Shown one piece after another: positions 1 to 64,000 of a stretch of 64,000 nucleotides of DNA (positions within the stretch are counted from its first letter, which is position 1; each line of letters begins with the position of its first letter). The notes beneath the pieces are model-generated. The model saw nothing but the letters and a program-made list of their open reading frames with translations, did not search any database and was not told the DNA's origin. A program made the position numbers and the translations under genes. The stretch comes from Acanthosoma haemorrhoidale (taxonomy: Eukaryota; Arthropoda; Insecta; Hemiptera; Acanthosomatidae): the NCBI GenBank assembly GCA_930367205.1, contig OV884012.1, positions 51,171,239 to 51,235,238 of the forward strand. The letters are read 5' to 3'.

Positions 1-473
1 GGAAGTCGGCATTGGTTTCTTCCAGGTATTTAACTATCGCTCGATAAGTATCGGGAGTGTCCGGCGAAGTTTTTGTATCCCGAGAGCGATTAAGGCACAT
101 ATATTTTCCGGTATCTACAATTTAGCTCGTTTGAGAGCATAATAATTTGAATTTGCTAATATTCCTTACGAATATAGCAGGTGGCTTGGGCTGTGTTGGT
201 GTTTTAATAACTTTCATGTCATCAGGTTGGCTATTTCTTAGTACCTCGAAGCTATCAGGCGTGAAGACTGGAGATTCAGCTGCTGTTTGTTCTTTTGAAG
301 TGCTGGCAAGTCATGGTAGGTCTTCCATAGAGCTGGTGGCAGATGAATTTATTGGGATGTTCCTATTTGATCTTCTAGGCTTTCGCTTTACAGGCGATGG
401 GTTCGAAGTTGGCCCTAAAGACCTTGTTCTTTTTTTTTTTATTATCAGACATGAGCTGTTGATAAAATCTCAT
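1..473 (-). pseudogene. LINE ORF1 (gag-like nucleic-acid-binding protein), N-terminal part, broken
   Basis: The - strand reading starts at an ATG at 473-471 and begins MRFYQQLM, exactly the start of ORF1 in the intact LINE. A lysine/arginine-rich stretch and the TPTQPKPPAIFVRN motif follow, as in the intact protein. An in-frame TGA falls after about 55 codons, in the region matching MEELPS of the intact copy, so the protein is not made. ORF1 proteins of jockey-type LINEs bind the element RNA. This copy is inactive. Agreement of the start between two diverged copies supports the ORF1 start used at 50380. Confidence 0.7.
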
Positions 474-870
474 TGCATTTTATATTTTAAATATTTATTA
501 TTTTGTAATTTTATTTTTATTTCAATAAAAAATACGTATATGTTGGTGAGATTCGGACTCATGGTACTAACACCGGATTCGTTTACAATACCAGTCGGCT
601 AATACCACCTCACTGGCAATGTTGCTTACTGCGTGTTCTTATCGAGAATCCAGTCAGAGGCTGGACAATATGGCCGACTTCTCTGTGTATCATATTCTAA
701 AACACACACTGAGGGAATATATTAAGTAATTACTGACCAGCTCACATAAGTTGCCTGTGAGACCCTTTCAAAGCGCAAAGAAACTCTATGAACTGTAGTA
801 ATTGGTGTGAATATGAAGAGCTGTAATAGATGGGTGTTATCAACAATAGTGCATGCGCAAAAACTGGCCC
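1..870 (-). mobile_element. 5' end of a jockey-like LINE, cut by the window edge
   Basis: On the - strand this stretch aligns by eye with the 5' end of the intact LINE at 45988-50806. It holds a 5' untranslated region (about 474-870) followed by the start of ORF1, which runs off the left edge. Shared landmarks are the ORF1 start, the basic region after it, and a TATGGCCG-containing stretch in the leader. The 5' boundary near 870 is approximate: the similarity fades at a GC-containing stretch close to position 855, about 60 bp before the splice acceptor of the Dscam exon. Its 3' end lies outside the window, so no target-site duplication can be checked. It is clearly diverged from the intact copy and therefore older. 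Confidence 0.75.
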
Positions 871-928
871 ACCTGTTTTAAGTATAAATTAGCCAGGTAT
901 AATATGATATCTTTTTACATTGTTGCAG

Positions 929-1270
929 TGATGCTGTGGCCAACACTGCTGTCCGAGGCCTACCGCGAGAGCCGCGGGCCCCAGTTCCTGATGGAGCCAC
1001 CTGGCCGGGCCGAATTCTCCAATAGCTCCGGAGGCAGACTGGACTGCACGGCCACCGGTTCGCCACCCCCGACAGTGGCCTGGCTGGGGCTTGACGGGGC
1101 CACCGTGGGCGACCTGCCCGGTCTCCGCCGCCTCCTATCCAACGGGAGCCTCCTCATCCAACCCTTTCCTCCGGAGCTCTACCGCCAGGACGTCCATTCG
1201 GCCATCTATCGATGCCTCGCCACCAACTCTGTCGGCACCATTGTCAGCAGGGATGTCCATCTCAGGGCAG
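929..1270 (+). CDS. Dscam2: Dscam2-like cell-adhesion receptor, exon encoding Ig domain 1
   Basis: This is an internal exon of a Down syndrome cell adhesion molecule family receptor, a neuronal surface protein with ten Ig and six fibronectin III domains that mediates homophilic recognition. The exon follows a TTGCAG acceptor (AG at 927-928) and ends at a GTTAGT donor (1271). It is 342 bp, 114 codons, phase 1 at both ends. It encodes LWPTLLSEA, which looks like the end of a signal peptide, then a complete Ig domain. Landmarks are GPQFLMEPPG, the first Ig cysteine in LDCTATG, the tryptophan in TVAWLG, and the second cysteine in YRCLATN. The motifs EFSNSSGG and LSNGSLL fit Dscam2 better than Dscam1, from memory of the family. 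Base composition is far richer in GC than the flanks. The initiator codon and most of the signal peptide must lie in an exon left of the window. The family is near certain; the paralogue is an inference. Confidence 0.88.
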
Positions 1271-3299
1271 GTTAGTCACTCCGTACATTATTCTATATGT
1301 ATGTAATACAATTTTAATATCTTATATGTACCAGTCTAGTCAAAATGTATAAATTTATCAAGCAAGCAACATGCGTACGATATATACATACACATACTTA
1401 AGCTGATTTTTCCCTTGAAAAGGTTCTCTTCTTGAAACTCATTCTAAGTCTCTGCGGTATCTCTTAATATTGTTTCTTATATTTCTAATCTATTTGCATA
1501 CAAATATTATAAAGATTTCATATATATTATCATACCTATTTCAGAAACTGAAGATGGGAGTTTAAATTACTTATGCAATAAAATTAAATAAACTCAGAAA
1601 TACAGGATATTTGATTCTGCATATTGCAAAATTCGATTCTGTTTAAAATAATGTGCAATAATTTTTCGTAATCGATCGATAGTTTCTTCAACGATATCGA
1701 CTGATATCATTCCAGCCTTTTATTATTAGCCCAGGATTAAGTCTGACCAGGAAAAAAATAATTAATTTTATTTATTAAGCCACATGCACGATTGCGTTTT
1801 ATGCTTCAAAAAAAATAAAGGCCAAGTTTGACCTAATTCTTAACAAACACATCACTTTATTAATATTACACCATGAGTTTCCCTGTTCGTTGATTAATGT
1901 TTATGGTTTATTGGAGCGGAAAGTCCACCCCTTTCACTGGATGATGTCCTATAATAATAAATATTTAGTCACTACAGTGCACACGCTAATTCCAAAAGTA
2001 GAGCTATACAACGGTAAATGGATTTTATAGTCTAGTTTATAAATGAAGGAAAAAGGTCGTTTGAACTTTGACGGAGATTAAGTGAAAAGAAATATATATT
2101 AAGCGAACAAATTTCTGAGGAATTTTTCACTCTGTGGAAACATCGTTTTTACACACAGTTTATGCTATGGATAGGGGTAAGGTATTTTACGACATCATGA
2201 ATTTCTTGAAGTACCTCCATCTCATCAGGCGAACATATATACGCACATTATGGACGATTTATGTTTGCCCTCTAAGGGCAATTGCTTATGTTCATATTTC
2301 TATGTAACGTTATATTAAATATATGCGTTTATATGTGACCTTCATAAACGTTAATAAACTATTGTCCTTTCTTATATTCTTTATCAGTGGCCAGTTCTCT
2401 GAATCATAAGTGATTTCGTTTGCATCGAAAGTTATTAGTCACTCAAATGATGCTCCCAAAAAAATCCAACATAGCCACCTGCTGCTACAATACATCATTT
2501 TATTTCAGCTGTTTCCTCTTTTTGTGATGTGATCAGGGTGTAAACGTATGTGCAGTCTTTTCCCTTTAATTATCACTCAGCTTCTGTTGAGTTACTACTT
2601 GCTTAGTTCTTATAATCTAGTCTTAGACTTCCGATATTGTTTTTTTTTATTAATAAATTTAATATTATTAAATATTTTTATAAAAAAATACTTTTTTTAC
2701 ATTGATGAGACTTTTTTTTTTACCTTATATAATATTTTCCGTTCATTATTTACATTGTATCATGGGAAGAATTGAAAATGGGCTAAGTATCAAGAACATT
2801 TTCGTGGAGGCATGCCCCAAGGGTCCTTAGGACTTCTTACTTAGCATCTCTAAACTGCACCCTTCAACAAGAGATGAGCTAAAATAAACTTTTAATAGTG
2901 TTTATAGCTTTTGATAAAAATTAATTAGTAATAATTAAACAATGAACTTTCATTAGCACTTTTATTCAAGATTTAATAAAATAATTAGGTTTCTTAGTAA
3001 CATTATAAATAAAAGTTTTATAACTGAAATGTTTAAAAGTATTAGCGAAGTAGAAAGATTAAACCAAAATTTAGTAAATTACAACTCGCTTACTTAAACA
3101 AAATACGATTGAGTTAAACGAATCAGAATTTCTCTTCCTCGACAATTTCCAACGGAATGAGTTTAAAAGTTCAAAATAACTCTGAAATTCAGTCGTTAAA
3201 TAGCGTCAATTAAAACGTTCATTAATCTTACAAATAATTGCCAAATTTCTATGAATTCTGTGAAAAAAACAATTTGAGATCCAATAATACCACTACCTC
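1271..3299. other. AT-rich intron sequence, nothing recognised
   Basis: No coding potential, RNA gene or transposon was recognised on either strand. The only longer open frame (2548-2775) is an AT- and T-run-driven frame encoding phenylalanine, leucine and isoleucine, and is not credible as a gene. Confidence 0.5.
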
Positions 3300-3575
3300 T
3301 CTCTCCCATTGTACTCCGGTCCAGTGACCTACTGATCTCAATCCAAATCCTGGTATCTTGATTTCCTCTTCCATCTAAGATTAGGAATGATAAATTCATC
3401 GACTACACAGCTTGATGACCTCTCGTCCACTCTTTCTATACATCCAATCCCCAAACTACCTCCTCCTTCATTTATCAGGGAGTCAGTTCTGGTTTCTATT
3501 CCTTGAAGATTTAAATGATTCGGTTGACCTTAGAGTTCCTTCTAATGTTGTAGGCAATGCCATATAATGTCCCAG
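3300..3575 (+). pseudogene. Old fragment of LINE ORF2 (endonuclease region)
   Basis: Read on the + strand, this stretch matches the endonuclease to linker region of ORF2 of the intact LINE. Shared stretches include the equivalents of PNRNPDLLDF, a DDLSS-like segment, and a well preserved PPPSFIRG segment near 3465. It is broken by stops and frameshifts in every frame. It is one of the most diverged copies of the family here, so an early insertion. Boundaries are set by where similarity fades and are approximate. Confidence 0.65.
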
Positions 3576-5239
3576 GTATGTGCTTACAGCTTCAATTCTA
3601 TCCGAAAAAAAAATGTGTCTCCTCCGTTGAACCAAAGCCTTACGAAAAATAGCCTATACCTTGCAGATCGCAGATGTTACAAACAAAACTGTCAATGCAC
3701 TGAAAGTGACTCGTTTAGGTAACCCGCATCAAACTAGTTGCACCCTAAAGGTCTGAAGTTTAAGTGGTTAAACTATATGTAGTTGTCAGATTTGGTTGTT
3801 GGAGGTTGGTGTGGAAGAAATAAGTTGGTAATAAGAAATTACTACTCAATAGGGATGGCCGATTGTCGATTGCCACCATTGCTGTGTCTATCGATTATTT
3901 TGGGGAAAAAAGGCCTTTCGTTGAAGGAAATAATGTCAAAGCATCTCTCAAAAACTTGAATGAAACACAACATAAAAAAAAGTTCATTACTGAAATATTG
4001 ACATGGTCAATGATATTCAAACTTTAAAATTTGCCCAACCATTACCAAGTACAAGCAGTAATGATAATGACCTGTACTATACTATATTGTGGTATTTTTG
4101 ATGCTTTTACGTCGAAACTGATGAATTAATATGCACATTGTTTTGTGTCCCTTCAATAGGTAAATTTGAATCCAAATAATAATTAGCACTTGATAATTTG
4201 AGAGTACATATCTATTGTAAGAAGACAAAATTAGTTGTCATTTATTAAAAGCATATTTTAATTTATGTCATAAAATTATTTTTATTTTAGCTGCTTCCAT
4301 TACACTTACAATATTACAAAAATGTTATTATGATTATATTACAAAATCAATCAACATGTTTCTTTCCTTTTTTCAACTAGTCAAGGCTCCCTTAGCGAAG
4401 TAAAATTAATTATTTACATAATCTGATATTTTGAAAATTCCAATTCATTATTTAATTAATAAACCAATAATTATTAATTTTCAAAACTTTTATTATTTAT
4501 TTCTTTTATTCTACCTCTGGTGAAATATTTTAATTAAGGTTTAATAGGAAATCTCATGTTGCTTGTTTGCTAATTTTCGTTGTTCCACATTTATTGTTAG
4601 TTTTAACTTTTTTCCTCGTTATAATTAGCTAAATCTTAATTAAATATTCTCATTCTGAGAGACGTTATTTGTGATTGGGTATACTACTGATCATGTAGCT
4701 GATAAGGTTATAGATATATTTCTTAACACATCATTATTGTTAAGAATTCGTTAAAAGATTAGTGGCCCTAGGCTTATGTTAAGTTAAAATAGTGTAATTT
4801 AAATAAGTGATGAGACTCTCTCAGGACATATATTAGAAAAGCTTTCGCTTTTTATCAGGTAGGGAAAATCTTGGAGGTTTCGGTTATGAGCTGCTGCAAA
4901 GGATTCGAATTTAACAAAGTACGTACATTTTGGTTGCCACTTTGTAGAAAGAATAAATTGGAAACAACACACGACTTATAACTGGGTTCCAATTATAAAT
5001 GGTAAGTACATCGACCATTTGGACAACTGCGCACATGGCTAAACCAAAAATCTCGCATCTCTAAACCAACCAAAAACCAATCTGCTCTTTGGGACTTGAA
5101 TTTTATAGAGGGCAAAGCACTTGGTTATCAAGCACATACCAGCCTTCATTGTTTAACATATTTATTGGGAACCATTGGGGAAAATAAGCCTGCAGAATTC
5201 ATAGATGTTTTATTCGCGTAATATGGCTGAAGGTGCCAG

Positions 5240-5343
5240 TTTTGGATAGCTATCTACAGTTCACATTGGTAGTACATTATCTAAAACTAGATCAGGCAAA
5301 GAGCCATCTTTATTGCCACTTCATTGCTACATTTTCGCACTAA
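5240..5343 (+). repeat. Direct repeat, copy 1 of 2
   Basis: The segment starts TTTTGGATAGCTATCTACAG and includes CATTATCTAAAACTAGATC, then CATTGCTACATTTTCG. It recurs about 390 bp downstream at 5629-5724 in the same orientation with scattered substitutions and a few short indels. It could be a local duplication or the ends of a small unknown element. No coding content. Confidence 0.7.
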
Positions 5344-5628
5344 CCACCTTTATGGTTTATTTTTACTTAAATAGGGAGTTATAAGTAGGGACAAATTATA
5401 ATTTGTTTTCCCTGGAGAGGCTTCTTTTTTTATAACGCAAAGGTACATTCTTCCATCTAAAATGTAACGTATTTTTTGCAGACAATTTAGGATATACACC
5501 ACTTCAATTTTGAAAGTCTTTTATGGTGTAGTGTTACATTATGATTTTTGAAAAAATCAAATAACCAAGACTACAATTATTCGTTTATGGTGTGATACAT
5601 ATAACTTGAATAGAATTATAAATAACTG

Positions 5629-5724
5629 TTTTGGTTAGCTATCTACAGTTCGCATTATGGGTACATTATCTAAAACTAGATCAGGCAAAAGACGTCCTCT
5701 TCATTGCTACATTTTCGTACTAAC
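5629..5724 (+). repeat. Direct repeat, copy 2 of 2
   Basis: Second copy of the repeat at 5240-5343, same orientation. It shares the ATCTAAAACTAGATCAGGCA core and the CATTGCTACATTTTCG end. The spacer between the copies contains no recognisable gene. Confidence 0.7.
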
Positions 5725-6275
5725 GTCAATGAGTGGAAAGGCCGTTTTCTAACCATTTATGAGCTAACGGGGACACAATGTGGTGGAGAACTCCAGCTTC
5801 AGACAGAACCCCTGGATGCTTGAGATGTAATAACAATAGAGACCAGTAGAGCAGACAGACAACTAATTAACCTGAGACAAGGCGGGTCTGTGTGGCACAC
5901 GTCAGGCCATAGCGCGATAGCACCATTACCATAATTCTCTGTGGAGCGGCCATTGTACCCTCAGCTCGCCCATAGCATCGCATCTCTGGCACAGACATTC
6001 ATTCAATATAATATATTATATTAGTTGTACATTCGCCAGTTTATGGCCCGTGTGTACATAACGAAATCAAATAGTTTCGTTCGTTATTTAATTTAAGTAG
6101 TCCGAGCCCGACATAGAAACAGTTATGGAGGAATCATCTTTTCTTTGGATGGACGTGCCTAGGCTTGTAGTCTTAAAAGTTTTAAAATCGATAAAAACGA
6201 ATAAGAGTACATCCAACAAAATTTGCTACCATAGTTCATTTTGGTAATTAACTAGAAGGAAATAAATTACTAAAC

Positions 6276-6603
6276 GTAAAATACAATGGCCAGTTTCTCC
6301 AAACATACCCTGAGCGTCTGTGACTCTCTCACTCAAAGTCAGCCTCCACTGGCTCGTATCTGGTGACAGCGTTGATGGAGGAGCGTGGGGGGACTTCCAA
6401 AGACTCTGCTTCCTCTTTTGCAAGAGTGAGAAGTGACAAAGATGTGAATTGGGAGTTCTCTGGGGTGTTTGGGGTGTTGTAAATACTGTATGAATGAGTG
6501 AGTGAATGAAGAATTGCATATGGTATCAATGAAACATTGATCACAGTTATTTATTACCCAATATTATACAGATTATATTTCATCACAATAAAGATACTTA
6601 TAT
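6276..6603 (+). mobile_element. LINE 3' untranslated tail (+ strand), 5'-truncated
   Basis: The + strand carries the 3' untranslated region of the jockey-like LINE family. It begins at a GGCCAGTTTCTCC block, passes a GCCTCCACTGGCT block and a GAGGAGCGTGGGG block, and ends in a TTATTACCCAAT ... CAATAAAG tail that corresponds to the hairpin-plus-AATAAA end of the other copies. The hairpin is degraded here. The two overlapping - strand open frames (6226-6519, 6329-6544) are antisense to this tail and are not genes. The next element fragment follows directly at about 6612. Confidence 0.7.
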
Positions 6604-6611
6604 TTGTTAAT

Positions 6612-7340
6612 CGTCAAATGCCATGATAGTCAGGCATATGGGCACACAAAATCGTACTGTCACCACACTCCCAGGTGTGTAAAGTGCAGTGGGCAGCACA
6701 AAAGTGAATTGTGCAAGACGCTCCTGAAATTGAGCGCAATGTGCGTTCTCTGCCATCAAGGCCACCCGTCCAACTATAAGGGCTGCGAGGCTTATAGAAT
6801 CCTAAAGTCCAGGAGTGAGCATCGTCGTCGGCCAGAACAGAAGGAAGAAGAAGCGGCGCCGCCCGAAATTTGAGGTTTTCGGTATCTTTTGCTGACGCAG
6901 TTCGGAACAGAGAGCAGTCACAGGCACTGCCGTCCGCAAGTTCCTCTTCGACAGCATTCCGTTCATCCATTCATTCACACAACCGGCAAACCCAATCCCA
7001 TCCTCAACTACAAATCTGGCATTTTCCTCTACCTTCAAGCTCTTTAGATCTCACTAGCCTATTAACATAATTCCTTACAGAATTAAGAACCCTAATTACC
7101 CTTCTCATTTCCCTTTTTAGAAATCTTGTCTCCTACCTTATCCCCTCAAACAAAATCCATAAGTTAATGTTTCCGACACTTTATCTCCTTTGGAATGCGA
7201 ATAGTGTTAGCATCCGAACTGACAGCACTACTCCACGACACGAACACCGACGTAGCTCTCATTACTGAAACAAGACTTACGACTAACGACCATTTACATT
7301 TCGATAGTACCAGCCTTATCAAAATGACCACCCACGGCAT
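6612..7340 (+). pseudogene. LINE fragment: ORF1 zinc knuckles, ORF1/ORF2 junction and start of ORF2
   Basis: On the + strand this encodes the three CCHC-type knuckles of ORF1 (GHTKSYCHH, CVKCSGQHKSELC, CVLCHQGHPSNYKGC), then the proline/serine-rich tail of ORF1 with frameshifts. The ORF1 stop TAA is at 7160-7162. The first part of the ORF2 endonuclease follows (LWNAN-like, then DVALITETRL). The copy is truncated at its 5' end inside ORF1. Similarity stops near 7340, where gypsy sequence begins. It is useful because it preserves the same CCATAAGT junction as the intact LINE at 49040, with no in-frame AUG at the start of ORF2. Confidence 0.82.
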
Positions 7341-7349
7341 TTCCTCTTT

Positions 7350-7870
7350 TCTCTGTGGGGTCCGTACCTCTTGCCGCCCGTAACCTCCTTTCACCTGCCG
7401 CTCCCCTGTCCCTACCGGTCGTTAATGTTTCGATTTTTTTCCAATCTGCTTTAGGGACCCTGGTTCTTCTGTACGCTATCCGGCTCCATTCTGCCTCATC
7501 CTCCTATATTCTTGATTCCTCCTCCCTACGGTTGTTATCAATCACGACTTGGGCACACTTTAGGAATGATCGCTCATTTGGGAATACCTCTTTTCTCCCA
7601 TTCTCCTTCACCAACTCTACCTTCAGTATAGTAGACAGAAATCCGTTCAATCCTCTACCTCTTCGGCGCTAATCGTCTCTTTCATTTGCCGTTATTTGAT
7701 TATAATGGGTTATAAGACCTGCATATTGGCCGCTATTCTGCCTCGAGGATCTTGTCTCCCGATACGTCTGAAAAATATCCTTTTTCAGGGCCATCACCCA
7801 CTTCCTTTTCCTTCCCACTTTTCCAGCTCTGAAATTGCCTTTCTCAGATCTTGAGAGTTCATTGCTGGCA
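7350..7870 (-). pseudogene. Second, internally deleted gag fragment of the gypsy relic
   Basis: Read on the - strand, 7870 downwards gives a SQDLRKAISELEKW stretch equal to the gag start region of element 2. It jumps directly to the KDIFQTYRETR / GQYAG stretch, then LSTILKVELV and SFLKCAQ stretches. The central gag part between these is missing. This gag piece sits immediately downstream of the pol linker of the neighbouring relic, although a full-length gag relic already lies upstream at 9.5-10.75 kb. It therefore comes from another copy or from recombination or template switching. Confidence 0.72.
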
Positions 7871-9470
7871 TTTCCGGAGGAACTGCCGGACATTCCTAGA
7901 TGATTCCCCTTGCTCTGGTTCTATGGCGTTGACTATCATCTCCCATGACCGTTAAACTGCCACGAAGTTTTCTTTGCCAGGCTTATATACAAACTCCATG
8001 TTCTACTGGCTAAGGAATTCCTTCTACCTGGGGACCCTCGCCGGTGACTCCACCGATGAGCCGTGTGGACTCGGAATCTTCTACCGAACACAAGGCCCCA
8101 ATAATGGTCAATCGCCCTTGACGATCCCTTGCAACTCCTGCGCTCTATGCGTTCTAGTGCGTTGTATCGGCTTTCTGCCTCCGTTAGGCGTCTACTGGCG
8201 TACGCTACTTGCAGAGCTCTTTTGTCTCCCACCTGCGATAGGACCGCTCCCAACGCGTATTCGCTATCGTCTGACGTAATTGCGAACAGCTTATTGAAAT
8301 CGGGAAATGCCAACAGCGGGTGTTCCAGCAAACGATTCTGCATTTTCGGTTGTTCACCTCCATGTCGGGGGTGATTATCACCTTCCGTCCCTTTTTCAGG
8401 AGGTCGTTGAGAAGTACTAAATACGCCGCCATTTCCGGGCGAATCGTCTATAGTAATTTACCATTTCTAGTAGGCGCCGGGACCATTATGGTTTGGATGG
8501 CTGTGATCGTCCTGGCATCTGGCCCCACTCCCTCCTTGGAGATAGTGTGTCCCAGAAAGGTAATAACTTCCTGGCCTAGCCGGGACTTTTCCTCTGACAA
8601 TTTTAACCCGAATTGCCTCACTCAGAGAAACCCAATTTTCAGGTGTTTACGTGTTGGGGTTCATTAGCGCTAATTACTAGGAGGTCATCCACATAAGTTT
8701 GGCACATGGACTCATCGACACTACCTCGTCCATAAGTCTCTGGAACGTGGTAGGTGCGTTTTTAAGACCAAATGGCATCTGTGTAAATTCATACTGCCCT
8801 CGTTCGTAGGTGAAGGCCGGTTTTTGGCGATCCTGCGGTTCCATCTGTGTTTGGTGGTACCCCGTTTGGAGGTCTAGCTTACTAAAGATCCTAGACCCAC
8901 TCAGCCGGTCTAAGATGTCATCGAATCTGGGGATCGGGTATTTTTCGTCCATTATGTTGTCGTTGAGTCACCTATAGACCACGACAACTCTATATTTTTC
9001 GGGTCCCCCATCTTCCGCACTCTTATTCTTGACTGCTCACAAAGGGCTCCTTCACGTAACTTACTACCTCCCGTTTGAGCGGGATTTCATGCACTGTTCA
9101 TGCACTGCTACCCGTGACCCCCAATCTCTCGCCATCTCTAAAGAATATAACCGCATATTTCTTTCGGAGCTCATCTCTCCAGTCCTGTGATCGCTTAATC
9201 GCTCCTATCTGTGCTCCACCGTCTTTCCCGACGTCCCTCCCTCGTTTTGAGCACTTATATATCTTCCCTCCTATAACAATGTTCCATCGTCCCTTTTCGT
9301 TCCTCGCCATTGACCCTACCTTCGCAAGCAGGTCACATCCAATGTTCTCCCGTATTCCTCGGGAATCTTTCCCATTCATATGAACTATGAGTTCATCCCC
9401 ACCTCAACCCCCTCTTTCTAGTCCTATCACGGTTTCTCCTTCTACTTTACAGCCCACCCCCCCGGGTAAC
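7871..9470 (-). pseudogene. gypsy relic pol: protease, reverse transcriptase, RNase H
   Basis: On the - strand, 9380-9100 matches the C-terminal protease region of element 2 (IGCDLLAKVG, KYAVIFFRDG, RLGVTG). 8952-8677 is well preserved reverse transcriptase (YPIPRFDDILDRLSG, FSKLDLQTGYHQ, MPFGLKNAPTTFQRLMDE). 8432-8205 and 8343-7936 carry the later RT and RNase H (LLKKGRKVIITP, EYALGAVLSQ, AYASRRLTEAESRYNALE), ending with a VNAIEPE-like linker near 7900. Many frameshifts and stops. The YMDD region is degraded. No integrase was found. Confidence 0.82.
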
Positions 9471-10750
9471 CAAGAATATATCTGTATTTGGGGTGTACTC
9501 ACTCCCACGCACATCCTCTCCAGGGCCTCCTGGCACTTTATCGTATTGGTACTCCTGGTATATACCAGGCACTGCACTCCGCACGCTACTTAAATAATTT
9601 GCCTCTCACGCTAATACTTATGAGTGCGCGGTCTGCCACTCTTTTCAGATTTCACGTACGTTCCTCTTTTCAGCCGCCTGTCGTTGACTGCTTCTTCAGG
9701 TACTTCTGCTCCCTGGTCCCCCCTTTTCATTGTCAGTCTCTGACATTTCAGAGGTTTCTGACGCCTCCGACTGAGGCCTTTCCCTTTTCCGCACCCTCTG
9801 AGCGTTTACTTTCATTGGCTCTGCTCGATTTCCATTTCTTCGACGGCTCATGTATGGGCACTGCTTGACTACGTGCCCCTCTGTGGCACATTAGAAGCAC
9901 CTGGTGCGTGGGCACTGTGCTGCCAATTGTACTATTTCCCCAGACTCGTAGCATTTTCTATCATCGCATCTCCTGCGGCGTCTTGCTGTTGCTCGGTTCC
10001 TGCATCCCACCGCCGCTGCCTCTTTTCCACAGACCCCGTCTCCTTTCTCCTCCAGGCGACCGGTGTGGTTTTGGGCCTTCTGTACGATTCTAGTATCTTT
10101 TTTATGGCCTGTAACCTCCTCTTCTTTGGCGCTAGTGTCCACCATCTCCTGGGCACATTCTATGAATATGACCCTCTTTTCATTCTGTTTCCTTCGCCAA
10201 CTTCACTTTTAAAGTCGTTAACAACAATGCCATCCTGGCTTCCCCCTCGGTCCTGGTGGTCCAGCGATACTATTGCATCTCGCTAAGAGTGTTCCTGCTT
10301 TATGGCTTTCGTCTGATGGGGCTTTTTCATCTCCCGGAACATCTTATCGCTATGCCATCGCTTTTTTTAACCGTTCTTTTACGGTACTCCACGTTTACGG
10401 TATTCAGAATGCTTCACTTCACCGAAGCGAAGTACACACGAGCGCTGCTCTCAGCGACTAGGCGTTTCTTTAGGTTATAAGGTCCCACGCTCGTTTTCGT
10501 TCAATACGAGTCATCAATCAGCCTGTCCCCTCCCTTCAGGAAGTGGTTCAGTTCCCCGACCTCTCCTGCAAATCTCTCCAGATCAGAAATCGATTTTCTC
10601 ATGTCTTGGGCTGTAATTGCTTGAATTTTCATCCACACCATAGTATTAGCGTAAGCGGCTTCCAAAGTTGTCTGGGCAGCTGTGGTATATCCGCTGCTTC
10701 GTTGAGCACCCCTGGTCTTAGCACTCCTTCCGGCATATTCCACTAATAGA
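9471..10750 (-). pseudogene. gypsy relic gag
   Basis: The - strand reading from about 10750 gives a gag N-terminal segment (AYANTMVWMK, SISDLERFAGEVGELNHF, KGGDR), closely matching element 2. Further down come a TLKVKLAKE segment near 10220 and a cysteine-rich knuckle region near 9900-9980 (AAQCPRTRCF). Gag forms the virus-like particle and its knuckles bind element RNA. Multiple frameshifts and stops make it inactive. Confidence 0.75.
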
Positions 10751-10845
10751 AGAGAAATCAAGGAGAGAAAAATGGTATACGAGAGACAAAATAAAAGAGA
10801 AAAAAAAACATCACTTTCCACACCGCCCTACGAGTTCCTGGCGCC

Positions 10846-10963
10846 AGTTATTCACGGCCGGGTAAGATCTGATAAAAAAAGAGAGAAGACAAAGAGGCAC
10901 AAAAGACTAACTCAAGTTCTCGAAATAGACTGCTTTATTTCTATCAGTAATTCGACATATATG
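10846..10963 (-). repeat. Partial LTR of the gypsy relic with adjoining primer-binding site
   Basis: On the - strand this stretch contains an AATAAAG polyadenylation-type signal, a T-rich stretch, and ends ATAACT directly followed by a TGGCGCCAGG primer-binding sequence (10846 down to 10831). The ACT end with TGG sharing its last T is the same arrangement as in elements 1 and 2. The outer part of this LTR is missing: element 1 starts at 10964. I could not identify the rest of the LTR beyond 21650. Confidence 0.55.
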
Positions 10964-11147
10964 AGTTAACTGGGGAGCCTACTATGAGAAGACAACATAG
11001 GTAAGACTCCCCAGCTAATCCCCTCAGAGTATTAACTAAGGTATATATAGATGTCAGAATATAAATAAAGCCATTCTCATTCTAATCGCTGTCTCAGTCG
11101 GTACCTTCTTCCCCCTTTTTACCGTTAGTGTTCGGTTGATCTTGACT
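10964..11147 (+). repeat. 5' LTR of Ty3/gypsy element 1
   Basis: A 184 bp LTR with AGT...ACT ends. It contains TATATATA at about 11042-11049 as a possible TATA element and AATAAAG at about 11064 as the polyadenylation signal. It matches the 3' LTR at 16133-16312 except for two substitutions (ATCGCTG against ATCACTG; CAGTCGG against CAGTCTG). Confidence 0.92.
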
Positions 11148-11164
11148 GGTGCCGAAACCCGGGA
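11147..11164 (+). other. Primer-binding site of element 1
   Basis: TGGTGCCGAAACCCGGGA starts with the TGG expected to pair with the CCA 3' end of a tRNA and begins with the last T of the 5' LTR. The same 18-mer occurs at the same place in element 2. The tRNA used was not identified. Confidence 0.85.
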
Positions 11165-11257
11165 GTCGTAAGGATTATCCGAACCAATACTAGTGCCGTA
11201 AGCATTGTGTTCTTTAGCGAGTACGCGACCACTAGTGTTTACCGTTGACACTTGGAA

Positions 11258-12451
11258 ATGGAACAACCCGGTAAGCTTCAGTTCGCTAAGCTGGAGGCGG
11301 ATTTGGCCCAGGCCATAGAAGAAAAAGAACGTCTAAACGTACAAATGTTCAGGGAGCAGGAGAGATCACAGATGTATCTGGCAAAGGTGCGGACCCAGGT
11401 CGTCCATGGACTAATCAGCCAGCTGGAACCCTTTACGGGGACGTTGGGGGAACTAGATCACTTCCTCAAGGGAGGCGATCAGATCAAAGCTCTGATGAAC
11501 ACCAGAAAGGGTCTGGGCACGATCACAGATTCAGACATAGTCGTGTTGGAGACCGCACTCGTGAGCAGGATCTCAAGGAAGGTCCTGAACGCCATACAGG
11601 GAGACGTGTCGCTGACCTGGGAAGAAACGAAAGTAAGATTGAAGAAGCTGTACGGAGGGGGTAGGTGGACCCCAGAGGAAGATGTGTTTTACCTCATCAA
11701 GGAGAAAAGAACTCAGGGCCAATCGGAGGGCAATTTTGCGGAGAAACTTTTAGTCATGCACAACCGGCTTGTGGAAAAGATGGTCGAGACCTGCGGACAG
11801 GAAGAAGCAGCCCACAGACTACACTTCATAAGACAGGTAATGAAGGTCCAGCTAAACCATTATCTGGACAGGCCGGGATCTTTGCCGAAGGACAGGGAGG
11901 TGATCGACTGTGCACACGAGCTTATTGATGCAAGGGAACGGAAAGAACTGAGACCCAGGCTGCCGGAGTCGAGTTGGACGGAAGTGAGGAATGTGAGGAG
12001 AGCGAGAAGGAGCCCGCCAAGACAATCTGGATTTGGCAGGGGCATGGAGAGGCGGACAGGTAGAGGGCAGGACGAGAGGAGAAGGAAGCAAGAAAGGAGG
12101 TGTTATGAATGCAACCGACCAGGGCACGTGGCAGCTCAGTGCAGTCAAACTAAGTGTTTTGAATGCGGGAGACAAGGACATATGGCCAGAGACTGCCCTC
12201 GGCGCAACACCAGAGGCAACAGAAGAGGATTCCGACCGGAGCCTATGGAGGTTAACCAACAGGAGTGGAACCCACGGAGACCGGCAGGGCGAGACGGGAC
12301 ACCCTACTCCAGCGGAGAGTCGTCGGGAGAGGAGAGTGGTCGGTCGGAGCGCAGCGCCCCGGCGTCGAGACACGAGGTAAGTGGGGGAAACTCGTGGAAG
12401 GGAGGACCCTCGGGAGCAGAGGTAGTTAGGGGAAGGAGACGGAACGAATGA
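11258..12451 (+). CDS. gag: Gag polyprotein of element 1
   Basis: Structural protein that forms the retrotransposon particle and packages its RNA. The first ATG in the frame is at 11258; a frame extension to 11252 starts with TTG and is not used here. The product is about 397 residues. A helical, charged capsid-like region contains LISQLEPFTG and GGRWTPEEDVF, both shared with element 2. Two CCHC knuckles begin near residue 282 (CYECNRPGHVAAQC and CFECGRQGHMARDC). An arginine/glycine/serine-rich tail follows. It ends at TGA (12449-12451, context GAATGAGGG). Pro-pol continues in the same frame directly after this stop. Intact. Confidence 0.92.
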   Translation: MEQPGKLQFAKLEADLAQAIEEKERLNVQMFREQERSQMYLAKVRTQVVHGLISQLEPFTGTLGELDHFLKGGDQIKALMNTRKGLGTITDSDIVVLETALVSRISRKVLNAIQGDVSLTWEETKVRLKKLYGGGRWTPEEDVFYLIKEKRTQGQSEGNFAEKLLVMHNRLVEKMVETCGQEEAAHRLHFIRQVMKVQLNHYLDRPGSLPKDREVIDCAHELIDARERKELRPRLPESSWTEVRNVRRARRSPPRQSGFGRGMERRTGRGQDERRRKQERRCYECNRPGHVAAQCSQTKCFECGRQGHMARDCPRRNTRGNRRGFRPEPMEVNQQEWNPRRPAGRDGTPYSSGESSGEESGRSERSAPASRHEVSGGNSWKGGPSGAEVVRGRRRNE

Positions 12452-15400
12452 GGGTGCGATACGGAGGGGGGCAACCCGACGCGCACGCTGAGAGTAAACA
12501 ACAGCGAAAAGGGGAAAGAGGGGTTTAGGTTGCCCGTGGCGAGGGGGAAGGTATCCGGAATTCGATTCCTAATCGATACGGGGAGCACCCACTCGTTGAT
12601 AAGCGAAAGGGGGGCGAAGGAATTGGGAATCTAGGAGGGACGAGAAACGTGCAAATGCACGGTAACCACGGTCAGTGGGAGGTGTGAAACGGAGGGGGAA
12701 GCGCGATTAAGCCTTCGCGAAATAGCGGGATGTAAGGGAGGGGTCACAACGCACATCATGAAAAATTTATCGGATGATTACGACTTGATAATAGGGTGCG
12801 ACATCTTACAGAAAGCGGGGATGAGGTTGAAGGTCCGGCGCCATAAATGGGAGTGCGAAATGGGAGAGTATAATTACGAAATCGCCACGGAACGAAGGGG
12901 AGGGAGAGTGAGGATCGGAGCAGCAGGATGTGCTCGCGACTCGGTAAGTAGGCTGGTAGCAGCAAATGGGGACCTGTTTCATCAGGAACCGGGGTTATTA
13001 CCGACTACGGGAAGGACACAACATCGGATTCCAGTGAAGTCAGAGACACCCGTGTATGTGAAGGAAAGGCGGTACCCCCAAGCGATGAGGGAGATCATAA
13101 GAGGGCAGCTCGAGGAACTCCTGAGGCAGGGTATCATACGCCCCAGTAACTCGCCCTATAATAGTCCGTTGTGGGTCGTGGAAAAGAAAAGCGGGGATAG
13201 TCAGAAGCAATACCGGGTGGTAGTGGACTACCGGAAATTGAATGAGGTCACCGTGGACGAGAGGTACCCACTCCCGAGGATTGAGGACATACTCGATCGC
13301 CTGTCGGGAGCGACGGTGTTCAGCACGCTGGACCTCAAGAGCGGGTACCATCAGGTTAGGATGGCAGATGAGGACGTTGGGAAGACGGCGTTCTCTTGGG
13401 AGCGGGGGCATTACGAGTTTGTGAGAATGCCCTTCGGTCTGAAGGGGGCCCCGCTAACTTTCCAGCGTCTTATGGACGAACTCCAAAGGGGGCTGGGCGA
13501 GGACTTCTCGCAGGTGTATATGGACGACCTGATAGTGTTCAGCAAGACTGAACAGGAACACGTGCAGCACCTTAGTCGAGTCCTCGCCAGAATAAGGGAG
13601 TTCGGACTAAGATTATCGCGGGAGAAGTCCAGGTTTGGCCTGAGGGAAATTAGGTTCCTTGGTTACACCGTCTCACAAGACGCGGTGCAGCCGGATCAGG
13701 AGAGGGTGAGGGCGATACAGGAAGCACCCCTTCCCAAGAACGTGCGGGGTATTCACAGGTTTCTCGGGATGATAAATTATTACCGGAAGTTTATCCCAGG
13801 GATCGCGGAACTCACCAACCCATTAACGGAATTGTTAAGGAAGGGGCGGAGTTTCCGGTTGGGGCCGGAGCAAATTCAAAGTATAGAGAAATGCCGGGAC
13901 ATCCTTACCACGAAACCATTATTAATATTCCCGGATTTTGGAAAGACATTCCGGATCACGACGGACGCGAGCGCGAGTGCCATTGGGGCGGTCCTGTCGC
14001 AAGACACTGGGGAGGGGGAGAAGCCTGTTGCCTATGCGGGTCGCCAGCTGAACGGGGCCGAGACGCGTTACAGCGCCATCGAGCGTGAATTGTTGGCGGT
14101 GGTATGGGCAGTGGAGCATTTCCGGCCTTACGTGTACGGCAGGCTATTTGAACTGTACACGGACCACAAACCACTGGTATACCTGGGGAACCTGAAGGAG
14201 TCGTCGGCAAGGGTAGCCAGATGGAAGGAGCGACTCGCCGCGTACAATTTTAAAATTATGCACAAAAAGGGGACCGAAAACGCGGTCACAGACTGGCTTT
14301 CCCGGGAGTTGATAGTGAATGCTCTGGAGGAAGAAGTAGGTCAAGAAGAACCGTTCGCGGTGCGGTACCTGCGGGAGTGGGCCGAGAGCGGACCGGAGAT
14401 CCCCTTAGTTCAGAGAGACCCGGGGCAGGTAGAGACCCCGTCCGAACGACCTACGGACCTACCCGAAATCGATGGAATAATTAATGATAAGAGGAGACAA
14501 ATAATTATCAAATCGAAACGGGAGCCGGGAGTCGAGACGAGGGCGAGCGGATACGCGGGGCTGTCCTCCGTGACCATTAGGGCACAAGCCACGGTGGATG
14601 ATACCGATTTGGAGCGGGCCATTGAGCAATGCACGAAGCCGGGGCAGGGTTGCCATATATATATCGGTAATAGATTGTTGGCCGATAAAATTAAACGGTT
14701 ATGGAGACAGGAGCGCCTAGGGATGGGGTACACATTAGTTAGGTGCCTTAGACAGGTGGAGACGGTCACCGAAGCAGAGGTGCAAGGTCGGTTAGTGAAG
14801 GACCACCACGTGGGCAAGACCAATCATCGGGGGATTGAGGAGACGCTTCGGGCGTTGAAGAGGTTATATTTTTGGGTAAATATGGGGCGGACAGTCAGGG
14901 AGGTCGTTACGCGGTGCGAAATATGTCAGAGGGCGAAGTACGACCGACAACCCCCGGTGGCGGAACAAACGGTCACGGAAACGGCGGAGGAGCCCTTGAG
15001 GATTATCCAGACGGATCTCTATAGTAATGAAGGTCAGTCGTGGCTCACGATCCTGGATACTTTTAGTAAGATCGCCATGGCATATCCCGTAGAAACCAAG
15101 ACACCCGAGGTGGTATGGGAGGGGATACTCCAGTGGTGCGGCACGTACGGGGTCCCCGATATGATCGTGTCGGATTCGGGGCGGGAATTTGATAATGACT
15201 GGATCCGGGAACAGAGTAAGGAACTAGGAATAAACTGGCGGCGAAACACCCCCCATCACATCAAGGGTAGGGGCGCGGTGGAGCGTCTCCACAGCACGCT
15301 AGGAGAGCATCTTCGGCTATTTAGGATAGACCGACGACTCGATTCCTATACGGCGATGCCGCGCGCAGTAGTGGCATATAACCACAGTATACACTCAGCA

Positions 15401-15892
15401 ACGGGGCTATCGCCGGTGGAAATAGTGTTCGGACAAAGGCGGCGCGATCGAGGAGACCTGATGACGGCGCATAACTTAGGTTTACGGGAGCAACTAGGGG
15501 AAACGCGCAAGGAACGCCGGGCGATGTGGGAGAAGGTCCGTGAGCGAGTAATCAGAGAGAAACGGACTCGCGTAGATAAAGCTAACGGCAGACCCGGGAT
15601 CGTTAGCGCGGGCTCGGTCGCGCTGGGGACTACGGTATACCGCAGGTTGAGGACAGCCCGTAAGAAGGGAGACGCGCGGTACGAGGGACCGTACGTAGTG
15701 GTGGCGGTCAGAGAACACAACCTCTATACGATCCGGGACGTCAACCACCCTTTCCGGTCGCGCACCGTCCACTTAGAGGAGCTAAGAGTACCGTCGTCGG
15801 TGGCTCGACGGACAACGGGGGGCGGCGCTCCGACCGACACACCACACTGTTCGAATGAGCAGGTTATGTTTGAAAGATGTAAAACTCCCTAG
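12452..15892 (+). pseudogene. pol: Pro-pol polyprotein of element 1, one in-frame stop in protease
   Basis: In frame with gag, directly after its TGA. The aspartic protease has its active-site DTG at 12575-12583 (FLIDTGSTHSL). A TAG at 12632-12634 interrupts the frame, then it is open for 1,086 codons to 15892. RT has MPFGLKGAPLTFQRLMDE and the catalytic YMDD (13517-13528). RNase H has TTDASASAIGAVLS and YTDHKPLVYLG. Integrase has the HHCC zinc site (HHVGKTNH to CEICQRAK, about 14800-14930) and DDE residues in IIQTDLY, VSDSGREFDN and VERLHSTL. The C-terminal YEGPYVVV is the GPY/F module. No AUG precedes the protease active site in this frame, so pol must come from suppression of the gag stop. 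The TAG should block it in this copy, while the rest looks intact. Confidence 0.9.
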
Positions 15893-16132
15893 TATGTAAG
15901 GCATTGTAAATAAATAAAGGTTGAACCATATTAGTTAAGATATAACGGGTGAAGGCCTTGTGGCCGGAAGCCAACAGTAATTAGTATTTGTGAACGGTAA
16001 CAAAGATGTTATCGGGGGCAGGAACTGCCCTGGTTATGTTCGTTGTACAAGAACTGTTTATTTTGTTTATTTGTTGTTTATTTTGTTGTGATGTTATATT
16101 GAGTTCTTAGGTATAAGAAACTGGAGGGGGGG
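15893..16132 (+). other. 3' non-coding region and polypurine tract of element 1
   Basis: The stretch between the pol stop and the 3' LTR contains no envelope-like frame. An AATAAATAAAG-type motif lies near 15910. It ends in the polypurine tract GGAGGGGGGG (16123-16132), which would prime plus-strand DNA synthesis directly next to the 3' LTR. Confidence 0.8.
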
Positions 16133-16312
16133 AGTTAACTGGGGAGCCTACTATGAGAAGACAACATAGGTAAGACTCCCCAGCTAATCCCCTCAGAGTA
16201 TTAACTAAGGTATATATAGATGTCAGAATATAAATAAAGCCATTCTCATTCTAATCACTGTCTCAGTCTGTACCTTCTTCCCCCTTTTTACCGTTAGTGT
16301 TCGGTTGATCTT
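16133..16312 (+). repeat. 3' LTR of element 1, missing its last 4 bases
   Basis: The 180 bp match the 5' LTR (10964-11143) with two substitutions. The terminal GACT of the 5' LTR is absent. After GATCTT the sequence goes straight into an (AT)n run, then element 2. The loss removes the end integrase would recognise. Confidence 0.9.
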
Positions 16313-16336
16313 AATATATATATATATATATATATA
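16313..16336. repeat. (TA)n run at the element 1 / element 2 junction
   Basis: A pure TA dinucleotide run separates the two LTR elements. A matching TA run (21626-21648) follows element 2, so element 2 inserted into a TA microsatellite. The target-site duplication (TATA or TATATA) cannot be separated from the repeat. Confidence 0.85.
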
Positions 16337-16526
16337 AGTTACGTCTAGCGGTACGGCAATGTTAAGCCTAATACCTTGTAGCCTAGGGTAAACAAACCCG
16401 TAACGTGTGTATAGAGGATAATGATGAGGAAAATAAAGCCAGTTATAAAACAAACCTTCTTATTATATCATCTACCTCCTTCTTCATTCCTTTTTCTCGA
16501 TCGTCTACAGCTGGGAGACGATAACT
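16337..16526 (+). repeat. 5' LTR of element 2
   Basis: 190 bp, AGT...ACT ends, identical to 21436-21625. AATAAAG near 16432 is the likely polyadenylation signal. The last T is the first base of the primer-binding site. Confidence 0.95.
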
Positions 16527-16543
16527 GGTGCCGAAACCCGGGA
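16526..16543 (+). other. Primer-binding site of element 2
   Basis: TGGTGCCGAAACCCGGGA directly at the end of the 5' LTR, the same 18-mer as in element 1, so both elements probably use the same tRNA primer. Confidence 0.85.
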
Positions 16544-16628
16544 ACTACGAGTATTCTGGTAAACAACTGTGAGTAAAATTTTAATTTTTTTTTCCTGTTG
16601 TCTTATTGGGAAAAAGTGACCTAGTTAC

Positions 16629-17813
16629 ATGGTAGAATTACGGCCTGCGGCTTTCGAAGTGCCCGAATTACCTAGGGAAACGATGGCCGAAGCTCACGCA
16701 AACTCCCTGGCTTGGATGAAGGTGCGAGCGGCAACGTCACAGGACCTGAGGAGAACAATATCGGACCTAGAGAAATTCTCAGGAGAGTTAGGCGAATTGA
16801 ACCATTTCATCAAAGGCGGGGATAGGATTATGGAAAGAGTAGAGGCGAAGGCAATTGAGGGTTTACTCGACTCTGGTGACGTAAAATCAATCAAAGCGGG
16901 CCTAGTGTGTAGAATAAAACGGAGCGTACTAAACCTAATACAGGCCGACGAAGACACCCCATGGACCGTGGTAAAAGAACGACTAAAGAAGGCATACGGG
17001 GGAGGCAGATGGACACCAGAAGAGGACATCTTCCAGATGTTCAGGGAGACCAGACGGCCCAATCAAACGAAAGGGCAGTACGCCGGAGAACTCTTGGCTA
17101 AATTTAACAAAATAACGGAAAAAATGAGAGAAACGGTGAACCTAGCGGAAGTGGAAGGCCGAATGGCATTCCTATCGACCATTCTAAAGGTACAGTTGGC
17201 CAGGGATATCGGCAAGAAAGATAGTCTACCGGGAGACCGATCGTTCATTGAGTGCGCCCAAGATTTAATGGACACTAGTGCCCGTGAGGAAGAAGAAAAA
17301 TTAGAGGCAGACGAGGCAGGGTGGTCCAAAGTAATGTACAGGAGGCCGAGAATGCCGCAACAGGCATGGAAGAGGAAAGATCAACGGTATGCGGAGAAAA
17401 AAGGGGCGGTGGTTGAAGGAAGGAGACTTAGCCAAAGGAGACCGAGACCCAGCGGGAGGAAGGAGGACAGAAAATGTCACGGATGTGGAAGAATTGGACA
17501 TTTAGTGGCGCAGTGCCCGCGAACAAAATGTTTTGAATGCGGAATTGAGGGACACATCGCGAGGCAGTGCCCATACATTTTCCAGCGAACAGAGAGGTAT
17601 AGGCCGGAACCGATGGAGGTAAACGCACAGAGGGTATGGAGAAGAACCAGAACCCCCTCCGAATCGTCAAAAACTACGGGAGCGTCGGAGACAGAAGAAG
17701 AAGAAGATGAACCCAGGAGCAGAAGAGGAGAGACTGCAGAGGACGACAGGGACTACGTAAGAAGCAGACGATATGGCACGGAAGGAGGAAGGAAACGGCA
17801 AGCGGTGGCCTGA
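16629..17813 (+). CDS. gag: Gag polyprotein of element 2
   Basis: Particle-forming and RNA-binding protein of 394 residues. The start is an ATG at 16629, about 100 bp after the 5' LTR. The capsid-like region contains the LEKFSGELGELNHFIKGGDR segment and GGRWTPEEDIFQ, both shared with element 1 and the relic. Two CCHC knuckles start near residue 283 (CHGCGRIGHLVAQC and CFECGIEGHIARQC). The tail is rich in arginine, glutamate and serine. It ends with TGA at 17811-17813 (context GCCTGAGGA). The same frame stays open for 27 codons up to and into the pol frame. No defects seen. Confidence 0.94.
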   Translation: MVELRPAAFEVPELPRETMAEAHANSLAWMKVRAATSQDLRRTISDLEKFSGELGELNHFIKGGDRIMERVEAKAIEGLLDSGDVKSIKAGLVCRIKRSVLNLIQADEDTPWTVVKERLKKAYGGGRWTPEEDIFQMFRETRRPNQTKGQYAGELLAKFNKITEKMRETVNLAEVEGRMAFLSTILKVQLARDIGKKDSLPGDRSFIECAQDLMDTSAREEEEKLEADEAGWSKVMYRRPRMPQQAWKRKDQRYAEKKGAVVEGRRLSQRRPRPSGRKEDRKCHGCGRIGHLVAQCPRTKCFECGIEGHIARQCPYIFQRTERYRPEPMEVNAQRVWRRTRTPSESSKTTGASETEEEEDEPRSRRGETAEDDRDYVRSRRYGTEGGRKRQAVA

Positions 17814-20800
17814 GGAGCGGGCTGGCAGAGGGGTGGCCGCACGTTAATAAACTATAGCGTCAGAGGGAATTACGGCGGTATACCCATTATTGGAGTGGCG
17901 AGAGGAGTGAGATGCTTGATAGACACGGGGAGTTCCTGTACTATTCTCAGCAGGAAAGCGGCGGACAGATTGTGTGTGGGCGAGGGGTCGTCGCGGATTC
18001 AGGCATGCGAGTGCAAGCTTATCACCCTGGGAGGGCCGTGTAAAATCGAAGGCGAATTGACGATGGGATTGGATAGGTGGGCGAAAAAGGGGGAATATTT
18101 GAAAATACACGTGGTTAGGAAGATGCCGCGCGAGTACGATGGTATCATAGGGTGCGATCTCTTGGGAAGGGTAGGAGCAAGAGTGAAGTGCCGTAACGGA
18201 ATATGGGATATTAGACTGGGAAGAATGTTATGCCGGTGTACAGGAACCGTGGGGGACGGGAAGGAGCGAATCGGAGCGATCGATCGGGTGGACAACTGGG
18301 AACGCGCTATTCGGCGAGAGTATGCCGATATATTTTTCAACGAAGGGGACAAACTGGGAGTGACGGGGGAAACGTTCCATGAGATCCCACTGAAGCAGGA
18401 GAGAGTGATATATATCAAAGAGAGACGATACCCGCAGGCGCTGCGACAGCATATAAGGGAAGAAATCGAGGAATTGAAACGACAGGGCATCATAGTAGAT
18501 AGTACGTCTCCATACAACAGTCCCCTGTGGGCAGTGAAAAAGAAAGGGTCGTCCGGTGACGAAAAATACCGCGTAGTAATAGACTACAGGCAATTAAACG
18601 ACAATACTATAGACGAAAAATACCCCATTCCTCGCTTTGAAGACATCCTGGACCGCCTAAGTGGAGCAAAGGTATTCAGTACACTGGACCTGAAGGCGGG
18701 TTACCATCAAATTCGGATGCGTCGTGGAGACCAACACAAAACGGCATTCACGTTCGAGCGGGGACATTACGAATTCACCAGAATGCCGTTTGGGCTGAAA
18801 AACGCGCCAATAACGTTCCAGAGACTGATGGACGAATTTTTAAGAGGGATTGGGGAGTCGTTTTGCCAGATATATATGGACGACCTCCTGGTTTTCAGTC
18901 GAGATGAGGTAGAACACCAGGACCATCTGCGACAGGTTTTTGACAGAATTAAGCAATTCGGGCTGAAATTGTCTGCGGAGAAGTCGCTTTTGGGACAAGA
19001 GCAGGTGAAATTTTTAGGCCACATAATTTCCAGAGAGGGAGTGCAACCCGATCGTGGGAAGGTGGAGGCCATCCAGCGGATGACTATCCCGAAAGACGTA
19101 AAAGGAATCCGGCGCTTACTCGGATCCCTGAACTACTACCGCAGATTCGTTCCAGAAATGGCGGAGTACCTGGTCCCTATTAACAATCTCCTTAAAAAAG
19201 GACAAAAAGTCGTCATTACCCCGGTAATGGAGAACAATATAAGACGTTGCATGGAGCGGCTACAGGAAGAGCCTATACTAGCGTTTCCAGATTTTGCACT
19301 CCCCTTCATGATTACCACAGATGCGAGTGAATACGCGTTGGGGGCGGTACTCTCGCAGGATCGCGACGGGGGGGAGCGACCAATAGCATACGCTAGCAGA
19401 CGCCTTACTGAATCCGAGAGTAGATATAGCGCGCTAGAACGCGAATTACTGGGTATCGTATGGGCGATAGAACACTTCCGGCCCTACGTATTCGGGAGGA
19501 AGTTTCGGGTTAAAACAGATCATCGACCCCTCCAATGGGTGGGAAAACTGAAAGAGTCATCAGCGCGGATTACCAGATGGAAGGAGTTCCTCAGTCAATA
19601 CAACATCGACATTATTTACAAACCGGGGAAGGAGAACGTCGTGGCCGATTGGTTATCCCGCGCGTTGGTCGTGAATGCGATCGAAGAGGAGATTCCGGGA
19701 CCATCACGTGACACCCACCAATTCGTCCAGGAATGGTCACCCGGCGAGGAAGGGGAGCGGGAGGGGGCTCCAGCCAATGATGTTCCGAGTGACGGGAGTT
19801 CAGTGGGGGATAGGCCCTCGGACATTGAGGACCTCGACGCCATAATAAATGACAAGAGGCGCCAGATCATTTGGCTCACCAAAACTTCTGGGCTCTTCAA
19901 GATGGAATCTGAGAAGTACGGCCACTGCAACATCGTCAAAATCTGGTCGACACCGGGGATAAACGACGATACGATTTGCCGCGCTCTGAAGGACGCATCT
20001 ACTCCAGGGAAAACGCACCACATGTACGTGGGAAATGCGACCATCTGGGGACGCATCAAACGCCTATGGAGGACGGAGAGGATCGGAGTCGATCGTACGT
20101 TCGTCCGATGTACCCTGAAGGTGGAGACAGTAAAAGAAGAAACGCGGCAGAGAGAAGTGACCCTTGCATTCCACCAAGGGAAGACAAACCACCGGGGAAT
20201 CGACGCTACCCTGCAAGCATTGAAGAGGAGATATTTCTGGTTGGGCATGAAAGACACGATTGCGAGAGTTATTGGTACCTGCGACACATGCCTGACCACG
20301 AAATATGATCGCCACCCCCCCAGAGCAATACAGGAGGAGACGCCAACGGCAGACCAACCGTTGGAGGATTTGCAGGTGGACACGTTTACATGGAGGGGAT
20401 ACAAATGGGTCACCATTGTCGATAGGTTCAGCAAAACAGCGATGGCCCATCTGATAGCAGAACGATCAGCGGAAGCAGTCCTAAGGGCACTACGCACATG
20501 GTGCCAATTTTATGGCGTACCAGACACGATAGCTTCCGACGCTGGTAGGGAGTTTGATAACGCCGAAATAAGGGCTGAGGCGGCGGCCTTAGAGATCCGT
20601 TGGCATCTCAACACCCCAGGACACCCGAAGAGTCGAGGAGACGTAGAGCGGCTGCACAGCACGCTTAGCGACCACCTACGAATTTACCATGGAGAGAAGG
20701 GCTTAGAACCAAACGTGGCGATGGAAAAGGCAGTCATCGCGTATAACCACTCAATCCATTCTGCCACCGGTTTTTCTCCGGTCGAGACGCTGTTTGGACT

Positions 20801-21191
20801 TCGAAGATGCCGGCGCGATAGCAGGAGTACGGCGATCGATGAAGAACTGGCCGCACGGGTAGTAAGTAATCAGATAGCGCTAAAGAAACAGTGGGTGGCC
20901 GTTCGGGGAAGGCTCCAGGATAAGAAACGGCGACGGGTGGCGCGCGACAACCTCAAAGTCCGCGATATTCTGGGCAATCTTAAACTCGGCGCGCTCGTGT
21001 ACCGGAGAAAAGGGTCGAACAGGGGTAAGGAACTAGTGCGGTACGAGGGTCCTTTCCGAGTGATCGCTCTCCGCGAACACAACGTGGTCACGGTCGAAAG
21101 CATTACACCCCCGATTAAACGGCGGACGGTACATGTGGAACAGCTCAAGTTTCCCGCGGGGGAGCCTGGGAGCCCCGTCGTCGAAACATAA
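17814..21191 (+). CDS. pol: Pro-pol polyprotein of element 2
   Basis: Same frame as gag, directly after the gag TGA. Protease DTG is at 17922-17930 (CLIDTGSSC). RT has YPIPRFEDILDRLSG, MPFGLKNAPITFQRLMDE and YMDD at 18873-18884. RNase H has TTDASEYALGAVLS and TDHRPLQWVG. Integrase has a zinc site (HQGKTNHRG to CDTCLTTK, about 20170-20300) and DDE residues in LQVDTFT, ASDAGREFDN and VERLHSTL. A GPF-type chromatin-end module follows (RYEGPFRVIALREHN). About 1,125 codons, ending at TAA 21191. The first AUG in frame lies after the protease active site (ELTMGLD, near 18065), so an active protease can only arise as a Gag-Pol fusion through the UGA or from a non-AUG start. Fully open; probably competent. 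Confidence 0.94.
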   Translation, partial: GAGWQRGGRTLINYSVRGNYGGIPIIGVARGVRCLIDTGSSCTILSRKAADRLCVGEGSSRIQACECKLITLGGPCKIEGELTMGLDRWAKKGEYLKIHVVRKMPREYDGIIGCDLLGRVGARVKCRNGIWDIRLGRMLCRCTGTVGDGKERIGAIDRVDNWERAIRREYADIFFNEGDKLGVTGETFHEIPLKQERVIYIKERRYPQALRQHIREEIEELKRQGIIVDSTSPYNSPLWAVKKKGSSGDEKYRVVIDYRQLNDNTIDEKYPIPRFEDILDRLSGAKVFSTLDLKAGYHQIRMRRGDQHKTAFTFERGHYEFTRMPFGLKNAPITFQRLMDEFLRGIGESFCQIYMDDLLVFSRDEVEHQDHLRQVFDRIKQFGLKLSAEKSLLGQEQVKFLGHIISREGVQPDRGKVEAIQRMTIPKDVKGIRRLLGSLNYYRRFVPEMAEYLVPINNLLKKGQKVVITPVMENNIRRCMERLQEEPILAFPDFALPFMITTDASEYALGAVLSQDRDGGERPIAYASRRLTESESRYSALERELLGIVWAIEHFRPYVFGRKFRVKTDHRPLQWVGKLKESSARITRWKEFLSQYNIDIIYKPGKENVVADWLSRALVVNAIEEEIPGPSRDTHQFVQEWSPGEEGEREGAPANDVPSDGSSVGDRPSDIEDLDAIINDKRRQIIWLTKTSGLFKMESEKYGHCNIVKIWSTPGINDDTICRALKDASTPGKTHHMYVGNATIWGRIKRLWRTERIGVDRTFVRCTLKVETVKEETRQREVTLAFHQGKTNHRGIDATLQALKRRYFWLGMKDTIARVIGTCDTCLTTKYDRHPPRAIQEETPTADQPLEDLQVDTFTWRGYKWVTIVDRFSKTAMAHLIAERSAEAVLRALRTWCQFYGVPDTIASDAGREFDNAEIRAEAAALEIRWHLNTPGHPKSRGDVERLHSTLSDHLRIYHGEKGLEPNVAMEKAVIAYNHSIHSATGFSPVETLFGLRRCRRDSRSTAIDEELAARVVSNQIALKKQWVAVRGRLQDKKRRRVARDNLKVRDILGNLKLGALVYRRKGSNRGKELVRYEGPFRVIALREHNVVTVESITPPIKRRTVHVEQLKFPAGEPGSPVVET

Positions 21192-21435
21192 CTCCGGTGT
21201 GTGTCACAGGTGACCAGTCCCGAGAGGCCTATATATATATATTTTTTATTGGTTTATTATGTTTTTTTTGTGTTATATGGGTCTGTGCTGTGTTTTTAGA
21301 TGGACCTGGAAGACATTTTTCTTTTCAAATTTTTTTTATTAACAAAGTATACTTTTTGTTTTGTGTTGCTATAGATACATAGCTGATGTCGCATGTTAGG
21401 AGTTTACGGGGAATGTCCGTAAACTGGTAGGGGGG
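21192..21435 (+). other. 3' non-coding region and polypurine tract of element 2
   Basis: T-rich stretch without an envelope-like gene. The short open frame at 21197-21382 is low-complexity and not credible. It ends at a purine tract (GGTAGGGGGG, about 21426-21435) next to the 3' LTR. Confidence 0.75.
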
Positions 21436-21625
21436 AGTTACGTCTAGCGGTACGGCAATGTTAAGCCTAATACCTTGTAGCCTAGGGTAAACAAACCCGT
21501 AACGTGTGTATAGAGGATAATGATGAGGAAAATAAAGCCAGTTATAAAACAAACCTTCTTATTATATCATCTACCTCCTTCTTCATTCCTTTTTCTCGAT
21601 CGTCTACAGCTGGGAGACGATAACT
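21436..21625 (+). repeat. 3' LTR of element 2
   Basis: 190 bp, identical to the 5' LTR at 16337-16526, with AGT...ACT ends. It is followed by TATATA, matching the TATATA before the 5' LTR. Confidence 0.95.
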
Positions 21626-21648
21626 TATATATATATATATATATATAT

Positions 21649-22890
21649 TACTGATTATTATTACAGTACCCTGCGCAAGATGTTGAAAATTAATAAGATC
21701 ATTGGTCGCAGAATACCTGGAGCATGCTTATGCGATAGTGGGAATTACGATCTCGTTTCTCATTTAATTAGATCCGACGAAGCAGGCCCTAATGAAGGCT
21801 ATAGAGAGCGCGGATATGAAAAAGTGAGTGAATAGAAACTTAGGAGAGGACCGGATGGCTTGGTCTGAATAGCAGTGACTCCTAGGTACTTAGCTCTCTT
21901 CTCCACCTCACCACCAGCCCCTCCTACCTCCTTCGTCAATTACACTTCCCTAATTATTAAGCAGTATGGTTAGTGGTGACCTTATCAAGGTGTTGAGTTG
22001 GGCAACTCAACGTCAAGATGTATTATAATTTATCATAGCTTCAATGTTTTTAAGAGTTCTCTTACATTTAATTGTAACTTATCAAACACCAACAAATAAA
22101 TGAAATAAAAAATAGTCTTTATTCTAGATATCCCTTATGTAGCAATATATAACACAATGTTTATACAAAAGATGTTCAAAGTCAGAAAAAAAGCGCTTGA
22201 TAACTGGGAGAGAGGATTATGATTACAGGATTATGATGTTCCAAAGATTGGAGGTGACTGGAACGAAAAATGAGGGAACGGAAACAGCATATCTGTGGAA
22301 ACAGGAGCATAGTAATGTCCGGATAAGAGCTCTTGTGTTATGGAACAGGCTTGAGGGTATATCTATAAAGGGGTATTGTTTTGTATAGATATGGATTAGT
22401 ACAAAAGGACTCTAGAACAGTGCCATCTCGGGGAAGGGAAAAGCTCGAGTGGTGGGGTTTGGATTGACATGTCTTTCGAAAAAGCAACCCAGCATCAGTA
22501 GAAATCTGCAAAATTACGTATGGAAACATCCAAAATAAGTGATCCTAGTTCTAGTATCTGATAGCAATCGTTGCTAACTATCATTTATGAAGTTTCAAGG
22601 AATATTCTGCAGCTCAATTAGCACTTATATAGTTGACTGCTGACAACCCATCATGGCTGTACAAGGAATAAGCTTTTTATTGAGCATGTCAGGGGTCAGA
22701 CATCTTTCCGTAGCTTTTCGTTTGAGAATGAGGCTTTCTAATCTGGTTTGGAGATAGTAGGAAATGCTTAGAATGCGATTCTCGTTATAAGTATGCAATA
22801 CAGTCAAATATATTTATAACAGTAAAAACAGGGTGCGAGCTGTCCACATTCACGTGAACAGACTAAGACTCAAGGTATAATTTTCTCTTT
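21649..22890. other. Intron sequence right of the LTR cluster, nothing recognised
   Basis: I looked here for the missing outer part of the relic LTR (10846-10963) and did not find a convincing match. Short open frames at 22197-22388, 22338-22529 and 22625-22807 have no recognisable motifs. Confidence 0.4.
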
Positions 22891-23680
22891 CCAGCATGGG
22901 AAAAGAAAGCGTTCACCCAGCTTCACCGTAGACGGGACTGAATGCAAACTTGCCAACAGCATCTGCTACCTAGGCATCAACCTAGGCAGACACATGACGT
23001 TCGGCACACACTTGCAGAAGAAATTGAAAAGAGTACGCTAGACTTACTACTCTCTCCAGCATCTCGTCAAAAGCCAGGCTATATCCCTGAGGCTGAAACT
23101 GTTAATATACAAGAGCATCCTGAGACCAGCTCTACTGTTTGGGATACCACTCTTTCGATTTCTACAGGCCAGTACCATAACTCGACTCCAGAGCTTCCAG
23201 AACAAGATTCCAACATGCACGAAAAGTTCGAGGTCTCCACCATCACCGAAGCCATCAAAAGAAGTTCTTCGACTCGATGAAACATATTCTAAACCCTCTA
23301 TTCCAAGACATGACACCCCCACCGCTACCGGCACGATGACAGCTCACAAGATCGAGTAAAGCAGACCAAATGGTGGACATCACGGCGCTTGGCCCACCAA
23401 CAACAAGCCTCTAAGGGGCACCCATCAATGCTATCCGACTAACTAAGACTGCACTACATGCCTAGAGAAACTCTATGCCCAGCCACCAGTACACTCTCAC
23501 CACTGTACCGCCACAACCAACCTCTACCGAGGCTTCCCACACTCCTTAATTCTCTCACACAACCTTCAAGCAGGTACTCCTAGTACAAGGATCCACTCAA
23601 CCCAAATATTCCTTATTTTTCCCTCATCCCTAATCTTCTAACTAGACAGCTTAGAAAAAAAACACAAAAAAAAAACGGTC
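22891..23680 (+). pseudogene. 3' end of a second jockey-type LINE (C-terminal RT and tail)
   Basis: In one + strand frame from about 22960 the text reads YLGINLGRHMTFGTHL, then SLRLKLLIYKSILRPALLFG, then ITRLQSFQNKIP. This is the typical C-terminal portion of jockey-clade reverse transcriptases (compare YLGFHLDKRLTW, KLLIYKVILKPIWTYG and RIQSFQSKVL in the intact LINE at 46.3 kb). It is a different subfamily from the ten-copy LINE here. A non-coding tail follows and ends in A-rich sequence at about 23651-23677. Stops break the frame. Strongly 5'-truncated; no duplication identified. Confidence 0.75.
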
Positions 23681-25577
23681 CATCTGTCAGGTAGGTAGGT
23701 GTTTTTCTACAGGCAGGGATATCTCGATGTTCCGTGTTTCTCTTCATGTCATAGATAATTTTTTTTTGTTTCTTCAGTTATTAGATCGGGTCGATTTATT
23801 TTACTGTTTGACTGGCCGAATAAAAGAAATAACTGCCTGGAAAATAGATTTCTCATGAGTAGCTGCTTGTTGATTCAGCATTCCCATTATATCCGTAGCT
23901 GTATTCATACCCGTTTCCCTTCAAGGTATGGTAATCTTTCACGATTCTAAGGTTTTTTTTTTTTAATTATTAAGGTAAAAATTATTTATAAAGGTGATTC
24001 GGGTCTAATATTTAATCCCAAAAGTTTAAATTTTAAATTAAGGGCAATCATTTTAAGTTTTCGAAATAAAGAACGTTTTGTCGGACTGTGAATGACCCTT
24101 GTTGAATTGAGACAAGTAGAAGACAATTGGGCGTGAAGTACATCCCCACCAAAGCTGAAGGGTGAGATGGTTGATGGCGGACCCCGCCTCCCCACCCGAA
24201 GCAACACCACCATATTTCAAAGAACTAAGTTGATGCCATAACGACCTGTTGCTTCACCGATTTAAGACTCAGGATCTTTCTTATGCATCGATTACTGCCT
24301 TGACTTCTCTATATTTCAGTCAGTCTCTCCTTTGTACCAATGAGCATGTAATTCTCTTAGGCGCCTTCAGTTTTAACACCTAATCCTTCTAACAATGTTT
24401 CGTTTTAAATTTGTACCCCATATATATAAAATGTAAACCCTACCTCGTCAAGTTTGTTTAATTCATAATACTTGTTTTTCAGAGTAATTATTCTGCTTCC
24501 CTTTATAAGGAGAGTATTATAAAGGCTATAAGGATAGTAAATTCTACCGATATGAGCCCGGGAGAGTGCTTTAGGGTCCGAGTCCTTAAAATTTTTGGGG
24601 CCGTAACTTCTGGTTTAGGTTGCAGGAGCTTTTCCGTGAACACACTATGTAAATATCAGTGGACTGCACTGATTTGTAGAATATTGCTAGGCCATGTGGT
24701 TTTTACCCACATCCTCTAATTAGTTCTCATGTCCTTAATATAAGACTGCAAGCCATGGCCAACAGTCACGTGGAACTGGGGTTTGGGTCCCTTGGACTTA
24801 GTTCTCGACATCCTCTCAAAAAAAAACATCTTTCAATGTGCTGTAAAATAATAATAAAATTTAAATGATTAACATAAATCTATTGTGAAATCAAAAACAA
24901 TAAAATGATCGTGTATATGCTGGCACCAATGACCCTTGAGATAGATAAAAAAAAATGGTGTCTCGTTCATTAGCTTAAAGGGGAGAGCTAGTACATTAGG
25001 GATACCTTATCATTTTTCCCGCTATTTTTTAATGTAACTAATAAAAAATAACAAACTGCTGTCTGTATAGGGAAATATTTATCTCTATTATATTATTAAG
25101 AAGAATTAACGAAGATCTTTATTTTTTGTTAATTGTGAATTAGTACTTTCACAGACACTTTATTGTACATAACATTGATAAGGTGCTTAGGCAAGTAATG
25201 AAAGAGTGAAAAAACTTCATAGATACTATGGAAGTGCGTTCATTTTGACGGTCGATAATACGACCGGAAACCCTGGCTAGATTTCCAGTGCTACATGGAA
25301 CAGAAGTTTATTTTCGTCTTCTCAAGTTTGTTATTTTGTCATCTTAATGAGCTAATTGCTGCTTTTGATTTTTTATTACAATTAGTATTATATAAGTTGT
25401 GTTGGATATTTGATATGTGTATGGTTATAAGAAATCTAAAAAAACACCCTGAAAAATATTTCTTTATGCGAATGTGGGAAAATATGCGTCCCTACATCTT
25501 ATAAAGATTTTTATTTTATGTTATTTGTAAATTTTTAGTTTTATTAATTATTACCGTAGGTAGGTGATGCAATACTT
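23681..25577. other. AT-rich intron sequence, nothing recognised
   Basis: No supported gene on either strand. The open frames 23986-24213 (-) and 25295-25504 (+) have no recognisable motifs and are AT-driven. Confidence 0.45.
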
Positions 25578-25589
25578 ATATATCTCTAG
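25578..25589. repeat. Target-site duplication (left) of the LINE at 25590-28509
   Basis: ATATATCTCTAG, repeated exactly at 28510-28521. The two copies bracket the - strand LINE. Confidence 0.8.
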
Positions 25590-28509
25590 TAGTATAATTC
25601 CTTTATTGTGCAATAATTACAATCTGCCTTTTATAAGGCAATAAGTAATTAAGATATATGCTCTCATTCATACAATATTTACAGTTCATTATTTACTCGC
25701 TCATTCATACAATATTTACAGTTCATCATTCACTCGCTCATTCATACAATATTTACAGACAGCCCAGAGACCCCCCAAATCCACCGCAAAGAGAAAGCGG
25801 AGTCTTGGGAAGTCCCCCACGCTCCTCCATCAGCCGCGTCACCGGATACTAGCCAGTGGAGGCTGACCAAGAGCGCGAGAGCCACAGACGCTCAGAACAT
25901 GATTGGAGAGACTGGCCAATGCCAGGACTCCCACTGTCACGCGTTTATAGCAGGTCACGAGGCCACTGCCGTTTCAGTCTCCGAGGAGGATTATAGGGAT
26001 GAGTGGCGCAGTGCATTGACTGTGCTACAGGATTAGGGTGGTTGGAAAGGCTACTGTGGAATTTCGTAAACTTGGAAGGGATGAGTTCTAGAATGTAGGG
26101 TATATTAAGGTCGTTATGAAGGGTTTCGTTGCTGCCATAATAAGGGGAATTACTATTGTTCTCAGGACTTTTGATTGAAAGGATTGGATACGCTTCATGT
26201 TCGACTTTTTTGCTGTCCCCCATAGTATCCGTATGTCCAGATTGGTTTAAATATAACTTTGTAGATTAGTAGTTTATTTTCTATTGAGAGATGGGATGTC
26301 CTTTGAAGTAGTCTGTACAGTTGTTCAAAGCGTCTGTTTAGTTCTTGTCTTTTTAGTCTCGTATGTGGATCCAGGTCAGTCGTTTGTCAAGATGGAAGCC
26401 TAAGTACCGTACTGTCTCGGATACAGGGAGAGGAATAGAATTAAAATAAACTAGTGGACCAGACTTGTGACAAAGGGTGAAGGTAATGTGGGGGCATTTT
26501 GCTTCATTAACTTTGATACGCCATTGATTGCACCAATACTCGATCTCGTCAAGGTGTTTTTGAAGGTTATGGGATGCTATGTCGGGGTATGGATGGGATG
26601 ACAAGACTGCAGTGTCATCTGCAAATGTGGCCAAGAAGGTATTGGGAGTAGAGGGGACATCAGCGGTGTATAGGTTATAGAGGATGGGGCCTAGGACACT
26701 GCCCTGTGGAACTCCTGCAATTATGGGATAGTAGTTAGAATATTCTAAACCACAGCGGACTTGGAAGAAGCGGTTTGAAAGGTTAGGAAAAGGGTCTGTG
26801 GTAAATATCTTTTGAGCTTGTAGAGCAAACCTGCGTGCCAAACCCTGTCAAAAGCTTGAGCTATATCGAGAAAGGCAGCAGTGCAATACTGTTTGGTTTC
26901 AAGGGCTGAGGAGATGTGATCAACAACGCGAAGGCCTTGTTGAGCAGTGGAATGTCGTTGGCGGAAACCAAACTGGTGTGAGGGAAAAAGGTTTTTGGAT
27001 TCAACAATGGGAAGCAGACGTTTTAGTAGGAGTTTCTCAAATATTTTTGAGAGGATAGGGAGTAGGCTAATTGGACGATAAGATGAGGCGTCATTGGGTG
27101 GTTTACCGGGTTTGGCGAATAGGACAATAATGGAATGTTTCCAGAGGAGAGGAAAGTGCGTCGTTCGGATTATGCAATTATATATGTAGGTTAGGAAGAT
27201 TATGGCTTTAGGAGGAAGTTGTTTGAGAATTTGAGGAGTAAGGAGATCATATCCAGGGGATTTTCGGTAAGGTAAGTTTTTCAGAAGGTATTTAACCTCA
27301 GAAGGGTTAACGGCTTTTGGTGGAAGAGAGAGAGGAATAGGTGAAGTGAGGAAATCTTCCACAGTTGTGCTGTGAGTATGGCTTTGATGAGAAAGGTGAG
27401 GTGTGAAAGTATGGGTAAGATGCAGAGCAAATTCCTCCGACCTATCCGAAGCCGCCCAGGACCCATTATCACGACGGAGTGGGTGTGAAACAGGTTGATA
27501 CTTTAGGATTTTTTTGGTTACGTTCCACAAGGAGTTATCCCTGGTGGACAGAGAGGAGAGGTAGGAATTGAAAGAATCGGAGCGGAAGGATGCCAATCGC
27601 CGCTTTACCAATCGGCAGTACTGATTGTACGTGCGACGATCAATAGGATGCCGGGATCTTTGCCACACTGTTCTGGAGCGGCGTTTGGATTGGATTAGAT
27701 CTTTGAGATGCTGAGGTAAACGATTATGATTGTGGATTTTTGTGTGACGATGGGGTGACGATGCCTCCCAAGCCGACCTCTGGACCAGAGTAGTGAAAGA
27801 ATGCACTGCATCGTCTAGGTCTTGGGATGTTTTCAGGGATAATTTGAGGTTTATGGACTCTGTAAGAAGCTGACGGAAGTGGTCCCAGTCAACTGGGCCC
27901 CTAATAAATGAAGGAGGAGGCAGTTTGTGAATTGGTCTTAGGGAAATGGTTAATAATAAAGGGCTATGATCGGAGGAAAGGTCATCGAGGCGCTTGAGTG
28001 AATAGTTTAGTGTTCCTAAACTATTGTAAAAAAAGAAGTCAAGGAGATCAGGATTTCGGTTGGGATCTGATGGCCAATAGGTGGCTGTGTCAGGAGTGAT
28101 AGTGGAGCAATGTTTCCTTGTGAGTGCAGTATCTGCAGTATTTGTGGATCTTGACCCCCAGTGTTGGTGCTTCGCATTAAAGTCCCCACCAACAAGGAAA
28201 CGATGTCCGATGGAGTCTAGAAAGGAGATGAATTGGGAGTCGGAAATGGATTTATTGGGAGGGCAGTACGTTGATGCAAGTGTAAGAGGAAAAGTGAAGG
28301 TGGTGATTGACACTGCAGTGGATTGAGGGAAATCATGTGATACCAAAGGAACTATGTGGTGGGATATGGAGTAATGGACAATGACAGCGGTACCTGCATG
28401 AGCTGTTCCATCTGGGTGATCAGTACGATAAGTCTGGTACTGTCGAACGGTAAATGGTCGTTTGCTCGTAAGTCTTGTTTCAATATATATTATATTTTAG
28501 CTCTATAAA
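25590..28509 (-). mobile_element. 5'-truncated jockey-like LINE with 12 bp target-site duplication
   Basis: A - strand copy of the same family as the intact LINE at 45988-50806. It keeps most of ORF2 and the 3' tail, and similarity ends near 28482 within the first part of the endonuclease. About 27 bp of unrelated AT-rich sequence lies between that point and the duplication. The 3' end is TGCCTTATAAAAGGCA, then TTGCACAATAAAGG and ATTATACTA, without a poly(A) run. This differs from the poly(A)-ended intact copy. ORF2 is frameshifted. Truncation at the 5' end with a duplication is the signature of target-primed reverse transcription. Confidence 0.9.
26030..28482 (-). pseudogene. LINE ORF2 (endonuclease-reverse transcriptase), truncated and frameshifted
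   Basis: The reading starts inside the endonuclease and is open from 28346 to 26745 with GGDFNAKHQHWG, SDHSPLLL, then RT motifs (RPISLLPILSKIFEKLL, QFGFRQRHSTAQQ, FLDIAQAFDRVWHAG). A frameshift at about 26750-26840 moves it to another frame, which holds GVPQGSVLGP and the catalytic FADD. A second break occurs near 26353, and the C-terminal part is in 25945-26223. The 533-residue open part contains no methionine except an artificial first residue (TTG), just as in the intact copy. Not functional. Confidence 0.88.
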
Positions 28510-28521
28510 ATATATCTCTAG
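28510..28521. repeat. Target-site duplication (right) of the LINE at 25590-28509
   Basis: ATATATCTCTAG, identical to 25578-25589. Confidence 0.8.
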
Positions 28522-31430
28522 AAAGAGAATTTGTTTTTTTAAGTACAATGGACGCGTCAAAAGATAGAATGTTAACAATAACAATAAGGAAAATTTTACA
28601 AGTGACCACAAGCGAGAAGTTTTTACAAGGAAGAATTTTTAAACAAAGTTAATTCAAAAACAATTGATTACCAGCAGTAACTGATCCTTATTACGAAGTA
28701 TTTCCTGGGACAAACGGATTAATTAACAGATAAATATAAAGGATTCGCATCCATTCCTTAACGTATATATATCTTTTATCTTAAAAATCTTAAAATATGA
28801 ACCACCAAATTTCCTTCATGTAGTTCACTTTTCTTTCTGTATACATATGTATATATATATTATAAGGCTGGTATATGAAAAATAATAAGGGACTTCGTTT
28901 CCCCCACTTTCACGACTTCATCTCAAGCTGAGAAACAACGTGAGTCTTGTTGGCTTGACACCAGAGTGGACGATGGCACTAGTGACCATTGATTATAAAA
29001 GCTGACTTAGTTAGAAGAGAACAATGATTTAATTCAGCATGCATATTCCTAAGTGTTGTTATACATAGGTTGTATTAATTTTCTTATTCTAGAACTTTTT
29101 TTATTTAATCAAAATCTTATTAAAATCAACTGTTGTCCATAGTGCCTCACATATTGTGTTTTATTTATTTCTCAAGCACATTTATTCATATTAATGTTTT
29201 ATCATGCCAGTAGCTGGACCTGACAAGAGGTATCATTAGAGTTTTTAATTATTAATAGAGGATATCGAATAAATGCGTGTTTATCTATCTGCGACGGCAT
29301 ACCTTTGCTAAACGAAAACTGGACAAGATTATCAATCACGATCAATAATTTTTTTTTTTAATATACATTTCCAAAGTATAAGAAATACTAAAAGGGCTGA
29401 ATTTGTTTTGACGCTGGTGGCTATACCAAGCCGACGTCATAACACTCTTCGGAGCGTAGGTTCTACAGTATCGAAGCAATTAGTGGTTACTGTTTAATTA
29501 ATTTATCCCGGCATAATTTCCGAAACACCGGCAAAGAACATTTCAGTTAAAATATACTAGTGTTATTCTGTCCTCAAATAAATTGAAGTAAGACGGTCTG
29601 TAAATGGTGTAAAAGGCCTCATTTAATTTATATCTGTGCAATTACCCACAAGACTTTAAATGCTTTTTGTTAATTGACAACAGTCACAGGGAGAGTTAGC
29701 CATTGATTCGGTTGAGTGCTTTTATATAAAAAAAAAATCGAGGAGAGGGGTAGTCCAGAGGACCATGGAACAGAAGAGCTAAGCGGTGAAAGGACAGGGC
29801 CCGCGGGAGTGGCTAAATAAACAGCGATGATTAAGATGAGGCTGGAACCGCAAGGGCTTAAAAACAGGGCACACGAATTCAAATGAAGAGGGGAGAGGAC
29901 AGAGGCGGTAATGAGACTGGGTTGGAGCCTTTCCTTCTGCAATCACTGCTCAAAAAGTCAACGTATTAACCCGGCATCCTCATCACACTTTCATAGTCCT
30001 CCCAGGATTCCAAATTTCATTTCCATCCCAGCTTGAATCTTGTTTAACATCCCCATCTTATAAAGGCCTCTTATTTTCTCCTCTCTAGGCTGGATCTTCG
30101 TCCTAGGGGCTTCTGCTGGCTTTATTAAGTTTGTTCGTGAAAAATAAAAATCTTTTTCCATTGGAAATATCTTCGCGGGACGTTTTCCTCATAGAACATA
30201 TTCAATTTTTTCCTTACTTGATGAATCACTGGTTTTATTCCTTAGAACATGCATATACAGACTAACCATAGGAACTGGGAAGACTTCACCAAGGTAGACC
30301 TACCCAACAAAATTAATTGATTAACAGTTAAATGGTAACGGTTGCCAGACCTCACCAAGGGGAACGAGGGAAGGAACTGAAATATACTGAATTTTAAATG
30401 TGGGGGTTACATAAAAATCCCTTATGCGGAATCATAAACCATAAGGTCCACTTAGTTCATCATTAAACGGCACCATATTCAAAACATGTATATCCCAATG
30501 CACTATTGATGCAAGGCAGAATAGTAATGATTAGCATTGGGTTCGGGAACAATCCATAAACATAAAAATCATTAACAAAATAGAGGGTGTAAAAGATAAC
30601 CAGTAAAATGAATTCAATTATATACACACTAATAACTAATGTAAAAGTAGAAATGAGAGTAGTAATATAAATTTTAGCCTCCGGTCCAAGATTTAGGTAT
30701 TGGTTCTGTAAAACCTGATGTTTATAACCCTGTTACAGTAATCTATTCACTGTCCTACCATGTGCAAACATATGCTTAAAAAGAAAACAATACATACCCA
30801 TTACCTACACCAGTAAATTATAGTCGCCCCACTTTGTTTTTTAAACTATATTCACCACGTACTTGACCTACAAGCTCTCCACATAATATTTACATTATCA
30901 TGTATACAATTATTTCAAACTGGACATATTTTTTATTCTACAAAACAAAAACAGGTAAGTTATATATAAATATATGGAGGTTTTCTATCTCTTTTGGGTT
31001 ACCAAATCTTCTCCACTTATTTTAAAATTTGCGATATGATTTTATTTTGACTTACACCCTATAGCACTAGACACAATACTTTTTTGATTCTCTTGCATGC
31101 TTTACACAAATCACTGACTAACTTATCCTTTTCACTTTTTTCTACACAAAGTACTTGAAGTGCGATGTAAGCTGACGAAGTCGTTGAGGACCGACAGGGT
31201 TAGAACCTGTGTTGTTAACCAGTGTTGGCCAAACTTGGTTTATGTGTTGATTTAATCGTCTTCCTAACTTCATTGCTAAACTTTTTTACTGCTCATGTAC
31301 AATCTTGGATTTTCTCCTCCAAAGAGAGACAGGGATTTGAAGAAACCTGTGGAAGGTAGTGTTTGTATGGAAAAATGACATGCGGTGAATATACTTCTGT
31401 GCTGGTGATTTTCCACATGCAAGACGCGAC
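28522..31430. other. AT-rich intron sequence with one GC-richer patch
   Basis: No supported gene. The patch 29670-29945 is less AT-rich and holds a 90-codon - strand open frame without recognisable motifs; it could be an unidentified repeat. The region next to 31430 may include the unrecognised LTR of the old gypsy relic that follows. Confidence 0.4.
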
Positions 31431-31559
31431 GAAGTAGGATGCTGTGTACCTTTCCCCATCAATAGAATCAGTGTCAGTTTTAGCAGTTTTAGAGTTTAAA
31501 CATTACGTTCGTCTAGAGCGTTTATAGGAGGATGCCCAGGTGCTATAAACTTTTAGAAT

Positions 31560-33500
31560 ATGCCATTGATTGTGCAGTATGTGCCGAATTCCTCACTCTG
31601 TTGGATGCGTTATTAGAGATAACTACATGGGGAAATCCGTGTAAAGTGACAATGGTTTATAAAAGCGAAATGGTAGAAAAACTAGTAGACGGATTTTTGG
31701 AGATTCTATTCTTGGCCCACTTGGAATTAGCATCCACAACAACCAGATAGAAACAATCTACGAATTGACCGGTATAGTATAAGTGAATCCTTTCCCAGTT
31801 ATCCTGTGGAGGATCCCAAGGATGGACTAAAACTTTAGGAGGATTTATCCAAGTTACAGCGCAACTCTCACAACTCTTGACCAAGCACTCGATATCTCTA
31901 TCAATATTCGTCCAATAGACATTCCGCCAAGCAAGCAGGTATATCTTGATGATTCCGTGGGTGCTCTTTCAGAACGTTGGAAAGTAAGCTGCTTGGGACA
32001 AAAAACCTATTTTATTGGAAAAAAATGTCTACCAAAGTATACTCAAGAGTCTTTAGAGTTTTTGTTGAGGTCATTATCATTTCAGTAGCTGGTTTTCCCT
32101 TGATGGCAGGAGATTTTATTCCAGAACTAGAAATATAGAAAAGCGTATCTGCACACACTTGATTGAAATATTTATTAATGAGCTTGTCAGATGAAATTCT
32201 GCCTTTCTGGAGTGCATCTCTAGAAAGGCAATCGACGTTTTAATTTTCTTTACATTTTTTACACTTGAAACATAATCTAAGTTTAATGTAGGATAAGGAC
32301 ATTACTCAGTCAGAAGCAGCGGCCCACAAATTAATCCTTAATTACTTATTGCCTTATAAAAGGCAGATTGTAATTATTGCACAATAAAGGAATTATACTA
32401 CTGAAACATAATCAAATACCAAAAGGAATGATACATACCGGTGCAAACGTGACGATTTCATGTGTAGAAGGGATTTAACCTAATGGAAGATCCTGGATAA
32501 TGGCTCCTTGCCCATGACAAGGTTAAAGTGTTTGCTATAAAAGTAGTAGTAGAAATAAAGCACACCAAAAATTATGGCAGGAGCGTCTCGATCAAGCTGG
32601 CTATAGTTAGTTTTGGAAACTGTGAGGCTAGATGCGTAGGCTATCAGCCTTTCTGCACCTTTTATTGTGTGGCTGAGGAGATCAGCAATCCCTCTCGGGT
32701 AGACATCTGTAGTCAGGACAAGTAGCTGGATCAAATGGCATGAGAACACCACTAAGTTGGCCGTCCGTACGCAACGCTCACCCTTTCTCAACAAACACCG
32801 GAGAAGATACGAAATTGTGGAAAAATCTGGCAAAAATCTTGAATAATACGTCACTAGACCCAGGAAAGGTCTAGTGAATGTCATCGATGTTTGACGGACG
32901 AGGCATATCTTGAATGGCTGCAACCTTGGTAGGAGCCGTGTTCAGTCTATTGTGCTCACATGTCCTAAACATTCTCTTCTCTGGTCTAAGAACAAGCATT
33001 TGTATTTTTGGGATGAAGGTCGTACTGATAAGTCGCTGGAGACCCATCTGAAGGTTTTGGATGCATTCCTCCCAGGACGAACCATGTACAATGGTGTCAT
33101 CAAAATATCATTCAGTGCTTAGAAGACCTTTCAGAATTTGGGACAATATCCAGTTCAACTCTGAAGGAACTGTTTTTATTCCGAAACTGTATAAGATTCT
33201 TTAATTACCCTCGTGAGTAAAAATCGGCTGGATCATACAGCTTTCATCGCTGACTTTGAGATGCAAATAGGCTTTGTACAGGTCGTTTACAGAATCATAG
33301 TGAATTTCGGAGGCTGTTCATAACAATGCATTGAATGGGGAGATTCGCCTGAACCGAACCTTCGTTTACTCCGCATTTATAATCCAGGTAAAGACCTATG
33401 CCACCATCTTGTTTTAGGATTAAAACCTAAGACGAATACCAATATGTTGCTGCGACATGTGAAATGATCCCGTCTGCCATGAGGACATCTAACTCTTTAT
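31560..33500 (-). pseudogene. Pol fragments of the old gypsy relic
   Basis: The best preserved pieces are 32923-32480 (late RT thumb and RNase H) and 31884-31657 (integrase: SCESC, then the catalytic-core start with HLYYTGQFVDCFYL). 33122-32910 on the same strand carries earlier RT sequence. The pieces are separated by frameshifts, stops and the LINE insertion. The catalytic FVDD/YVDD motif was not seen. Inactive. Confidence 0.75.
32278..32401 (+). mobile_element. 124 bp LINE 3' tail inserted in the old gypsy relic
   Basis: The insert ends with the family 3' end (TTATTGCC, hairpin TGCCTTATAAAAGGCA, TTGCACAATAAAGGA, ATTATACTAC). It is flanked by the 12 bp repeat TGAAACATAATC at 32266-32277 and 32402-32413. 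A second look is needed at its 5' part (32278-32335), which I could not align to the intact LINE. The tail is nearly identical to the end of the copy at 25590, so they belong to the same subfamily. Confidence 0.8.
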
Positions 33501-34100
33501 CAACCCAGTCAAGGAGGAGATAATAAATACTGCGTCCCTTAGTAAAAACTGGCTTGGCTCCCTCCCTGAGTAGAAGAGTGACTTCCAAACCTGGAATGCA
33601 TTTTCATCAAAAATAGTTGTGAAAAAAAAAAAAAAATGTATTCGAGTAACTGAACAGCATGAATATTGGAAACTGGAAATTTTATTATTTCCTCTGGGTC
33701 AAGTTGTTGATGTTTAATACCTACCTAGACACTGAACAAATCAGTTGACGTCCTAGTAAAGCGTCATGTCAGGTAGGAACATTGTGTAATTCCCCTCTGG
33801 GCTGAATGATGTTCGGAAGGCAATGTTCGAAGCTTCAAGAGGAATATTTAAATCAAGCTGTCTAAAATTATACTCTAACAAAAGAGAATACTTTGAACTC
33901 CTACGATTTTCCATTGAGTTGGAAAGCAAAGAGGTATTTGTCACTATCGACCATTTCAATCAAATGTCGACAATGGTCAGGTTGTGAGACAAAGGAGGGG
34001 ATCTGGAGACATGGGCATGGACTTAGGCGTCTGAACTGAAACCGGCTTAATAGTCAGGCCGACGATTTCTGTTCTGGCTTGACGATGTGATCCTTGGACG

Positions 34101-37100
34101 ATGTCTGGATCGATCTTTAGAATGGTTTTGAAAGGAACTATCAATTTTATTTGTTCATATTGTGATAATTGGAACTTGGTCGTTGTTTAAGTTCTTTACT
34201 TTCTTTTTTCAAGCCCCAAGAGCAGTGACTTTTTTCTAAATTTAGGTTTTAGTTGTGGCATTTAATTCCAAAATTGTTCCCTAAGCCTATTGCCTCGTAA
34301 GCCACGAATGAATGAAAAATACCATCAGCAATTAAAATAATTTTATTGCATTCATCAGCTGTAAGAAAGTTACAGAAAACTCGCACTGCAGTAAATCTTG
34401 TTGAAAAAACCAGAAATAGGTTTTTGTTGTGTTTGGAAAATGTTTATGAAATCTTTAGTAATGGGTCACTTCATATTTTTTTCTAGAATAAGCATTTTTT
34501 TAATGTCTTAATAAGGTCGACATCGGAGAGATGTTTTACTGGTTTCTTTAGCTCTGAAAATGGCGCGTTATTGTAGGAGGTGGGACTAATGCTAACACAA
34601 AGTAGTTGTGCAATCTGAGTTTTATCTGTGACACCTTTTTATTGTGTAGTAGTTTTCAAAACGTTCAAGGTAAAAGGATAATATTTTCAAATAGGAGCAA
34701 TACTTCAAATGGTGCAGTACTTGAATAAACGTTTGAAATAATACCTGTATTCAGTATAAGAGGTTGATGTTTAGAAATAATTTCATCTATCATGGACTTT
34801 TGTCACATTTGTATTGCATTCAAAAGTAAATAGTTCAAATTGATCAGAATCCATAGGTACAGATTTCAATTGGTTCGCTTTATCAGAAATACCTTTTTGA
34901 AGAATATTGCCTTTATATATTAGACTAGGAGCCAATGTCACACGAACGAACGTAAAGCTACCGATATTCTCAAGCGATACTCCTTATTGGGTACAACTAG
35001 AATCGTCAAGTCTTGGCGTACAAAATGGTTGTATTTTTTGAAAGTTGGACTCAAAGTGGACAGACAAATTTTGAGGTTCCATTCACCCGAAAGATACACC
35101 ACCAATTTATGAAAAAGTTAAATTATACCCAATAATGTTATAAGCCTTACCGTAAATTGACGTAATCGGGGGCGTTTTCGAAATTTACGTGCTCAAACAT
35201 GACAAATTGTTGAATTCCATTCACGGCACGTTGAGTAAAATTCAATTCAGTAAGACTCCCAGGAAGGTGCGTTTCCAAAACTGACGCAAAAAACAGGTTT
35301 TGGTTAAATCGATTAATACGTTTTGGAAACACTTACAAATACAATCATTTAAATGAAAAATTTAAATATCTGGTTGAATTATCGTAAAAAACTAGATTTG
35401 GAATTCTAGTTTATTTTAAAAACTGACGCCCTCAAACATCTAAAATCTTTATTATTATTTATTTTATTTGTTCAGCCATGCCGTAAAGATGACAATTTAC
35501 TGGCAGCCGGTACCAGCAGAAAGAATGTAAAACTCGTCAAAGTCAAATAAATGAATATTCCCAAGAAATTATAAAGCGAAAAATAGGCAAAAGAATGTGA
35601 AAAAAAAGAAAAATACAAAAACATTATTTGATAGGAAAAAAAATAGAAGTAAGGAAATAATAATGATTATACAGCAAATAAATAAATGAAAAAAGAAAAA
35701 AAATCTGTGGCAGATAGTAATATTTTAGAACTGAGAGGGGTTTACATTTTTCTAGTAATTTACAAGATGTTCAAATTAAGTAAGGAAATAATAAGTGTTC
35801 TAGCGCTATGGTTTTGAGCCTATTTTTTATAGTCAGAAGCTGAACAAGTAAATTGTGAATTACTTGACACCCTCCTCGCCGCATCTGTATTCACGGTTTG
35901 TTCTAATTTTAAGTCTACCGGCATCAGAGCTAAAGTCATTTGATGTTATTTTTACTCCCAGACGACCATTTTTGAAATGTTCTCGCAATCCTGGATGCGT
36001 TTTGACCAACTTCTAATTCAAATTAGGGAATTGTTATAAGTGTAATATAAAGGATATGATAAGTGTAAATGTAAACGTCAATGTCGCTAGTTCTTACGGG
36101 TTTCTGCAAATTAAAATAATATTTTATAAACCTAATGTAAAATAAAACGAGTAAATCAGTGGAAGTTTTCCGTGTTCCCCTCGAATAGAAGTCTCATTGA
36201 TTTCCTTGTATTGGCAACATTGTTTCCAGGTCAATAGAAATATTTAATGCTTTATAATTTAATTTACCTTACAATAATATTTCGAGATTGAGAATACAAC
36301 TGTCACAAATTTCATTCCCTGTTCTTACAAAAATGAAGTTGAAGCGGAGGCCCTGAAGTGCCCCAGAGGGGTCTCGTAATAAATTTGTTTTATTATTATT
36401 ACTAGTGTGAGCCCACATTTATCAATGAATTTCCCGATAGCTTTGAACAACGCAAGGACAAAATGAATTTCTCCAATCTGAATGAACAAGTATTTAATAT
36501 ATATGCAATACAGCGTAATACAAAAAGAAGAATACAATAAACGACTTTCGCGATTGCGAGATCGTAGGCCAATACTGGTTTTTGACCACATTCTTTGGCT
36601 AGGGATATGGTTTTTTTTTTTATGGTTTCATGATTCACTGTGTTTTATGTAGGTGATTCGTTATTCAACGGTACATAAACTATTCCTAGTTGAGGGCTAG
36701 AATCTAATTACATCATAGAATTGTATCCCGCTCACATAAGTGTGTTTTTAATTTTCATATGAATAGATAGCATCCACAATAAGTCCCGGAATTGAAGAGA
36801 TTGTGGAGTGGTATTCCCACAGGTGTCATCCCTTGTTTCTATTATATGGTTCATGTACTTCAGGCTGATGGTCTAAAGCCTGTTTCTTTTTTCTTTGTCT
36901 GTTACATAGTGGAGGGATTACTTCTGTAGAAGACGAGGGAATATATGACATACTATCAGAGAAAAAATCAGTGCATATATTTTGCCAACAAATACCCTGT
37001 GTGTCAGGCAATGTATCTTTATCCGAAAAAGAACCAATGATTCGGTCAAAAATGTCCCATCCGACCTCAGTATTTAGTTCAGGACGCGTACAAAACCGTT

Positions 37101-38755
37101 CACTCGGAGGAACTTTGTCGGAAACATCGCACGACGAGGTCTCTATTTCTTTGATATAGTATAGTAACTAGATATAGTATATAGATATAGATCTGTAACT
37201 ATCTATATGAAAGAATCGCTTAAATACATTTACATTCATCGCTTAACCTAATTTAAATTGTATTGAAGATATGAATCTTTTTATTTATTGCCGCAAATCG
37301 CGATTGACTGTAAAATGCGCGCCATTCTCTCAGGCCTCTGTCTTTTGAAACCTGTCTCACTGAAAAGAGAAGATAACTAATTAGTAAGAGTTTCAGAAAT
37401 ATCATTTTCTATAGCAGTAAAAGATCACTCACGGTAATACGTTCCACCTTAACAGTGGTATTCATTATAGTTGGAATCAATTCTTCAGACGACTTAGAGT
37501 TCATAACTACACATTACTTAATTTTGAGAATTTAATTTCATTTAGAAAAACTTTTTAAAATTTTGTTTCCGAATGTGTGCTGTGCGTAAAACTGGCATTT
37601 CTTGTTTCAAATTCATGCTTGCAGAGAGATAATCACATGTTTATCTTTCCGTAATAAGAAAAATCCATGCATGAATGAATAATTGTATAAATAAAATTTG
37701 AGACAAAATTTCCAGTGAGCACATTTTTTATCTACTCCTCACGTTGGGGGAAGGCCTGGCACAATGGAAGAAAAAGGAATTGGAAAGAGACGATCTATTT
37801 CTTATGAGTGAATGCCATGCATTATGAAAGTATGGATCCTATTCACATTCTCTTTCGTATGAAGTTGAAAAGGAGCTTCACTCAACTCCTATACATTGTT
37901 TATAACAAAAAACTGCTTTTAATACGATGATTACTTTTAATTATTTGAACCAAAAGTTTTAAAGACAGGATTGCTGTTATTTTTCAAACATTACAGAAAT
38001 ACGGTTATGCTAATTGCTAGGCTTAAAGAAATATTCCTTACATTTTAACAGCTACGGACGAGCAGTTTTTATCTTCTGAGCCACCCTGTATGTATGTCAA
38101 AAATTATGAGAATTTCAGACCTATACTAGGCTTATGTATTAATTATAAGTCATACAGTTGTAAAAGTAACTAGGCTCTAAATACGTCATGACGCGATCTG
38201 ACCACTTCCTAGCCACTGGTATCATAACACATTCAGCTTTATATACTTATTTATAATACTATCGGAACGAATGAAAACAAAAAGAAAATAAGTTATATCG
38301 CGATGGATAACATCGCCTACATTTTGATTTATTTATTAACCTAAATTATTAATTATAACTTATAATAATACCTAGCATGATAGAACATTAATATTAATAA
38401 ATTTGATTGAGAAATAAATAAAAAAAACAATATGTGAAGAGTAACGATCGACTAGATATTATAAAAAATAGAAAAAAAGGATAAGACATTTAGAATATTA
38501 ACACAACTCTTTGGAAAATGCACGATGGGTTTAATTGTTATTCCATTATTAACAATGAATGATTAGCAGATGAACATGATTTTACTGCACTAAAAATATT
38601 ACTTGTTTATGATAAGTATAAAAACCAATTCTAAACATTTGATCTCAACTACTGAATTACACAACTACATAAGTGTTAAATCACCCTATACTCTGGTGCA
38701 TATATAATGTATTGTGATTAGATGTAAAACATGGTTTTCTAGTATTAAATCATGG
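34101..38755. other. AT-rich intron sequence, nothing securely recognised
   Basis: No supported gene. Part of the lower end may belong to the old gypsy relic (gag/protease side). At 36826-37011 a 61-codon - strand frame contains SYIPSSSTEVIPP. It looks vaguely like the acidic serine-rich leader of a transposase-type protein, but it is too short to assign. Confidence 0.35.
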
Positions 38756-39334
38756 AAAGGCCGGTAGTCCTAAAACAAGTAACAGAGGGTCGAAGGTCCA
38801 GCAATAAAACCTGAGAGGGTAAGCCACCTCCTCCTAATAAAACCAACCCGGTAGACCTAGGGTCACCTTCCGGCGGTCATAAAATCTAAAAGCCATGCTA
38901 TAAACAGTGCTTTAGGGGACGAGGGATCACGTACCTCGGCGCAGGTGTGACATCATAAACATACCCCTTTCAAGCCAGGCTCCGCCTTCCGGAAGGTGAG
39001 GGAAATAATATTTAAAACCAAGGGGTTTCGCCCTAAAAACCCACTCTTTCTCAGTCTCCTCATCTAGACAGCCGCGATCACTCGGTCGCGATACGCCAGG
39101 GCCCCGGGGCCCTGGAAGTAAGTCCACTTAGTCTTCTACTAGTCTACACTCTCTCTGCCACACCTCTGCGCCGTCACCATATCTCACAGCCTCTAGCAGA
39201 CCTTCTGACGACTTGTACCTATTACGCTGCCAATCTCCCGCCCGAACTCTGAAAACTGGTCTTATTCTTTATGAAACCTCTTAACCTCTTCTCCTGAACA
39301 CAGTGTATTGTTGGGACACATCCCTATCAATAAA
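38756..39334 (+). repeat. Possible LTR or promoter-leader of an unidentified retroelement
   Basis: The stretch is richer in GC than its surroundings. It contains a TATTTAAAA box (near 39010) followed at about 40 bp by TCAGTC (near 39053), which resembles the arthropod TCAGT initiator. A GC-rich leader then runs to a short open frame. The arrangement is that of an LTR or promoter plus 5' leader. No second copy and no pol are in the window. The polarity is inferred from the box order. Weak evidence. Confidence 0.3.
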
Positions 39335-39547
39335 ATGGAGTCAGATAATAACGCCTACATGGAACATAGTCCATGTTATAAACTACAACAATCCGCACTT
39401 GTCACCAGGGCTAAAGTGATTGGGCACTCCCCTAGTGGCACCCCGACTATTGGTGACCCCGACGTGAACGAGAAGCCCGACGTGATCGAGAAGCTCGACG
39501 TGATCAAGACACCCGACAACATTCATAAGACTATTCAAAAGAACTAG
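39335..39547 (+). CDS. Small unknown open frame with an 18 bp (hexapeptide) repeat
   Basis: A 70-codon frame from the ATG at 39335. Its second half has three tandem 18 bp units at 39461-39514 encoding a DV(N/I)(E/K)K(P/L/T)-like hexapeptide (DVNEKP, DVIEKL, DVIKTP). It lies directly after the possible LTR/leader at 38756-39334, so it could be the start of a retroelement gag or a leftover of one. I do not recognise the protein. It may not be expressed. Confidence 0.25.
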   Translation: MESDNNAYMEHSPCYKLQQSALVTRAKVIGHSPSGTPTIGDPDVNEKPDVIEKLDVIKTPDNIHKTIQKN

Positions 39548-39929
39548 AATATTTAATTTAATGGGGTATATAGCATGGCGTTCAAACAAATTGGCAACGG
39601 CTATGGTACATTACTAATTAAAACTCAATGGGGTTTCTAATGACCAACGCCAACAGTGCTCTCCTAGGCAGGCTCGCGGTTAGTTCCATCATCAATAATA
39701 CAGTGGCCTTCACATGAGTCCAAGAGGTGTCATCGTTTCCACGTCCATCGAGAAATTGTCCCTTCTTTTTCACCTTGGGCAGAAGCCGTGTAAGAGGAAG
39801 AAGCATAGTTCCTATTTGTTTACCTATAATCATATATCGGTCTCGGGACATGGAAATCTCACCGGACACTCCCGATGCATATCAAATATTTGTAAGAATT
39901 CTATACCGACTTCGATACATAACAACTGA

Positions 39930-40391
39930 AACAAGAACGATCGTTACGAGTAGTGATCAGAAATCTGCATCCAACCACACCAGCTGATGAAATTGAAGAC
40001 GAACTGTCAGCTCTCGGATTCAATGTTCACCAAATAACGAATGTTATACACGAGGAGAGCCAACCAGAGGAATCAGTCAAAACGGCGTTACCTTTCTTCT
40101 TCGTAGATCTTGAGCGAACGCCTGGTGTGGAAAAAATCTACTAACTGACGCACTTGTATTACACTTAAATACAGGTCGAAAGCCGTACCCCAAACGCGAC
40201 ATCCAGTGCCATAACTGCCAGGTATATAGGCACACAAAATCGTACTGCAACCACCTTCCGATCTGTGTAAAGTGCATTGGGCAGCTCAAAAGTGAATTGT
40301 GCAAGAAGCCCCTGAAATCGCATGCAGTATGCGTTCTCTGCAATCAGGGCCACCCGGCCAACTATAAGGGCTGCAAGGCTTACAAAATCCC
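39930..40391 (+). pseudogene. LINE ORF1 fragment with PRE_C2HC-like region and zinc knuckles
   Basis: Contains VIRNLHPTTPADEIEDEL, LPFFFVDLERTPGVEKIY and the three knuckle segments, in slightly altered form and partly in different frames. ORF1 binds element RNA. A stop follows KIY near 40141 and a frameshift occurs between that point and the knuckles. Confidence 0.75.
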
Positions 40392-41175
40392 TTTGGACTT
40401 CTTCCAAGTCCGCTGTGGTTTAGAATATTCTAACCACTATCCCATAAAATCAGGAGTTCCAGAGAGCAGTGTCCTGGGTCCCATCCTCTATAGCATATAC
40501 CCCGCCGACGTCCCCTCTACCCCCAATACCTTTTTGGCCACATTTGGAGATGAAACTGCAGTCTTGTCATCCCACCCAGACCCCGATATAGCATCCCATA
40601 ACCTTCAAAAACACCTTGACGAGATCGAGTATTGGTACAACCAATGGCGGATCAAAGTTAATGAAGCAAAATTTTCCCACATTACCTTCACTCTCTGTTG
40701 CAAGTCTTGTCTACTAGTTTATTTTAATTATATTCAACTCCGTGTATTCAAGACAGTACGGTACTTGGCTTCCATCTCGACAAACGACTGACCTGAAACC
40801 CACATACGAGGCTAAAATGACAAGAACTAAACAGACACTGTGGACAACAGTACAGGCTACTTCAAAGGACATCCCATCTCTCAATAGAAAATCAATTACT
40901 AATTTACAAAGTTATACTTAAGCCCATCTTGACATACGGAATAGAGCTATGAAGGACAGCAAAAAAGTCGAACATCAAGCGCATCCAATCCTTTCAATCT
41001 AAAGTCCTGAGAACAATAGTGAATGCCCCTTATTATGTCAGCAAAAAAACCCTTTATAACGATCTTAACATACCATACATTCTTGAACTCATCCTTTTCA
41101 TGTTTATGAAGTTCCGTAGTACCCTATCCAACCACCCTAATCCCGTAGAACAGTCATTGCACTGCGCCACTCACT
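40392..41175 (+). pseudogene. LINE ORF2 fragment (C-terminal RT half)
   Basis: RT from the FFQVRCGLEYSN segment onward. The catalytic FADD of the intact copy is FGDE here, and GVPQGSVLGP reads GVPESSVLGP. The frame from 40297 to 40791 joins the last zinc knuckle to the RT piece without a stop, giving a 164-codon chimeric frame. Further down come VNAPYYVS-like and DLNIPYILELI segments. Inactive as polymerase. Confidence 0.8.
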
Positions 41176-41464
41176 GCGAGGTCCAAAACATTAATTGCTT
41201 AGTGTTTTTCTATTTCTTTCGTAAGTAAGGAGGTGAAAACGGAAAACGCTTTTGATGTCTGAAAACCAACCTAATAGCACGGATGAAACTTCCACTGAGA
41301 GTACACTTCGTGTTTCCAATAGGATGATATGAATAACTCTATCTTAAAAAGACCTAAGTAGCCGAGAAGAGGTCTGACATAGTGCAAAAACTAGTGTCCC
41401 TCGCCCCTTCTCAGATTACCCCAGGAAAATAGGAAATATAGGCTCAGTTACCTTAGGTAAAAAA

Positions 41465-41890
41465 ATGCGTATAAGGGTTGGGACTAAATATTATATATCA
41501 AACTCATCTGCAATCAGATCTTGCGGTATGACTTGTACATTTTTCAAAGAACTCATATACTTAGCAAAAAACAAGTATATTCTCATTATAAAATACGAGC
41601 TCGTCCCGTTTAATATTATTCACTGGGAGAAGAAGCCACCAGGTTGCACCATCTACGTGTTATCAGCTAATGTAACGCTGGGAGGGAAACAGTTCTGTCT
41701 TTTTAAGTTATCCGTGGCCCAACTCTCCTTAAACTTATGGTATACTTGTCTTCAGCCTAATAGCCTTTTAGGGCCCTCACGCCCTATAATAGTAGATATA
41801 CCCTACCAGGATTTATGGTATCGCCTTGCTAATGTTAATGCCTCCTTTCCCTTTATGAGCGTTTCAGCCCATTTATATCTTCCCGGATAG
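41465..41890 (+). CDS. Unidentified 141-codon open frame
   Basis: I do not recognise this protein. The open frame is uninterrupted, less low-complexity than the surrounding AT-rich frames, and has balanced composition with cysteines, prolines and aromatic residues (YVLSANVTLGG, IIVDIPYQDLWYRLANVN). The ATG at 41465 is the first in frame. A short upstream frame (from the ATG at 41256) encodes MSENQPNSTDETSTEST and stops after about 23 codons. The pair could be exons or parts of an unknown transposon. It lies directly after the deleted LINE, inside the Dscam intron. Could be chance. Confidence 0.3.
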   Translation: MRIRVGTKYYISNSSAIRSCGMTCTFFKELIYLAKNKYILIIKYELVPFNIIHWEKKPPGCTIYVLSANVTLGGKQFCLFKLSVAQLSLNLWYTCLQPNSLLGPSRPIIVDIPYQDLWYRLANVNASFPFMSVSAHLYLPG

Positions 41891-44858
41891 TTCTTATTTG
41901 ATATCCCCTCTCCTGTCGTATATATAATATATATATATTTTATTTATAATATAGCTGTGGTAACTATTTATTCTCTTCTGAGCTAACCTATAGCGTATAA
42001 ACTAGTAATAATTCTAAAATCTATTTATATGATTTTATTATTCTTCTGCCTTAAAAAATTCATTTTATTAAACATTGATTTTAGGTACCGAAGGAAGGAA
42101 GGAAGGTCACCCGTTTAAGACCCAGCATTGTCATTACCTATTTGTTTAAGCTAATAATAGTAAAAACAAAACATAATTATTAATAATAAATTAATTAGGT
42201 TACCTATACCGGTAGCCTCGCCATTTTTTTTATATATCATATTTTTTTATATTAATTTTTACCGTCGATATCTTTACTAAACTGTACTACCAAGGTATGT
42301 TAAGTATCTAAAAGGTAAGTTTATAACTCCACATTGCAGTCATTTCTCGATACATCCTTCAGCACTTAAAGCGAAATACATGTAGTGAGTAAAAGGCGAT
42401 AAATATATAAAACTAAGTTTTATTACCACTAAGCAAAGGAAAGTACAACCGATAAAGCAATTAAAAATGTAAGTACTGATTTTTATGATTTTCGCTTATC
42501 TGATCACTGAGTTAAGTGTGTTAACTGAGTTAATTAGCTTAACTCAAATTATCGCTGGTTACTTCTTGAAGTATGGTGAGTCAAATTTGATTAGGGTGAA
42601 GAAAAACATATGTAGCGATTTCACCACATTTACATTATTTACATTTAACAAGTTTTGGCACACTGTGAATATCATTACTTATGAATTTGGTCATAAATTA
42701 TAATTACCGATAAGTGTTAACAGGTTGACATAAATGGATACCCAATATAGTTGAAAGATGCCATATTTGGGGTTTACAAGGAAGTTTTTAGTTTTACAGC
42801 ACCATCACTGTTTAAGTTAACCTGGCATGCTTAGGAGATGAAATAGATACGACAAATAGAACCAGCATTGCATATTTATGAACTTCGAAAGCATTGTAAA
42901 GTTTTAACATTAAAACGTTAATATGACAGCCAATCGACTGTTATTGAAATCTACTGTTACCTATACTAATTCCTTTCGAACAAATTATGTGACTCCCACT
43001 ACGAACATATTTAACTTTTTATATTTACATTCGCAAGTAATGTGGAGTTTACTATAATCTGAATTCACCTATGTGGTTTTGCGCGAAGTGTGACTCCACA
43101 CCAACAGACACTTTAGAATTCAACACTGGCAAGAAAGAGTTAACAGATTTCAGGAAATAATCTATCTTCAATCATTCAAGCCAAATTTAATAATGCATCA
43201 CAAAATTAAGAGAGGTTCAACACGGTTATTTAATGACTTTATGTAATCCACTCGATGCCCAAAACGTAATAACATAAACTATATTTTTTAATTACAAGTA
43301 ACTTATTAATAGCTGAACTTCGTTAGATTTCATAAAATTGCATTAATTTTTAATAACTTCATGAAACATATTATCCATCTATATGAAATCGTATTTATTT
43401 AATATACTATTTAATAACTTTAAGTAATTATTTTACTATGTTATATATTATTTATCAGGGCGTACAATTTATATTGATTACTCATTTATTTATTCATATT
43501 CATTAACTTTTTATTGGGCTGGTTTCGTTTTTATATAACATTAAATGGAACGACCATGCATAATATCATGCATCCAAAGATAAAATTGGTTGAACTACAA
43601 ACGTGGGGTTAAATTTAATGGATTTTTAAAATTATAGTTTGAAAAAACAAAATCGCAAATTAACCTAATAGAAATGACGAGATCATTGATAACTTACTCA
43701 AAGCTAAAGGTTTTTACCCACCAATTAATTAGTTAATGACACTTCCTAAATGGGTTTTTCATTTCCTTACAAGAAGACTTCCTTACTTAGAACTCGAGGA
43801 TAGATTAAGAGAAAAGACGAGAGGAAGGGAGAGAGAGAGTTTATCTTAAATATATATCTGAGTAATCACAATATGGCGGGTTTTCCTGTTTCCTGTTTAT
43901 GCTATGTACACTATTGAATGCATTACCGAGAAAGTCATGCCAATTACTTCAAGTCAACTGTTACTAATACTGTTAGCTTACTAAGGTCAATGTTAAAATA
44001 TTTCTTGATCATCTGATGAGACAAATGTTTATCCACTTACTATTTGAGGTGTTGTCCGAACACATGAACAACAAAAGTTGGGATGAATCCTGTGAACTTC
44101 TCACCTTTCATGTCAGTCGAGTTAAACCTCCATCGAATGTAACTTCCATGAACAAGTTAAGAATCTTGTTTTCGAGCCACGGGGTTACTTTGAAAATAGC
44201 GATCACTTCATGTATGTTAGTAATATATTTCTGGTTGAAATCTGACTGCACATTAAAAAAGGTATTCTTAATGGAATCACATACTCATGTATTGAATCCC
44301 CCACCAGATCAATACCAATTAAAAACCAAAGGTACAAATAATAAGAACAAAATATAAAGTGTCAGTTTTATATATTGCTAGCATTTTACTTGAAACTTCA
44401 TCCCCGTGGAAACCTCAGTGCAAACAGACTAAGTACTAGCATAGTCTACCGCTCATATTCATTTTCTATTAATATAAATGCTGAATTATTTCTTTTTTTA
44501 AGTGGATTGGGAGGAAAAAAAATATCATTTTCACTACCCAACCCCTGAAAGAATTAGATTGAAGAAATGTACCTATATATTAACGGAAAGTCTTAGTGTT
44601 TACTAATGCGTACAGCAGTCGCTTAGTTTAAATCGTACAAACAACCTAGCGATGCCTAGGTATTCATTTAACCCAATATATTATTAGACCATAAAAGAAT
44701 TTCATATATCGCGTAAATATGAAGTAATTATATTCACAGGTAACAAAAGCGTAAGTTTAAATAAAAGCACAAATTGGAACCTCTTTAAAAAAAAGAAGAG
44801 ATCTGTTAGAACGAGTAGTAACCGTGGGATAAAAACTGTTGCACTGTCTCCTTTTCCG
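41891..44858. other. AT-rich intron sequence, nothing recognised
   Basis: No supported gene. Short simple repeats occur: AT-rich runs at about 41920-41945 and GGAA units at about 42089-42108. The open frame 44016-44357 has no recognisable motifs. Confidence 0.4.
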
Positions 44859-44867
44859 TGGTCACTT

Positions 44868-45233
44868 AATCCTCCTCGGAGACTGAAACGGCAGTGGCCT
44901 CGTGACCATGCTATGTCCTGGCAACGGCCAGTTTCTCCAATCATGTCCTGAGCGTCTGTGGCTCTCACGCTCTTGGTCAGCCTCCACTGGCTAGTATCCG
45001 GTGACGCGGATGACGGAGGAGCGTGGGGGACTTTCCAAGACTCCGCTTTCTCTTCGCATGTGGATTTGGGAGGTCTCTGGGCTGTCTGTAAATATTGCAT
45101 GAATGAGCGAGTGAATGATGGACTGTAAATATGGTATGGTATGAATGAGAGCATTTATCTTATTACTTATTGCCTTATAAAAGGCAGATTGTAATTATAG
45201 CACAATAAAGGAGTATATCAATATCAATATCCT
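44868..45233 (+). mobile_element. LINE 3' tail (+), 366 bp, with 9 bp target-site duplication
   Basis: Carries the end of ORF2 and the 3' untranslated region of the jockey-like LINE (ACGGCAGTGGCCTCGTGACC, GGCCAGTTTCTCCAAT, GCCTCCACTGGCT, GAGGAGCGTGGGGG). It ends with the hairpin TGCCTTATAAAAGGCA and CACAATAAAGGAG. TGGTCACTT at 44859-44867 is repeated at 45234-45242. The - strand open frame 44702-45154 is antisense to this tail and not a gene. Confidence 0.8.
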
Positions 45234-45242
45234 TGGTCACTT

Positions 45243-45975
45243 CAATTACATTACCCACCATCTTCCTTTCAAACGACCTAGTCCAGTAACAACGTTTTGG
45301 TTAGACCAGTGTTCCCTAGTAAAATAACTGGAGATCCTACTTTACGTAAAATACGATGTAGTAGCAATTCACAATTATTCAAGATTTCCCAAACGCAGCT
45401 TTTTTCTTTAAACCTCTAAACAGATCTACTGCCACAGATTCGTTTACGCTGTCTTTTAGAAAGTTTTGTTAAGTTCTATTTGACTAAACAGGGTTTTGAT
45501 GATGTCAGGACTGTCACTAATTAGCATATCAGTCCCGAAAACTAAGAATTTGACACTAATGTCGGTAATTTTGGACATTTTATTTTTCATTCCTTCGTGC
45601 TGATGTTAGTTCAACCCCAATTGTAATTAAACGGCATCAGGAGTGTACTATTCATCTCAGTGGCCCCGAATAATATGGATTCGAAATTAATATTAATATT
45701 CTATGATTTTTAAGTCTTTTTACGCAAGGTTTACCAGTATTTATACTTAAATACGTGTATTGCAAATATCACTTCTCAGTAAAAAATGTGCATTCATTAT
45801 TAGTTGGACTAACGACCAAGTCTTGAATATTAATAGGGCTAAATAACTAATTAAATTCAAGAGGGGGTTGAGTACTAGCAGTTGAGTACCTCTTGTGAGC
45901 ATTCATTACCCCTTCTCTGCTGTCCCTTCTGCGCTTTGTAAATATAAGAGTCCCTCTAGATGCATATAGCTGTTA
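45243..45975. other. Intron sequence between two LINE insertions, nothing recognised
   Basis: No supported gene, repeat or RNA. Confidence 0.4.
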
Positions 45976-45987
45976 CCTAATATAATT
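45976..45987. repeat. Target-site duplication (left) of the full-length LINE
   Basis: CCTAATATAATT, repeated exactly at 50807-50818. Its final TT merges with the element's poly(T) (the poly(A) tail read on the + strand). Confidence 0.88.
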
Positions 45988-46009
45988 TTTTTTTTTTTTT
46001 TTTTTTTTT

Positions 46010-46348
46010 AATTTTTCAAACAATTTTATTAAGATAAAATTACAATCTGCCTTTTATTAGGCAATGAGTAATTGAGATAAATGTCATCATTCATACTATA
46101 TTTACAATTCATCATTCACTCGCTCATTCATACAATATTTACAAACAGCCCAGAGGCCCCCCAAGTCCACAAGGGTCACCTCCCTCACATGCGAAGGAGG
46201 AAGCGGAGTCTTGGGGAGTCCCCCACACTCCTACGTCAGCCGCGTCACTGGATAAGCCAGCGGAGGCTGACCAAGAGCGCGAGAGCCACAGACACTCAGG
46301 ACATGATTAGAGGAACTGGCCATTGCCAGAACTCCCACTATCACTTAG
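46010..46348 (-). other. 3' untranslated region of the full-length LINE with terminal hairpin
   Basis: The 3' untranslated region shares blocks with the tails at 6276, 25590 and 44868 (GCCTCCGCTGGCT-like, GAGTGTGGGGGACTC-like). Near the end, read on the - strand, TGCCTAATAAAAGGCA can form a 5 bp stem. GATTGTAATTTTATC and AATAAAATTG follow before the poly(A) tail. The position and pairing of the stem are kept in other copies with changed loop sequence. Confidence 0.75.
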
Positions 46349-49039
46349 TTATAGCAGGTCACGAGGCCACTGCCGTTTTAATCTCCGAAGAGGATTATAG
46401 GGGTGAGTGGTGCAGTGCAATGACTGTGCTAGGGAATTAGGCTGGTTGGATAGGTTACTATGGAATTTTATGAACTTGGAAGGGATGAGTTCAAGAATAT
46501 GGGGTATATTCAGATCATTGTGAAGGGTTTTGTTGCTGACGTAATAAGGGGCATTTACTATTGTTCTTAGGACTTTTGATTGAAAGGATTGGATGCGCTT
46601 GATGTTCGACTTTTTTGCTGTCCCCCATAGCTCTATTCCGTATGTCCAGATTGGCTTAAGTATAACCTTGTAAATAAGTAGTTTGTTTTCTATTGAGAGG
46701 TGGGATGTCCTTCGAAGTAGTCTGTACAGTTGTCCAAAGCGTCTGTTTAGTTCTTGTCTTTTTAGCCTCGTGTGTGGGTTCCATGTCAGTCTTTTGTCGA
46801 GATGGAAGCCTAAATACCGTACTGTCTCAGACACAGGGAGAGGAATTGAATTTAAAAAGACTGGTGGACAGGACTTGCGGCACAGGGTAAAGGTTATGTG
46901 GGAACATTTTCCTTCATTGACTTTGATTCGCCATTGGTTGCACCAATACTCGATCTCGTCGAGGTGTTTTTGAAGGTTTTGGGATGCTATATTAGGGTCT
47001 GGATGGGTTGACAGGACTGCAGTGTCGTCTGCGAATGTTGCCAAGAAGGTATTGGTGGTAGAGGGGACATCAGCGGTGTATAGATTATAGAGGGTGGGAC
47101 CCAGGACGCTGCCCTGTGGAACTCCTGCTTTAATGGGATAGTAGTTAGAATATTCTAAACCACAGCGGACTTGGAAGAAACGGTTTGAAAGGTAGGATTG
47201 TAGGATTAGGAATAGGGTTTGCGGTAAATATCCTTTGAGCTTGTAAAGCAAGCCTGCGTGCCAGACCCTGTCAAAAGCTTGAGCTATGTCCAGAAAGGCA
47301 GCAGTGCAATACTGTTTGGTTTCAAGGGCTGAGGATATGTGATCAACAACGCGAAGGCCTTGTTGAGCTGTGGAATGTCGTTGGCGGAAACCAAACTGAT
47401 GAGTAGGGTAAAGGTTTTTGGATTCAACAATTGGAAGTAGGCGTTTTAATAGGAGTTTTTCAAATGTTTTTGAGAGGATAGGGAGTAGGCTAATTGGACG
47501 GTAAGATGAGGCGTCATTGGGTGGTTTACCGGGTTTGGCGAATAAGACAATAATGGAATGTTTCCAGAGGAGAGGAAAGTGCGTCGTTCGGATAATGCAA
47601 TTATATATATAGGTTAGGAAGATTATGGCTTTAGGAGGAAGTTGTTGGAGGATTCGAGGAGTAAGGAGATCATATCCTGGAGATTTTCGGTAAGGTAATT
47701 TTTTCAGAAGATATTTAACCTCGGAGGGGTTAACGGCGTTTGGTGGTAGTGAGAGAGGGATAGGTGAAGTTAGGAAATCTTCAACAGTTGGACGGTGATT
47801 ATAGTTTTGAGGAGTAAGATGAGGAGTGAAAGTATGGGAAAGATGCAGTGCAAATTCCTCCGCCCTCTCGCCATCCGAAGCCGCCCAGGACCCATCATCA
47901 CGACGGAGTGGGTGTGAAACAGGATGGTATTTTAGGATTTTCTTAGTTAGATTCCATAAGGAGTTGTCCCTGGTAGACAGGGAGGAGAGATAGGAATTGA
48001 AAGAATCGGAACGGAAGGATGCCAATCGCCGCTTTACCAGCCTGCAGTACTGATTGTATGAGCGACGATCAGCAGGATGTCGGGATCTTTGCCACACTGT
48101 TCTTGAGTGGCGTTTGGATTTGATTAGGTCTTTGAGATACTGAGGTAAAGGATTTTGATTGTGAATTTTTAGGTGACGGTGGGGTGACGATGCCTCCCAG
48201 GCCGACCTCTGGATCAGAGTAGTGAAGGAATGCACTGCATCGTCTAGGTCTTGGGATGTTTTCAGAGGTACTTTGAGGTCTACAGAGTCTGTAAGAATCT
48301 GGCGGAAGTGGTCCCAGTCAACTGGGCCCCTAATAAATGAAGGAGGAGGCAGTTTGTGAATTGGATTTAGGGAAATGGTTAATAATAAGGGGCTATGGTC
48401 GGAGGAGAGGTCATCGAGGCCCTTGAGTGAATAGTTTAGTGTTCCTAAACTATTGTAGAAAAAGAAGTCAAGGAGATCAGGATTTCGGTTGGGATCAGAT
48501 GGCCAATAGGTGGCTGTGTCAGGAGAGATAGCGGAGCAATGTCTCCGTGTGAGTGCAGACAGCAAAGCACGTCCTCGTGTATTTGTGGATCTTGAGCCCC
48601 AGTGCTGGTGCTTTGCGTTAAAGTCCCCACCCACAAGGAAACGATGCCCGATGGAGTCTAGAAAGGAGATGAATTGGGAATCGGTAATGGATTTATTGGG
48701 AGGGCAGTACACTGATGCTAGAGTAAGGGGAAAAGTGAGGGTGGTGATTGACACTGCAGTGGATTGAAGGAAATCATGTGCTACCAAAGGAACTATGTGA
48801 TGGGATATGGAGTTATGGACAATGACAGCGGTACCTGCATGAGCTCTTCCATCTGGGTGATCAGTTCGATAAGTCTGGTACTGACGAACGGTAAATGGTC
48901 GTTTACTTGTAAGTCTTGTTTCAGTAATTAGAGCTACGTCGATGTTTTTGTCATGGAGTAATGCTGTCAGTTCGTTAGTGTGGGTGCGAACACCATTCGC
49001 ATTCCAAAGGAGAATGGATAAGGAGTCAGAAGGATCCAC
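46349..49039 (-). CDS. LINE ORF2: endonuclease-reverse transcriptase
   Basis: Nicks target DNA and reverse-transcribes element RNA at the nick. It is an 896-codon open frame. The N-terminal apurinic-like endonuclease has LLWNANG, TETRL, YCPPN, GGDFNAKHQHWG and SDHSPLLL. RT has RPISLLPILSKTFEKLL, QFGFRQRHSTAQQ, FLDIAQAFDRVWHAG, GVPQGSVLGP and the catalytic FADD. The C-terminal part has YLGFHLDKRLTW and KLLIYKVILKPIWTYG. The first codon after the ORF1 stop is GTG, and there is no ATG codon in this frame anywhere, so AUG initiation is impossible. It must be made by readthrough of the TAA, by reinitiation at a non-AUG codon, or otherwise. No frameshift or stop. The + strand frames inside it are shadows. 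Confidence 0.95.
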   Translation of the reverse strand: MDPSDSLSILLWNANGVRTHTNELTALLHDKNIDVALITETRLTSKRPFTVRQYQTYRTDHPDGRAHAGTAVIVHNSISHHIVPLVAHDFLQSTAVSITTLTFPLTLASVYCPPNKSITDSQFISFLDSIGHRFLVGGDFNAKHQHWGSRSTNTRGRALLSALTRRHCSAISPDTATYWPSDPNRNPDLLDFFFYNSLGTLNYSLKGLDDLSSDHSPLLLTISLNPIHKLPPPSFIRGPVDWDHFRQILTDSVDLKVPLKTSQDLDDAVHSFTTLIQRSAWEASSPHRHLKIHNQNPLPQYLKDLIKSKRHSRTVWQRSRHPADRRSYNQYCRLVKRRLASFRSDSFNSYLSSLSTRDNSLWNLTKKILKYHPVSHPLRRDDGSWAASDGERAEEFALHLSHTFTPHLTPQNYNHRPTVEDFLTSPIPLSLPPNAVNPSEVKYLLKKLPYRKSPGYDLLTPRILQQLPPKAIIFLTYIYNCIIRTTHFPLLWKHSIIVLFAKPGKPPNDASSYRPISLLPILSKTFEKLLLKRLLPIVESKNLYPTHQFGFRQRHSTAQQGLRVVDHISSALETKQYCTAAFLDIAQAFDRVWHAGLLYKLKGYLPQTLFLILQSYLSNRFFQVRCGLEYSNYYPIKAGVPQGSVLGPTLYNLYTADVPSTTNTFLATFADDTAVLSTHPDPNIASQNLQKHLDEIEYWCNQWRIKVNEGKCSHITFTLCRKSCPPVFLNSIPLPVSETVRYLGFHLDKRLTWNPHTRLKRQELNRRFGQLYRLLRRTSHLSIENKLLIYKVILKPIWTYGIELWGTAKKSNIKRIQSFQSKVLRTIVNAPYYVSNKTLHNDLNIPHILELIPSKFIKFHSNLSNQPNSLAQSLHCTTHPYNPLRRLKRQWPRDLL

Positions 49040-50380
49040 TTATGGATTTTGTTTAACGGGGATAAGGTAGGAGACAAGATTTGTAAGAAGGGAAATGAGA
49101 GGGGTAATTAGGGTTCTGAACTCTGTAAGGAATGAGGTTAAAAGGCTGGTGAGATCTGAAGAGCTTGAAGGTGGTGGGATATGCGAGATGTGTGGTTGAG
49201 GATGGGATTGAGTTTGCTGGTTGACGGGAAGAACGGAGTGCTGGGGAAGAAGAACTTGCGGAGGAGGAGTGGGCAATGCCTGTGACTGCTCTCTGTTCCG
49301 AACAGCGTCAGCAAAAGATACTGAAGGCCTCAAACTTCTGGCGGGGGCGCTTCTTGGGCTGCCTGTGGCTGGCGTTTCTTCTTCAGGACGACTACGTTGT
49401 TCGCTTCTGGACTTCAGAATTCTATATGCCGCACAGCCTTTATAGTTTGCCGGGTGGCCTTGTTGACAGAGCACGCATACAGCAGGTGATTTTAGGGGCT
49501 TCTTGCACAATTCGCTTTTGTGCTGCCCACTGCACTTTACACACCTGGGAGGGTGGTAGCAGTATGATTTTGTATGCCCATATGCTTGACAATTATGACA
49601 TTGAACTATATCGCGTTTCGGGTAAGGCTTTTCGACCTGGACTCTTGTGTAATACAAGTGGGTGACCTCGTAGATTTTTTCCACTCCAGGTGTTCGCTCT
49701 AGTTCCACAAAGAATAAGGGCAGTGGTGTCTTGATTTTTGCATTATTTTCTTGTGTTTCCTCACGGAGCACATTTGTAATTTGGCGAACCTTGTATCCTA
49801 GGCTTAAGAGCTCCTTCTCTATCTCGTCCGCTGGTGTAGTGGGATGCAGGTTTCTAATCACCACCCGCAGCGATCTTTCTTGCTTTAATTGGTAGGTATG
49901 AAAGTCGGCCTTTGTCTCATCTAAGTATTTGATTATTGTACGGTATGTGTCCGGAGTGTCCGGAGAAACCTTTGTGTCTCGGGCCCGATTGAGGCAAGTG
50001 TATTTCCCTGTACCTACAATTTTATTTAGTTGGGTACATAGTAATTTAAAATTACCAATGTTTCGTACGAATATTGCCGGTGGCTTGGGCTGTGTGGGTG
50101 TTTGTGTAGAGTCCATGTCCTCTACCTCAATATTTTTCAACACCTCGTAACTATTGGGCGTGAAAAACGGAGACTCATGAGTTTTTGTTTGTTTAGATGT
50201 GCTTGGTAGTGATGGTAGTTCCTCCATAGAGCTGCTGGGAGCTGAAGAATTGACAGGAGGTATGTTTCGGTTAGATCGCCGCGGCTTACGTTTGACCGGC
50301 GACGAAGTGGGGATAGGTCCCAACGACCTTGTGCGTTTTTTCTTATTCTCTGCAGACATTAACTGCTGATAGAAACGCAT
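49040..50380 (-). CDS. LINE ORF1: RNA-binding gag-like protein
   Basis: 446 residues, from ATG at 50380-50378 to TAA at 49042-49040. The start MRFYQQLM is conserved in the copy at 1-473; a second in-frame ATG follows seven codons later. The N-terminal part is basic and serine/proline-rich. The middle has an RRM- or PRE_C2HC-like region (VVIRNLHPTTPADEIE, LPLFFVELERTPGVEKIY). Three cysteine knuckles lie near residues 260-310 (CHNCQAYGHTKSYC, CVKCSGQHKSELC, CVLCQQGHPANYKGC). The tail is proline/serine-rich. Jockey-group ORF1 proteins coat the element RNA and carry it to the nucleus. Methionines occur only in roughly the first 95 residues. Confidence 0.94.
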   Translation of the reverse strand: MRFYQQLMSAENKKKRTRSLGPIPTSSPVKRKPRRSNRNIPPVNSSAPSSSMEELPSLPSTSKQTKTHESPFFTPNSYEVLKNIEVEDMDSTQTPTQPKPPAIFVRNIGNFKLLCTQLNKIVGTGKYTCLNRARDTKVSPDTPDTYRTIIKYLDETKADFHTYQLKQERSLRVVIRNLHPTTPADEIEKELLSLGYKVRQITNVLREETQENNAKIKTPLPLFFVELERTPGVEKIYEVTHLYYTRVQVEKPYPKRDIVQCHNCQAYGHTKSYCYHPPRCVKCSGQHKSELCKKPLKSPAVCVLCQQGHPANYKGCAAYRILKSRSEQRSRPEEETPATGSPRSAPARSLRPSVSFADAVRNREQSQALPTPPPQVLLPQHSVLPVNQQTQSHPQPHISHIPPPSSSSDLTSLLTSFLTEFRTLITPLISLLTNLVSYLIPVKQNP

Positions 50381-50806
50381 GTTTCATCAGCAGTATTTTT
50401 CTGAATTATTCAGTATTTTTTAAAAAAAAAATAAATAAAAAAAATATATGGCAAGGGGTAGCCGCGAACGCACGTAACTAAGTTGAGAGCGTCCCTCGCT
50501 AGCACCTGGCTGAGATGCTATGAGGGCTTTGCGGACTCCCCACTCTTATCTCTACTACGGCTGGCAGTTGGCCTAGGCAATATGGCCGCCTTTGCTGTGT
50601 TATGTGAGGTGAATCTTGCTATTGGCAATCTAGTCCACAACTCCACTATCCACTCACCTGTAGATAGCTCCTCCGGGGACCGTTCACCCAGTAGCCGGTT
50701 GAGACGGTTTGACGAACTGGACACTTCCTATGAACGGTAACAAAACAGTTGGTTTATAGAGCGATACGAAAACGTTATGCAGTGGTTTAGCGCAGGCGCA
50801 GTACTC
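50381..50806 (-). promoter_or_regulatory. 5' untranslated region / presumed internal promoter of the LINE
   Basis: The 426 bp between the 5' end of the element and ORF1 are richer in GC than the flanks apart from an A/T-rich stretch next to ORF1. Non-LTR elements of this group carry an internal promoter at their 5' end; the function here is inferred, not seen. The stretch is partly conserved in the copy at 474-870. The short frames at 50483-50740 on both strands are not convincing genes. Confidence 0.5.
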
Positions 50807-50818
50807 CCTAATATAATT
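50807..50818. repeat. Target-site duplication (right) of the full-length LINE
   Basis: CCTAATATAATT, identical to 45976-45987. Confidence 0.88.
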
Positions 50819-53800
50819 ATTGAAGAATAAAGGTAGAGTCTCACTTTACAGTAGTGTAGCATCACCTTGCACTAAAAAAAGGATTGTCAACAATTCCTTA
50901 ACCAATTTTCAGTCCTATTCAATATTCATATTCAAAAGTAACGGTGTACATGTTACAATAGGAGGCTATACCAAATTTGAGTATTAGTTACTAAGCGTAG
51001 TAGTTAGGATGTTTCAAAGGTACATTAACTGAACTAAACTTTGTGACTGTCCAATCACTTTCAAGTTTCTAAACTGTAACACAACACTTAAATTGTGTTT
51101 CAAGAAACAATAGAAAAAAAACAACGAGAATTTAAGTAATAAAATATATTAACTAATTAAATCTTATAAAATTTTTATTCTTAAAAAAAAATCAAAATAA
51201 ATATAAAATGTGATAAGATATAAGAGCAACCATTATATATTCTTCTAGCACAAAAATTAGGAAAAAAATAACAAAGTATGATGGTAATCTTATGATGATG
51301 GTAAAATGTTTTGGTTTACCAAATTTCTGTATCGCTTAAAGTCTGCTTCAGGATATAATTTTGTCTCTTCCCATATGTATGGTAGAATGTGTGTACTACT
51401 CTTCCTGTCAATCTGAACCATTATAATAATTGTCATTTGACTTTTGTTTTTATAAAGTATTGGTTTATTTTGTACATTCGTTTTAGAGGATCCAGATCAA
51501 GAGCTATATATATATAACAGACTAGGGCACATATAATATTATTCATATAAACAAAAGATTCAAACAAAAATAAATAATATTTTAACCGAATACTCTTTTT
51601 TTATTCGTCATTGTGTGGTTAATGGTCACTTCGTCAAATAATTAAGCACCGTAGCAAATATTTCAAATAGTTTCAAAAAAAGTAACAATTTTCTATCTTT
51701 AATAGAGTTTCAACTGCTGGTTGAGATATTACGAATTAGACTAACGGAAACATTTAGATTCAATTTTTAATATATTTTCAGTGATTGCAGCCTGACCAAA
51801 AAGTAATTAGCATAATTCAGAGTGAAAATTTTTGTATGATCCTCTCCCATTGGTCTCGTTAATAAATGCTGATGATGAAACCCGTGATTGAAACTTACAT
51901 ATTAAACAATAAGCAGCATAAACTCACTTGAATACTGAATATATAATAGCGATTTAAGACTAAAGAGACCATTCCCACCTCTAGGTATAAGTAGCTTTGA
52001 ACAAACTTCGTCCATACTTCTTCAGCTATTGCCAACCAAGGAAGGGGTGAAGTTACTAATATCTTATTAAACTCCACCCCAACTGTCAAAGGAAGATTAA
52101 CTGAATGTATAATAGATACTATGTCATTATAAAATTTGCATCCATTTTTCCTTCGTTTTGACAGGTGTGCTTACATTAAGATAAGTTGCTTACTCGGACG
52201 TCAATGGCTCTTGTAGTTGACAAGTCAAAAAAAAAAAACTTACTTACTTTTATTATACTCAAGTTTACAGCTAATCTTTGTGTTGTTACTTTCCGAGATT
52301 CATTGAAATTATGAAAGATTGCTATTATAATAATATATATTCTTTCAGAAATAAACTTCTTTGTATTATAAAATGTATACAATGTTAAAATATCCAATAA
52401 TGTTAGTTTTGAAGACGCCCATGTAAAACATAAATACTGAAAACATTTATGTACCTATAAAACCGCTTTCACCAAATTTGATACTATTAAAGTTAAAACT
52501 ATAAAAAATAAAGAATAAGTATTTATGACCTATTTTAATAAATTTAATCTGTTTTGTCGTGATTTTTATGTGGTGGTTTGATGGATGATAGTTCAGTAGG
52601 AAGAAATAGGTATACACACAGCCTATGCTATTAATGTGTACAAGCAGATAATAACAGCTTATATCTCGAAAATGTATTAAATCTGGTGAGATATTGAAAT
52701 GCTAGACTCAGTAATGGAATAGTTTAATAAAACGAGAATCATAAGTTATGGCAGATGAAAGGGGCCGTCGAGAAACCAAGCAAGGAATGTAACAAAGAAG
52801 AAAGAATAAAAAAATAAACTCAATAAGAAATAACCAATATGAGATAATTGTTGGATTTCCATCTGTTTCATAAGTACAAGGGCATGTTGAAACTGTCAAT
52901 ATTATCATATTCACAGTACACAAGCCCAGTGCTTGTTTGATCAAGGGACAAATATTTCTACTCAGTTCCATTTGAGGTTCTAGCACAGGGCCAATCAATC
53001 ATTGATTGCATTGACATTTCTACATCCTAGAATCCGTAAATATTTCAACCAAGAAAGAAGTGTGATTGTTTACTTTGTTAATTTATTACATAAATTATTT
53101 TTATAGATGTTTAAAAACAAACATTTCTATATAATTCATGGATTTTCTAATTTATGTGTTAATTCACATATGTCAAATACACTTTTATACATTATTTGGA
53201 TACAATGGAATCATAGCTGGATATAGTACTGATTAAGAGCTGTATGTCATGTATAAAACCTTTTTTAATGGTCTGTGTCTCGTTTCTATCAGAATTTATT
53301 CAAAATAAAAAGCTCCTCTGACTAGAAAATTAAATCTGAGTGTCAATTAAAACCGTTTTTTATTACTATTGTTCTTTTGGCATGGTATAAAAGCATTTTC
53401 CTCTTCGGTAGTAGAGCTGTATAAAAGAGTGGTTATAGTAGGACTTTTGAGTTTCCTGCTAATGGAATTACCTTTTATTTTTGTACCTACTATAGGATTC
53501 AGTTTTGCTACAAAACTTAATTAAATATATAACGTAATTAAAAAAATAAGTCTCTTCCATGACACACTCCACCCATTACAGCGATCTGGAGTCAAACAGC
53601 TGGCACATATTTCATGATGGAGTCTGCTAGTGGTTTATACTATATGAAGTCATACAGCAGAATTATGGCTTGTGTTGTGATAATTCCATGGTATATTATT
53701 TACCCCATTCTTCAATGATCTAGATGAATAGTAAATAATTTATTATCAGTGGTAAATCTGTCTACCCTTTGAGATATGAGTTTCACATTTAGGACACATT

Positions 53801-53852
53801 TGGTTTTGAGACGACATGATACTAAGATCTCCACAAAACATGAATAACTGTC
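50819..53852. other. AT-rich intron sequence, nothing recognised
   Basis: No supported gene on either strand. The open frames 51895-52089, 52176-52397 and 52708-52998 (all -) are AT-driven or lack motifs. Confidence 0.45.
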
Positions 53853-53867
53853 ATTAATTCATATTGG
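53853..53867. repeat. Target-site duplication (left) of a 68 bp LINE tail
   Basis: ATTAATTCATATTGG, repeated exactly at 53936-53950. Confidence 0.9.
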
Positions 53868-53935
53868 TTATCACATTTACTTATTGCCCAATGAGGCAGA
53901 TTGTAATTTTATCATAATAAAATTGTTTTATCAAT
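53868..53935 (+). mobile_element. 68 bp extreme 5'-truncated LINE insertion
   Basis: Contains only the last bases of the LINE family: TTATTGCCCAATGAGGCA (hairpin region), GATTGTAATTTTATC and ATAATAAAATTG, then a short tail. The tail matches the end of the full-length LINE (GATTGTAATTTTATCTTAATAAAATTGTTT) better than the CACAATAAAGG type. Exact 15 bp duplications flank it. Confidence 0.88.
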
Positions 53936-53950
53936 ATTAATTCATATTGG
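53936..53950. repeat. Target-site duplication (right) of the 68 bp LINE tail
   Basis: ATTAATTCATATTGG, identical to 53853-53867. Confidence 0.9.
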
Positions 53951-54059
53951 GTTGGTATATTTTTATATTAGGTTAGTAGAGTACGAAAGTAAAGGTATAT
54001 ATGATAATTAATAATTTCTGTTTTTTTCTGACCTATTATCATAAATTAGAATTAGAATC

Positions 54060-54490
54060 ATATTGTTGACTCAGCCCGAGTAAGAAGTAGAGGCATGGCA
54101 TTTTGGATGTACTCGCAGTTCAATTTTACGCCTTAATGATGCTAATAATAATATGAAATTACCGAAATGAATATGAATAATATGTAATGATGAAATTAAA
54201 TACCATCCACGTAATCTAGCAACATGCTTAATTTCTGTGGAGGCCACGTTTCGATCCCCGGCGCTCACCCATGGATCTTTTCTTTGAGGGATAGGTATAG
54301 TCGGGGTTAACTCAGCCTTGTAAGGATAAATGAGTTTGCTACTTGAATAAAACTGTAGCAAGTCCAGTTAACACATCCGCACTTAGTTCGGGAGGTAGCT
54401 GATCACACTACCACCAGCCACCAGCCAACATTGCTAGCTGCCTTTAGTCAGCCCCTCTTGATGAGGTCCCATGAGTTTATTTATTTAAAT
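54060..54490 (+). repeat. Possible tRNA-derived SINE or tRNA-like remnant
   Basis: GTTTCGATCCCC at 54248-54259 is close to the RNA polymerase III B-box consensus (GGTTCGANTCC) and is followed by CGGCGCTCACCC, like the 3' half of a tRNA. A weak A-box-like TAGCAACATGCT lies about 30 bp upstream. No full cloverleaf is apparent, so it is not a tRNA gene. The GC-richer stretch extends to about 54480. Low confidence; no second copy was seen in the window. Confidence 0.3.
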
Positions 54491-55930
54491 ACAAGCTAGT
54501 AAAAAAACAAATATATTTCCGTGATACGGTTTTAAATCATTCCTCTCAGAGTACATATTAATGATGTGTGGTGTTTTGGGTGTGGGGTTTCAATGGCAAT
54601 AATTACAGAAAATATATTACCGTCATCAAAATCGTCATTTACGCACAACATTTAAGCAGACTCAGTTACACATAGATATACTGCAGTGAAATTTTACATC
54701 ATAACTCATAGATGCAAAAACCACAAGCAAAAGCCTTTTTTTTCTACCTGTAATCGTTATTCTGTTTATGTCATGAGAAATCAAAATATAACAGAAGTAT
54801 TGTGCTCATCATATTCATGATTTATTGTTTTTGAATATGACACACCGATTGCCCGAATTCGGTTGAAATAAATGAATCGTCAATTTAGTTTGTCTTCTTT
54901 AATGGTCTCATTCATTTTTAGTTCAACTTAGCCACCACGTCTGTATACCTTATTTTTCTTTCTGCTGGTATTTAAATTATTTATTTGTCGGTTCTGATTC
55001 TTAATAAATTCAAGTTAATCCTTTACATCTTCACTTCTACAAAAAATATCAAAAATAAACTACCGATGCCAGGGAACCCACCTGCTGTTCATTCATTAGT
55101 TACGTAAACTTTTAAATAAACAATCGATTGAATTCCGACCACCACTTAAAATTTCAGATGTTCTCTGAGAAATAATAAAAAATACCTCTGCATAAAATTT
55201 TAAGCATCCCGGAAGAATGTGATGAACCTTAACTATGGTGCTTCATACCAGACATTCTAGAGGTGGTTCTCTAGCCAATATGCGACTTTGGTTCAACCTT
55301 ATATGACCGATCCTTGCCTCAGACAGAATTAGCTCATCCCTTCAGCTTTATTTTACAGAGATAGCCCAATTTTAAACTGATGATGATAATTTACCTAATT
55401 AATTGTCTTTTTTGTTGTACCAGCCAGTCTTCAATCCAAGCCAAATTGTTTATTTTATGTGCATAGTGTAGATTTAGCTTGGAATGTCATTGATTTTCAA
55501 ATATTGATTGATCATATCATTTTTTTTCAAAAGTGTTGCTTTCTATGTTACTTTGTCATCCCATTTGCCTGTCATATTTGGCGAATTCCATGGTACACAA
55601 AACTACTGTACATTTCTGCACAATAACTTAGTGCAAGCGTTCTATAATGTTTCATTTCGTTAGATTTATAGTATATGGGTTTTCAATGACTTACTGGGTA
55701 GTTAATACGTTAGTCTTTACCGGTGTCCAGCGGTACCTTCCGTCATCAATAAAATCAGGAATATGTCTTATGATTTTATTGTTCTCAAGAAGCCCAGATT
55801 ATAGAATTGGTTTTATTTTTTTAACCACTTAGATAGTTTATAATTTCTAGGAATTTCTGTTGCCCTACGAAACTTTCTAGCAATCATTTAAATTTAATTT
55901 CAATTGTCATTTATATGATTGTCGTCACGA
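54491..55930. other. AT-rich intron sequence, nothing recognised
   Basis: No supported gene on either strand. The 61-codon frame at 55647-55832 has no motifs. Confidence 0.4.
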
Positions 55931-56600
55931 GGGGGGTGCCCAGTTACCCTAGCTCTGCTGACGAAGTGAAGGTTGATTAGGCTATGACCTGGACAATCGT
56001 TTCATGACGGTCTTACTATCTTACTCCATATTTGATAGGCATGTGCCCTGACAATTCAGTATGTTCAGGAGAAGAGGTAGGGTAGGGTAGGGTAGGTAGT
56101 TTGTGTGGTCTTGGAATGACCACGAATTCACACTCGATATCTGAAGGTAGGCGAAATCCGTCCGGATCCCAAAGGCGAGTGTGAACCGGATAGAGGCAGA
56201 CTGGATTGCCGTGGGAGACACTACTTGGTAAATTTGTAGGGCCACGACAACCGTTGTCCGCTAGGGAGAGTGTGGGGTCTGACGAGGCCGGACTAAAACA
56301 TAGCGAGGTTAGGAAGAGAGGTCCAGAGGTTTTCATAAATTATAAGGCCAAGTCTTGAACATCAGTGCAGCCGCAAGTCATCAGTTAGAGAGTCACTGGG
56401 AGAATGATTTACAGGCCTGGGTCTTTATATGCCCGGCTGGCTTCGTTAGTATCGAATCGTATTAGGTTTTATTGTACCCAATGACAGCGTACTATGCGGT
56501 GGTCCTTTGTCCTCGTAGTGACTCAGGCCTGGTTTGGGTCGCTACTTACTACCTGCTTCTGGGCAGAGGTTGGACCCTCCCAGCCTTTAACTAATTAACT
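55931..56600. other. GC-richer island of unknown origin
   Basis: This stretch contrasts with the AT-rich intron on both sides. It includes a TAGGG-type run at 56076-56099 and a 106-codon - strand open frame (56016-56336) with a weakly transposon-like proline/serine composition but no recognised motif. It is probably a fragment of an unidentified repeat. The strand and identity are open. Confidence 0.35.
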
Positions 56601-58680
56601 TGCGGTTGCGACGTTTATTGTTTACAACATTTACAATAATTTATGGTTTGTTAATGTTATTTAAATTAATTTACAATATATATACAATAGAGTATAGGGT
56701 GATTTATCTTATGTAGTTAGCGGTCGCTACAGAGATATTTCAATTTGTTTATGTATTTATATATTTTTCAAAGCAAAGAGCAATTCTTGTTTCTTCCAAC
56801 CAATGAATGATTTTCAAAGTAAACAATAAAAATGCAGTTTAAGAATTGTGAAGTATTTGAAATAACTTTGGAAAAAAAGGAAAATAGATTGCTGAATTAT
56901 TCAATAACTAGAATGTTGTTCACCTTCCATCAACATTCAGGCTTCATCAGGACCGTCATTAGGTTCGTAAAGATCCATTCGATAGCCTTATTTCGTAGAT
57001 GTGTACACTATCGACTTTATTAAGTGTTCTTAGACTGTAAGCAAACCTCATAAAGCCCAGCTTAGATCTTAAAAATGTACGAAATATACTCATCATTCCG
57101 TTATCACCCCGGTTACTGTTTGTTAATTTGAGACAACTTTCTTTTACTATCTTGAGGTTGTTTATCTAGGTTAACTTCTAATTAAAGCACGTACCATGAG
57201 CACAGGTATATATAATATGATAATATTGTCGTAACTGTTAACTTGGAAATGCGGAATACTATTCCTTTAAAAAATACATAACAGTTTTACTATGAGAAAT
57301 TTTAATTAAATGTTCATAAACTTCAAAAAGTTTAGAATTTGACATGACAAGAGCCAGTTAGAAAGGCAACGCACTGGTGGAGAAATTGCTCTTTTAATTA
57401 TGATATACTATTTAAATTGTTAACAGGAATAACAAATACTACAACTAATAGGTCATCCCAACACAGATAAATATATATTCGAAATGGCTAAACATTAGCT
57501 TATTATTTAAATATTGTCACACAGTTACAATGAACTAATTTGTTTACAAAAAGAGCTAGACTAATATTTATTAAAGGTAAAATTACTAATGTTAAGGCTA
57601 ACGACTACAACCAATAGTTATAATGTTATTATAATGTGTTTTGGCTATTCTCGTCGGAAAAGCGGATTAAGAAGTTTTGAGTAGAACAAAAAGCTTTCAT
57701 AATAGTTTATGCTCTTCTGGGTAAGATTTCTAATTCTTTTAGAGCCAGAGGAATAGCTCTCTTGCAATTTTTTTTTTTATCTAAGCCTCAAGCAAACATA
57801 TACTGTTCATGAGAGATCGACTTCAACAAATAAGAAGCCTCAACATTCTGATTGGACAGTTAGTTTATAAAACTCACTTGAAGGTCTCCAAGATCTTTGT
57901 ATTGATCGTCCGGTGTGTTTTTTGAGGTGCCCTATTAAGTGCGGTCATAGGTGGAAGAGTAAACAAAGCAATCCCTGTAGCTAACCAATCCTTATTTTTT
58001 AGACCAAAATTTTCCAAACAACGATTTGCTTCATTTAACGTAAAATTTTGTTAAAATTGCCCCACCCTCATTTCCTAAGTCCATCTTGTTGAAAGTATGA
58101 TCAATAACTGCATCATTTGTTTTTTAAGCTAAAGTAAAAATGACACAGAGCATGTATCCGGTGGATGATATTTCAGCCCTGGTATAATCCGATAAAATAG
58201 TAGATTATATTTATTTTCTATAATTGACAAGGAAATATTTTTCATAAAATTATTTTAACCAGCTAAAATATTGAATAACTTGAACTTCATAACTCAGTCG
58301 GACCGTAAATTCTGACGCCGCTTTGTCTTTCACACACACGTTCGCTCTACCTGCAAAAGGTTTATTTTATAAACTTTTGTCAATCACCGGCTAAGTCACA
58401 AAGAGAGAACAAATAAAATGAATGTTTACAATGAAAAATTTCTAATTCTAATATATTTATAGAAAACCTATAATATACTCTGGATTTACATACATCTTAA
58501 TCATATTACACTATAAATGATTTATATGTGGTTAATATAAATTTAAATTATAAAATTAAATTGTAAATTTATTTTAATAAATAAAGTTGAAATGATATTC
58601 AATCCTATGAATAACTTATTTAATTTCAACATTATTGTAAATTTTAAATATATGTTAAAACTATGTCTAAATTAATGTTC
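56601..58680. other. AT-rich intron sequence up to the Dscam exon
   Basis: No supported gene or repeat recognised. A pyrimidine-poor, AT-rich stretch leads to the acceptor at 58723-58724. Confidence 0.4.
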
Positions 58681-58724
58681 ATGGTTTAGAAAGTCATTTC
58701 ATTAAAGCATTTGACCTGTTGCAG

Positions 58725-58886
58725 TGGTGACCCAGAGCTACAAAGTAACGGTGGAATCTTCGAGGGTACAGCGAGGCTGCACTGCGGTTCTCCGTTGCGT
58801 AGTCGACAGGAGTGCAAGGGACCTCGTCAAAGTGGTCTCTTGGCTCCAAGAGCCCTCCTTCTACATTTATCCATCCCTACAGGGAG
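58725..58886 (+). CDS. Dscam2: Dscam2-like receptor, exon encoding the first half of Ig domain 2
   Basis: 162 bp, 54 codons, phase 1 at both ends, between a CTGTTGCAG acceptor (AG 58723-58724) and a GTGAGT donor (58887). Joined to the last base of the Ig1 exon it reads VVTQSYKVTVE, GCTAVLRCVVDR, VKVVSWLQEP and FYIYPSLQG. This is the N-terminal half of Ig2, with its first cysteine (LRC) and core tryptophan (VSW). The VVxQxY opening and the half-domain exon are the Dscam hallmark (the equivalent of the variable exon 4 of Drosophila Dscam1). FYIYPSLQG is, as I recall, typical of Dscam2-type proteins. The second half of Ig2 must lie to the right; it was not found before 64000. Only one copy of this half-exon was seen. 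Confidence 0.88.
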
Positions 58887-61040
58887 GTGAGTAAGCTTTA
58901 ATTTTTAATTTAAACCATTTTTTCTGCTTAAAGTGGAATATTTATAGCAAGAAATGCGGGGGGGATTATGGGAATGGTCAGTCTCAATCAACATAACTAC
59001 CTGATGTTAGGTTACATAAAAATACAATTGGTTTATTTCCCATAGTTTGATATAACGAGCATACTTCATATTTGGTATTATTTTACTGTTAATTTATTTG
59101 GTTTATTATATTAATATTTAATAACCATTATACTACAGCCAACTTATCAATCTGGCGTATATATAGAGATGGAGGTTAAAAAAACAACTGCGTTGCTTAC
59201 TCAGATTAGTTACGTATCAACCGTTAGTAATATTTTAGAAATGTGAATGATATTTAACACAGGAGATGTCAGCATACAAGTAAACCTTTTCTTTAAATAT
59301 TCTTTTAAATTCTATTATTAACATCATTATAAGATAAAGAAAAGAAGATAGTGACAAGACATGACATTCTGATCTCCGCTACAGTTGTTCTTACAGCTGA
59401 GTTACCCCAATCGAACATCAGGATAGCCATTATTGATTTTTTTCAGCTACGCTCTTGTAAGCTTGATAATTTTTAAAACTGTGGGATTACATAATTCAAC
59501 TAGTAGCTATTTATATAGGTTTTTAGCATGGTATACCGACGATATATTTCGTATATTTAATTATTCCATACAAGAATTATTCCTTAGAAAACTAACACTA
59601 GGAAACTTTCAATTGAAATAGTATTCATTTTTAAATATTGTAACTAAATAGATACAAAGAAGAAAATATTTTTCTGCTGAGAAACTTGCAAGTATTCATT
59701 ACATGATTTTTGCTTCGTACATCTAAATCGTATTATTTAAAATTAAAGGAAAATTTTATTCACTCCTGTACATGTCTCCTAAATACCTTTTCTTGAATTT
59801 AAGGCGGCTGATCTTAAGAGATTTTACGTTGGCTAGGTTTGAGCACGACAGAGATAGCTTATATGATTGGATATTGGAAAGTTTCAAACAATCATAGTAA
59901 TTATTATAACAGTAGGATTACATACCACAACTAATAATTTTTAACATTTAGGTTGTTACTGATTAAACCTAGTAACTCCATCATATGCTGACCTACTAAA
60001 TAGGTATAGGTCATCTACTTCACTTTAGTGTATGATGTCATACTGAAACAGGATTTTCAAAAATATCCTATTTATTGCTTCTTTTTTTTGAATTTTCCGG
60101 TAACAGCGTTTTAATCCAACAATTATACGTTAAAAACAAGAATTGTTTTTCTCAAGAAAGTTTATAAAGTAGTTTTTTTTTTTAGTTTTTTTGTTGTTTC
60201 TTAAAATCGGTAATTAATTTCTTTTGTTTTAACAAGGGAATAGAAAATAAAACGTAGGATTCCATACAGTGTTATAAATATACTTTTTCTACACTTTTCA
60301 TGTTCTGATGCATGGGGTCGCATTTTATAAACTGTAAAATTTATATACAATGTAGAATGTATACAAATATAGAATCTCTATTGTCACAAAATTGTGTTTC
60401 GTGCTTATTGTATTTACTATAGCGCAGCTACATTTTATACATTTTTGTATGCTCATATAATATTTTTCGGTTACAATCTAATGTACATGGTACAATGTAT
60501 TTGAGAATTTAAAAGGTGATGTGGCTCACCTCATGGATGATATTGTCTAATAATAACTTAAAACTAACTTAACCTAGTTTTTCCGGACAGCCTTTGCCAT
60601 CAGATCAGAGATATAAGGTGGATGATCACAGAAATCAAAACTAACAACTGAAAAAAACTTAAAAGATTGTTTAAAATTTCTAAACAATAATACTTGAAAC
60701 CATTTCAAAAATTTATATTTACGATCGGCTTTGATTAGTTGTAGCTGTGAGAGCCGAAGGAGTTGGTGAATGAAAGTGATAAGGAGGCTTCCTCCAATAT
60801 AGAGCCCGCATAAGAGATACCTCACATTCGGGTTGTTAGTTGCTCAGTCCAATGATTCCTCTCTCAACAAACCACCTCTGTAGTAGTATGAATGTTAAAT
60901 ATTTATACACACTTAGGTAAAGATACAATACATATAATTGGTTGAATCATACATTCATTGACTAATTCATAAATTCATTGAGTCAATAAACTGGATGAAC
61001 TCACCTACGAACAGCTTTGGTACACCGAGCAACGAGTGCA
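58887..61040 (+). other. Start of the next Dscam intron, AT-rich
   Basis: Begins with the donor GTGAGT. No gene recognised. One half of a short dispersed repeat lies at 59525-59590. The frames 59433-59621 (+) and 60574-60825 (-) have no motifs. Confidence 0.5.
59525..59590 (+). repeat. Dispersed repeat, copy 1
   Basis: AGCATGGTATACCGACGATA, then TATTTCGTAT, then AATTATTCC and CAAGAATT. It recurs at 62241-62305 with a few differences. It could be the core of a small unknown element. Confidence 0.6.
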
Positions 61041-61110
61041 GGTCCGCAGAGAGATAGAGAGAGAGAGTCTAGGTTGGCCTCTGAAGACAGAAATGTCTGT
61101 CCAGTTTTCT
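61000..61110 (+). repeat. GA-repeat-associated unit, copy 1
   Basis: AACTCACCTACGAAC, then GGTACACCGAG, a short GA run (61048-61068), then GAGAGTCTAGGTTGG and GAAGACAGA. The same order of flanks surrounds the large GA array at 61660-61910, so the two are copies of one unit with very different GA length. Confidence 0.55.
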
Positions 61111-61680
61111 GATGATACCGTTCTTATACTAAACGTTTTTTCCCCTCTCCTTTTTAACCCCTAACTTTAAATATTTTTTAAAACTTAAATCATATGCATT
61201 TATTATAAATTGGATTGCCGCAGATGGCTCCTTTTACAGCAATGCAAAGTATTTTTATGCCCAAAATACGAGGCTATTTGCTGGGGAGTTCTGCTGCGTT
61301 CCTACAGTGTATGTAGTAGGAAGTAGCTTCTTACCATTCTGAAAGGAAAATATCACGCAGTAATGTCGATTTTCCCCAATTTATCGCTGATCTGCTTAGA
61401 AGCTGATTCCGCCTGTCAAAAAACTAGCTCCCTTGGCGCTCATGCATGCCACAAATGTAGAATGTACTTTATACATTGTCTATATACGTTTAAAAAGTAA
61501 CGGGGCCTTATGAATCATAAAACTAACTTACGTCTTACAAGCAAAATCTTAGCCTAATTTTCTCTGACGGTCTGTTGCCATCGATACGGGAATGGCGGTG
61601 GGGCTATAGTGTTAAACACTGGGTTTGTTAGGTGCAGAAACGAGTAAAAAAACTGGAGGAACTCACCTACCGACGGCACA

Positions 61681-64000
<2,320 letters not shown>

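What the first reader, a model, noticed from the sequence alone, without database searches (positions are those of the whole stretch)
46349..49039. A LINE reverse-transcriptase ORF with no methionine codon at all
Reading the ORF2 frame end to end, none of its 896 codons is ATG; the first codon after the ORF1 stop is GTG. A protein of this size would normally have well over ten methionines. The truncated copy at 26745-28346 also has none over 533 codons. In the intact element the same frame is free of ATG from about residue 95 of ORF1 to the end of ORF2, about 1,240 codons. Out-of-frame ATGs do exist in ORF2, for example the ACATGA opposite 48774-48779, so the depletion looks specific to the coding frame. 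Hypothesis: selection removes internal in-frame start codons because ORF2 must be made only as a continuation of ORF1 or by non-AUG initiation, and internal starts would give harmful truncated RT. The element's neighbours (gypsy pol) use Met normally, so this is not a genome-wide composition effect.
Basis: seen in the sequence. Interest (0 to 1): 0.88.

Follow-up and report, generated by a model that had tools for sequence, protein, structure and literature searches.

The report
Jumping gene without ORF2 start codon
A recently active insect jumping gene (LINE) has a second gene, for its copying enzyme, that contains no AUG start codon at all, so the enzyme must be made without an AUG start of its own; the missing methionines themselves look like the low end of a methionine-poor enzyme family rather than a purge of start codons.

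Summary
In detail: the 896-codon ORF2 (46349-49039, minus) has no in-frame ATG, while out-of-frame ATGs match codon shuffles. It belongs to a young jockey-like LINE family. In 51 of 51 copies (window plus 50) the ORF1 stop TAA is followed directly, in the same frame, by GTG. Of 40 further copies read through ORF2, 37 have no in-frame ATG and 3 have one private ATG each. ORF2 is under purifying selection (dN/dS 0.16). Full-length ORF2 therefore cannot start at an AUG of its own: either UAA is read through or ribosomes restart at GUG.

The proposed reason for the missing methionines, a purge of internal starts, is not supported. Relatives whose ORF2 appears to begin with its own AUG are equally methionine-poor (0, 0, 2). 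Methionine is scarce across the clade of 15 (mean 2.7); a zero has probability 0.067 under that clade's own substitution process. New mutations to ATG appear at the neutral rate (3 seen, 2.3 expected).

Interest lies in the family-fixed AUG-less junction, a natural counterpart of what was shown by mutation in mammalian L1.

The parts
50807..50817 (-). 5' copy of the 11-bp target-site duplication (ATTATATTAGG on the element strand)
   Evidence: the same 11 letters follow the poly(A) at 45976-45986
50381..50806 (-). 5' UTR, 426 nt, only one ATG (position 420, 7 nt before the ORF1 ATG)
   Evidence: 25 of 40 fetched copies reach within 5 bases of the same 5' end
49040..50380 (-). ORF1 (446 codons plus TAA): jockey-type protein with PRE_C2HC; ATG codons 1, 8, 52, 89 only
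   Evidence: Pfam PF07530 E 1.5e-11
49034..49042 (-). ORF1/ORF2 junction TAA GTG GAT, same frame, no spacer
   Evidence: TAA GTG in 40 of 40 fetched copies, in 10 of 10 further copies and in the window copy
46349..49039 (-). ORF2 (896 codons plus stop): endonuclease and reverse transcriptase, no in-frame ATG
   Evidence: Pfam PF03372/PF14529 and PF00078; dN/dS 0.16 against the 25701-28485 copy
46010..46348 (-). 3' UTR
45986..46009 (-). poly(A) tail (T run on the + strand)
45976..45986 (-). 3' copy of the target-site duplication (last base shared with the poly(A) run)
25701..28485 (-). 5'-truncated copy, 89% identical; 2 ATG in register with ORF2 codons 813 and 874
39906..41174 (+). internally deleted copy, 76-87% identical; ATG in register with ORF2 codons 855 and 857
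6284..7334 (+). older, decayed copy (74-80%) that covers the junction: CCATAAGTTAATGTTTCC, i.e. TAA then GTT in frame; a 5-base gap a few codons on puts the out-of-frame ATG of that stretch in frame with the endonuclease

Best explanation
This is a young, multi-copy jockey-like LINE family whose ORF2 protein is expressed without an AUG start of its own. Most likely ribosomes that finish ORF1 at UAA restart at the adjoining in-frame GUG (termination-coupled, AUG-independent reinitiation), a change from an ancestral stop-start overlap in which the ORF2 AUG overlapped the ORF1 stop (AUGA). The absence of internal methionines is a separate, inherited property of a methionine-poor RT lineage that has drifted to zero here. 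Shown: no in-frame AUG, family-wide TAA-GTG junction, constraint on ORF2, recent spread. Inferred: the ancestral AUGA junction, and reinitiation rather than readthrough.
For: TAA-GTG in 51 of 51 copies (window, 40, 10); 37 of 40 with no ORF2 ATG, 3 with one private ATG each (8 of the 40 have one or two stops in ORF2). 13 of 40 have both frames open without indel, 11 of them with zero ORF2 ATG; 25 of 40 have the full 5' end and 33 of 40 a duplication of 7 bp or more by an automatic match, so this arrangement has been copied. ORF2 dN/dS is 0.16 over 841 codons against the 25701-28485 copy, 0.25 over 255 and 0.37 over 55 against two older copies; variants shared by two or more copies give 0.42 in ORF2 and 0.29 in ORF1 (18 each). 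The start is boxed in: columns W12 and N13 are invariant in the alignment of 25 (window plus 24 relatives), the frame upstream is closed by the TAA, so a start must lie in codons 1 to about 11, which hold no ATG. Ancestral coupling: in the clade of 15, 13 of 13 relatives whose start could be read (of 14) have a second residue that an A-starting codon can encode (N, T, S, I), as an overlapping ATGA requires; 19 of 20 (of 24) in the clade of 25; elsewhere 51 of 129. The nearest ORF1s end in NP-stop, compatible with CCA TGA. [quoted passage not shown] passages of PMC5972666 describe stop-start reinitiation in SART1 and a proposed termination-reinitiation for L1.
Against: No protein or ribosome data. 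ORF1 and ORF2 share a frame, as UAA readthrough needs. The one older copy that spans the junction has GTT, not a usual start, in place of GTG; it is decayed, and because of a 5-base gap an ATG four bases after its TAA reads into the endonuclease, so that copy could also be taken to have had an AUG start. No structure stands out near the junction (z -0.25 downstream, 0.59 upstream), whereas SART1 needs a downstream structure (passage). The relatives' start codon is written Met by gene callers that may also write Met for GTG and TTG (general knowledge), so the ancestral AUG rests on the second-residue pattern and on Ranatra and aphid gene models.
Confidence: 0.5

Rival explanations
1. UAA readthrough: ORF2 is made only as the C-terminal part of an ORF1-ORF2 fusion, like a gag-pol protein.
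For: Same frame, stop only, no spacer, in 51 of 51 copies; the older spanning copy keeps the same frame for the first eight codons after TAA although its first codon is GTT.
Against: No downstream structure above shuffles; UAA is, from general knowledge, the least leaky stop; the inferred ancestral junction in relatives had ORF2 in another frame.
Confidence: 0.3
2. One reading: selection removes in-frame internal AUGs because truncated RT is harmful.
For: Zero ATG in ORF2 with normal out-of-frame counts; three of the four members of its subclade have zero, total 2: simulation P 0.010 (clade of 25) or 0.041 (clade of 15) for a total of 2 or less, and 0.06 or 0.144 for three or more zeros anywhere in the clade. 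Raw Met counts are lower in proteins with the inferred overlap-type start (6.8 against 8.8, P 0.001).
Against: Neutral rate of new ATGs and 2 against 2.36 expected in the 89% copy; no link of Met count to start type on contrasts (P 0.56) or outside the clade of 25 (P 0.22); ORF1 relatives keep Met; near-cognate CTG is used 17 times; zero has P 0.067 under the clade's own process.
Confidence: 0.12
3. Chance at the low end of a compositionally Met-poor family; nothing specific to start codons. (Concerns the Met count only and can hold together with either start mechanism.)
For: Met falls with Gly+Glu+Val+Ala+Asp content (rank correlation 0.59 over 117 proteins); G is rare on the sense strand (third position 0.118); clade mean 2.7, P of at least one zero among 15 is 0.41.
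Against: A regression on amino-acid composition still predicts 5.7 Met for this ORF2, the lowest residual of the 117; the subclade of four is low with P 0.01-0.04. This explains the Met count and not the AUG-less junction.
Confidence: 0.6
4. ORF2 is reached by splicing or by an internal ribosome entry site.
For: Would allow any start; dicistrovirus intergenic IRESs start at non-AUG codons (starts of abstracts listed).
Against: 161 nt before the junction are almost unstructured (-2.7 kcal/mol); the only Rfam match up to E 0.1 is below its gathering score and on the other strand. Splicing was not tested: no transcripts were available.
Confidence: 0.07

Closest known systems
Jockey-like LINEs of Hemiptera (best hit named for an insect: Ranatra chinensis; aphid models; a contig filed under Pantoea sp. 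Taur)
   Same: ORF1 with PRE_C2HC, ORF2 endonuclease plus RT, 44-73% identity in the alignment of 25
   Different: Their ORF2 is called from a Met at or next to the position where this family has GTG
SART1 (silkworm) stop-start UAAUG reinitiation
   Same: ORF2 begins at the ORF1 stop; coupling to termination
   Different: SART1 has an AUG in the overlap and needs a downstream structure (passage and reference title in PMC5972666); no AUG and no structure above shuffles here
Mammalian L1, ORF2 start codon replaceable
   Same: ORF2 does not need AUG (passage of PMC1965478; the original paper was not held)
   Different: There by mutation and with a 63-nt spacer; here natural, family-wide, without spacer and with no internal AUG
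Zorro3 (Candida)
   Same: Two-ORF non-LTR element
   Different: Its first ORF2 ATG is required (passage of PMC1965478)

Membership tests
Non-LTR retrotransposon (LINE), APE type | Endonuclease and RT domains in one ORF, motif residues kept | tested here: met
   PF03372, PF14529, PF00078 above cut-off; invariant columns N13, E40, D139, N141, S213 D214 H215 and A670 D671 D672 (their catalytic role is recalled); best solved relatives by sequence are L1 ORF2p chains
Non-LTR retrotransposon (LINE), APE type | Poly(A) tail and target-site duplications, frequent 5' truncation | tested here: met
   11-bp duplication; 33 of 40 copies with 7 bp or more, 25 of 40 with full 5' end
Jockey lineage | ORF1 of the jockey type (abstract of PMC4120745: all Jockey-lineage elements share one ORF1 type) | tested here: met
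   PRE_C2HC in ORF1; 401 ORF1 homologues found, the 120 listed carry PF07530. That this domain marks the type is recalled; the same abstract says a jockey-like ORF1 also occurs in CR1 and L2 lineages
Jockey lineage | Placement of ORF2 in a tree with named reference clades | not tested
   no named reference elements were in the tree
Stop-start (UAAUG/AUGA) reinitiation element | ORF2 AUG overlapping or adjoining the ORF1 stop | tested here: not met
   TAA GTG in 51 of 51 copies
Stop-start (UAAUG/AUGA) reinitiation element | Downstream RNA structure as in SART1 | tested here: inconclusive
   z -0.25 for 163 nt: none above shuffles, but a single-sequence fold without covariation test
Stop-readthrough (gag-pol type) element | Fusion product detected | not testable with these tools
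   needs proteomics or reporters

The most novel reading that the evidence does not exclude
A naturally AUG-free ORF2: an active LINE family has replaced an AUGA stop-start overlap by UAA-GUG in one frame and makes its RT by AUG-independent reinitiation or UAA readthrough, with no AUG downstream in its ORF2 that could rescue it. It would be a natural, genome-wide replicated test of the AUG-independent ORF2 translation known from engineered L1.
Probability: 0.75. Interest if true: 0.65.

Novelty: new variant of a known kind. Interest (0 to 1): 0.5.

Why it matters
How L1 makes its second protein is called an unconventional and poorly understood process (passage of PMC5821460). Where an ORF2 AUG or internal AUGs exist, several explanations stay open. 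Here none exists, so any full-length ORF2 protein must come from readthrough or from a non-AUG restart within about eleven codons (unless the mRNA differs from the DNA), and one reporter construct would tell which. It also warns that gene finders that demand ATG will miss or misplace such an RT.

Tried and rejected
Purge of internal ATGs: tested by neutral expectation among copies, by simulation on trees, by start-type contrasts and by ORF1 relatives; not supported, though the subclade of four is somewhat low. A private start-codon mutation of the window copy (my first reading, note) was rejected once 40 of 40 and 10 of 10 further copies showed GTG. A depletion stronger near the 5' end of ORF2: 11 of 98 Met in the first two eighths in the clade of 25 against 212 of 1,137 in the other 134; not tested further. 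Conserved C-terminal Pro of ORF1 as a stalling signal: 20 of 120 ORF1s end in P, mostly the nearest; not general. IRES or ribozyme: one sub-threshold Rfam match only. DNA of relatives: none in viral contigs; only nine distant contigs (L001-L009) in genome contigs; one distant hit in plasmids with P0003; phages and E. coli genomes were not searched. Junctions of older subfamilies in this genome could not be fetched: the genome search answered once and was otherwise busy. Script one search stopped with an error at its last comparison (the 1-473 copy); the rows printed before it are used. Rows dropped: the tree used 158 of 178 ORF2 proteins (860-930 aa) plus the window; start-type counts leave out models that begin inside the protein or not with Met. 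No structure prediction or fold search was run.

Full report
What is there. The minus strand of 45986-50806 is a complete two-ORF LINE: 426-nt 5' UTR, ORF1 (446 codons), ORF2 (896 codons), 3' UTR, poly(A) and an 11-bp target-site duplication. ORF1 carries PRE_C2HC and ORF2 an endonuclease and a reverse transcriptase. The nearest proteins are a contig filed under a bacterium, unnamed metagenome contigs and elements of Hemiptera; the nearest solved structures by sequence are L1 ORF2p. The window is part of an 865.6-Mb assembly in 72 contigs with no name given; an insect host, probably a hemipteran, is my inference from the relatives.

The observation. There is no ATG in the 896 codons, and the last in-frame ATG of ORF1 is codon 89. 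Other frames hold 17 and 5 ATGs, as codon shuffles do (16.6 and 7.5). Composition predicts 6.3-7.9 in frame, about 4.6 after correcting by the gypsy pol frames (18 seen of 31.8 and 17 of 28.6 expected). So the deficit is in-frame, real and moderate.

The family in the genome. The genome search scored 51 full-length places including the window copy, 98-100% identical in protein; it calls such counts lower bounds. I read 40 of the other 50 with ORF1 and flanks and the junctions of the remaining 10. All 50, and the window copy, have TAA directly followed by GTG in the same frame. Of the 40, 37 have no in-frame ATG in ORF2; L022, L049 and L057 have one each, at different codons (585, 600, 445); 8 have one or two in-frame stops in ORF2. 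Thirteen of 40 have both frames open with no indel, 11 of them without any ORF2 ATG. Twenty-five of 40 have the full 5' end and 33 of 40 a duplication of at least 7 bp by an automatic match that can be fooled by simple sequence. The family has spread recently with this junction.

Is ORF2 used? Against the 89% identical copy at 25701-28485, ORF2 has dN 0.045, dS 0.282 and ratio 0.16 over 841 codons; two older copies give 0.25 over 255 and 0.37 over 55 codons. Variants shared by two or more copies give 0.42 in ORF2 and 0.29 in ORF1 (18 variants each, so rough); singletons give 0.63 in ORF2 and 1.19 in ORF1. ORF2 is a protein under constraint.

Why this excludes an AUG start. W12 and N13 are invariant in the alignment of 25 ORF2s, so a working endonuclease needs a start before them. 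Upstream the frame is closed by TAA. Codons 1-11 hold no ATG, nor does any later codon of the window copy. What is left is readthrough of UAA, restart at GUG (or at the ATT of codon 9), or an mRNA different from the DNA. The first two were not separated by anything I could compute: the folds at the junction are at shuffle level and Rfam shows no element there.

Where the junction came from. Relatives are called from a Met at the place of this GTG, for example MNPSD against VDPSD. In the clade of 15 the second residue is N, T, S or I in 13 of 13 readable cases (of 14), and in 19 of 20 (of 24) in the clade of 25, against 51 of 129 elsewhere that fit an A-starting codon. With ORF1s ending in NP-stop this points to CCATGA, an ORF2 AUG overlapping the ORF1 stop. 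The window family has CCATAAGTG, and an 80% identical older copy at 6617-7334 has CCATAAGTT. Its first eight codons after the TAA (VNVSDTLS) match VDPSDSLS in the same frame, so the change probably predates their split. That copy is a weak witness: it is decayed, and a 5-base gap after those codons puts an ATG four bases behind its TAA in frame with the endonuclease, so it could also have had an AUG start.

Methionine poverty. Internal Met counts in the 120 best relatives run from 0 to 17; P0001, P0002 and P0003 (72-73% identity) have 2, 0 and 0. On a tree of 159, the clade of 15 around the window has a mean of 2.7 and the 134 outside the clade of 25 a mean of 8.5. Simulating 1,000 alignments under the clade of 15's own process gives P(zero here) 0.067, P(some zero among 15) 0.41, P(three or more zeros) 0.144 and P(at most 2 in the four nearest) 0.041; under the clade of 25 these are 0.018, 0.27, 0.06 and 0.010. 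A composition regression leaves the window ORF2 with the lowest residual of 117 (-5.7, SD 2.6). So the subclade is somewhat poorer than its surroundings, and zero is within reach of drift. Only five columns hold Met in at least 20% of the 134 outside relatives, and here they are A, L, L, F and L. ORF1 keeps Met beyond residue 95 in four of the five nearest relatives (P0121-P0124, not P0125), which removes the 1,240-codon run as a shared trait.

Test of the purge idea. If in-frame ATGs were harmful, new ones should be scarce in copies that still spread. Among 198 singleton variants of ORF2, 3 make ATG where 2.34 are expected; among 18 shared variants none does, where 0.21 are expected. Older copies: ORF2 2 seen of 2.36 expected, 2 of 1.26 and 0 of 0.21; ORF1 0 of 1.41 and 1 of 0.60. 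Singletons are mostly post-insertion, so this rules out a mutational bar rather than all selection; the shared set has no power. Raw Met counts are lower with the inferred overlap-type start (6.8 in 71 against 8.8 in 79, P 0.001), but not outside the clade of 25 (8.1 against 8.8, P 0.22) nor on tree contrasts (-0.06, P 0.56).

Literature seen. Passages of PMC5972666, PMC1965478, PMC5821460 and PMC2881922 (a reference entry only); outline and abstract of PMC4120745; listings. In those listings I saw no report of a LINE ORF2 without AUG; the library holds open-licence papers only, and from general knowledge R2 elements are discussed as lacking a usual start, which I did not verify.

Verdict. The causal story about methionines does not, as far as these data reach. 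The unremarked part, a family-wide AUG-less UAA-GUG junction in a recently active LINE, is the point of interest.

Noticed in passing
50381-50806 (-): The 426-nt 5' UTR has a single ATG, 7 nt before the ORF1 start and in another frame, as expected of a leader scanned from the cap.
   Followed up: no
44867-45209 (+) beside 45986-46348 (-): A second 3' end of the same family lies inverted next to this copy, giving arms that are 85-93% complementary with 0.8-1.4 kb between them.
   Followed up: no
1-473 (-): An ORF1 fragment of a 70% identical subfamily keeps the same four N-terminal ATG codons as the window element.
   Followed up: partly
P0121-P0240 (ORF1 relatives): The nearest ORF1 proteins end in NP or P before the stop (20 of 120 end in P), whereas many others end in ND, NE or NK, which could fit AATGA-type overlaps with the ORF2 start.
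   Followed up: partly
P0001, P0134: A contig filed under the bacterium Pantoea sp. Taur carries this insect LINE (ORF1 and ORF2 proteins, longest contig 7,455 bases for both), probably host DNA in a symbiont assembly.
   Followed up: no
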